Under the pieces are notes generated by a model. The model was not told the DNA's origin, did no database searches, and was given only the letters and a program-made list of their open reading frames with translations. Below are positions 1 through 64,000 of a DNA stretch of 64,000 nt, piece by piece. The stretch is from Theristus sp. LFF4_11 (Eukaryota > Nematoda > Chromadorea > Monhysterida > Xyalidae). Both the position numbers and the translations under genes were made by a program. The stretch is from assembly GCA_030248135.1 (NCBI GenBank), contig JASANC010005483.1, positions 19,583-83,582 of the forward strand, given 5' to 3'. Numbering within the stretch: the first letter of the stretch is position 1; each line of letters opens with the position of its first letter.

Positions 1-118
1 TGCTAAATGGCTGCATGGAAATAATAGTGGCACCAATCAGTGAGCCCAATTCAAGAAAAGCAGCCCATCAGCGGTTGTCCATGATTTACAGTTCGACTGC
101 AAGAAAACTGGTGAAGTG

Positions 119-3100
119 TCAGTGCATGCTCTTTTGCGTTCTGTCGCGTCCGTTCGGGTAGTCAGGTGGTGGAATGACAACTGGAGGATTGTGAGTTGGC
201 GGTCTGGAAAACCTGGCATCGGGTGGAAAAGTGCACGGTGTTTTTTTTTTGATGTTTTGAAGTTTCAATTAATTCTTGTTCGGTTTACTTTTGTTTTGTC
301 AACATTTCTAGCGCTAAACGATACCGAGTATCAGATACTCAAAAATAGCGTTTGAAAAACGCCGATTGGCAATAATAGTATATTAGTTGTTTTGGTTCTT
401 CTCTCGTTGACAGAGAGCCAGGCCACGAGAACTCACTTCACGATTGCATTGAAATTGCGAATCATAACTGGGGGGGGGCGTCATAGCAATTGCCAGTCAG
501 TTCATGTCTCACACACACAGTATTCCAGTTTCGCAACAAAATGCGCGAATTTTTGTCAAAAATTTCGAAATAAAACCTCTTACACCGGATACGTGTCCAG
601 TCCGTTTGGTGACGTGACCGTGTAAATGCTGTCGTCCACTGCGTAGTCGTCTGCCGTGATTGGTCGCCCTTCATCGTCGGTCACGGCCATCTCAAGCATC
701 TGCAACGACTGTCTTTCTTTGTTGCACGTTTTATAGAGCGCAGTGGATTCCGCGCTTCGTGGCTTGTCTTGAAAGCACCGTACTCCATCTAGCGTTGCCA
801 ATTGATTGTATCGCGTTACAATGTTCTTTTAAGATGAAGGAAAGGCGTTTGGTTGTGTAAAACTTTTCAAAGCTGGAGTTTTCGCATTGACATTGATTTG
901 CGATGACCGTCTCTCACAGGTTCTGATGAACACCCTGTATATATTACCTGTGTTTCGTACATCTTTTCACTCGGCGGCAAGAACATTGGTGTGGGTCCGT
1001 AGAAGTTGGGCGGAATGGCTGGCTGGATCAGACGCTTTTTCGACTTGTACCTGAATGTATGTAACCATAATTTGTTTTTGACCGCTTTCTAACGTTTCGC
1101 GCTGCATGTTGAGATCTGATATGCCGACGTTTTGTGTCATTCATCTACAGAATCGTCCAAGTACTTTTCAAAATGCATAGCAAAATCAACGCCCGCATCG
1201 TCCTGGCAACGGTACACCTCCGCCAGTGTCCCGTACCAGTATTCGATAGCACCAAAGAAATTGAAAAAAATACAACCGAACAAACAAAGCAACCGACAAA
1301 CAAACTTTGACCAAAAACAGCACAACGCAATAATCGCGAGGCACGCGCCCACAGCGACCAGCACCGCCAACACCAGGAACGCAATCGGCAGCACGCCCCA
1401 GCCGCTGTCGGACGAGCGGACGTTTGCGCCGTCGTCGATGCCGGCGCGGTCAACTGCGTCCGGTGCGAGCGCACGCGACTGTTGTGCGTCGATGGCACCT
1501 GCAGAACAACGGGACGTATGAGTTTATTTTTAAATTTAAGTTGACTTATTGGTGATTGGGCGATGTATGATGATAATGAGACCAATCAGCTGTGTTGAAA
1601 ACTTGTTATAATTCTTGACTGGTTGCATTGGTACGACTCAAAATCAGGTGTGTTTGATAAACAAGCGCGCCCGAATCCATGATTCGGCAAATCGATTTAT
1701 TCAGCAGCAGGTTCGAATCTGCTGATAAATTTGCTGGTATGAGTCATTTTTTAGTGTCAGTCGTAATTGACTGACAGATTAACTCGGTTGAAACGCAACC
1801 AATCAGCTCGCCAGATTCAGTACACATAATAAGTTTAAAAAATATTTCGACCAACCAATCGATTCCACGCTGAACCAGTTGCTCATGTCGCCGCGCAGTT
1901 GTGCGACCGTAGAGTTGCGGAATAAATTGCTGAAATCATGTTCTTCATGAGTTTCAACAAAATAATCAAGGTGATTATCATGCAGTAAACTGTTTTCAAA
2001 GTCAAGTCTTTTTAAAAGCTCAACCCAGTTTTATTTTAAAAAATCAACAGAATTTTTAAATTATAACATGCTCACCTGAACTGCGTCCGTTTGCAGATCT
2101 GCTTTGTCGACGGATTGATCGCATAAAACACAATGTCAGTGCTGAATAAAACCGAATTATAAGAGCAATCGTCATTTTCAAACACGAATAAAACAAACAA
2201 CTGTCATTTTTGACAGTTTACTTCTTCTTTCTTGTTGGATTGCGCTCAAAACAGAAGAAACGGCTAAAACTGTTTTCTTGCCCACCCTGGTTGATTTCCG
2301 TCGGCCAGCAATGATTGGCTGGTGAACGTTTTCTCAGAGAGAATCAAGATGCAGTCTTTCATGTACGGGCGCATTTTTCTGAAATCAACTGTGCAAAGTG
2401 TATTTAAAAAGTGAAAGCTGAAGCAAATTGGAACATTCTGTTTTCATTTGAACACGCGTTTTTTTAAACGATAGAAACTTATGTAGTAGTTTCAATGAAC
2501 ATCCGCGTGGTGCAACCAATCAGAACACTAGATTGGAATTAATCTCTCCGTCCTAGGCTAAGGCTTAGGGTTAGGGTTAGGGTTAGGCTTGGGCTTAAGG
2601 TTAGGCTTAGGCTTAGGCTTAGGCTTACGCTTTCGCTTACGCTTAGGCTTAGGCTTAGGCTTAGGCTCAGGCTTAGGCTCAGGCTTAGACTTAGGCTTAG
2701 GCTTAGGCTTAGGCTTAGGATCAGGCTTAGGCTCAGGCTTAGGCTTAGGCTTAGGCTTAGGCTTAGGCTTAGGCTTAGGCTTGGGCTTGGGCTTGGGCTT
2801 GGGCTTGGGCTTAGGCTTAGGCTTAGGCTTAGGCTTAGGCTTAGGCTTAGGCTTAGGCTTAGGCTTAGGCTTAGGCTTAGGCTTAGGATCAGGCTTAGGC
2901 TCAGGCTTAGGCTTAGGCTTAGGCTTAGGCTTAGGCTTAGGCTTAGGCTTAGGCTTAGGCTTAGGCTTGGGCTTGGGCTTAGGCTTAGGCTTAGGCTTAG
3001 GCTTAGGCTTAGGCTTAGGCTTAGGCTTAGGCTTAGGCTTAGGCTCAGGCTTAGGCTCAGGCTTAGACTTAGGCTTAGGCTTAGGCTTAGGCTTAGGATC

Positions 3101-6100
3101 AGGCTTAGGCTCAGGCTTAGGCTTAGGCTTAGGCTTAGGCTTAGGCTTAGGCTTAGGCTTGGGCTTGGGCTTGGGCTTGGGCTTAGGCTTAGGCTTAGGC
3201 TTAGGCTTAGGCTTAGGCTTAGGCTTAGGCTTAGGCTTAGGCTTAGGCTTAGGCTTAGGCTTAGGCTTAGGCTTAGGATCAGGCTTAGGCTCAGGCTTAG
3301 GCTTAGGCTTAGGCTTAGGCTTAGGCTTAGGCTTAGGCTTAGGCTTAGGCTTAGGCTTGGGCTTGGGCTTAGGCTTAGGCTTAGGCTTAGGCTTAGGCTT
3401 AGGCTTAGGCTTAGGCTTAGGCTTAGGCTTAGGCTTAGGCTTAGGCTCAGGCTTGGGCTTGGGCTTAGCCTTCGTCTTAGGCTTAGGCTTAGGCTTAGAC
3501 TTTCAGGCTCAGGCTCGAGTTGTCTCTTTTACATCAGTCAAAAACCAACCGCTTGAGATCACCCATGTGCGCGGTCAGCTGATTCGGCAACACGCCAGCC
3601 GCCGTCAGAACGAATCGATTTTCGTCGGTGATTTTGTTCACCTGAAATGATTTGTGAAATTTGCTTTCGCGAAACCGTGTGCGACGTGAAGCACTTATCC
3701 ACTGCATTGAGCAATGGCCACCTTATCCATCGACCGGACACTGAAGTAAAACGGAAGCCCACAAAAAAGAGCCGATTGCTTCAAGCTGCTGCAAGCACAG
3801 CGAACATTTGCTGCATGAACACCAACTTTGGTGAAAAATGTCGATCAATCAATCAAAACCATATTGTCGAATACCAGCCCAAAAGTTCGATATAAAACAA
3901 AGTTTTTTTTCAAACCGAAACAGACCCCGCCAACTCACAACGACCGTCGCTCGGGACTTTTGTTCCGGGCCGCGTCGCGGCATGTCGCGCGCCTCCACGC
4001 CCAACTCGAAGTACTCCTGCGGCACGGCCGTCATTGGTCGTGCCGTCTTTATCGTTCCCGTTTCGCCGTCAATCAGGAAATACTGAATGTCACTGGTCAA
4101 CGGGTCGAAGTTGTACCGGACGTTGCCGCTGTCGCCCAGGTCCTGGTCCTCGGCCTACCATGTGTGCTTTTGTTTTTTTTGTGATCATTTTTTGTTGTTG
4201 TTAAATTTGTTGTCTCTAATTGCTTGCAATTTGACTTGCGAAACGTTTCAGATAGGGCGCTGTATCACGTGACGCGTTTCGCGCGACCTTTTTTCGTAGA
4301 ATTTATCGCACATGGTGGGTAAAAGGTTGTGTGTGTGGTGTGGTGTTTACAGCTTGCTGAATACCAAAACGCTTTCGAAAGTTTCGATTTTTGTTCATAA
4401 CCCATTCACAGTAATGAACCTGAACGGTGATGACAGGACTCAGTTCGTCTGCCATCGATGAGATGCCGCCGAAGTACAATTCGAAACCTTGGTCATTGTT
4501 GAAGCTAAAATCAAGTGTTGTTGAGTTCGTTGACTTGGTCTCGCTATCCATGTTGATTGTGGATTCATTTCTACAGAATTTCAGTTTATAAAACTTTTGT
4601 TGCTTGAAACAAATCAGTCAAACTAAAACTCCGGCTTGCTGTCTCATGACAAGCACATGATGTCATTTCGGTGTGACACGTTCAAAACAACCGCTTATAC
4701 AAACATGAATTGCGGACGGTTGTCGTTGCTGTCCAGAATGACCACCGTAATCGTGGCGTAATCGGCGAAGCCCAACGCCGCCACGGTCACATTCAGCAAG
4801 TATCGCTCGGTCGACTCTCGATCGAGTTGAATCTGCGATCGCAAGGCGCAGTTGCCTTCGACGGTGGACGAGAGACTGAACGCGTCTGGAAAACACACGT
4901 GCGTCTGCGATTTTTTTCAAAGTTATCCGCTGGTTTTTGGCGAGTTTGCTGGCAGTGGTAAATTGAGGGAATATCAGTCACCAAGGAAAGGTTGAATACC
5001 GTAAAGTTTTGCATATAAGGTTCCTCCCACTTATAAGATCCCACCCAAAAATGGGTGGAGTGTCACACGGCGGGAAACCAAAAAATTCAAAGTTTTGATT
5101 TGATAGAAATCCCACCCCGTTTATAAGGCCCGGAATTCCTAATCTTCGCTTTATAAGACCTTATCACACTTATAAGGTTGTCACACGAAATTCCACTTTT
5201 TTGCAAGCGCTGTTTTTGTAGCGTTTCGGACCTCCTTCATTCGAACATAGCATTATCCACCACATTTTTCGAAATTACCACAGTTACCACATTTACCTCC
5301 ATAATTGCCACTGATGATCGCACAACCGACTGCGTTCCGATCAAACGGCTGATTCAGCACGGGCACCGTCAGAAGCGTGTGCGGCGGCAGTTGATCTTCG
5401 GAGATGGACGCTCTGAAAAAACGAAAAAAACACAAAATGACCGGCGTTAAAGAGGTTTTGTCCGCTTCCATCAAGTTTCGCAGACAAAACTCTCCGTTAG
5501 AATCAGTTCCCTGGTGGCTGAGGCTGAGTATGCACTGAAATGAACTGATCGTCACAACACAAGTCAGATATAATCTTTCTTACTGCATTTGCACGGTGCA
5601 GCCAGGGGAAATGCTTCGCACGGACGATCGATTTTGTCCCATTACATTTTGCCCCACACTTCGGTGCAGGCGCTGTCAACACTTCCTCCGTGCACATGCA
5701 TTTCTTTAATTGCAAAGACAAGAACAATAAACGCCAAAAAGTCAGCGAAAAACACAACAACACCACACAAACGTGAAATTGCGCAGCGAGAACTGAATCT
5801 GCTGCGGCGCCGGCGTCGCACTGGTCGCCTCCGTCGGCGGCAGTCCGGGTGTCTTCGTTGCTTGGATGGTCGCCAGAATCGTGGCGCGACTCGACTGCGG
5901 CGAAACGCCCGTGTCGGTCGCCCCGACTAGCAACTGCAGACATGCAGAAGGTACACATTTGCGGTAAAATATTCGGGAAAGTCTTGTGTGTTCTAGAAAG
6001 TTCATCATTTCTTAGAAATAGCTGCAGGTAAATTGAACTGGAATTCAATACCGATCTCTTGTCCGCATGTTGCCCGATGTTCCGCCCTGCAACTCTTTCT

Positions 6101-9100
6101 AAAAATATGTGAAACTTTTTTGCAAATCAGTCGTTAACAATTTCGTGCCAAGTCTGAATTGCAAAATCTGTGTCGTGTGCTGCATAAAAGCGAATCAGAG
6201 AGTGCCCGAAATTATTTCGCAATCAATGCAGTGGATCAACGCCAGTAATTCGTCCGCCAAAACTGACCGTCAACTGACGTCCCGCCACGCGACTGAGGTC
6301 GCCAATGACGCTGATCATGCCAGTTTCCGGGTCGATTCGGAAGTACTGCGCCGTCGGCCCGTCAGCACTGAGCGAATAGCGGATCTGGCTGTTCTGGCGC
6401 TGCGCAAATAAACAAGGTTTTATGTTTTTTAAAGTTCTTGGAAAGATTTTATTAAAAAAGCCAAACGAAATTCGTGAGAGGTGGTTTCGAGAACGGAATA
6501 TTCCACGATTACCTAGTGTATGTACTAGTAACTCGTCACGAAACGTTCATCATGAATTAAGTGGTGAAACTTTTTTGACACCAAAATTCTGCGAAATTTT
6601 CTTAAAAAAGCACAAGTTCCATCCAACCGTGACATCGAGATCGGTCGCCTCCACCTGAAACACGGCCGTGCCGGGCTGTGTGTAATCGGCGACGGTGATT
6701 TCGTAATTCGTTGACGTGAACGTTGGAATGTAGTCGTTTAGGTCCTGTGATGATGACCAATCAAAGTCAAACGCGCGAGTTTCAGACGTTCTAGCCAGAC
6801 TGATCGACCAGGTTATCCACAAACCAGTGTAGATGTTAAAAAACGTTCATACAAAGGAGAAACCGGCAGAGAATTGGTGTTGAAACGCGACAAAAAAGGT
6901 GTTAGAGCCGTTTTAGTAGCCACATACATATTGTTCTTAATGAAAAATGCCTTTTTCGTTTAACGCCACAATTTTTGAAACGTAACTCTTCAGACCGACT
7001 CCAAAAACCAAACGAAGCGGAATACGAACTGACCACCACGTTGATGCGCACTACTGCGGCGTTCTCCGGTTGGAATGGCTGGGCGGCTTCGGTGTTTTCC
7101 ACGGTGGAAATGATCAATTGATAACTTTCGCCTGTTTCAGCGTCCAGTGGTTGCAGGGTGCTCAGCATGCCCGTGCGGGGATTCAGGCTAAAATGAACTC
7201 TCTTTTTTAAGCTTTTCTCAGACCTGAATAACTCCTGACTGCCATCCCAAGATCCAACATTGTGAACGTGATCGGGCCACCCTGACCGTCAGGGTGCTGT
7301 GCTCTTAACGCAAGCTCATCAGTGGCTGCCGTGTTTGTTTACCAATATCATGGACCGTGTGTGTTTGTTTCAGAGCATCAAAACTAACGAAAGAGCAGGT
7401 CATCCTCGTGGCCTGGTGGTAGTGCGTTAGACTACAGTCTGTGCGCTCGGGGAATAGAGCCCCACCGAGGGGTTTTTTGGCACTTAATAACAGAGAAAAC
7501 TCGATGGGCGCAGTACTCGATGTCGTTCTGCACGCTTCTCTGGGTTAGCCCTGGCTAAAAACATCGCCCAAGAATCCCACCACCACCAGGACCATTCCGC
7601 CAACCTAAACAACTCCTGATCGCCGTCCAGCATCGTGTACGTGATCGGGCCGCCCTGACCATCAGGGTACTGTGCTCTTAACGCCAGCACGTCCGTGGCG
7701 GCCGTGTTCTCGTCGATGTCAACGATGAATTCGTTCTGGACAAAGATTGGCGGCCGACGTGGCTGTGCCTCGGTTGACGTGGTGGTCGTTGAGGTCGACG
7801 TCGACGTGCTGCTGGAAGTGGTCGAGAGGGAGCTGGTGCTACTGGCGCTCGTCGACTGCTCGGTTGCTGAAAATGGAAATGGCGAATTTTGAGTACATTA
7901 TTTTGAAAAAAATGGTTGGGTATCGTCAGTTGTTTCTTTCGTTCAGTGTGAATTGCGGGCGAACTGACACCGTGAGTGCTGGACACTGGTTTTTTCTGCC
8001 GGTATGCAGAAACCCTGGTAAGCCCGACTCGTCTTAGTTTGACCGGTCGCCAGACCGCGCAATCTCAGAACCGCGCCAGTCCCGTCTGACCCTCTTGGGT
8101 AGGTTTATGTGGGCTATTTGTTTAAAGTTGTAGTGTCCGTTCAAACATTGAAGTACGAAGAAACATGATCGAACAAATCAACTGAAACTGGTCACTCTAA
8201 ATTGCCAACCACAAAAAAATAGCAAAGACCCAACCAGTTTACCACGAATGACCACATGGACACTAACCAGCGGTGGCAGTCGTCACCACCGGTGACACGT
8301 TCGTGGTGGTTGGCGGCAAAAATGGCGGGAACCGCGTCTCGTCTGCCGGATGCACGTGAATCTGCACGACCGCTGACGACTCCAGTGGCGGTTGGCCATT
8401 GTCACGTGCGACCACCACGATTTGGTAGACCTGTAGTGAAAAAAACAAGCGTTAATGAGTAAATCGTTCGAATCACCGCAGATATATCATCGTCAGTGTT
8501 TATCGTTTTCCAAAAATTATAAAAGTAGAATGCTAAAAATAGATCAACTCCATTTGCCGACCGGCGGGTCGTTTGGCAGCGGGTCGGTGGTCAACAGCAC
8601 ACCGGACTGTTCGACGCGGAAGCGCGGGTTGGGTGGGGCGATCTCTAAGCTGACACGACCGTTCTCGCCTTGGTCGAGATCTTCGAGCTGAAATGCGGTT
8701 TTTATGTGCGTTGAATCAATCAATAATTTTTTATGTCGCCTGTTTTATAGATAAAAACTAAGATACGGATTGCAATACGCCGAAAAAGCGGAGTAGTGTT
8801 GAATGATGTGTGGAGAAACCGCACAGCTGAAAAAGCCAAACGTGTTCCATTCCATTCCATTTTATTTCGTCATACCTCGGTGCCCCCTGGCTCTCAGTAC
8901 GGTAGTTGTTTTAAAAACACCACAACCCTATCCGAACCACCGCGAAATCCCCACTCACAATCAGCCGTCCAATGACTTCGCTCGGCAGTCCGGCGGTCAC
9001 TTCGAACGTGATCGGGCTCGGTCCAATGAACCGTGGTGCCATGTCGTTCACGTCCTCGACCGTGACCACGACCGCGGTGCGCTGCGGGGCACCGCCAGCG

Positions 9101-12100
9101 ACCGGTGTTGCCTCGATCACCAGTCGGTAGAAGGCGCTCGTCTCGCGGTCGAACGGTAACACCGTCGAGAGGACACCGCTGCAATCAATCAATGGTGGCT
9201 TGGGAAGGCGGGGCTTTCGAAGATGGAACTATATGTACGTTGCTAATTTTTTTAGGAGTCGGGTGGTTCACTGACAAATCGAACAGTTTTAAAGTTAAAA
9301 CAAACGTTTTTTGCAATTATTATTACTGAAAAAATTGTCGCAAAAATGGGTGATTATTCAACTCACGATTGCGTGTTGATCCGAAATCGGCCCTCCTCGT
9401 TGCCAGCAATGATCGAATAACGTACCGTATTCGGCGGAAAACCGCCCTGAAAGAGCAGGGACAAAATCGACAGATGACAACGACAAAAACTCCAGTCCAA
9501 ACCCAGTCAGGTGTGTTTCAAATTACAGTCGAACTCACTAAAATGTGGAATCAGCTGATTGGTCGACCGAGCGGAGGCTGCTCACACTCCGCACCGTTCT
9601 TTTTTCGTGGATTTGCATTTTATTGAAACGTGTTTTTATGAATTTCCAGCACCCTTTTTGTGCTAAAAATAAACTCAAAGGTTAGAGACCGCGAAATTTA
9701 AAAAAAATTTTATGCCACAGCTCAACTCAAAATGTATTTTTTGTTTAATGACGACGACGACGTCGTCGCTTAATTTTTGCGTGTGGACTGAAAAATAAAA
9801 GCCTGAAAGGAGTGCGCTGTACATGGTTTGCTGCGTGCACCAAGTAAATGAACACAGCAGCTTACCAAAAACAACTTGAAAACGGTGAAAATGAAAAATG
9901 AAAGCAAAGTCGTCGTCGTGTCGTCGTCGTCCGCGAAGTCGGAACGCATTTTTTTTAAATTGCGGGCGCATGTCGATCGGTCAGCTAGGAATGAAACCCC
10001 CTTCAGCTGGCTACACAGCGCACTCATTTCAGGCTTTTGTCTTTCAGTTCACACGTAAAAATTAAGCGACGACGTCGTCGTCGTCGTCGTCAGTAAAAAA
10101 TGCATTTTGAGCTGTTGAATAAAAAAAAATTGAATTTCGCAGTTCTCCAACCCTTTGAGTTTATTTTTAGCATGGAAAGGGTGCTGGAAATTCACACTCA
10201 TTCAAAAGAAACACGATTCAATAGAATCCAGATCCACGAAAAAAGAAGGGTGCGGAGTGTGAGCAGCCTCCCCTCGGCCGACCAATCAGCTGATTCCACA
10301 TTTTATTGAGTTCGACTGTAGCCTAAAGTTTATTTGAAAAGCGATTCCAATCGAAAAAAGACTAAAACCGTACCCCCAACGACACAACGACCGTATTCGG
10401 TGCGGTGTTCTCATTGACTGTTGCGGCGAACTCTTGCAGTCTACCACCGGACGGGTCGACCCGGTTTGGCGGGAATGTCGGCGGTACAAGTGACGTCGTC
10501 GGTGGCAATTGCGGTTGGTAACTGTCCAGCGATCTGACAGTGATCACCGTTTGACCAGTCAACCCACCGCCGTCGGTCGCGTCGAGAACGATCGGAAATT
10601 GGAGAGAAAAAATGGTTTTTCAGTCTGCGATTTTATGGAACAGGCTTTGGAGCATGTTTGGTATTAGCTATAGTATGTTTGTTGAAACATGTCACTTCTT
10701 TTGGGCAGATTGCAGAGTTCGCAAAAGAAGAATGAACGGGATCGGATGCAAGAAGCAATATATTCAGCGACAAATGCGGTGTTTGATTTGTCAATCAACC
10801 ATTGATCAACCAAACCCGACCCGATACTTTCGTTGGTTACTCTTAAGTTTCGTGTGTTCTGTTATCTGTATTCTACAAAAAGGGACAGTTTACCACACGT
10901 GCTTGCGATTTCCGCTTTTTTGTAAATGTGTGATTGGGTGCATGATCTGTGTGTTGCGTTTTTTAAAAGAGCTTAAAAACTCTTCTTGAGTATGTTAGCC
11001 TCACAACGAACCAGCGAACATATCTTTCGGGTCAAAAATCGCCAGGCCTAAAACCCAGGAATGCGCACAAAAACCGCTTTCAAAGAATAGAACGGCCATC
11101 GAGTTTTTCTATCAAAAAATGTCCGAATGTACGTGACTCGATCGCCCGACATAATCGAATGCGCTGCCAATTTCTGCTGTCTTTTCAGCATTTTACGTCA
11201 ACCACCGTTCAAAACTACCATGCACAATAGTAGCACCTGATATTGTTCGCCTGGCACAAGATTGCCAAACGCCCAGATCGCGTTGTCCGTCTCATTGTAA
11301 ATGAACGAATTCTCGCCGCCGTTGGTGACCGAGCTGATGCGATACGTGAGACGACCGAACGAGGACCGGTCATTGTCGACGGCTTGCAGCTGAAAAGTCA
11401 GCAAAATTGACTGCCAATTAATGTTGTCATTGCCATGAGGCTTATGTCATCAATCTGTTGTTTTGAAACGGTTCGGACGCACCAACAACCAACCAGCGCT
11501 TTCTAACAGATAGACAAATATAATGGTAAAAATGGTTATTATTTGTCAGCTATACGTTGTAATCTCAAATCTCTGTTGATTTTGATGTTGACTGGTTTTT
11601 TTCGGTGCTGTTGTAATTTACGCCGTCGAAAACGACCAACGAGAAAATGGAGGAAGTTTTAGTTTCATCAAACGCCAAACGCACGAACTACAAAATCAGC
11701 AGCAGCTCTACAGAGTCTTGAGCATTCTGTGCCTGGTTGAGCTAATTTTACAGTTTACAGTCTGAACTAAATAACATATCCAACTAGCTGATTGGTTGGT
11801 GATCGTGATGCATGCTTCGATGCACAACGAAACTCCGCCGCTCCACCGCACAGAATGCATAGCATGCATACACGTGATCACCAACCAATCAGCTAAGTTG
11901 GATATGTTTATTGAGTTAGACTGTACACACTATTGTGAATTTATTCAAACGTGTCCGGACTAAAATGACGTCATTTGCTTTAAAAACGCCCGTTTGTCAA
12001 AATACAGGCACTAAAATGTCAGTTTGATGTGACTGATTCGACATTCACCATTTGTTTACGGGAAGAAACCGGCTAAACGCACGGAAAGTCTGGTTTGCTG

Positions 12101-13492
12101 TGAACGGCAAGCGCATGTTTGGCGGCACATGACGTCATTTCAGTGGGACACGTTTAAAAAAATAGGTGATGCACAGATCTCACTGCACCTGAATGACTTG
12201 TCGCGGTCGACCACTGGCGGCGACGTCGGCGCTGTATACGGACGAATCGAACGCGGGCGCATTGTCGTTCACGTCGACGACGTTGATCGACAAGCTGATT
12301 GGCTGGCTGGATCGCGTCGGAACTGTGTTCGTCTCGCGCGCCTCCACCTGTGTACGGTTTGGAGTTGTTTTATTAAAATTTGGTGGAGTTGTTGAGCTAC
12401 ATACGATTTAATGAGATTTTTTATTTAGTGCGCATTAATGAGAAATACACCTGAAGACCACCAAAATGAATCTGAACAGCGCGCCGTTCCTTTTGGAAAA
12501 CGTGGCCTGCTGAAATGGCGACTAAAACGGCTGCTACACTAGCATGGCACGCATCTGTTCAGTAGCCGTTTTAGTAGCCCAGTTTTTACAGTGTTTCTCC
12601 AAAGGCAACACTACTTTTTTGCGTTGTGCCATCAAAAAAAGTTGCTCGGTTCCATTTTTTTCAGTGGCTCCAAACTGTGAGAACTGGCAAAACGCGCACC
12701 GTCAAATCGTACTGCGTCGGATTAGGCGGATCGGCGTCCAAGTTCGGCACGTTCAAGTACACCTGACCTCGGCGATCGATTCCGAACACCGTGGCGCCGG
12801 TGCCGGTCAGTCGGTACTGGTAGATCACGCTCGAAGCGCCCGGGCGCTGATAATTTGGATTTTTTTGTTTTTTTACGTCACGTGACGTTACGTTACTGAC
12901 AAATGGTACCGATTGCACACCAGTTTATTTTTCCAATCCTGCAGTGATTGATTGCCCTAAGAGGCAAGGGGAAAGAGCAGCATTGCGAAGCTCAATAGTG
13001 CGCGTCTTTCCGTCAATGAAACAAAAAAAACCTGAACAGATTTGTTCTGAACGCAAATTGTTCGGTGGGCCGTTGACACGAGACGCGATTCCGGTTTTCA
13101 TTTGTTGAGAGACAATTTCAAGAATTTCCCACTTTAAAACAAAGCCAATTTAAAAAAACATTCCAAAAAATCAAATCCACATTCCCGCCCACCAAATCAT
13201 CGTCCGTGAGCACCACCCGGAGCGCCTCAGTCCCGCCTTGTCCAGGTCGTATCCTGACCAGTGTGCCGATGTCCGCATTCTCGTCAATGTAACCGACCAA
13301 CGAAGAAACTTGCAAAACCGGGGGATATTGACTGGCGGCTGGTTGATTTGGTGACTGCGGTTGTTGTTGATTGTTATTGACAGCGTCTTGCGGTGTTGAT
13401 TCGTGGATGCAACATGCAAGTAGCAACAATAGTTGGCATGTTGAGAGGCGAAACCTCAGATGAGCGTTAGAGAATAGCGCCGTTGGTCGCAT
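119..13492 (-). CDS. Cadherin-family transmembrane adhesion protein, ~25 exons
   Basis: Homophilic or heterophilic Ca2+-dependent adhesion receptor at the cell surface (family inference). The first exon (13193-13492) begins with a signal peptide (hydrophobic stretch [11 protein letters not shown]). Extracellular exons: 12700-12846, 12189-12347, 11237-11389, 10374-10598, 9367-9446, 8959-9178, 8562-8687, 8268-8430, 7605-7866, 7034-7187, 6628-6744, 6268-6399, 5773-5933, 5297-5412, 4705-4885, 4420-4570, 3939-4154, 3550-3641, 2076-2141, 1856-1929. They contain cadherin calcium-site motifs [29 protein letters not shown] and DENTAATD, and a Ser/Thr-rich linker near 7770-7866. The exon 1149-1498 carries the single membrane helix ([20 protein letters not shown]). 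Cytoplasmic exons 948-1043, 584-699 and 119-212 end in a proline-rich tail and TGA. I see no classical beta-catenin-binding region. Exons sum to about 1316 codons. Two spots are odd: no AG acceptor before the 10374-10598 exon, and a T-rich in-frame 45 nt stretch in the membrane exon. The exact cadherin subfamily was not recognised. Confidence 0.88.
2553..3515 (+). repeat. Interstitial TTAGGC telomere-type array
   Basis: Roughly 150 head-to-tail hexamers of TTAGGC with variants TTGGGC, TCAGGC, TTAGAC and GATCAGGC. A short TTAGGG run precedes it at about 2566-2584. Variant markers recur at a fixed spacing: TTAGAC ends at 2690 and 3068, and GGATC ends at 2722 and 3100, both 378 bp apart. The array therefore has a duplicated block of 63 hexamers. 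It lies inside a cadherin intron (between the 3550-3641 and 2076-2141 exons). TTAGGC is the telomere repeat of nematodes such as Ascaris and Caenorhabditis. Confidence 0.95.
7224..7334 (-). pseudogene. Decayed duplicate of a cadherin exon 3' part
   Basis: About 110 bp closely resembling the 3' portion of the functional cadherin exon at 7605-7712. The peptide [18 protein letters not shown] is recognisable in both. This copy has an 8 bp net insertion near 7245-7255 that shifts the frame, and it has lost the upstream part of the exon. It still keeps a donor-like AG/GTCTGA at its 3' edge. It lies between the intact exon and the next exon (7034-7187), with a SINE between the two copies. Most likely it is a relic of a tandem exon duplication. 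Confidence 0.8.
7408..7600 (+). mobile_element. tRNA-derived SINE, copy 1
   Basis: About 190 bp sharing extended similarity with 44483-44690. The head CCTGGTGGTAGTGCGTTAGA resembles a tRNA D-arm (box A region). GGGAATAGAGCCCC corresponds to a degenerate box B. The shared tail contains AAACTCGATGGGCGC and TCTCTGGGTTAGCCC. It lies in a cadherin intron. I could not define target duplications. Confidence 0.72.
9526..10318. mobile_element. 793 bp foldback element with TA target duplication
   Basis: Long inverted repeat: the left end CAGTCGAACTCACTAAAATG matches the complement of the right end, and the two arms of about 300 bp each pair almost completely. Both arms include GAC/GTC trinucleotide runs (near 9750-9770 and 10065-10092). 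It is flanked by TA on both sides (9524-9525, 10319-10320), as in Tc1/mariner insertions. No transposase frame is present, so it is non-autonomous. It lies in a cadherin intron. Confidence 0.88.
11758..11923. mobile_element. 166 bp MITE of the CAGTCGAACTC family
   Basis: Imperfect palindrome with ends CAGTCTGAACT and AGTTAGACTG, flanked by TA on both sides. Inner arms contain AGCTGATTGGTTGGTGATC and its complement around a short GC-rich centre with GCATGC. The termini resemble those of the 793 bp foldback at 9526, so both probably used the same Tc1/mariner-type transposase. It lies in a cadherin intron. Confidence 0.82.
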
Positions 13493-15149
13493 TGTCCTTG
13501 GAGATTGTTTTGTGCAACACTGTGTACACCGAAAAAGTTCGGTGATTTATGACAAACGGTGAATTGTGTTCACTGTTGAGTTGTCTCTCGTGTTGAATTC
13601 AGTGTGTTCTCTAATCGAAATGACTGTCTGACACCCAGAAAAACGTTCGTGTATGCAATAAATGTGCTTTTTTTATTTTATAGTTATCGCTTTATACTTC
13701 TTTTTTCTTCCATGATAAACAGTGACCATTTATTTAATTTGTCTGAAAGGTGCAAATACATTCATCAGCAATCCATAAATCAATCAAATTAATAAATCCT
13801 AATGAATAAAAATGATATTACACATACACTTATAAAATGTACACATGTAAATAACGAAAATGTAAACGGAAGCACTGACTGGGTGGATGCGACACGACAA
13901 TCACGCAACATGGGTTCTCTGCTCATAAAGGCAGCCAATCAGCTTGATGCTCGAAAAGGTAGTCATTGTATACGGTAGTTTCAGGTTTGGAGGCGTCAAT
14001 CGGGTGAGTAAATAAAAAACTCAAATTTTTGAAGCCCAACAACGTTTTTTTCTTCAATGAAAGCCATTTTTTGACGAAATGCGTGGTGCGGAAAAGCATA
14101 TGGGGATTTAGTGCTTTGAATCTTTAAAAATGCAAGTTTTGCGCGCAGTTCTTGGCCGAAAAAGTAAACAAAAAATGGAGTTATCAGACACACAAAAAAA
14201 ACGTCCTTTTGCTGACCCTTTGCGCTCGAGTGACTTTTTGCTGAAAAGGCTTCTTTTCTTGGCTTTTGGAAAAATCGTTTTGAATGATTATTTAGGATGA
14301 TTTTTTTCAAAATGATGAAAAAAACTTTTTTTGTGCTGAATTGATTATTTGAACAGAAATAACAAATAGAATTCGCTTCTTATTTTCTAATTTGTCTTTA
14401 TATACAGGCGTGCCAAAAGTTTCACCGTGTATGCAGATTTTGTTATAGAAAAGCAAAGCAAAGATCATTTGAATAGTTTTATTAGCTGATTGATTTAACA
14501 AACATGTTGATTTACACAATTATAAAAAAGCTTAAGAAGAAACGCAAAACGTGTAATGGAACTTGAATATGCCACAGATGCGTGCGTGTGTTCAAATAAT
14601 GTTCAAATGTTTAGAACAAAAAGCCATGGAGGTCCGATCCATTCGAACCAAATGTAAAGCATAACACAGCATATTATTTACATTCGTATTTGAACATCAA
14701 TACATTTGCCGAATTTGGTGCGCGTACAGCTCGCATTATGTGTATGACCGTATTTGTTTCATATTTATTCTCTCTCAATATAAAAATGCAAACAATCCCA
14801 ACTGGAGATTCGAAACTGCACACATGAGAGGCAGGGCAGTAGAGGTACAATTTTGGTAAGAGCTGCGTTTTCAGCTCGATAAATATTTAGTGGTGTCAGG
14901 CACTGGTCGACTGCGGAGGGATCACTTTGGTTAGTTTTTAATAATTGAAAGATTGAATTTTTCTTTGGTAAGAAACGGTAGCATACGAATGAAACCACAC
15001 ACGCCAATACAAAGATGTCCGTACTTCGTGTCCCGTGGCGTGTCCCGAGCAGTGTCCGTGACCCGCGTCGTGTCCCGGAAAATTAATTAAAATAAATAAT
15101 CTTTTTTCGGGACATCGCAGCGGGACCGGAAAATGAATTAAAATAAATA

Positions 15150-15616
15150 CCGTATTACCCCCATTAAACCCCCCCCACCATTAATCCCCCCCACCAATAA
15201 ACCCCCACCCCCCCCGACCAGTTTCCGAATAATCCCCCCCCCCCACAAATAATCCCCCATGGGGGATTATTGGAGACCTGTTTGAAACACATACCCAGCG
15301 AATTCAGTGGCTGGTTGCAGTGAAAATGATGAAATTGTGCTACCAAAGGCCCCAAATGGGTGAGTTAATAGTAATTTCATTACAAAAGGCTGTTATAAAA
15401 GGAAATTTCTATGTAGAGTAGAAGTTTCTGCGACTTTCTTGCCTGCCATGCAATGTATTTTTGCTATTTTTCAACAAACCCCCACCCCTAGAATTTTTTG
15501 TAAAATAAACCCCCCCCCCCCCCCCCCAATAATCCCCCCCCCCCACCAATAAACCCCCACCCCTAAAAGTCGCTGACGTATTAATCCCCCATGGGGGTTT
15601 ATTGGGGGTAATACGG
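15150..15616. mobile_element. 467 bp CCCCC-rich TIR element with TA duplication
   Basis: Inverted termini CCGTATTACCCCCATTAAAC and its near-complement at 15597-15616. The interior is made of C-runs (AATCCCCCCC, AAACCCCCAC) and a central unique part of about 220 bp. It is flanked by TA. It interrupts a local repeat, and a second uninterrupted copy of that repeat at about 15085-15120 shows the empty site, which confirms the boundaries. No coding frame. Confidence 0.85.
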
Positions 15617-15689
15617 TAATCTTTTTTTCGGACATCGCAGCGGGACAGGACACGACGCGGGACACGGCTTATTGGCTAATTGAGGCTTA

Positions 15690-16926
15690 AGGCGCGTTTA
15701 GCAATTAGATTTTCGTGCGTACGCACGGAGACAGAACTTAAAAAATGGCTACGCGAATTAGAATTTCGTACGCATGACTGTCGTTCGCACGTAACGACTG
15801 TTTTGCGCGCATGATTTAGAACGTTGTCCGTGCGCACGCAAAAAAACTTGTGCCCACGCGAATTAGAATTTCGTGCGTGTGACTTACGTCTATCCGACAC
15901 GACTGTTTTGCGCACGGGATTTAGAACGACTGTTTGTCCGTGCGTAAAAAGACAAATGCGCACGCGAATTAGAATTTCTTGCGCACGACTGTCCGACGAC
16001 TTTTTGCTGCTGGCAGCAAAAAGTCGTTCGACGGATGTGCGGAAAAGTTCATATTTTCCAGTGTCTGTTAATTTTAAGTTGAAAATCAAGGTATTTTAGA
16101 TGTTGGGGCAACGGGAAAAAATGCTCAGTTTTATTTGGTGGGTCTACTTGCCTGTTTTGAAAAGAAAGAAAACTGAAATCTACTGGAAACTGTTGTTTTT
16201 CGTTGTTTGTTTGTTTGTTTGTTCGTTTGTTTGTTTGTTTGTTTGTTTGTTTGTTTGTTTGTTTGTTTGCTTGCTGGTTTCGGAGAAGGGGGCTGCTGGC
16301 TCCAAAAAAGCAAAACAGCTTCGATCAGCTTCTCTGTCACCTGCGCTTCGTCGAGCGAACTGATCGGCGTCGGCGGAGATTTTGGGTCAGCATTTTCCAT
16401 TTTTGAAAGATCCAAATCAAAATTTGTTCAAATTCAGTTTGTATATACCAAAACTGAAAGAATTTAGATTTTTACATGCGCTTCTTGAGAACACATGTGA
16501 TAAAAATGCAAAATGGGGAAGAGGGTAGGGGAAGGGGAGGGAATGCAAGGGAGATGATCACTAAAAAATAAAATTTGTCAATTCCCGTTTTCAAATTTGC
16601 TAGGGCAGACATTTGCATTTTTGTCCGCAACAGAACGGACTATTTTTGGTCACGGCATTTAGAACGACAGTCGTATGACGGATGCTGCACGTTTTCTAAT
16701 TCCCGAACGCAAGCTTGTCCGTCCGCACGTTCGGACATACCACACAACTTTTTGCCCACGCGAATTAGTTTTCCGTATGTATGCACGACACTTCAGTCGT
16801 TCTAAATGCGGTGCGCAGTTTTCAGTTTTGTCGTGTGGCGTAAACGAAACGACTGTTTTGCGCCCCGCATTTAGAACGACGTGCGTTCCGTGCGTACGTA
16901 AGAAAAACTAATTGCTAAACGCGCCT
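15690..16926. mobile_element. 1.24 kb non-autonomous element, PIF/Harbinger-like
   Basis: Termini AGGCGCGTTTAGCAATTAG and its complement, flanked by the trinucleotide TTA on both sides (15687-15689, 16927-16929). A TWA target duplication is typical of the PIF/Harbinger superfamily. Subterminal regions on both sides carry repeated modules with CGAATTAGAATTTCGTGCG and GATTTAGAACGACTG, often ordered transposase-binding repeats. The interior holds a TTTG microsatellite and no transposase frame. Confidence 0.8.
16204..16272 (+). repeat. (TTTG)n microsatellite
   Basis: About 17 tandem GTTT/TTTG units with one C interruption, inside the 15690-16926 element. The apparent VCLF repeat frames here are products of the repeat, not genes. 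Confidence 0.9.
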
Positions 16927-18735
16927 TTAGAGGCTGACTGGCCAATGACAGCATTAAAAAACTGTACACGTGAAACATTTTTGAAAGATTTTCCAACGTT
17001 TTACACTGAAATGTGTTGCACCATTGGCACCCAGCTAAACACCCCAAAGAAACTTGAAGGATAAAAAGATCACAAATTACCTAAAAAATCCGTTTCGAAT
17101 TCCGCTTGCACTTGAAGGGATTCTTTGAAAAGCTTCAGCTTGAAAGCGTTCACAATGATTTTCACTTGACACCGCTTGGCAGAAACGCCCATTGAGCTTT
17201 GTCACAAGATGTGCACAGTGCCGCAACTGTAGCATTCAAATGCAAGTATATTCGAAAAAAACTGTGCTACACAGTCAAAAAAACTTTCATACATTGCTAA
17301 AAATGTAAGGACAGATTTGACAGACTGGATGAGGTCTTGGTCGTTTTTGACCAAACTGGTGCTTCTATCTATTCTAAAGCTGATTGGATGCTTTTTTGAC
17401 CGGTCATACTGATTGGTCAGTTCAAATTTATCGGCTTTCAAAGCACGGAATACCGAGTTCAAACGATATCCACCAACCACCCAGTTTGCTTGTCTTGCAC
17501 CACAAAACTCCTCCAGTCACAGAGTATGATGAAAACAGTAAACAAAACGTCGCCCACCAAACACACACCGTGTGTTCACCATATTACATTTCTGCATTTG
17601 TACACCACCACTGCTTGTAAAATTGTACACAGCTTTTCGTCAACTCGAACATATCCGAATAATAAAGTTCACCCGCTCCGTCTATTCTGTTCCCCGATGC
17701 CTGTTCAGTTGTGTCTTATACAGTTTTTATTTATTTTTGTAAGCGCAACGAAAACAGCAATGTTGCACCTCAGACGCTCAACGAAGCAAACCAAACGGTT
17801 GCAAGTCCAGGTTTTTAATAGCGTTGTTCCATTGAGGAATTTGATGTTGAACCAATGTGTAGCCGGGTCAATCATGAAAAAGCGAGGGACATTTCGAGCT
17901 TGTAGTTTTTCCGAAATTTGAAAACAACAAAAAAATCTTGACAGTAAGTCGCCCTGAAAAGCGAACTCCCACATCGCCAAACTCCAATACGCTTGCGGGG
18001 CGGACTAAAGACCCTCCCGCAAAATCGCACAGGCGTGTTGCGCGCGCGCCATTTCAAGTAGATCGGTAAACAGAACAAGTGTACGCTGCGCAATTGAGTT
18101 GCGCGAAAACGCGGAGTACGAAGGAGAAAATTCGTCGGATATCTGGGCGCACAATGATAACAACACATTCATTGAAAACCACTGCGCTGATACGCGTGTA
18201 CAGTTTTTCTCAGCATCATTTTCAAAGGTAAGCGTTGGTCCATCCGGTTTCCGACTTACACACCACGCTACGACCACACACAAACTGTACAGTGATCCGA
18301 TCTCCGTTTTTCGCGTCACAATTACAACTGCATTCGCTATCACGAGTGCGATTTGGTGTTTTGAAAAAGTTTTGCTTGGACCTCCAGAAATTATGGAAGT
18401 AATAGTTTTACAGTTTATGTTCAATAGATTTGAGTGCGGCCCCACGGATTATATCTAACCTGCCAACTAACAACATTGACTGTTTGTGTAATGTGTCATA
18501 TCATCGTCCGAATATACTGCGGTAGCGGGTGCTTGATAATTCAAAGGCATTTTGCGAACGACAATTATGTTTTGATTTTTTTCAAATAAAATACGATTTT
18601 CAGAATGTGCGGGGCGGAAGAATAACGTGGTTTACAGAGCCGAGCGAAATAACCAAAAAGAAAACGTTAAATTGATCGGCATTTCAGTGGATGTTTCAAG
18701 TGTGGTTATTTCGACAAATGCTAAAACTTCGGGAA

Positions 18736-18937
18736 TGGTATCTACGGTAATCGGTCTCGACACGATCTTACTGCTAACATTCCTGATCCTCAAGAAAAAC
18801 TGTTTCACCTTAACTGAAGTTTTTGAAACTTCAGATCGCACTCATTTCTCTGTCAGTTTTCGCAAATTCTCCATTAGCCAATCACAAAAAAAAACGCTGA
18901 AGCAAGATCGTGTCGAGACCAAATACGGTAGATACCG
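18736..18937. mobile_element. ~200 bp inverted-repeat element
   Basis: Arms of about 33 bp: GGTATCTACGGTAATCGGTC followed by TCGACACGATCTT on the left, with the near-complement on the right at 18903-18937. Single-arm relatives with GGTCTTGACACGAT or its complement recur at about 21517, 32466, 46089 and 49707, so this is a dispersed family. No target duplication was defined. Confidence 0.65.
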
Positions 18938-19001
18938 TACTCCGCACAGGGGTCACACAGTTTTGACACCCGTAAGATCATGTATAATATAAAAAAACCA
19001 A

Positions 19002-22892
<3,891 letters not shown>

Positions 22893-23263
22893 GTTTTGCT
22901 GAGAAGCGTGAAGTTCGAAAAATTGACATGACATTCCACATAACAAAACCAACTAACATCGGAAACCAATTTGAACAGAACTGTTATTTCTTGTGATATT
23001 AGTTTGTTGTTAAGCGTGTTTTCTGCAATTGTTTGTTTCAGCGGTGTTGCTTGCTCAAAGTTTATCGTTAATTTTGGCATTCATTTCAAGTGTAAGGATG
23101 GATCTATTTTCTTATTCTAAAATTGTTTTATTCTTTCTCGAAGTCAAGGTTGCACGTACGTTTCCAACATTTTTCAACTGCCCACAGATCAGATTTCTCC
23201 ATATTTCACACAACAAACTAAACACGATTTTCCACGCAACCATCCACGATGCACAGCGTTTCA

Positions 23264-26200
23264 TCACGAAATCACATTCGGCATCAGCAAATCCAATCGT
23301 CCCGAGTACACCTCGACGACGAACAGCACCACGGCGGCGACGTGCATGCCGACGAGCGCAACCGACAGCCAACCAGCAGAGCTCAGTCCGATCGGCAACA
23401 GCGACCTGCCATCGGACCACCGATCACGATCGAGACAGACGCCGAAACGCAACTCAAACTGACGCAACTCCTGGGGCCAGTTTTACAAAAAGCTTTGCAG
23501 GCCGGTAGTGCCACTACTACGCCACTGAGAGCTCCTGAATAACTTCATGAAACAAACAGTTCACTATTGGATTGGATTACTAGTGGCGTTTGCTAGTGGT
23601 ATATCACTACTGGACTACTAGTGGTAAATCACTACTAGATTACTGGTGGTGTATCACCCCTGGAATACTAGTGGTGCATCACTACTGGGCTACTAGTGGT
23701 GCATGACTACTGGGCTACTAGCGGTGTATCAGTGTCACTACTGGACTACTAAGCGTTTCTAAAACTGGCGCCTGGTCGGTATAGCGACGCATGATGTAGT
23801 CCAGCACGTGCGCGTGCCGCGTCGCCGCCTTGTCCAGAGCGTTCATCCAGCGTCTCGGCGCCCGCCTGCGGAACATCATGCCGCCCGGCTGAAAGCCGAG
23901 TTCTGGCAGGTCGGTCGCACGAAGGCAGAGCGCCCGTTCGAGCAGCGACCGCAGCGCGTCCTCGGCGTACACGATCGCGAATCGACGGCGGTCGTCGCGA
24001 AGCGCGTCGGCCATGTTGCGCATCCAGATCGGCTCCGAAACGGTGAACGCCAGCCGCAGCGGCGGACGGGCGTCGGTGGCGGCGCGAAACTCCGGCAGCC
24101 GCTCGCGGACACTGTCGTACCAGGCGCCTGCGGAGCTGCCGTCCGCGTTCAGTACCAGTTGCATTCGACCGCTCGACACCGCTGAGATCATTTGTGCGTA
24201 GTCGGCGAACGGTCGGTGATCGTACTCGATCAACAGTCGCGCGAGCAGCGTATTGCTGTAGAGCGCGAGAAACAAGGTCATGGCGAGCTTTTGCACCACT
24301 CGCGAGAGGCCGCTGGCGCCGGACGCCCACGGTACGGTCCAGCGGTAGAGCGGCTTGCGCAGTTTGACGAACGCCAGCACCAGGGCGCACATCAGCCACG
24401 TGTCCGCCGTGTACATGTCGAAGAACGAATAGAACGAGCCGTGTTCTTAAAATCGAATAGAACGAGTCGTGGCTCTTAAGAACGAATAAAACGAGCCGTG
24501 GCTCTTAAGAACGAATAGAACGAGCCGTGCTCTTAAGAACGAATTGTACGATAGCCGTGCTCTTAAGAATGAATAGAACGAGCCGTGCTCTTAAGAACGA
24601 ATAGAACGAGCCGTGCTCTTAAGAACGAATAGAACGAGCCGTTGCTCTTAAGAACGAATAGAACGAGCCGTGCTCTTAAAAACAAATAGAACGAGCCGTG
24701 CTCTTAAGAACGACTAGAACGAGCCGTGCTCTTAAGAACGACTAGAACGAGCCGTGCTCTTAAGAACGACTAGAACGAGCCGTGCTCTTAAAAACAAATA
24801 GAACGAGCCGTGCTCTTAAGAACGACTAGAACGAGCCGTGCTTTTAAGAACGAATAGAACGAGCCGTGGCTCTTAAGAACGAATAGGACGGTAGCCGTGC
24901 TCTTAAGAACGAATAGAACGAGCCGTGCTCTTAAGAACGAATAGAAGTAGCCGTGCTCTTAAAAACAAATAGAACGAGCCGTGCTCTTAAGAACGACTAG
25001 AACGAGCCGTGCTCTTAAGAACGAATAGAACGAGCCGTGCTCTTAAGAACGACTAGAACGAGCCGTGCTCTTAAGAACGACTAGAACGAGCCGTGCTCTT
25101 AAGAACGACTAGAACGAGCCGTGCTCTTAAAAACAAATAGAACGAGCCGTGCTCTTAAGAACGACTAGAACGAGCCGTGCTTTTAAGAACGAATAGAACG
25201 AGCCGTGGCTCTTAAGAACGAATAGGACGGTAGCCGTGCTCTTAAGAACGAATAGAACGAGCCATGCTCTTAAGAACGAATAGAACGAGCCGTGCTCTTT
25301 AGAACGAATAGAACGAGCCGTGCTCTTAAGAACGAATAGAACGAGCCGTGGCTCTTAAGAACGAATAGAACGAGCCGTGCTCTGTTCGGATGATATTGGA
25401 GAAAGTTTATCTGGCCAAGCCTCGCACTGTTTGCTGTCCAGTGTTCCCCAAATATGATGATGTGGGATTCACAGACAACGGACAGCAGACAACAGTGGGC
25501 AGCACAGCATGTGTATTTCGTTCAATTCAGTTCAACAACGAAAGGAGCTTCCAGTTGAACAGGACTAAACTGTCGGGCAAATGAGACGGCAAACCGCAAC
25601 TACAGTATGACACACAGAATATGACCGCTAAACTTTCACAAAATCAGCACACCATGAGTGTCGTCGTGCACAGCGATCGGGCGGAATCGATCGGCAAAGT
25701 TCACCGCAGCAAATTTATATTTTTTCAGCCGCTCATTGGTAATGAACAATTGGCCGGAGACAGCGTCCGCGCTCTCATTGTTGAACAAATTGTTGATAAT
25801 GTCGAACGCACTGCAGGCCGGTGATATCGAGCCCGCCGCTGTGTTGTCATGTGATTCAATAGTCCAACAAAAAATCAAAAAAAAACGCTGTTGAAATTCA
25901 GGAGAAACTGCAAGCATTCATCAACCGTGCGTTGCATGGTTATTGGGCACGACTTTGCTTCGATTTTAAATTTTTTTGAGCTCCCAGATAGAGTCGCGAA
26001 TTGAACGAAAATGACCAAAAGCGACGTTGTTGTCGCTCTCATGCAAATCACTCCACGCCCTACCCTGTGGACCTCACAGTTTTTGCCTGATTTTGGCGTT
26101 TGACCACTCTGGACTATTGAAACACTGGAGCGAGCTTGATAAAACCGGCTTCCTGGCATTTGCGGTCGGTATGACCGGGACGAGATCGAATGGAATACCA

Positions 26201-26595
26201 GCTGCCTCGAACAGGAATCGATGCAGCTCCGCAAACCGGCCCGGATGCGGACACAAAACCGTTCTAAGGGCCAGTTTTCATAAAAGCTTAGTGAGTCCGG
26301 TTCCGGTGGTGTTATACCACTGAGCCCCCTCGAATGAAATCGTGAACCATCGCACAGTTCGCTTTTTTCGCACGTGAATCGTGAATTGTTTTGCCAACAC
26401 TTCCGCTACATGTATTCTACGTGATATGAGGAAATCGATTGCAATGCGTTGTCTCATGAATTCATAAAGGTACATCATCAGTGGTGTAGTACTGGGCTTT
26501 TATTAAAACTGGCCCCTGATCAGATTCGTCGCGAGGGCACACGGTTCGACGTGGCCGGGCCAAACGGCTAAACGGAACGTGGTCCGATTTTTCAT
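23264..26595 (-). CDS. Ionotropic receptor (iGluR-like ligand-gated channel)
   Basis: Membrane cation channel with a split ligand-binding domain, of the ionotropic receptor/glutamate receptor superfamily. Proposed exons: 26510-26595, 26176-26263, 25653-25887, 23766-24445, 23264-23470, about 431 codons. S1 is spread over the first three exons (EAAGIPFDLVPV; ADAVSGQLFITNERLKKYKF). TM1 is TWLMCALVLAFVKL, the TM3 region KLAMTLFLALYSNTLLARLL, then S2, and TM4 near WLSVALVGMHVAAVVLFVVE. No amino-terminal LIVBP domain or signal peptide is seen; the start at 26595 is only the first in-frame ATG and upstream exons may be missing. The acceptor of the third exon is a guess. Introns at 26264-26509 and 23471-23765 coincide with MITE copies, and the intron above 24445 is a minisatellite. 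All phases fit. If the MITEs are not spliced, the gene is broken. Confidence 0.8.
23474..23771 (-). mobile_element. Introner-like MITE, copy A, inside the receptor gene
   Basis: TIR element read on the minus strand: GCGCCAGTTTTA at the start, TAAAACTGGCCC at the end, flanked by CAG on both sides. The interior has about seven tandem copies of a unit near CTACTGGACTACTAGTGGT (plus strand, 23570-23755). Splicing at GT in the TIR (23765) and AG in the flanking CAG (23471) joins two receptor exons in phase 0. Read through, it would introduce a stop within about 16 codons. Confidence 0.85.
24446..25386. repeat. ~28 bp minisatellite, about 33 copies
   Basis: Unit TTAAGAACGAATAGAACGAGCCGTGCTC (consensus, split as TTAAGAACGAATAGAACGAG + CCGTGCTC), with variants GACTAG, AAACAAATAG and CGGTAGCC. 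A higher-order block repeats over about 320 bp. The unit equals the first ~24 coding bases of the adjacent receptor exon (24422-24445), so the array appears to have grown out of the exon's 5' edge. Each unit carries CTTAAG on the gene strand, a weak acceptor-like site. Confidence 0.92.
26268..26515 (-). mobile_element. Introner-like MITE, copy B, inside the receptor gene
   Basis: Same family as copies A and C: GGGCCAGTTTTA at the start and AAAACTGGCCC at the end (minus strand), flanked by CAG and TAG. Shared inner motifs include AAGCTT, GTACTACACCACTG and GGGGGCTCAGTGGT. Splicing at 26509 (GT) and 26264 (AG of TTAG) joins receptor exons in phase 2 across the start of S1. Confidence 0.85.
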
Positions 26596-28931
26596 GGCAC
26601 CGCGTTTTTGGTCAGGAATCCGTGAATTGAAAATGCAATAGAACTTTCTTTCTTGTAACAGCTTTCAAGAAAAAAGTTGGTTCTTTCGTAGAAAAACGGA
26701 CAAAAGATTGTAAAACGACCAGGAATTTCACAAACAAACTCAGCACAAACTGCTGTTTGAACTTTGTTAGTTGTATGTGCGATTGTTGGTGTGCCAAGAA
26801 GCACTGCCAATTAGGTACATTGTATTTATTTTTCGTTGAACTTTTTTGGGTTAACGATTACAAACAAATCCCACAAGAAAGATCAAGTTACAATAATAAT
26901 TGCAGTAGGCTGTTGTCGACAAAGCTAATAAAACCGACAACGCATCTTTGAAGAAAACCACAAAATACAGACGACCATTTTTTATATAACCATTTCTGCC
27001 CCACTTTTCGTTGCACCACAAGCAAAAAACAAAACGGAATTAAGCTTGTATTCAGCGGGGTAAAAGGGAGTGAACTCGGATCATCAGTCACCAGAAACAA
27101 CAGTTGCGATTCTTTTGGCACGGACATATTTTATTGCAACCGTTGACCCAAACTGTTCACATGTGGTTTTCGTTAAAGAAAAGAAATTCATCAAAATAAA
27201 AAAACAAGGTTTCTTCCTATTTGATTAGTTTCGAGATTAGCTGCCTTGCAAGCTTTAAAAGTCCTCAATAAATAGATTCGGTATTTCGATCGGTTTGAAC
27301 AAAAATTAACAAAACCAGACAAATCACACCAACAAAAATTTGGGGTTCGATTCTTCGGGTCGTAAAACATTCTCAGTGTGTTCAGAAAACATCTTTTCCA
27401 ATAAATTCTATTTAATGCTGTTCATTATGAAAAAGAAACTTTCGAGAAAAAAACAGCCCAAAAAACACATTTTACAGGCGTGTTTGGCACTGGAAAATTC
27501 CCGCATTTCTCTTCTACCTCCGCCCACCACTAAACTATCGTTCTGCTTTTGTTCTGAAAAACGAAAAAAGCACAAAAAACAATGCGTCGTGCGGACAAAA
27601 CTCAATGCAAACTATGTTTTTTTCGACATTCAATAGTCAACACAACACTGCATTGCTGACACACGAAAGCCAAGAGAGCTGCCGTATTGGGCGTGCTGCC
27701 CTTCAACTGACTTTATTTATTGCGTAACACGCAACAATCAACAACTGAAATTTATATTTCAGCCGATACACACGCATACCCATCGAAACTGTGCCGCACA
27801 GCAGTTTCACGGGGGGTACAAAACTTTTCTCCACGTTGGCCATCACATACAGCCGGCGCACAACAACAACGCATCCATAAACTGACCGTATTTCGCCATT
27901 ATTATAGCGCGTTTTAATGTGAGAACAGCAGCAGCGTTGACAAACGTTTGCCGCCAATAAGACAAGCCTGGTAGGCTCGCAACGCTGGTTGAAGCTTTCG
28001 CAGTTCAAAAAGCCTCAACACCAGCATTTTACACACTGTTATTCATTGGACAATGAATAGCACACGCTCGAAACGCGACATTGACAGTGTGCCACACACG
28101 ACACAAAACCCGCATATGTAGCTCGTATCAGGAACTTTAAATTTTCGAGAGTAAAACAACACTGCTTCGAATATGGTGTTTTTCGAAAGTGTGAATTGTA
28201 AAAATGCACATTTTCAGCTTCAACTACAATCCGCACACACATATGCGTGGCCATTGTCACTGATGTTTTGTGCCTTTTTTGAATATATTGCGAAAAGGCA
28301 CGCTTTTTCCTTTTCAGTAGTCTCATTGTTCTGTTCGACAGGGTGTCGGTCATTTGTTATACCTTGGAGGCGCCAGACTATGGAATAAAGAGCTCACATA
28401 TCAAGAGAACCTTCAAAACTTCATATTTGTCCTTTAAAGTTCCCTTGTGTATTTTGTGTATATGTCTTTTTACACCAGGTGCAGCACTCTGTCACGTTGG
28501 TGTACTTTTTGTGTCAACTGTCCGGACGCAGCGACATGAACGTATAGATTTTCGAGCTTGGTGCATTATTGCACGTGTCCGACCACACACAGGCACTAAC
28601 TTATAGTTCTTTTGGGCGGAAAAGGAACTGCGCTCCGCAATCCGCATTTTTTGCCAGTCAAAGATTTTCAGCAAACTTTGTGTTTGCCGTTTCTTCTACA
28701 CGTCTGCGTTTTATCTGCAAAACGACTGCGCATTTTTTCGAATTTTAACGAGCTTCCGTGGAAACCGTGCTTCTACTCAGCGTTTAGTTGTGTTTTTCGA
28801 CAAATGACTGACTGCAATCAAAATTGATTGCCTCAATTTGATGCATTTTCTGTCATAAAACTTGATCAACTGGAACGCTACTGGCGAATCAATAAAACGA
28901 CAAATAAACTCAACGGACCAGTGTGACCACG
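26596..28931. other. Spacer between the divergent receptor and PDZ-ZM genes
   Basis: AT-rich, with only short frames lacking coding-like codon use. The two genes diverge here, so promoters of both should lie in it, and possible unrecognised 5' exons of the receptor too. I see no clear TATA box or repeat. Confidence 0.5.
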
Positions 28932-30861
28932 ATGGCAGGTTATCAAATGGACGTTTGCTTAAACAGAGACAGCTTACATACGCCGTGGGGATTTCGACTC
29001 GAAGGCGGTGCTGAGCATGGAAAGCCGTTCCGGGTCCAAAGAGTAAGAAGAATGATTTTACGACAGGTTTATATTTGGTTCAAGTGACCGGACTTGGATC
29101 ATTTCACTTGCTCCAAAATGTCAGAACCCCAACTCGCATACCCCACATGCTGACCTGCATAGGTACAAGCGTGCGGTGCAGCCGAGGGTCTACTGCAAAT
29201 CGGCGACCTGCTGGTCGCGATACAAGGCTACGACGCGCGGCGCCTTTCGCATCAGGACGCCATCGACATCATCGCCAGCGCCGGAAGCCAACTGAGGCTG
29301 AACCTTGTCAGGTATATTGCTTTTGCTGGGTATAACATAATCGCAATCTAACCTAGTGCGATTCTCACACTTGGAACTGCTCACCGAGTTTTTACAACAA
29401 ATCTCTCCAATGACTTCTTACGACAGTCTCTTGAAGAACCAATTTATCTCAACAAGAACATCTCGTTCAGATGGTCATCAGTTTCCATCTCAGATCTGGA
29501 CCACCGCCAATGCAGCAGCACGCATCCGGCTCACGTTACATGCACGCTCGTGCGCGACCGCAGCCGCCGCCGATGCACAACGCACCAGCGCGAGTGCCAG
29601 AGTTTGGCAGCAGTTTCGCGAGTGGCAGCAGCAGCGGCAGTGGTGGTCTGCCTCGGAAAAGCAACAGCAGCAATCAAGACGACGAGACGCCGATTCCGAA
29701 GAATTCAGCGCTCGCCAAAATGATGACCGCCTCGATCACGAATCCACAGCAGCCGCGGAACAGAGTAAGATGCACTCAGACCTCTGAACAAAAAGTACAT
29801 TTGGTCTGATTCTCAACACCAAACTCCTGAATTTAAGACCACGAGACAAGCAGATAATCCGCAATGACACCAGAATATTCATTCAGGGCCTCGCCGGCAT
29901 CGATCTACTGCTGCGGCACGCCGACCCGGGTCTGGACATCACGAGCTATCTGCCTCGAGCGCCACCGCCGTCGCGGCGGTCGAGTCGCGCGACAACGCCG
30001 GTGCCGTCGCAGCCCGTCTTCGAGCAGGCACGGCCGCTGCACTACGCGACACTCGGCCGGCGTAGCTCACTGAACAGACTCGGCGACGGCGCCGCCGCCC
30101 GCTCGCAACTCTGGGACAGTATCGCGCGCGCGACGGCGCCAACGATTCCGTCAGCGACCGGCGGTTCCGGCAGCGGCGACACGAGCGGCCGAAGCACACC
30201 GCAGTCGGTGGCGTTCGAGTTCGGCGCGCAGGAGAAGCCGACGGCCGTCGGCGTCTGGACGCCGCCGGCGCATCACCCGTCGGCGAAGCTCGTCCACCTG
30301 CAGTACAACTCGCCGCTGAAGATGTACACGCCGCACAACGTCGCCGACATGATCGAGAAACAGACCGGCACGAAACTGTGAGTGCTGTCGTCGTTGGTGG
30401 ACCGGTGTTTTTTTTTGTTGTTGCTGTTTTTCTCGATGTGGAGTGGCTTCTGGCCACGGCCACGTCTCAAGTCGGTCTTCGCTTGCTGGGCGGAACCGCA
30501 GAACAGTGAGTGCGCAGCACTCATGGCTTTAGTTCGCTGCCCGCATCTCACAATGGAAAGCGCTGTCGCGCAATTTTCGTTCGACAACAATTTTCTTGTC
30601 TTGGTCACAAGTTTTTTGTCGGCTCGCCAACAATCTGCCGCCGGATCCAAAATTTCCAGACACTGGCAGAAGAAGCCGAACGTGCGATTTCTGGACGACA
30701 TCAAGGACTCGCCGACGTACAAAGTGCTGCATTCCGAGGAGCTAGAGCAGCAGCAGTGCGAGGAGCAGCCGGCGGCCGTCGGGCGACAGCGCGCCATGCC
30801 GCAGCGGATCAGTCAATCGTACACGTTCAATCGACTGAACCGCGAATTGCAGTCGAGTTGA
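28932..30861 (+). CDS. PDZ-ZM adaptor protein, ALP/Enigma/ZASP-like, no LIM domain
   Basis: Scaffold expected at actin/alpha-actinin structures such as muscle Z-disc equivalents. Exons: 28932-29042, 29163-29311, 29494-29764, 29887-30377, 30660-30861; phases agree, 407 residues. The PDZ domain spans residues about 5-86: carboxylate-loop PWGFRLEGG, then EGLLQIGDLLVAIQGYDARR and LSHQDAIDIIASAG. A low-complexity Pro/Ser/Gly linker follows. The ZM motif is LVHLQYNSPLKMYTPHNVAD, followed by a C-terminal segment DSPTYKVLHSEE that fits the region after the ZM motif in PDLIM proteins. LIM domains typical of long ALP/Enigma isoforms are absent; the frame stops at TGA 30859-30861. This could be a short isoform or a separate PDZ-ZM paralogue. 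Confidence 0.87.
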
Positions 30862-32641
30862 GGTGACGATACCGATACGACGGAATGTTATGGTTCCGTT
30901 CATTGACGTTATGGCTGAATCTTGTATGTGTTGGACTGAGGGCAGTCCGTTCCAGTGACGAGTCCCCAGACCCGGTGCCGACGGTGTGGTGTACCACGAC
31001 GCGGCGTGATGCCCGCAAGCGTGATGCGCGCTAGCTCGTGGTTCGATAATTCGTTCCGATTTGCGGGTCTGCTCCATGGTACACCACACCCGCAATTCGG
31101 GTCTGATTAACCACAAATAAATTGCTTGGCAAGCGCACTTTAAGCGGACCGAAAACATTATTTTCTACGATACATTTATTTTACCACCTTTACCACTGTG
31201 TACTACCCGTCCTGGTGCTATTGATTTTTTTGTTTTCATGTGTTGTCTGTATTTATTGTTTTGAAGCTTTTGGTGTTGGTTTCCTTTTGCGTCTTCCGTT
31301 TCACATTGTTTGTTTGTTGTATGTTTGCATTGGCAACTCTGAAAAACGAATCGTTTTAACACGACTATTTTTTGATTTTTTCCAGCTGTCGTTTGATATG
31401 TCATTTTCATGTGAATTATTTTGTTCTGTTTTTTGTTATGCTACCGCATTGCTGTACCCTATGCCTTTCTAATGCGAGTATGCTTACTTGCCGCAAAATA
31501 CAATTTTGCTGATATTTTCGAATTTTTATTGATTTTGATGAATTTCTATTCTGGATTTCTGCTTCTGAATTTTTATTTCGTACATTTGCAGTCTCGTGTG
31601 AAGCGTGACAACTGGATAGCAGGTTGAAAAGTGACCCCAGACAAAACAGTGACGTGGTCACAAAACTTCCGAGTTTGAAGGAACCTTGCTTTCTAAACCT
31701 TAGTAAAATATTGTCGCGGCTCGTCTTTTGGAATGGTATGGTGGTGCTGTTTCTTAGGCGGAAGGATTGATATGGTATCATGTTTTTTTAAGTTTTTACA
31801 ATGCGTACAAATGTTGGCGACACTAATCAATCGGTGTTCTGTTGTGATCTGATTTTCAATGAAATTTGTGAAAAGAAACAAAAACAAACCGTGATGACTC
31901 GACTGGTCGGTAACGCCAAGGGATGGGCGATTTACACTGGTGTCTGTTTCGGTTTGGCTCTAAAATACAAATATTTTTCAAAAGAACATACACTATATTT
32001 GCAATAGTTAAAATAATACTAGTTGGTTGGCTCTGGCTGCATGAACAATTTTGCTAATCAACGGGGCGTTTTTTAATCGCTCTCCTGGTAGTAAGTGAAT
32101 AAAATTGGTAGTGAGTAAACAGTCTATATTCACAACAAAAAGCAAGCAGAACAGAATTGAGATACAACCAGTGCGATAAGACGGCTGTTCAGATTGAGAT
32201 TTCACCTCACTGATACTCAAACGAGCTGTGTCCAAACAAGACAACCTCGATTTCATGTTCATCATTTCATTCACATTTTTCGTTTCAAAAAACTCCAATT
32301 TCAAAATTCAAATCTTAAAATTTCAAAAGTAAATACAGTTACCCGCTTATCACAATCGAAAGAAACACAGCAGCAGCCACATATTGGCCCAACAACAATA
32401 TAACAGCAAGTGATAAAGACAAATGCCAACACCGTACACTCACGGAGTACGATATGCGTACGATATTCGGTCTTGACACGATATTCCTGATGCGTGCGTT
32501 TATCTGTGACTGTGCCGCACACATTTCCGGCATCAGCAACCGGTCATTTCAAGACTGCGACCTCACCAAGCACTCCGTGGCTCAAATTCCGCATTTCACA
32601 ATTTACTTGCACACAAAAACACGCACATCAATCAATCACCA
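30862..32641. other. Convergent spacer (3' ends of PDZ-ZM and GTF2H4)
   Basis: 1.8 kb, strongly T-rich on the plus strand, without a coding-like frame. A GGTGTACCAC-type palindromic motif pair lies at about 30985-31090. An arm of the GGTCTTGACACGAT family lies near 32466. Confidence 0.5.
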
Positions 32642-35600
32642 CTACGTCGCCTGTTTATTCTTGCGGAACCACAGTTTCACGTCATCATGCGCCCGTGCTC
32701 TGACGACGATCATTTTGTTCACGTCACTATGCCAGAGCAGATGGCCGTTCCGCGTGACGTACGTCAACAGTCGCTGGTAGTCGAGGTCGGAGTCGAAGCC
32801 GCAATAGTGAACGGCGTCGTCGAACTGGAAACGATCACGCTCGAGGTGCCAGAGGCGAATCTGCAGGCGGCCAAGCAAAAACTGGTGGAATTTTCGGGGT
32901 TGATTTCGTGTGGTTTATGGCCAGTCTAACGCTAGTCGAAAGTGCTAGTCCAACGACGGTGCATCCTGTGAAACACAGTGATGTTGCAAAAAACAAACAA
33001 GCACACCGGCACACGCGTACACTGCGAGGGCGTGTGTTCGCTGTATGACTGTGGTGTGCGCGGTCTTCAGAATAAGAATTTACTGTGCCCAAATAATAAA
33101 ACAATCCATGAACAGTTCATTCATTTCCACCAATGCCATGACGAAATCACTGAAAATGCGGCAATGACTGGTGCGATCACCTGATCAGCAACGGTGATCG
33201 GCACCAGGTCAACGTTCGCTTCGTCCTTGCCGCCGTGCACGTTCGCTGCCGCTGCCTCGATTGCATTCAGGCGGGCGTGCTCTCGTAAATAGCAGATGAT
33301 CTGCTCTGCCGTGATGCCGACCTGTGTGGAAAATGATGATTTGTGCGAACTTTTTGGTCTTTCGATTCGGTTTTTCTGCTTATTTTTCGAATTATCCCTC
33401 CTCAAAGTTTTCAGAAACCCAAAGACAGCAAACTGAGGTGCTTTGTCAGGAATGAAATGCTTTCACCATCTCGTGGGCCAATACGCTTTTGCTACATGAC
33501 AGAGGGGCCACCCCTTTTCGCTAGCAAGAATTTCAGCATTTTTGCAAAATTACAAACACGTTCCATTCTGTTCGCTCCACTGTCCAATAGATCGCATCTC
33601 TTTCGCAGCAAACTTGGTGGTATTATTTACAGTATTGAGACGGTGCACTATTACAACGGTACATTGTTCTGTGAGCGTTTCAAGTGATTTTCACTTCACG
33701 ACAATCCGTGCGATCAAAAAATCAAAAAAAACGAAGTCCTTTCAAAATCCGGAAAAGCCGCCTCCCCACAAACCTGAAACGCGTTCCTAACGGACTCTCT
33801 CGTCAGCACACCAACGGACATGTTGCTGAACCGGTAGAGCATGTCGCAGAACGTCGACAGTATCGACAATTGCAACATCGAGTCCGTATAGGCGTATACG
33901 CGGTAATTCGTCTCCAGCACGAGAAAACGGTGATCTTGCACCTGATATGAAGGCATAGTCTGAACACTGCGCAGTCTGTTATAACACAGAAATGCTGTGG
34001 AGTCACAGACAAACACACTGGCACACACACACACACACATGCGTGAAAAGGTTGCGCGTGTGTGTGTCGTGTGCATGGCATTCATGAAGCACTATTCAGT
34101 GACGCGCAACTGTGTTGAAACATAGCTACGCGGTCACTGAATACTGCTTCATGAATGCCCCTTTAGTGATAGTGACTGTGATAGTGTTGTAACAGAATGC
34201 CCGGTCTTCCGACTAGAACTTTAGGATATGTTGAATTTTTCAGCAATGAATACAACTTGGACTGTAACTCTCTGACTAACTTTGTGATCATTTGTCTCCA
34301 AAACCTACAGTGAAAAACCTCAATAAAAAAGAACGCGGAACCTGAACCGAACTGTATTTTGCGCTGAGCTGCTGCTGGCGATGGTCGTTGTTACGGACGA
34401 GCCCGTGAGCGTGCCGATCATCGGGGTCACGTAGAACCAGCCGTCCTTGCGTTTGCGCATGAAAATCTGGCGAAATAGAAGAAAAGTTAATGCGTGGGTT
34501 GGACTGGCCCGTGCGTAAAACAGCCAGTTGAATGCAAATTTTTACGCGAAAGCTTGTTTCGTGTTTCGTGGTTTGCGGAGCTGACAGGCGAGATTGCGAT
34601 GTGGGGGCCGTTGTATTGCGGTTTCACTCAGTGATACACCACGTTTGAAATTGTGTGACTTTGTGGGAAGAACTGACAAGTGCGGAGTTGTTGTTGTTCA
34701 CTGCGGAAAGGTTTCGCACCAATTGAGCGTGTTTTTCGCCCAGCTCCTCCAACAGAAAACGAAGGCTCGCTCAGACGCTATGAATCACTGCAGTCCATTG
34801 ATGTTTATTGACAGCCGAAAGCGACCTGTGCCATGATCATCAGCCGCAGGGTGAGTAACAACAACAAGTGTCGCGGAGAACTATTGGCAGTCATTTGGCA
34901 CAGCACCCATCGCATCACTACAAGTCCAGCAATCTCTCGCAGTGTCAGTCCACAAAACGCACGAAGCAAACAACGCTGAATCAACAGTGAAATCTCCAAG
35001 TCTACAGAACCAGTCCAATCTCGCGACACCTGATCAACCGCTAAAACAACAACAACGAAACCAACAAATCTACAGAACCAGTCCAATCTCGCGACATCTG
35101 ATCAACAGTTCCTCGTGTAGATCGGCCTGCGCGTACGGCTGTGCGGAGTCGAGGAACATCAGCCGAAACAGACTCGTCAACATCGCGACGACGTCGCCGT
35201 CGTCCTGGTGGTGCTCCAGCGAGATTGCCTGGCAAAAGCAATTCGGATTTTTATTGAACATTTTCATGTTAATTGGATTAGAAGATTTGTCAATGAACGT
35301 TTTTTCAATGAAAAACAGTAATTGGCTATTCTGAGTGCACAACGGCGCTAAATCGGCAGCGCCACGCAGGAAGCAGCCAATCAGCTTGTCCACATAGCCG
35401 ATCTGCTGGATGGATTAGATTGCTAGAATGAAGTTCTTCTACGTAAATTACTGTGAACGAATCGTAATTTATGCAATTTGTACGACTATATTTTAACACA
35501 GCTACGCGTTACTAAATACTGCTTCAATAATGTCGCTTAGCTTATTTCCTTTCAGTCACAATTTCAAGTTTCCTGCACATTTCTTACCACAACGTCCAGA

Positions 35601-37421
35601 GATTCAATCAAAAGAAACTCACATGCAACAAATACGTCCACAATTGGCGTGCTTTGTCAGTCAACAGAAACTGAAACCCGATGGACGTGATTTCCACGGC
35701 CACGTCGCGTTTGCTGCCGTCTCGCACCAGACCACCGTGTTTCAGGATGTCCTGAATTCCGCAGTTTTTTTTTTTTATGACAACCAATCAGTGGAAGAAA
35801 TTCGAAATTTCTCAATTCAAATTCAATTTCGGCATGTTCAATTGATCAACTAAGTTGAGTTTCTGTGCACTTGAAGTGCTAAGTTTAGCTGAAGAGAACT
35901 GAAGAACTGAATTGAACCTGCACTCCGCTATTTTGCCAAGAAAAAAGTTGAAATTTCCATTGTCACATTGTCCATCCACACAACTATTACGTCCACCTCC
36001 AAAACACATTGCACATGTTCAAGACCTACTACGCAGTGTGCATAAAAGCATTGTATAGTGGTCAGCAAAAACACAGGGTGAGTAATTCCAACACAGCATC
36101 TACAGGGTGCGCCAGAACTTAGTATCAATCAACTTTTTTAAAGTTTCCGACGTCGCGCCCGCGCACCTTCGTCGGTTCACTGACGTCCAGTTGCGTTTGT
36201 TCGTTGCAGATCGCCAGGAACTGCAACAGTGACTCCCAACGCTCCGCTGCGTACTGATTCAATTGAGCGATGGACTTTTTATGCTTCTGACTGACACCAG
36301 TGGCGAGTGAAATTGAGGCTGCTGAAATTTCGGGGCACGGCAAAATGTTTGTGAGAGGCAAAAAGACATTGCTGAACGCAGCGAGCATCGACCACCGGAA
36401 CCGAAATCGGTCTCGCGTCAATTGGTGTCCTTCGGGGCAAACAGAGGGTTGCAAAAACAGGCCAGGACGACTACCTATACAGTATACGAACAGTGCTTGC
36501 ACGACAGTCGCAACTCGGAATTATAGGCAATCAGCTGATTGGCTGATGATCATGTCCATGCACGCTTTCTGTGCAGGACAGACGCCGCCTCTACCGCAAT
36601 GCCTGCACAGAGCGCATGCATCACATGATCTCCACTCAATCAGCTGAGTGCCTATAATTTAGAGTTCGACTGCAGTTGTAATACCACAAATGTCGACCAC
36701 ATACAGCCCAACAAAACGCAACCAACCAACCAGACGTTTGTCCTGAGATCAAGGCCGCTCGCAAACTCCGTCGAAACGTGTCTCGCAGTCGCACAGCTTT
36801 GTCACAGTCCTCCACGTCGCTCAGTTCTTCCAGTATTCTCAGTTGCGTCAACAGCGCTAGGCAGCTCGAAAACGCGTCGACGTACGCCGGTTTGAACCAG
36901 TCGATCAGTAGCTCACGGTCTGCGAAGTACGGTCAAACGAACTGAGTATGCTAATGTGCCACATGGGTTGTCTTGTAACGAAAATTTGTGCATGACAGTC
37001 CGTTTTTTATATTCGGTTCTGCGATTCATTGCGTCGACTTGGCACACGTGGAAAGGAAACAAGTTTCATGCTTGATGCGGCAATTCAAATGCACATAAAT
37101 CATTGACCGTCTGTATTTCAGGCACTCTGCATCAACTTTGCATTGATTGTCGCGACAGGAATGAATGAAACTGATTTCACATCGATATAGGCGCGCAGTT
37201 GAGTCGACAAACCATAAGAACAGATAATGAATGGTTTAAAGATTGTCATCGTGTTGCCACCTACCAAGTGGCGAATCGATAAAGGTCAGTCTCAGAACGA
37301 TCTGCTTTGCTAAATCAGGCACCGCACGCAGCAGAACGAGCGACGCAGCCGGTGACCGCTCATACAGAGCGTCCAAAATCTCCGGCGTCAACCGCCGAAG
37401 GAATTTCACCAGTAGATCCAT
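32642..37421 (-). CDS. GTF2H4: TFIIH core subunit p52 (GTF2H4/Tfb2)
   Basis: Subunit of the TFIIH core that regulates the XPB helicase/translocase in transcription initiation and nucleotide excision repair, in the nucleus. Exons: 37265-37421, 36731-36919, 36167-36321, 35623-35751, 35079-35228, 34353-34466, 33774-33941, 33181-33321, 32642-32860. Total 1422 nt, 473 residues (human 462). Conserved blocks: FLRRLTPEILDALYERSPAA at the N-terminus, YAAERWESLLQFL, EITSIGFQFLLTD, the strongly conserved VLETNYRVYAYTDSMLQLSI, MLYRFSNMSVGVLTRESV, GITAEQIICYLREHA, and the C-terminal p8-binding region LWHLERDRFQFDDAVHY ending DVKLWFRKNK. The third acceptor could shift by a few codons in a variable loop. 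Introns contain MITEs at 36505 and 34077. Confidence 0.96.
34077..34161. mobile_element. 85 bp palindromic MITE, copy 1
   Basis: Nearly perfect inverted repeat: GGCATTCATGAAGCACTATT ... AATACTGCTTCATGAATGCC with an inner AACTGTGTTGAAACATAGCT. Full relatives lie at 56781-56872 and 62170-62252, a degenerate copy at 61650-61730 and a half copy at about 35493-35530. In GTF2H4 intron 6. No coding capacity. Confidence 0.85.
36505..36672. mobile_element. 168 bp MITE of the CAGTCGAACTC family, copy 2
   Basis: Ends CAGTCGCAACTCGGAATTAT and ATAATTTAGAGTTCGACTG; inner arms CAATCAGCTGATTGGCTGAT and ATCAGCTGAGTGCC around a GCATGC-containing centre. Related to 11758-11923 and 37589-37745. In GTF2H4 intron 2. 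The flanking TA is not preserved. Confidence 0.78.
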
Positions 37422-37588
37422 TTTGTTCTCGGAGTTTTGTCTATTGCGAAATTGTGAAGAATACGAGCACTCGGAACGTCATACTCTTTCACAGTCTACA
37501 CAGTCTATAACATAACTGCAGTTGAGTTAAGAGTTAGAGTTTAGAGTTTGACTGTAGTTGACACATATTTGGACAACTCTCATGTGTA

Positions 37589-37745
37589 CAGTCGAATTCT
37601 AAATTTTTAAGCGAATCAGCTGATTGGTTGGTGATTACGGTATGCATGTTTTCTGTGCAATTCAGCCTCCGTCACCACAATGCCTGCCCAGAAAGCATGC
37701 ATAGCGTGATCACCAGCTGATTCCCTATAATTTAGATTTCGTCTA
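37589..37745. mobile_element. ~157 bp MITE of the CAGTCGAACTC family, copy 3
   Basis: Left end CAGTCGAATTCTAAATTTTT after a TA; inner arms AATCAGCTGATTGGTTGGTG and GTGATCACCAGCTGATT around GCATG-containing centres. The right terminus is degenerate (near 37745). Immediately upstream of GTF2H4. Confidence 0.72.
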
Positions 37746-39395
37746 TCGTCTGCATGCTCATTCGCTGCGCGCCATATGAACCCAATTTGGGTGTGGTGAA
37801 CCGTGAAGCTTCCGTGTTGCCCGCAAATGGCGCAACTTTTGCAACTCAGATCTGCCGGATTGTTCTCCTGGCTCCCGAACGCTTTCGCAAGCACTCATTG
37901 GCAACAAAAATTGTGTCATTTATCGATTTGCGGCAACACGTGACGCACCGTACCACCCAGCCAATCAACATCAAGCGCAGTCATGGTTTTGTTGCACACA
38001 ATGACACCTTCAGTTGTTTGTAGTCGCTCTTTTTCGGTTTCAATAAAGTGAAACCTTGGTTTTTTCAACCGAATTTATAACCAAATAAAAATTTCCACCA
38101 TCCGTTTCAGAAACCACTGTTGTTTTTATTCCAAACGCGACATGAGCTTGTTTCGAGAAAATCAATTCAAACTTGCCGGTTAACCAAAATATTGTTCACG
38201 AGAATACAAATACAAAATCATTGTATCACCAACAAAATCCCAACAGGAAAGTTGTAAAAAACATTGGATGAAAACAAAAAAACCAAGACACCATTATCAT
38301 CACCATGCCAATCACCAAATAAGAAAGCATTCAAAAGAGCTATAAAAACAAGATGCGAAATAAATTACAAAACGTAAAACAAAAATCAAGAAAATACAAC
38401 TGTCCTTCCACCATACATCAAGTTTTGGTTGCCAGTGTTTTATCCTAATTGCAAAAACAAGTAGAAAATCACAAGTAATCAAAAGTTTAGTTCGTTCGAA
38501 ATATCAAATACCAAAAACCGCACACCAAACTACAATACATAAAAACAGTTTTTGAAAATACCACCAAATAAAGGGTTTTCTTTGAAATTAAGCCTGGAAA
38601 CTCAACAAAACAATCACAATAACAATGTATGTGAAAGAATTTAAGGAACGGTGGCTTGATACATGGCAGGAAACAAAAAAAGTAAACATACCAAAAAACC
38701 AGAGGAGCCACATTACCTTACCACACAAAAGCAACGCACTTTTTTACACCACAAACAATCGCCAACAGTGATGGAGTTTTCAATAAATTCCCCCCTCAAA
38801 AAATGAAACGCCCGATAAACCATCTCTCAAACAATTGATAAAGTAATCTGTTAAACAATTAGCTGTGTGTGTGAAAAAAAACTGTAGAAAAAACAAACGG
38901 ATAATCTGGGTCAATAACAAACAACGAACTGAATGCAAACATAAAAAAAACAAGAGCAACAAGAACAAACATTGTTCATAGGTCAAAAATAAGAGTTCTC
39001 CTAAAAAAGTGTTCACGATATGCCTGTCAGACAGAAATAACCGAATGGATAAAGTGCAGCTCTGAAGACCTCTCACTTTCGTTCCACACGAAAACATTGC
39101 GGTTTCGCAAACAAACAAACCCACCGGCCAAGAATCGCGCGCGCTGCAGAGAATGTTGGCCAGTGTGTTTGCTTGTAACGATGCAACATTGAACTCAGAC
39201 AAAAACTTTCCACCTCATCTTGCTCTATTTCTGATGACAAGCGCTTCGTTTTGCGCGATCTGCACTCTTACACGTCAAGTTGTCACCATAAAGCCCGTTC
39301 ATACTGACGTATGCGTATCCGGCGAAGGCACGTCACGTGTCGTGTTTCAGCATATTACCGTCCATACAGACATAAGGCACGTCACGCCACGTTAG

Positions 39396-39626
39396 GGACC
39401 AGTTTTATAAAAGCTTAGTAGTCCAATCCAATAGTGGTACACCACTGAGCCCCTGAATGAAATCAAAAAACATCTCAGCTCCGTTTTGTCACGCAAACTG
39501 ATCTCACCAATGTCTGCTCTTCAACGTGATGTGAGAAAACTGATTTTTTTTTAAATTCATGAATTTATTCAGGCGCTCAGTGGTGTAGCAGCACTATTGG
39601 ACTGCTAAGATTCATAAAACTAGCGC
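39396..39626 (+). mobile_element. Introner-like MITE, copy C, intergenic
   Basis: Plus-strand start GGACCAGTTTTATAAAAGCT and end ATAAAACTAGCGC, flanked by TAG and CAG. Shares AGTGGTACACCACTGAGCCC and CTGAATGAAATC with copies A and B. It is outside any recognised gene, about 100 bp downstream of the SEC24 stop, so it gives the unspliced reference form of the family. Confidence 0.8.
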
Positions 39627-39721
39627 CAGGTGTCGTGTCTTCGCATGCCACGTCGAGTGCCTTCGACGTACGTCAGCATACGTCCGCATGAGCTGGCCCC
39701 AAAAATACCCACGCTACGTTC

Positions 39722-42700
39722 TCAGCTCAACAGATTTCTGATTTCACGATGAATGTGGCACAGATAGTCGACGTACGAGGCACCGGAGCCGCCGCCGGCG
39801 CGGTCCTCGACGAGGAACTTGCGCATCCACGGCTCCAGTTTGTCGCCTTGACGAATCAGGAACAACTGAAAAGTACAAGTAAACTAGCTGCAAGGTGGGC
39901 GTGGACGAATTCATGTTCTCTTCGCCACATATTATATTTGAATAATCGCAGAACCTAATTCCAACCTTCATGCACCGTCCGTTTCGCTCGTTCAGCAACG
40001 TGATCAAGGTGCGCAGCGCACGCGAACGCTCGTTGTCTTTCTCCGGCAGAACATTCTGGAAAAAAGAGAAAATAACGATAGCAATGAGATACTGGCATGA
40101 TTGGATGGCCATGAAAACCGACTCCATTAGAAACAGTGTTTATACGTCATTTCAACCGTCAGCACGGACAGTTTAAAAATGCTGATTGGTTCCAGTCCAG
40201 TCCAGTGGAATGATGCGGCAGCCAATCACCGCACCGCACACAGCAAACCAAACCAAGCAATCACACCAAACCAACCAATCGTTTCCATCCAACAAACCAT
40301 CGCTCTCACATGCAGCCTGGCCAGACAAGGTGGTCCGCTCCGCAGTAACGACAAACAACAACAACAAATTCTCGAATATAAAAAATTGCGACACTGCCTT
40401 TCCCCAAGGGCGTTGGGTAAGGATAAAAAGGGGGCAACAAACAACAACAACAACGAATTCTCGACGCACCTTTTCCACGTCCAGCTGCGTGAGCGCATTG
40501 ACGCCAAAGACATCGTGCAGCCACTGATGGTCGGCGTTCAGACCGATCCAGACGAACATCAGCACCCCGTTGTCGATCAGATATGACTGGTCCGCTGAGA
40601 GATTGTCGAAGCTCGCTCGCACCGGTGCTGGCAGCTCGCTGAGGTCGCACTGGAAAATGAATTTTTTTTGTACTTTTAGATGGTTGAAATTTGAAATTGC
40701 CTGTATCCCGACGTTTTCGGCGAGGGCAACCGAAATAATAAATAAACGCGCAAAAATATGGCTTCTGTTTTTGTTTCGGTGACTTCCTTTACTCTTTTTT
40801 CAAACAGATATCATGCTTGTTCTTGAATTTTGACCCTCAAAACGCTACTAATTATCTCCAATCTAAACGCGGGAACCAGCTAGGGGTGGTAAAAAACGTT
40901 TTTTTTTCAAATCCATGTATATAAAACGGTTTTTTATACCGCGTCCGGTTCTTTATACCCGGTTTTTTTACCGACCCAGTATCTGAAGAATCCTGTGATT
41001 GCGACAATTTCTGGTACTCTGATTTTACGCAAACCGCTGAATAATGAGTAAAAGACCACAATTCTAGCCAGAAACTGTATGTGTTTCAATGGAAACGTAT
41101 TCCAATCTTGATTTTATTTGAATCGGTGGCGCTTAGAGAGAATGCAGCATCAGAAAAATTATCAGATGCGAGTTTAAAACAAAAAAAACCTAACGCAAAA
41201 CAGATTGACATGTGCAACAGCAAGGAATGTGATACATGCAAATCAATTGAACTGACATGATCGAGAGATATGTAACTGCACAACAATTTTACCGCATTTC
41301 TAAACACAAAAGATCACCGAAATCACGAACCCGCACAGACGAAAGAAGTGAACCGAGAACAAAATTGAAAGAGCAAAAAAATCAGATGGAGATTCGGGTC
41401 ACTATCACCAGTACAACAGCACGAAGACATCACCAACAAAACTTTGAGCACTTTCCGAGTTCAAAGACACAAAATTTCAAGAAATTTGACTGAATAAATA
41501 TCGCGGCGTTTCTCGTTTATTGTTGAAAATTTAACCGAATTCTGAAAAATAACCAAATCTTTGCTGTATTAGTTTCTTCACTTTGTCAACAAAAGAACTA
41601 GCATAAAAAGCGCAAGCGGCAGATTTAAAGCGGAAAAAGCGTGAAACTGTTAAACAACGAAACACAACATTGCCATGTAGACCAAACTTGAACAGATAAA
41701 CAAAGAACAAAGCTGGAAAATAAAGCGAACGCCGACCAGAGCCAGCCCATTGGCGGTCGACCGAGATGGGACATGGAAGGAGAGGCACGGGTCTCAGGGT
41801 GCTTTATTTATACCAAGAGCGTGAATTGTGTTCTCCAGAACATCAAGTTATGAAGTGGCGAAAATGAAAATTGAAATGGATATGCGGAATACAGTGCATT
41901 TTGAGTGATTTCAAAAAGTGAAATTTGGGTCCTTCGGCGGTATAAAAAACCGGAAAAAAACCAAAATTTACGCGGTAAAATATCGGTAATTTATTTTGGC
42001 CATTTTTTGGCGCCGGTATAAAAAACCGTTTTTTATACCGTTTTTTATACCGAAAAAAAAACCGTTTTTTATACCGACCCACCCCTAGAACCAGCTGGTT
42101 TTTACGGCTGCTCACCTTGCGAAGCGCCAGCGTAAAATAAAAAAAAAATGCAGTCGTGCAATCTGGCCACGGTGTGGTGTAGTGTACCACGTAGTGTAAC
42201 GACTGAGCGAAACAGCACAGCACCAACCAAAACCGCCGCCAATCATCCCAAAACCGACATCAACCAAGCATGAAAACAGAAGTGCAAAATCTCGCGCTCG
42301 CCCAACCTTCAGCAGCGCGTCCGCATTCAGATCGCCGATCGGCAACACGCGCGGATACAGAAAGCGCACGGAGTCACTGACACGCAACGACGCCACCAAG
42401 TCCATCATCCAAGCGCGGTCGTCCACGGTCATGTCGGCGCCTGCAGAGCAGTTCGTTTAAAATTTTCAAAATTCAATCAAAAAATTTCTCCTGATGCTGA
42501 CAGTTTTATTTGGTTCACGGTTATCTGTCAAAAGGGTCAGTGAGCAAATGTTTCTGTGGTTTGTTATAAACACACATCAGGATAACAGTTTTGCTATGGA
42601 CATGTGTGGAGGAATTGAAAACAAAAAAAAACAAAAAAACAAAAAACCAAACCACCGACCTCCAGCGAGGGCGTCATTCTTGAGAATGCAGTTCACGTAG

Positions 42701-45700
42701 AGCGGCATCAGTTTCAGTCCTTCCGGCAGGATCAGTTGTCCGGGCGGTGCCGACTCCGAACAGCGCTCACGGTATGTCGCCAGTATCTGCGCACAGCGCT
42801 GCGTCAGCTGGTCGCGGATGTCCTTCGGCGGGCGGTCGCGTTGCGCGTGTTCGGCTGCAGAAAAACCGGTGGTTTTCAGTTTTTTGAAACTTTTGAATTT
42901 TTTTCTATTTTTGATTTTAGATTCTGTTAACTTTTCATCTTTACACGTTTCTAACAATGGGAGGGGATTTTAAACATTAGAATGACCCTAAACTTGGCCA
43001 CTCATTTGACAACGAAAAACGCAGCACGCGCTGATTGGCTGAACGTTTCGACTGCGGTGCGCTGGCTGGTTGACGACTCTCCGTATTGTACCAAACACCA
43101 CTCTCCATCCAACAGTTTATTTCTTCTCCGCCAATTTGAAAAAAAAACGCAGCGCATCAATTTCAAACGGCCGAACTTACCTGACCGGCGTTTCACGGAA
43201 TGATAACACGCACAAAAAAAACCGCACACACACACACACCGAACTGACCTTGCTTGAACAGGAAATTCAGCACCGTGTCCTGGTCGGCAGTTCGGTAGAG
43301 CTGTGCGTGCTGCGGCGACGTCGCCAACGCCAGATTGTGGACACGGAGACGCCGTTGGCCACCACAGCTCGTGTACAACAGGGCGACCTGGCGAAGCAAA
43401 TACGGGGGGTCGCTTGGTTGGACAGACCGAAATTGCACAAAGCGAAACAGTTTATGATTTCATTCCAGAGATACACAACTGAGAATAGGTGTTTTTTCTT
43501 CACGCCTATTCCAGCTGGTTGGCTGCAAAGCAGTAGCATTTAAGAGCAACAAAACAAATTCCAATTTTTTCCGGATTTTGATTGACAAATTTTTAGTGGA
43601 CAGCTGATCAAAGCTACAAGTCGGGTGTTTGACTCGACCTTTACCAAAACGCCCTGCCAAAAATCGTGCTGTGGGGCTATTCTTAATGCATAGGTAGTTA
43701 CTAATCAAATTTTTTTTGCCCCAATCAACTTAGGAAGACCTGTTTGCACAGAAAACTAAAAAACGATATTTTCACCTTCACATTCACTGGTCCACACACA
43801 TCACATCATCGTTGGTAGTATCACCACCTCAGTAGTCCCATTTCATGCACCCTACTTTAAAAAAAGCCAAACCGATACCTAACCTGAATATACCCCGCAG
43901 CATCCTCTATTTTATCGTCGTGCTTTATCTCAACGGTCACCGCTTTGTCCGCATCAATGGCAGCCAACTCCATGTCAGTCGTGTTTTGCATGTAGAAACT
44001 GCCGAAGAAGGCCGTCGGGCGGATGCCTGAATTGCAACCAAAACGAGTGAAATCAAATCGAGCGTGCTGATTGGTGGAATTTCGGCGGTTCAGCCAATTG
44101 GAGTGTCGTGTTAGATGACCTCGACAAACAGTTCAACAAACAACTAGACTGGTAGACACATGTGCTATTCCGAGGAATCCGCGGAAAAAACTCGATCAAA
44201 AATCCAGTCTTCTGTCGAACAGAGCACCACAATCACACCGCCATTACAGGCATGCCCGCATGACGCAAGCAATCATTCGACCACAGCCCCTTAGAAAGTG
44301 GTGTACCACCGTGGGCAACCGCAAGCATCCCTCACCGGTGCTGGTGCGCACGCGCATCATCGCGTCGAAGGCGACCGGCCGTGCGACGTTGTGCCGCAAG
44401 TCGAACAGGAAGCGATCGCCGTCGCGGTCGACCTGCAATCGCAAAGTTGGAGATTTCAATCAATAACCGAAAAACTCGTCACCGCTCGTCGCCTGGTGGT
44501 AGCGCGTTAGACTATTGTCAGTGCATTCGGGGGATCGAGCCCCGCTGAGGGGTGTATAGGCACTGTAATGACAGACGAAAACTCGATGGGCGCCCTACTC
44601 GACGGACGACGGCGTTCTGCACTCTTCTCTGGGTTAGCCCCGCGGGCTAAAAATATTGCCGGAAATCCCAACAGAAGAGAACAGCAAAATGCCAAAAAGC
44701 AGAATATACTGCCGTGAAATCCCGTTTTTATTGCATGCACGTATGCGTGGTCACAAGTAAATCCAGGCACATTTATACGCCACAAAACTCCCCCAAACTA
44801 CCTCGAAGAACTGATATTTGTACACTTGACCACCGGTTGTCGTCGCGAAATGGCTCAACGTGGCGACGTCAATGTAAGCGTTCGGGAAAAGGAACAAATC
44901 CACACTACAGCCGACTCCGACACATTCGGGACCGAGTTTCATGTAGAAATCGGAGGCAGACGAGAGCATCGACTGAAAATGGTGAACTCGTTTTTTATTG
45001 TCTTTGATTTCATAAATCAAACACCGATAACGGCGGTGAAAGATGAGTTTCTAATATTATAACTGACGACTCATGTGTCTTCGCAGAGAAGTCAGCCTGA
45101 TTATACAGTGGCGGCCAAAAGTGTTGGAACGCTGCGCGCGTGTGTGCACTGTATTGCGCGCGTGTGTGCACTGTATTGCGCGCGTGTGTGCACTGTATTG
45201 CGCGCGTGTGTGCACTGTATTGCGCGCGTGTGTGCACTGTATTGCGCGCGTGTGTGCACTGTATTGCGCGCGTGTGTGCACTGTATTGCGCGCGTGTGTG
45301 CACTGTATTGCGCGCGTGTGTGCACTGTATTGCGCGCGTGTGTGCACTGTATTGCGCGCGTGTGTGCACTGTATTGCGCGCGTGTGTGCACTGTATTGCG
45401 CGCGTGTGTGCACTGTATTGCGCGCGTGTGTGCACTGTATTGCGCGCGTGTGTGCACTGTATTGCGCGCGTGTGTGCACTGTATTGCGCGCATGTTGCAT
45501 CAGCCGCACAAACGCTATAAAAGAATCCCATGCTAATTTTTTTGTTTTTTAGACCACTGAGTGTATCTAGTACACTATACGCAGGTTTTTTCTCTGAAGC
45601 ATACATTTATTTGACAAATACCGAACAACACAACACGCCTCCATTGCATATGACTGGCAGTAAAACTGATTCAAAATCATTGGCAAGAAAACTATTCTAC

Positions 45701-48700
45701 GAAGTATTAGCGTTTGATTGTGTTTGAATTATCTAACAGACGGGTATTGCGTTCATGTTTCGGGTTCCAGTCGGGTTGTATTGTTTATTCCGCTATATTT
45801 TCTTGCCAAATAATTTTGAAACAGTTTTACTGCCAAATGGAGGTGTGTTGTAATGTTCGGTATTTGTCAAATAAATGTATGCTTCAGCGAAAAAAACCTG
45901 CGGATAGTGTGTTAGATACACTCAGTAATCACAAAAACAAAAAAATTAGCATGGGATTCTTATAATAGCGTTTGTAAGGCTGATGATACACACGCGCAAC
46001 ACACGCGCATACATGCGCGCAGCGTTCCAACACTTTTGGCCGCCACTGTATATAGCAATCGAATGCCAAAATTCGTGCATCTACAGAAAATCGGTCTTGA
46101 CACGATTTTTGCTCAATGTACCTGACCTGATCGTCAGGTGAATTCAAGTCGCGACAAGACCAACTGCCGTACAATACAGTAACGACGAGTTTTTGTCAAT
46201 CGATTGCGCATTACACCAATGTAATTGATGTCGCCAATCAAGTCTCGCCACCAAGTTTCCACCTAACCAACAACCTCCACACCAATCCACCGACTTTCTC
46301 CTTTTCCGTGCCCAGCAACTTTCGATCCTCTCTGTTCTTCAGTCGACCGCACGCTTGGAACAGCGGCAACGACGAATGGAACACGAACAATTTGCCGGCG
46401 CGATCGGCTGCCTGCAAACAATATTGGGTTGGAAAGTTGTCAATGTCTTTTAAAAAATGAAAACATGAAAGAAACGATAAACAAATAAATCGATTGTTAA
46501 CAAAAAGAACTTGACAAAACTCAAAAATTTGAAAAAGTTACTCTAGGATCGGATAAACAAAGAGATCGGTTGTTGAATGATCTGGACAAAAACAGATCGA
46601 AACGCTTAGTTACAGAAGCAGACGCAAAAACACAAACTATAATCAAGTTGTAAGCAAAACATGGACAACCCGCTGAATGGCTGCTTTTGAATTGAGCTCA
46701 CTGATTAGTACTAGTACAACCAGCTCGAAGCAGTCAATCAGCAATTGACAGATTGAAATGCTGAAGTGCACAAATTAGATTCTTGTGCTAATCAGCCACA
46801 AACAATCTGACAAACAACATTATCTGTTTCACGATTCAAAATTCGGGGCAAAACAACAAAAATCACACCAACCCTGAGGGCGTCCATGCCCGCCTTGATT
46901 GCAGGTCCCAATATCACCTCAGTAACGCGAGTTATAGCGAACATCTTCGGAATCTCATCCAATAAACTGCAAATTTGGAAGAAATTAAAAAAAAAAACTT
47001 GATAGCTAACCCAACCGCACTGCATGGCATCGACTTATTCGGGGTTGTTTGGGCCAGGGAATACGCTGAAAATCGAACCGTTCTGGTCACAACAAGTTAG
47101 AAACGCTGCACTGAAAAGACTTTCAACTTAAATCAATTCAATGCCCCTTCACGTTGGGTGTTTGTGCAGCTAAATTCGCAACAGAAATTGAAATTCCCTT
47201 CTATTATGGTATATATTATACACATTTCCCCATGCATATTGCAGAATTTTCACCTGTCAATAGCGGCATCAGCCTCTTCGACTGTAACCAAGAAGCCATC
47301 GACCAAAGGCACAAACATGTCTTCCAAATCATTCACAACCATCATTTGCGGCTGTCCGAGGGAGTTCTGCAAAAAAAAGTGATTTCAAAAAACCCGAGAG
47401 GTCGAATTCTTGAATATTTTTGTTTGGACTATCCGAACCGTCCATGAATTGATGACAACTAAGGAGAGCGACAAAAACAGGTGATACCATTTATTTTGTT
47501 ATTGAGACGACCACAACGCTAAGCAGTCAAAATCAAACCGCATGACAGAAATCCGGTGTCAGTATACTTGAAACTACTGCGATTAAACCTGTGAATCGCC
47601 GTTGGCAATCATTGGTTGCTTTTGTGCTCACCGATTGGCCAAGCGAGCTCGATGCAACCAATCAGCGAGCCAGATTCAACGGCCTGAGTGACTGAACGCA
47701 TATCTCCCAGTTTGACTGCGGATTGAACAGCCAATCAGCGAATTGTCCCACAAGAAACCACAAAAGGAGCCGCACCTTCAAACTGTAAAAGTGCACTGTT
47801 TGATCATAGGTGACAAATCCCACTCGAATTGCGGACGCCTCTGATTGGTTGTCCGAAGGCAAATCTTGCAGCAGTGATTTGATTTGTTGACAGAACAGAC
47901 CTACCACACCCGAGCGGATCGCATTATACGAAACGTCGAGCATGAATATGAACGCCGGCTCTTTCGGGGGCACTCCGTTCTAGGGAGAAAAATAGAGGGG
48001 AAATGAAAATCGACCGTTGAAAACAAAAGGTTTTCAAAGCGTTCAAACAAAAACAAAAGTGAAATCACGTGGAATTCAACCAATCAGTGTACCGCACCGC
48101 AACAACACAAACATTCATCCAATCAGCTGGAGTTGGCCGGTGCCGCAAAAAAACCACCACAACGCAAAACGTTCAGCACTTTTCAGACCATGTGGCTTGC
48201 ACGGCCCGAGTTCGTTCAAATGTGGTGATTTTTTGGGACACCATGCTAATTTTTTTCACTCGTAACGGTTTTTCCGAGCAGCTATCTTTACTTCAAAAAC
48301 GTCCAAACGTCAAGTCAACCAACCAATAACACCCAAACCCAGGCCAACCTTGCAATACTGCGACGTCGCCACGAACTCATAAGAGCCGAGGTACAATTCC
48401 GGCCGCTGGTAGAGGTCCGTCCGACGGCCCTGGTGGTCCAAATGGGCGAAATATTGCTCGGGAACTGCAAACAAAAAAAACGATTCATTGCATTCGTTTT
48501 GTACACACGATTCACGAAGGGATATGTTTTCAGTTGGATGCTGCAGATTCACGGGAAGGACAGGTGATAGTTTGTATCCACACATCTTCAGCCCTCTTTG
48601 GTGTGTGAACACGAGTCAAAAGTGTCAAGTGCTCTCGACCCAAAAAAAACCTCGAACCAACAAAACGAGCGGTGATTTTAGGCGATATTTTAGCCAGCAG

Positions 48701-51700
48701 GGCTAACCTCACCTTCTCATCAACGCTTGATGAAAATCGATTCTTTTGAACAATGAAAAATGAAACAGAATACAAGACAACTTACCGCCTTTTCGAAACA
48801 AAAGCGTACCTTCGGAATTGGCGTGACAAAACGGACACTGAAACCGGCGTCCACCGTCCATGAACTGCATGAACGGACACATGTACGCTTTGCAGCGTTG
48901 GCAACGCACCGGTCCCAAGTCGCCCATGTCGATCACCGGAGGCGGCATCTGACCAAACGGCATGGGAACAGTTTTTTTTGCGAAACCAAAAACGTGCAGT
49001 TTTTTCTGAAATCTGCGGATTTCTTATATGTGCTGTCGCTGTGGAACGTTGCGCTTAAGAATCATTCTTGATGCAGCACACCTACTACACCCAGTTTGTT
49101 TAGGGTTTGATTTCGACTATTTTACAGAGAATTTTTTCGCGTATTACATTTCTTTAAAGGAGAGACGATTTTTAGTGATTCTTGGCTTGATTTTCATGAG
49201 TGGTGGGAATTTAAAATCCCTGGTTTTATTGGTCTACATCAGGGTGTGAATCAAATCCTCAACAAGTTTATATTCCCATACATGTTCGTCTCCTGAAACC
49301 TGTTGCTAACAATCATATTCCACTCTCCGTCTAACCTCATTGGCGACCAACTCGGCCATGGGACAAATCGTGACGCCAAACGGCAATTCGCTGGTCTTCA
49401 GTAGATCACTGCTGGCTGGCGTGCAGTACATGGTGGAGCGGATGAACCGTGGATTGCTGTTGCCTGCGAAATGCGAACAAAAGTATTTCATGAAACAAGA
49501 AAAAAAACTGCAGACGAGACGAGACACGATTCAACTCTGATCGGCCTCATCCCATGTGCAATTGATGGCGACCCTTCTGCACGATTTCACCATTCGCAAT
49601 TTCGAAATCACAGTCACCAGTTCTGTTCTCGCACGCGCTCACTCGTTATTCAACATTCAAAATGCAGCCAATCAGCAATCGACCATTGGTCGAACGGGTA
49701 CGTTGGCGGTCTTGACACGACCTTACTGGATCTGTTCGGTCGTCTGGGGCCGTTAACTAAAATTCAACGTCTCTCATGTAACGATTTGGTGATCATATAT
49801 GTATCATGTAATCATGTAATCTCTCATGCCTTGGTCTTCGCAACAGAAATCAGTGGTCACCAACGGCGGTTGCTCGGCCGTCGGAAAACCGGTGCGGAAC
49901 AAACCGGCCCGCGCGGCGCGGTCGTCTTCTTGCACTTGAACCTGCAAATGTTTGGCTTCGACACCCGAGCAATTCGGTTTTTCGTTTTCACGCTACGATT
50001 GGCTGGTGTTTTCCTGCTGATTCAAGCGACGCCCATCCAACCCGTTTCGAATTAGATTCGAGTTTCCGGCCTTGCATGCGATGCTATAATTCGGCAGAAA
50101 AGGTGATAATTTCAAAACAAGACTACACCCGTTTATCCCACACCCACGTGAAAGGCCGATCAAATTTTCACAAATACAACACATAAAAAACATTGAAAAA
50201 AACCACTGACCGCACTCGGCATCAAGTTCGGATCGAGTTTCGCGCGCTGCTGCTGTTGTGGTGGCGGGCCGGACGGGTGGTGCGGGAACGTCCCGGGCGG
50301 GCCGCTGGCCGCTTGCTGTGTCATGCCCGGTGGGCCCCCACCAAACGTTGGTCCACCTGGCGGGGGCGGGGGCATCCCGGGACCGGGCGCGGGGCAACCA
50401 CCACCAGGGGGCATATGGTGTTGTTGCGGTTGTTGTTGTTGGTGCGGTGGTGCCATGCCCGGCGGCATTGGCGGCATCATTGTGCCCGCGCCAGGCGGGC
50501 CGGGCGCGCGCGGGCCGAGTGACATTTGCTGCATTTGCTGGCTCGGCGGGCCGCTGGACATCATCCTGGAACGCAAGTTTGAAATTCGGTAAACTTTTTG
50601 TGAGCACCGAATTTTGTTTCGGCGCTTTTTTGTTTGGCACCGAAGCGCGTTGGCTTGACTAGTCAATTTTAATATCACGGGTTGCACATTCCGTTTTTGA
50701 AAATTGCAACTAATCACAAAACAAATGATGTCTTCAAGAAGTCTCATTTGACTGCTTCGAGTCCGAGACCAACGTAAGCCACTAAAGAAGCCAAACTTCC
50801 GAAGAAAATTACACAAAATCGCTCACGGTTGCTGTTGTTGCTGCATGATCCCGGGCGGCCCGGGCGGCACCATGCCCGTCGGTCTCGGCGGCATCATAGC
50901 GGCGCCCATCGACGGTCGCGGCGCCCGTGGCCCGCCGAACTGCGCAGGTGCGGCTGGTTGAGTGTGAGCGGGTTGTTGTGTTTGTTGCTGATAGGGTTGT
51001 TGCTGATGTTGCTGATAGGGTTGTTGTTGATGTTGCTGATAGGGTTGTTGTTGTTGCTGATGTTGCTGATGGGGTTGATTTCCGTTCGCCACCGAAGATG
51101 GTGGCACCGGCGCTTGCTGCTGATGTGCCGGTGGCGTTGACGTCGTCGGCTGCGGCGGAACGGCACTGTATCTGAGAAAGCGGTTTTTTTAAACTGTTTC
51201 CAGGATGCGGTTATTTTGGCTCAGTAATATTTTCCGAATCTTGTGCGGCCGAACCGAAAATGCCAACCATTTTTCTGAACAATGTTACTCGGTCACACAC
51301 AGTCAAACCAACCACCATAAACAGAACCGGTGTGTTTGCTTTGTTTTTGATGATGACTATGCAATCCTCAGAGACTACAACCACTTTACCCGCGATATTG
51401 TTGGTGCGCTTGCGATGGTGTGACCGCTGCGGAAACCGGGGTGTGTTGTTGTTGTTGTGGTGCACCACCACCGTGACCGTTCTGCATGGCAGCAGCACTG
51501 CTGACGGGCGGCTGCTGCTGCCAAACCGGTGGCGTTGGCGTGGCGGGGTGTGTGCCAGCTGGCATCGTCGGTGTCGACTGACGGGCTGGCTCCGCTTGCT
51601 GAGAGGGATGCGGCGCCGGTGGATGCGGCACCGGCGGTACGGATCTGAAAGTGGCGGTGGGTGGAGAGATTGTTTCGAAAGCATTGTGATGAACGGTGGA

Positions 51701-52443
51701 AACCGTGAGATCATTCAATGCAATTCATTAAGAAAACCCAAACACAACACGCTGATTGGTTACCATGCCTTCTCAAGTGCCTGTCAACCAATTATTGGCT
51801 TGTCTTTGTCAAGAAAAGTCTATGCCGAGCCGGGTGCTTCAATCAATGAGTTTTTTTGGAAATTCTAACAAAACAAGACGTTCACATCACATCAGCTTGA
51901 TTGCAACCGTAAGGTTACAGGCTAGTGGCTAAACTATTGCCAGTATCAATCCACAAAAAAGCAATGAATTTTGACGTCTTCCACAATCACAAACGAAAAC
52001 CTCATGAAACGATGAAACTCGGAATTAAAACGCATCCACAACAGCAACCAAAAAAAAACTTGCTGGGTTGGTGGCTGATGATGCGACGGCGACGCTGACG
52101 TGGCCGCTTGCGAAACGGGCGCGCTCTGCTGTTGGTGTTGTTGTTGTTGTTTCATCATTTGCGGCGGCGCCGGCGCTGCTGGCTGCGCGTGCGTGAATTG
52201 CGCTGCTCCTCCTGGATGATGGTGCATTGTTGCAGCGGCACCACTGTGAAAGTTTGCTTGTTGCGTCGGCTGATAAAAGTTGCCGCTGTTTGTTGAGCCG
52301 GCTCCGGGCCCGGGATAGCCGTTCTGCTGTATTCCGCCCCCCGTCGCCGCCGCCGCCGGCTGCATTTGACGGGGATGATGTTGCTGCTGCTGATGATGAT
52401 TCGCCGACGACATCATCATGCTCGGTGGACCCGGTGGAATCAT
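39722..52443 (-). CDS. SEC24: COPII coat cargo adaptor SEC24 (C/D type)
   Basis: Binds cargo signals and SEC23 to build the inner COPII coat at ER exit sites. 21 exons, with exon starts at 52443, 51644, 51171, 50565, 49941, 49463, 48948, 48464, 47979, 47366, 46966, 46411, 44972, 44432, 44026, 43387, 42854, 42440, 40649, 40055 and 39865; about 1200 residues. The N-terminal ~430 residues are Pro/Gln/Gly-rich and disordered. Then KLDPNLMP, the zinc finger (VRCQRCKAY ... FQCPFCHAN), trunk ([15 protein letters not shown]), beta-barrel and helical parts ([20 protein letters not shown]), gelsolin-like domain ([20 protein letters not shown]), and the C-terminus [20 protein letters not shown]. These match the SEC24C/D branch. 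From exon 2 onward all phases agree, but exon 1 (52060-52443) does not join exon 2 in phase at its obvious donor. One intron uses a GC donor. Introns hold a hAT-like element, a SINE and a mariner-like foldback. Confidence 0.95.
40881..42087. mobile_element. 1.2 kb non-autonomous hAT-like element
   Basis: Termini TAGGGGTGG and CCACCCCTA with a perfect 8 bp target duplication GAACCAGC (40873-40880 and 42088-42095). Both features are typical of hAT transposons. Both subterminal regions carry repeated AACGGTTTTTTATACC motifs in opposite orientation. No hAT transposase frame remains. In a SEC24 intron. Confidence 0.9.
44483..44690 (+). mobile_element. tRNA-derived SINE, copy 2
   Basis: Better-preserved relative of 7408-7600. 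CCTGGTGGTAGCGCGTTAGA resembles a tRNA D-arm/box A, and GGGGGATCGAGCCCC fits a box B (GGTTCGANNCC-like). The non-tRNA body AAACTCGATGGGCGCCCTAC and TTCTCTGGGTTAGCCCCGCG is shared. In a SEC24 intron. Confidence 0.78.
45106..46048. mobile_element. 943 bp Tc1/mariner-type foldback element
   Basis: Termini CAGTGGCGGCCAAAAGTGTT ... AACACTTTTGGCCGCCACTG flanked by TA. CAGTGGCGGCCAAAAGT is a typical Tc1-like terminus. The inner arms pair from about 45495-45720 with 45770-45985 (for example AAAGAATCCCATGCTAATTT against AAATTAGCATGGGATTCTTA). No transposase frame. The left arm alone carries the 22 bp tandem array. Confidence 0.9.
45136..45490 (+). repeat. 22 bp tandem array, ~16 copies
   Basis: Unit GCGCGCGTGTGTGCACTGTA + TT, essentially identical in every copy, inside the left arm of the 45106 foldback. 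The right arm keeps only a short single-copy counterpart near 45990-46020, so the array expanded after insertion or in one arm. Frames open on both strands here are repeat artefacts. The alternating purine-pyrimidine sequence could adopt Z-DNA (inference). Confidence 0.95.
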
Positions 52444-55400
52444 TGTTTTGTTTTGGTTTCCGTCCGGTGTTTTCTTTCTGCGTGTGTATAATATCGTACG
52501 TCTTTTAAATGTTCGGTCAAATGAACTGATTCATTGATGAATAGAACTTTCTTCTCGGCCCACTAGGAATCGATCAGTGAACTGTGTGAAGCTAAAAATC
52601 TGAACGAAACAAAAAAGAAAGCAAAAAAAAGCAAAACGGAATTCATCAACAAACTGAATTGAACTGAGAGTGTGGAGTGGATCTTGATTGCTCTCATAAT
52701 AGTTTCATTTTATTATTTCCTCCCTCCATTTCAAAAATTCAATAAATATGGGCTGGCTGGCTTTGAAAATTGTGGCACATTTTGTTTCTTTTTCTGCTCC
52801 ATCAGTCTATTTTCTTAGTCTAGTTGTCAACTCCATTAGTCTAGTTCAGCTCCACCAATTATACGTTCGGCATGTCTTCCTCTTTTTCAGGTGTCTCATG
52901 TTTCTGTTTTTTTGTTTGAATTCACAAACTTTTCTGTGCCTTTTTCCGCTGTTTTCGTTTTTTTCTCACCGTGCCACGTTTGCGCAGAACGCACATAATG
53001 TTGCACGCACTGAAGAGACAGAACAGAAGTCTGCAAAGTAGAGTACCCGACTGTTGCGCAAAACTGTTATTTTCAGCACATTTTTGCACCACAAAACAGA
53101 AATGAGAAACATGTATCATTTTAATTGCCTGATCGTTATGCACATCGATACATATGAGCACATTTTGATTTTTTTGCGCACAACTGTGTTGTGTATCGTG
53201 TTCAATTCCTTTATTTTCAAAGTTTTGTGATTTTGTGATCTACAGAAGTCGTGGAACAAATGTCCAAACTCTGTCACTTGATGCGTCAGGCTAAACGTGC
53301 AGGTTCGGTGGAGACTAGGAACACCAGTTCAGCATTTCTTCAGACCCATTCACGCACGCGCGCGCTGAAGCGCGTTGACGCGCGCTGGCGCGCGTTAACA
53401 TGAACGTACGTATGAATGTGCGTATGTTCCAAAACTGAAGCGCGCTGACGCGCGCTGAAGCGCGCTGTTTTTTGCTTCGTGAATGTGTAGCGAAGTGACG
53501 GGCGTTAGCGCGCTTCAGCGCGCTTCAACCTCCATGAATGGCGTTTTCCTCTTCATCTTTAGCTTTTGGTGGCAGTTTGTTATTCGGCTGAAGTTACCGT
53601 CGTACTGTGTGGAGTGACAGTTTGAGAAAACAACAAGTGGAACATGCGTCTGCCATCTACTTAGCGAAAACCGCAAACAGCGATTTCATGTACGGCATGC
53701 ACGATTAAACGTGGCAGCTTTTTTCAGGGTGCAAGGAGCGTGAGAAATTTGAATGAAAGAAAAACGTTCAGAAACCCAATTGTATGTTAAAGTTAACGTC
53801 TTTTTTTCAAATTGACCAATTTGTTCGTGCTATTCGGTTCGTTCTTTGTCCATTGCACACAAATATCTTAGGCATTTTTTGAGAAAGACTGGCCTAGACC
53901 AAATACTGGTCCAAAGACTGGTTCAAGAAAGCAAGGATGTGCGTGTGGTCAGTGGTCGAGCTGGATATTTTCTATTGTATTAATATTAGCGAAATTGCTG
54001 TTAGTTGCCTGAGCCTGAGGTTAGCTTCAAGAAAAATTTTATCCCAATACTTTTTTTTAATTTTTGATTGCTGGGCGTTTCTGAACGTAAACAATGGTCA
54101 CAGTTTTTCACCCTGCACAAGGATCGAGATTTTTTTATTTTCAGACTGATGCTTGTGTTTTATGTTTTGTTCGAAAAATAGCGTTCCCTCCCAGTCCCTT
54201 TGCCATTTTGTCTGTCGGTTTTGTGTTTGAAATCCGAGTTATCTTACTTCCTAAACAGATATCACCAACGATCGCCAAATCAATAGTTGTTATGTCTATT
54301 TTGTCTTGCTAAGTCGAAAAATGCTGAGTAAAAGACGGACAACAAGTTTTAAATGTCATTACTTTTGTGAGTTTTTGAACGAAAAAAAACTAATAAATTT
54401 AGGTATAAAAATATGTGGAAAAATACAACTTTTTAATGAAAGATCGGTATTTTTGGCAATGTTATTTTGTTTAATTTATGTTATTTTATGCCCCCTATGA
54501 ACAACCTTTGCTTGGGCAGGTTATTTTGCGAATAGGATTCATCTGAAAGTTCCATTTCTAAACCCAGTTTTTTGTAGTGCTTTTGATCGATTCAACAAAT
54601 TTATGTTTTTTAAACGAATAGGGTATGACATTTTTGCACTTTTATCTCCACCCAACATTTGCAGTCAAAATATCAAGTGGCTTGCGAAAGCGGCACAATT
54701 GACCTCAGAAATGACGTCACTTCAATCTGACGTCACTTTAATCTGACGTCACTTTTCTTTAATCAGTCATTAACAAAAGCAAACACCGATACGCAAGATA
54801 CTGTAGTTTTTTGTTGATCGCCGAAGGAAACAAGACACGCACCATGCACGAACGGAGAAATCCAGAAAAATCCGGATAACTGAGGCGCAGTTGTTGTGGC
54901 TTTGCCACGTGTTGCAAACTAATCATGAAAAAAAGAGTAAATCATGTCAATCAGAGTTTTTTTTACTGAAAGGCACTTCAAATGACTGTTTCCTCCAAAT
55001 GGTAAAAAAAATGTTTTTATTTTCACAAAATTGTTCATTCAATGCTGTCTTTACAAGTTTAGTTACGAAATCAGTTTGCTCTCAAAACTTATTACCAAAA
55101 ACTCCGCCGTACTGTTTTTTTGTTTTTTAATAGCTTTTTTATTTGGTTCATCGTGGACTTGTATCTCTAAGACCAATAATCTTCAATTGTCGAATTGTTC
55201 CAATGTCCGTATCCGTCTGCATGTTGTAACATCTTTGTAGTAGTTGTTGTTGTTGTTGCCGTCATGCAGCGCATATAATGTTGAATGTTATTATCGTTAC
55301 AGGAAGACCGCGTGCACAAAAGTTTCACGCGTTGGGGAAAAACCGGACACTAAACCAGACGCATGACGTCATCCGACGTCTTTCGTCAGCTACCGTAACC

Positions 55401-58333
55401 CAATTTTGAATTCCCGCGGATTCTTGAAACGTTTTTCCTATCCCTGTGTGCAAAGGCATAGAGAACCGGGACCAAAATGAAAGATAATAGTATAATTTGT
55501 TTGTGCTTTCCTTGAAGTGGAGTCTTTCAACAAACCACGAGACATCAGAACAGTGTGCGCGCTGTGGTTGTGTTGCAGTAAAGCTTTAGATGCCGATACA
55601 AACGTGGTAACTTTACCGTTTCAGCTATTTCAGGCATTCCAGATAGCTATACTTCGGGAATTGTATTTCAGGCTTAGCTTAGGTGCTACCACTTCTGTAA
55701 AAGTCGTTGTTGCCCCCGTACTGCTTTAGTGCTTTTCATACTCCTACACAACCACAATAATTTCAGGCTGTTCAATGTGTGTTGTAGTGACACGCGTAAA
55801 TGGCGAACAACATCATACGAAAAAGGAAGGCGTTTTACGCTGCATTGAAAATGAGAAAAATTCTCGATATTACGATTTCTCACGTGTACAGTGAACGCTG
55901 ATTGGTTGACTGGTCCGTCAGAGCACGTGAATGAGAAATTTTCTGTCTAGGCCCACAAATACGATTCTATCATTTATTTATTTACTGAACGGTGGGCATT
56001 GGTCAGAGGATAAAACAGTGGAGAACTCACCAGAAAACCATTGGGAATGGAATTTTACAAGGTGGAGTGCAACTTGTTGGATCTGGTTTGTCTCTGTTTT
56101 GTCCGACTTCTTTGCCGTGGGCTTTTGACAGTTTTATTTGCATCGCTTCGCAAATTCAGTCTTTTCCTTGCTCTTTCTTTTTTTCTGTTTCTTTTGTAAT
56201 TATGAGCTTTTTTTCCTGGAGATGTTGTTTTTCCGCTTTGATTATTGTTTTGTCTTTCTTATCAACCACCAATTGCTTTTGAACGAGTCAATGTGTCTGG
56301 GATTGTTTTTTGGTTTAATAAATCAAAGTTAGGGTTGTCGCTTTGATAAGTCGTAAAAAAACTATCAGGACTAGGAGAACTTTTTTTAGCAACCGAACAC
56401 ACAATTATTTCTGTTGTTTTCGCAACCTTTGAAAAGACTGATAGATAAGCACAAGAGAACGTCTGGTCTGAAGGCGTTTTTTGTTTTTTTCTCATTCGCT
56501 ACAGTATGACCGGTGCATTGTCATAAAAAACTGTCGTTATAATCTAGAGGAGCGTTACACACAAACAGACCTGCTCAAAAACGCACGTAGTAATACGTCG
56601 TAACAAGCAAAAAGTTCAAATGTCCGACGAAAATGTCGAATTTTGAATTGAAAAAGTTTCGATAGGTGGAGGAAGCTTAATAAGAAGAGATTTTATTGGT
56701 TGTTCACTGCGGTTGAATTGCGTTTTTCTTTGTCAGGTTGTTCTTGTATTGGTTGCTCTGAATTGGGCTGAAAATACTAGGGGCATTCATGAAGCAGTAT
56801 TTAGTCACCGCGTAGCTATGTTTTAACGCTCAGCTACGCGTCACTAAATACTGCTTATTCATGAATGTGCCTGAAATGGTTGCAGCGCCTGGGCTGTTGC
56901 GAGTTGAAAAAAACTGTTCGAAAAGCCACGTTGTTTTTTGTTTGACCGACCATTGGACAAGTTTTTTCGAGTATTTTTTTCGTAACTTTCCGTGCGCACC
57001 GAATCCCAGATGCGAGAATAAGGCGTTTTCATCAGTATTTGGTAGTCCAAAACAGAAAAAAGCACATTTCTTCTTTTTATCTGTGTGTGGAACAGACGGT
57101 CGCACTCAAGGTCAAAAGCCGAGCCGTTTCGTTGGGGGGTTTGCCGGTGTAAAACTTTTACCATGATGAATGTGGTTGGAATTACGGTGTTTATCGATGG
57201 AAATTTTTGTACGCTGATCACATTTTAAGGAAAGTTGCCGCGGTTTCAAAGATTGCCCGTTGCTGACATAAGAAACGTCTGAGTTTTTGATTTTCTTGCC
57301 TAAACAGCAAACGCTGTGCTCAAGTCAGAAGTTTTTCGTTTACAATTTTCCTTTTTTTTTGTCTCGAGATGCACTATGTTCTTACTGCACGCGTTTTCTA
57401 AAATTCTGTAAGTTTGGATGAAAAAGTTCGCAATTTTTGAGATCATAATTGAGAAGTTTTATTCTCTGGTCCTGTGATGTTTTGTCGTTTTTAAACTGCC
57501 GTGTTCCTGCCGAGACCTTGACAATACACACACATCATGTATATACATCGGTTCTAAGCCCGACTTTTGCTCATCGATTTGTTTCCACGTGCTGAGAAAA
57601 CTAAACTAACAAAATTTTCTCCGGGACACGGATCATTAATTTTGAATTCCCGCTTGAAGCATGAAACTGCATACACCTTTATGCGCGCATTGAGTCGCTG
57701 AACCAAAATAAAAGATACCAAATAGTTAACAATATAATTTTTTTCCGGTATTTAGTATCACCTGACAAAAAAACACGAGTTTTTTTGATAAAAAACTGCT
57801 GAGCTAAAACGATTTGCACTTTTACTTTTTTTGCTAGGAAACACAGAAAACCATTTTCCCGAGAAGCACACCTGCATGGCGTTTTTTGCTGGTTCAGCAA
57901 AAAAAGCCCTCGCTCGGGCCGTTTTTATCAGCAACATGTTTTCTTTGTTTTTATCTGCGAGAGTATATTTTAATGTGAGAATAATGGCTCATTCATTGCT
58001 TGTGCTGCTGGTTGGTGGCTCGATTCGGTTTTTTGATATCCCCGATTTCTTGTTTGCTTTGCTTTGGACATTTACAGCTTTTATAGTAGAGCCTTTTTTT
58101 ACCTCTTTATTTTACTTTTTCAATAACGACATCGGCTCATGATTTTTTCTTTCATTGAAACTTTTTCTGGGTTATATGCAGATCGGAAGCTGCAACAAAG
58201 TTACCTTGCATTCCACGACTCGAACGCCTGCATTTGTAAGGTATCAATCAACCAAGCAATTTCCCGTTGAATCGCAAAAATGGCATCTCATTTCAGATAG
58301 AAATGCACTACATATAATAACCCACCGGACAAA
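52444..58333. other. AT-rich spacer between SEC24 5' end and the membrane-protein gene
   Basis: 5.9 kb with no frame of coding-like composition. It holds a cluster of self-complementary GCGC modules (53345-53530, AAGCGCGCTGACGCGCGCTG type), a palindromic MITE (56781-56872), and long T-runs on the plus strand. The SEC24 promoter should lie just above 52443; I see no clear core element. Confidence 0.55.
56781..56872. mobile_element. Palindromic MITE, copy 2
   Basis: GGGGCATTCATGAAGCAGTA ... TACTGCTTATTCATGAATG, with inner CGCGTAGCTATGTTTTAACG. Same family as 34077 and 62170. Confidence 0.82.
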
Positions 58334-60328
58334 ATGGTCACCCACCAAAGCAGCACGACCAGCCGTGACAGCAGTGTCCGGTCCCGTTGTCTCTCCGAGT
58401 CTGACGCAGAACTCCGGCGCAAGGGCAGAATTGCGAACGACAACACCAACAGCACAAACGTGTCCGTCCGTCAACGATCCACCGATCGCCACTCGAATAA
58501 ACGACATTCGGTGATGTTTCAAGAGCCGATTCATCAGAACAACGCCGATTTGCTGATGAGGCAGCCGCACAGTCGCGAGACGCTGCTGCTGTCGAACTCG
58601 TCTCTTTATCGATCGGTTCGTTCACATGGGTGCTGGGCGGTCGGAAACGTTGGAATGTGCAGTCGAAGTCCTTTTTTCTGACGATTGACGTTAACCGAAA
58701 TCTAAAAGTTTATTGCCAAGACTACAACTAGTAGTGAGGAGCTACAAACACAGTACGAAGCTTGATACTGTACTAAATGGATCAGGTTCCTCACGGTGCA
58801 CAACGAAAATATATCCAACTGCACCTTGTTTATGATTTTCAAGCTTGCTCAATTGCTCTGTAATCGCTCCCCGACAACACCAATCAACAGGTCTTGAAGT
58901 CAAACGCCATCCAGTGCAGACCACACAAATGAACAAGCGTCTTCAAATGAAATTCCATCGCACAGACCAACACGTACACCAATTTCTCACACGCTTTTCC
59001 CACTAATTTCCAGATCTCGCGGCTGACGTCGTGCGAAAGTCTGCACTGCGCTGGCGCTGCTGGTGAGCACCCGCCATTCGCGCACCAGGCAGCCGGCTGT
59101 CAGCACACCGCCAACAATTTGGTGCGCGACGTGTGGGACGCGGAGCGCTCGCTGGTGACGCTGTCGTTGTCGGCGTTCTTTCTCGTCGCCGCACGACGCC
59201 GCTCGTTGCTGTGCGCGCTCGTGATCGCGCCGCTGTTTGCCGCGGTGACGACGGTGCTGTCGTTCTGGGTGGCCGTCTGTGTCGTCGGCGGCAGGTTGCT
59301 GTTTGCGAGCGGTACGGCAGAGCAGACGGACGCGTTGAGGGCGTGTGCCTGTCAGGCGGACAACTCACGGTATATACTCATTGCGTGCGATGTCACGTGC
59401 AATGTCACGTAGGATTTCACGTGCAATGTCACGTAGGATTTCACGTGCAATGTCACGTAGGATTTCACGTGCAATGTCACGTATGATTTCACGTGCTTCC
59501 CGTGAAATGCACGTAGGATTTCACGTGGAATGTCACGTAGGATTTCACGTGCAATGTCACGTAGGATTTCACGTGCTTTACGTGCAATGTAACGTAGGAT
59601 TTCACTTGGTATGTCACGTAAGTTTTTACGTGGAATGTCACGTAGGATTTCACGTGCAATGTCACGTAGGATTTCACGTGCAATGTCACGTAGGATTTCA
59701 CGTGCTTCACGTGCAATGTCACGTAGGGTTTCTCGTGGAATGTCACGTAGATTTTCACGTGCAATGTCACGTAGGATTTAACATGGAATGTCACGTAGGA
59801 TTTCACGTGGAATGTCATCACGAAAGATGTCACGTACAGTTTTCACGTACGTAGCATGTTGCGTGTAATGTCAAGTATAATGCCACGCTATTTGGCGCAT
59901 AGAATTTCACGTAGAATGTGACGTATAATGTCACGTATAATGCCACGCTATTTGGCACGCATGTAGAATCTCACGTGGAATGCCACGTCAGATGACACGT
60001 CTGATGTTACGTAAAATGGCGTCTCGATTTCACGTAATATGTTACGTATGCAAAATGTCATGTAAAAATCTGGGTTGCAGAAACAAAACAGAAACTTGTT
60101 TCTTGTTGAATTTTGGAGGTTCTACTTCCAAATCCACGTAATGTACTCAACAACACCAAACCGGTTTTTTTCAGCTGTGCCTCTCGATCGTCGTCGTCAC
60201 ACGAGTCGCTGTCCCCGCTCGATGATTCCAATGGTTACAATCAAAATCATACGAACAAAATCGACACTCCGCTGCTCTACTGGCATACAACGTCGAAGAC
60301 CATTCATTCCGTCAAAAAACGTAGTTGA
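58334..60328 (+). CDS. Unrecognised two-pass membrane protein
   Basis: Exons 58334-58615, 59014-59369, 60175-60328 join in consistent phases (0, then 2) to give 263 residues. Residues 1-94 are polar and rich in Ser, Asn and Arg. Exon 2 carries a region with several Cys and His residues, then a hydrophobic hairpin (SLVTLSLSAFFLVAARRR and SLLCALVIAPLFAAVTTVLS continuing to FWVAVCVVGGRLLF). The C-terminus is Ser-rich (CASRSSSSHESLSPLDDSNG) and ends KKRS. The GC-rich third positions of exon 2 support coding. I do not recognise the family. The donor of exon 2 abuts a 24 bp minisatellite. The first exon could be extended upstream. Confidence 0.62.
59378..60060 (+). repeat. ~24 bp minisatellite of CACGTG/TACGTGA-type units
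   Basis: Unit near TCACGTGCAATGTCACGTAG + GATT, well conserved to about 59820 and degenerate after. Each unit holds the palindrome CACGTG and a TCACGTA half-palindrome. It fills most of the second intron of the 58334-60328 gene, starting within about 10-20 bp of the donor. Confidence 0.92.
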
Positions 60329-61806
60329 AATTTGCCACTTGTTTAGCTACTCCATGGCCAGTTGACAGCTGCACATGGATTTTGAGCTGTTGAGTTTTGT
60401 TGACTTTACGTGAATCTTTAAAATGCCTTTTCAGTTTTGTGTTTCCAAAACGCAGTTTTGGATCAACGATTTGTTGTTGTTGTTTTTTGTTAGTTTTTTT
60501 GATTTTAGTAATAACGAGAAACAACACCACTTCAGGGACAATCTGTGCTGTTTTTGAAATAAGTAAAAAAATTCGACGTCAGAAATGAACGCCGCCAAAT
60601 CTATTTTGATTATTGGCTTCAAATTTTTGATGGGTTGCACATCATTTTTGCCTGATAGGTTCTAATGCATAACGTTTACTTTTTCTAATGCACTGAACAT
60701 ACCGTTGTAGACGTTCTAATCAGTTCAATCATGCAGGGTTTATTCAAGATTACCGAATTATATGGACCGAATTATATGAACCGATACATACTATTGATTT
60801 TTTGCTGGTTTTTGACACGTTTGATTTTTTTTCAATTTGTCTATACCTATTTTTTACTTAAGATTTGGAGAAATTGTCACCACCACCATTTTGTCAGTTT
60901 TTTTTTCACTTGTACAGCTTTCCAACTTTTGTTTCACAAAAAGTTTTACGGGTAAGAAAGGTTTCAAATAAAAAAAAACGTTTTTAAAAAAACGTTCGTT
61001 ACAGAAAGATGAAAGATTGATTGAAAACGACAGAAAGATGTCTGTTATATTCGCAATTTTTTTAAAAATTGTCAAACAAAACTTGTGCAAAAAGTTCCAC
61101 AATTCAAAAGTTCAACGTTTCAACATCTCCACACTGAATGTTTCGCAGAAATAAAATGATGCAATGCAATCGTTGTTTTTTTTTAAATTGAATCACGTAT
61201 TTGTATTCAACGAAAAACAAATTTGCTGCGTTATGACTAACAACTTTATGATAATCAACCAAACAAAAGTGCATAGTGCTGAATACGCCAGGAGACGCTG
61301 GCATTCTTTACGCCAGTTGTCGGTATCTGGCGCCATTCAATGCCAGCTTTCTTTGAGTCATGTCATTCGTGTCATGTCATTCGTTCTCATTCGGCATTTT
61401 TCACTCGCACGCTAAAGCTTCACTATGGTACATATTAGACGTTCTATCAACATTTCTTTGAAAATGCAAGACAAAAACAAAAGTTACTGTCGCTTCCCCG
61501 TATGCACTGAAAAAATAGTATTGGTCAAGAAATAATCAACACGCAGGTTCAGTTACCCCAACCCAAGCAATAAATAAGTTTCGAAACGTGACATGTGATT
61601 GCGGCAAAAAAGCACAAACGCGCTGTTTAAAACCTGTTCAGTTGACTAAACGAGCATTCATGAACGCAGTGTTCAGTTACCGCCGCGCAGCTGTGTTGTT
61701 GAAACACTTTGTACAAATATGAATGCGCCGCTTTTTTCTGAACGCATGCAAGCGAATTCCTGCCGCAGTCACATCTGCATGTCACATCTTCCCAATGGTA
61801 CCTCAT
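60329..61806. other. Convergent spacer
   Basis: AT-rich; no coding-like frame. A degenerate copy of the palindromic MITE lies at about 61650-61730 (CATTCATGAACGCAGTGTTC and later AATATGAATGCGCC). Confidence 0.5.
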
Positions 61807-62549
61807 CTACCCAAATCTCAGCATATAATCATCAGCCATCATCCTGTCGCCGCGTTCAGTGCGCCGCAGCTGATTCTGCGCTTCGAGATACTCCATCGGC
61901 CAGTAGTCCATCTTCCATCGGAACAACCTCGACGGCGAGATCGCCAGTCGCTTCCAGATCTTCCACGACGGCCGCATCAGCATACTGTAGCTGGTGCGTT
62001 TCATAGCTGCTGCTGAAGCGACTTCCTGCGGGTCGACCATCATCAAGCGGTGTGGCAGGAAGAACATGTCGGCCAGACTGCGGGAAAGAAATGAAAATGC
62101 TGCTTAGTTTCTATTATTTATTTGTTTGCTTGTTTGTTTTTCTTGATTTTACTTGTCTGTCGACTAACGGGGCATTCATGAAGCAGTATTTAGTGACCGC
62201 GCAGCTGTGTTTGAACAGCTATGCGTCACTAAATACTGCTTCATGAATGCCCCTTAAGTGATTATACACGCTCAAAACAATGCCAAATACCAATCCATTT
62301 ATTCCAAGCCGAACCGAACGTTTGCATGGTGTTCTCTGCGCATGTCCTCGTCTGCATGTTTTTTAATCTTGGAATGGATTATGGCCTTTTTTAGCGTGCT
62401 GTCCAATTATTTTCAGAGGTGAGACTGCGAGAGCTGTACGACCACCGGTTGACCTGTCAGATCATTTTTTGTTCTCGACCAAAAACAAACCTGATTGAAG
62501 CGACCATTGAGATGCACAGAAGCACGACGCAACGCCCCGAAGTTGCCAT
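61807..62549 (-). CDS. Candidate RFamide (FLP-like) neuropeptide precursor
   Basis: Two exons, 62491-62549 and 61807-62077, joined in phase 2, give 109 residues. The start produces a signal peptide (CVVLLCISMVASISLA, cleavage near residue 22). Dibasic sites lie at residues 46-47 (KR), 62-63 (KR) and 91-92 (RR). The precursor ends exactly with MMADDYMLRFG before the stop: the terminal Gly would be converted to an amide, giving a peptide ending LRF-amide after cleavage at RR or at Arg98. Such ends are typical of nematode FMRFamide-like peptides. Only one RFG copy is present and I do not match it to a named flp gene; the segment LAISPSRLFRWKMDYWPMEY between KR and RR could be a second peptide. 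GC-rich third positions favour this frame over the alternative open one. The intron holds a palindromic MITE. Confidence 0.66.
62170..62252. mobile_element. Palindromic MITE, copy 3
   Basis: GGGGCATTCATGAAGCAGTA ... TACTGCTTCATGAATGCCCC with inner CGCGCAGCTGTGTTTGAACA. In the intron of the peptide-precursor gene. Confidence 0.87.
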
Positions 62550-64000
62550 TACGGTTGTACGGACGAATGAGTTACAATATAAAAATGAGTTTTGCTTGGA
62601 AATATTTAAAAATTGAAAATGAACTTTTCCGACTGCTTCGGTTGTAGTTGTGTGATTGTGTGAACCTGATTATTTGTCAAGTACGTGGGAATAAAGCCTG
62701 GCAGATGTCAAAACAATTGCATCCGTAATCATTCAGTGAGCAAATGATACCCGTTGACCTTTCGTGCAGACATGAAAAGTCAAAAGTAAGACGTTTTCTG
62801 ATTACAAAATTTTTCGTTTGTACCATGTGTGTGTGTCTATTTTAAGATTCCAGAAAGTTGAGTGTTTCTCAATCACAAATTTGCTAGAAAATCCAGATCA
62901 TAACTGCTGAAATGAGTCTAGCTTTGTCTGACACCCATACGCAGCTGGCCTGACATTTTGACCAAACATACAAGAAAATAATCAAGCACAATTTGAAACA
63001 ATGAGACAAAACAGATGACAAGCAAACAACGAAACAAAACAAAACAACAGAAAAAAAACTGCTGAAATTCTTAGATGACCAATGTCAAGTACGGTATGTA
63101 CCAGCTGACGAATTCAAACGAGTTTTTTTTTCTTTTTAATTAGGGTCTTAAACTGCAAAGAGAAGTTTTGACTATATCACCGAGTATCAAGAACGATCTT
63201 CATGACTGGCATTCCAATCATATCATGCGATTCAGTTCTTGATAAAACGCTGGAGCTGGTAAATTGTGCATTTCACCATTAAAATGTGTAGTGCCGATAT
63301 CATCTTCACTACCGTGTCTCGTCGAACAACGCATCGCACTCGCCAACCGAGGCTCAACTTTTGTTCTCCGACTGGCTGACCGCTGAACACACGTGCGCAG
63401 AGGCAAGCTGTACAAGGCGGGACCCCGGCTGTGCTGGAGACACAACAACACAGTGCACGTTGGACACTGGACACAGTGGAATGAAGATAATGATCCTCTA
63501 TACTCACACACTGTAACTGTATCGGTGACCCATTATTTCCCTTTGCTATTGTCACTCAACTGTAATAACCTAACCGTTTACTATACTCTTCGTGGAGAGT
63601 TACTGCTCTCTGCTCCAGCCATTATCTGGGTTCCTAAAACCTATATAAAGGCCAGAGTTCGAGCGGCAGCTCCCTATGAACTGAATCTCCCACAAAACAC
63701 TTTGAAGAATCATTCCAAATTGTATTATTCATTATGAAATATTATTATTATTCTTGAAGACACTATTATTTGAATTCAATAATATTGTCGTCGATTATTA
63801 TTTGTCCCTTTATTTCTGTATAACTGTTTGTACCGTTTGAGTGCAAATGTAAAACAATTGCCCCGATATTCGTTGTTGGTGGAATTAGGAAATTCGTAAT
63901 TCGACGATAACAAATATCAAATTGCAACACAGCCGAACGGAGTTGTCGTTGTTCGATCAAGTCACAACTTGTCTTGTTTGACTTGTAGCAACTGAAGTCG
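62550..64000. other. Terminal stretch without a confident gene
   Basis: AT-rich. A somewhat GC-richer part at 63280-63500 could be an exon on the minus strand (frame with LYSLPLRTCVQRSA), but it has no recognisable domain. A TATA-like CCTATATAAAGGCC lies at about 63640-63653 with no convincing gene behind it. Confidence 0.4.

Follow-up and report, generated by a model that had tools for sequence, protein, structure and literature searches.

The origin of new introns is an old question. Introns that multiply, such as the introner-like elements of fungi and the introners of Micromonas, have been offered as a source of intron gain; the elements analysed here are found in another host, and are likened to these by description and not by sequence. 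The other closely related group comprises the MITEs of the PIF/Harbinger superfamily (Tourist-like elements and mPing), which are short and non-coding, with inverted ends that start GG(G)CC and a 3-bp duplication of the target that is CWG, or TWA in others; such a duplication is typical of the superfamily. We know of no case of PIF/Harbinger MITEs acting as introns in coding exons.

Introners of DNA-transposon origin are described as similar introns occurring across genes, with ends that fall at inverted repeats, at target duplications or at both (Gozashti et al. 2022, PMC9860276). According to that source the introners of Chrysochromulina bring their own 5′ splice site and obtain the 3′ one from the target, without inverted repeats, and those of Aureococcus add codons (12 bp). 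It covers 3,325 genomes, and reports that among animals and land plants introners occur in two groups only, both animals; 'nematod' is absent from its main text. In a survey of 104 nematode genomes no source sequence is reported for 168 intron gains in Caenorhabditis, 166 of which left the exon length unchanged; nematode intron gains are described there as recent, with an excess of short direct repeats (3-5 bp) at the boundaries (PMC9169325). No nematode introner was found in the covered part of that paper, nor in the open-licence literature as represented mostly by titles and abstracts.

Two copies of a short element, A and B, lie in one gene (the window gene) within the 64,000-nucleotide stretch of DNA from Theristus sp. 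LFF4_11 that was analysed, termed the window here. We consider it very likely, judging from sequence, that A and B are members of a PIF/Harbinger-like MITE family that is spread over the genome and acts as introners, its exonic copies being spliced out where the target gives CAG or TAG on the sense strand. They would thus be of a known kind (the introner), in a host group without a known earlier case. Like the PIF/Harbinger MITEs the elements are short and non-coding, with the same kind of ends and duplication, but here they are predicted introns in coding exons. Like the introners described in PMC9860276 they appear to supply the 5′ site themselves, to use the target for the 3′ site and to add codons; they differ from the descriptions given there in the 3-bp CWG duplication, in the nematode host, and in having the donor six bases into the inverted repeat (position 7), so that 6 bp are left in the exon. 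An apparently recent gain and short direct repeats at the boundaries are common to these introns and to the nematode gains described in PMC9169325; in the present case, however, the source element can be seen and the exon would be longer by 6 nt.

Element A occupies positions 23474-23771 of the window (298 bp) and element B positions 26268-26515 (248 bp), both on the minus strand, i.e. that of the gene. They are present at the places, and with the common inverted ends, that the original prediction had given them, and both termini of each are inverted ends of the GGGCCAGTTTTA type. On the gene strand the end on the 5′ side reads G(C/G)GCCA/GTTTTA (where the second slash marks the predicted splice site), while the 3′ side reads ...AAACTGGCCC followed by CAG for A or TTAG for B. 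The two target copies of A both read CAG on the gene strand (minus), at 23471-23473 on the gene's 3′ side, where CAG is the predicted acceptor, and at 23772-23774 on its 5′ side. Those of B, also read on the minus strand, are TAG, with one extra T, at 26264-26266 on the 3′ side (the predicted acceptor) and CAG at 26516-26518 on the 5′ side. Contig C187 holds a closely similar gene copy that likewise includes both A and B, and there the target copies of B are TAG and (C)TAG. Element A has a 25-bp tandem repeat within it, at 23593-23750. Because this repeat has expanded on C187 the element is 751 bp there vs 298 bp in the window, so that the length of predicted intron A differs greatly between the two contigs. 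The window contains a third copy of the family (39396-39626, no strand assigned), around which no coding context was found.

Each predicted intron probably has as its donor the GT in the terminal repeat of the element, and as its acceptor the AG of the target duplication. Intron A is placed at 23471-23765 (minus strand, 295 nt, phase 0), with boundaries GCGCCA/GTTTTA ... GGCCCCAG/GAG, and intron B at 26264-26509 (minus strand, 246 nt, phase 2), with boundaries GGGCCA/GTTTTA ... GGCCCTTAG/AAC. On the same strand coding sequence lies 5′ of intron A at 23766-24443 (exon start approximate) and 3′ of it at 23285-23470 (ELRQFELRF..., end approximate); that 5′ of intron B is at 26510-26595 (MKNRTTFRL...NLIRG, exon start provisional) and that 3′ of it at 26180-26263 (TVLCPHPGRF..., exon end approximate). 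Excision had been proposed to restore phase 0 at A and phase 2 at B, and the minus-strand frames do join in this way. If left unspliced, A would introduce an in-frame stop 45 nt into the intron and B one 6 nt in. GT..AG pairs were scanned against the intron-less paralogue L073. The predicted pair for intron B ranked first of 139 (170 vs 134) and that for intron A second of 551 (142 vs 143), the winner for A using an AG three bases downstream of the predicted acceptor. Acceptors in nematodes usually have a U-rich tract; the predicted 3′ sites (GGCCCCAG) are without one. When intron B was folded as RNA in two overlapping halves, neither was remarkable (z of -0.13 and 1.16).

The window gene is a member of a large family, the spliced product giving 105 matches in the genome by protein search, and in ten of these both intron sites are covered without a stop (two on C1172, three on C897, and one each on C1881, C3284, C792, C2797 and C1189). 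L073, on C1172, is the sole open paralogue that was read, and has 398 codons with no stop. Compared with the spliced window protein it has exactly two residues fewer at site B (NLIRGQTVLCPHPGRF vs NLAR--TNACPIPGRL; in short form, NLIRGQT in the window vs NLAR--T) and exactly two fewer at site A (YTDQAPELRQ vs YMQL--ELRR). The two-codon excess at each junction arises because six bases separate the 5′ target copy from the donor. The original prediction of an introner-like origin for the two introns is supported by this empty paralogue with its exact gaps, and by recurrence in six other genes. Its proposal that one splice site lies in the terminal inverted repeat and the other in the target duplication is likewise supported by them, the same geometry being seen in those six genes. 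Two further points found no support. The element was said to be active; both contigs with the window gene hold A and B, and stretches of the other copies found by similarity (C187 aside) are 76-88% identical. The gene was labelled a receptor (iGluR); searches of Pfam and the PDB with the window gene and with L073 gave no significant match. Nor was a match to the spliced window gene found among 5.8 billion proteins, in a protein search in which 7,993 candidates were scored.

The genome-wide search that had been suggested for the family was run on the window's own assembly (159 Mb, 3,744 contigs). The exact sequence GGGCCAGTTTTA occurs 217 times vs 94 for the reversed control word. It is preceded by CAG in 55 cases and by CTG in 48 (controls 0 and 3), so that CWG precedes 103 of the 217 exact ends. 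Loci L009-L058 were taken around the first 100 of the 217 places, in contig order down to C755, L060-L072 were picked from lists of CWG-flanked ends, and L001-L008 came from the similarity search; L059 is a transposase locus and L073 the paralogue. A copy was counted if both ends were within three mismatches of 12. One-ended loci were left out, and overlapping fetches and allele-like duplicates (L003, L022, L023, L048, L062 and L071) were dropped. This gave 43 distinct two-ended copies of 172-530 bp (median 255), including L035 and L038, which have CGGCTAG ends and similar flanks and belong to another subfamily. CAG or CTG is found on at least one side of 34 of the 43, seven of the counted copies having been selected for CWG on one side, and on both sides of 15; an identical CWG word is present on both sides of 12, compared with a background of 3.7% per place. 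These counts indicate that the target duplication is CWG, of 3 bp.

The elements are short and non-coding, with terminal inverted repeats and a 3-bp CWG duplication, and this duplication together with the GGGCC ends, taken as general features of the superfamily, points to a family of PIF/Harbinger-like MITEs. The genome also contains DDE_Tnp_4, the domain of PIF/Harbinger transposases. At one such locus, L059, a 21-base stretch beside the transposase frame, on one side only, is common to the end of the TGGTCAG subfamily (L053), and has no match to the GGGCCAG ends; no autonomous element with GGGCCAG ends was found. We note that related subfamilies have other first bases and a similar AGTTTTATAAAA core, i.e. 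TGGTCAG (L039, L053 and L058) and CGGCTAG (L035 and L038), the former also having CWG-type flanks.

Eight of the 43 copies have strong support as introns of coding sequence, two have weaker support and two show an open frame only; the spanning frames of 17 were sent to Pfam and the others judged by frame length alone, so that coding cases may have been overlooked. In 31 of the 43, including L050 and L072, which are flanked by CAG on both sides, nothing was found that pointed to an intron in coding sequence. The family thus resembles a general MITE, with introns having arisen from a minority of its copies. The strong cases are A, B, L033, L040, L049, L061, L064 and L017, that is eight insertions in seven genes. 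Their 3′ boundaries read, in that order, CAG, TTAG, CAG, CAG, CAG, GCAG, CAAG and CAG, the AG at the junction being partly by construction, because a copy was considered only if AG lay no more than a few bases from its 3′ end. An in-frame stop starts within 60 nt in all ten candidate introns. In a weak test of open frames with shifted junctions, the predicted junction was best in 7 of the 11 non-allelic rows that reach 60 codons at any shift. Homologues set the junction independently at A, B, L049 and L064; in the other cases the cut was placed at the predicted site beforehand, and the resulting junction is spanned by a domain or paralogue. L072 was rejected, having no coding-looking frame on both sides, and L015, L024, L058, L028 and L032 gave no significant Pfam domain. 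No empty haplotype was seen for 12 of the 43 copies, with 40 of 89 candidate places scored; few copies have a second near-identical contig.

Introns derived from the same element are predicted, on this basis, to interrupt at least seven genes, i.e. the window gene and genes for a GPCR, a TRPV channel, a fucosyltransferase, a DUF1647 protein, a PAN-domain protein and an MFS transporter. Similar predicted introns are found at unrelated positions in several genes (the eight insertions above), their ends correspond to the ends of the element or the target duplication, and they are absent from homologues, as expected of a gain, with a mixed picture for L040. The spliced frame of L049 encodes a rhodopsin-type GPCR in which 7tm_1 spans the junction (2e-7, above the Pfam cut-off). 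It reads MRTVTNLGPFLLNLA vs MRTVTNY--FIVNLS in orexin receptor 2, so the solved homologue has exactly two residues fewer. Weak rows and haplotype-like pairs included, 38 paralogous genome matches span this site, of which 26 lack two codons, six lack one, five lack three and one lacks four. In L064 a TRPV channel reads AVPGASSWFF vs AVPG--SWFL in the solved homologue Inactive (E 2.6e-15). Two TRPV paralogue rows whose start lies shortly before the site have one codon fewer, and Pfam found no ion-channel domain, only a sub-threshold ATP-synt_I.

In L033 the DUF1647 domain spans the junction (1.6e-12, above the Pfam cut-off); by hand count 7 of 14 paralogous rows are two codons shorter, 6 are one codon shorter and 1, the weak row on C437 (E 0.71), is of equal length. 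The N-terminal domain of a fucosyltransferase spans the junction in L040 (1.8e-14, above the cut-off). Comparison with FUT9 gives a one-residue gap near the site, not two, and five spanning genome rows differ by -2, -2, 0, +1 and +8 codons. PAN_1 spans the junction of L061 (6.8e-6, above the cut-off). The MFS transporter match of L017 lies below the cut-off (2.9e-4), and an uninterrupted paralogue on C2049 is 79% identical over the joined flanks. Of the two weaker cases, L042 is a GPCR with an Srsx match that spans the site below the Pfam cut-off, and marginal PDB matches mostly on the right side, and L065 has a sub-threshold TYW2_N_2 on the right side only. L043 and L060 show just the open frame. 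DUF1647 and Srsx are what we take to be nematode-typical families. The SL1 RNA family was not found in a search for which the control likewise gave no match anywhere.

Other explanations for these arrangements have to be considered. The insertions might have broken the genes, with no splicing and the open flanks as remnants; each element does bring in-frame stops, splicing itself is a prediction from sequence, and the 3′ splice sites look weak. Yet the exon 5′ of A differs between the window and C187 at 14 of 678 bases, distributed 2, 2 and 10 over the three codon positions, with nine codons synonymous and four not; this third-position bias is a sign of coding constraint, while the exon 3′ of A (two synonymous, three not) is uninformative. 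Both flanks have also kept an open frame in several genes that are unrelated to one another, and their joining restores the frame inside a conserved domain. We regard broken genes as very unlikely.

Still less probable in our estimate is that the MITEs landed in pre-existing introns, and merely fill them. The junctions set by homologues at A, B, L049 and L064 fall at the element end and target copy, and each of the four is two residues longer than its homologue; ten members of the window-gene family are, in addition, open across both sites. The many copies for which no coding support was found would fit with such filling. Finally the introns could be old and the intron-less paralogues retrocopies that followed intron loss, as several of the paralogues are single open frames. 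Loss via cDNA would however leave the six element bases carried by the exon, and L073 is without them at both sites, as are the solved homologues of L049 and L064, which lack the two residues. We consider this barely credible.

If the elements do act as introners, a simple series of events would account for their arrangement. A PIF/Harbinger-type transposase would cut at CWG and paste in the element, duplicating the 3 bp. Because both ends carry GGGCCAGTTTTA, the donor GGGCCA/GTTTTA would be available whichever way round the element is inserted. Whether a fitting acceptor sits at the 3′ boundary would then depend on target polarity (sense CAG, not CTG), since it is the target duplication that serves as acceptor, and for this it must give CAG (or TAG) on the sense strand. 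The spliceosome would use the GT at position 7 of the end and the AG of the duplicated target, and the net effect of each insertion would be the addition of 6 nt to the mRNA, i.e. two extra codons. In L049 and L017 the target reads CTG on the 5′ side and CAG on the 3′ side, for which the simplest reading would be a T-to-A change that made the acceptor.

On balance we favour, with some reservation, the proposal that the family behaves as a nematode intron factory, offering a donor in either orientation and having the acceptor pre-installed by its preference for CWG targets, such that about half of exon insertions could be spliced at a cost of two amino acids. If true, this would supply the missing source of intron gain in the nematode phylum. 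It makes the testable prediction that exon insertions survive with CAG on the sense strand, and not with CTG. Intron gain by transposition becomes directly testable in an animal here, because each of its traces can be seen: the source element, the duplicated target, the homologous site without an insertion and the scar of two codons.

In three of the 43 copies, L017, L049 and L058, two of which are supported introns, the target has CTG on one side and CAG on the other, the middle base not being the same. Such a mismatch could result from mutation, a repair step or selection for the acceptor. A 28-bp minisatellite lies in another predicted intron of the window gene, at 24421-25383 of the window, with 34 copies among those listed. 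Exons of a METTL1-like tRNA guanine-N7-methyltransferase adjoin the gene at 21784-22419 on the minus strand; the best named match of this METTL1-like gene is to Onchocerca flexuosa.
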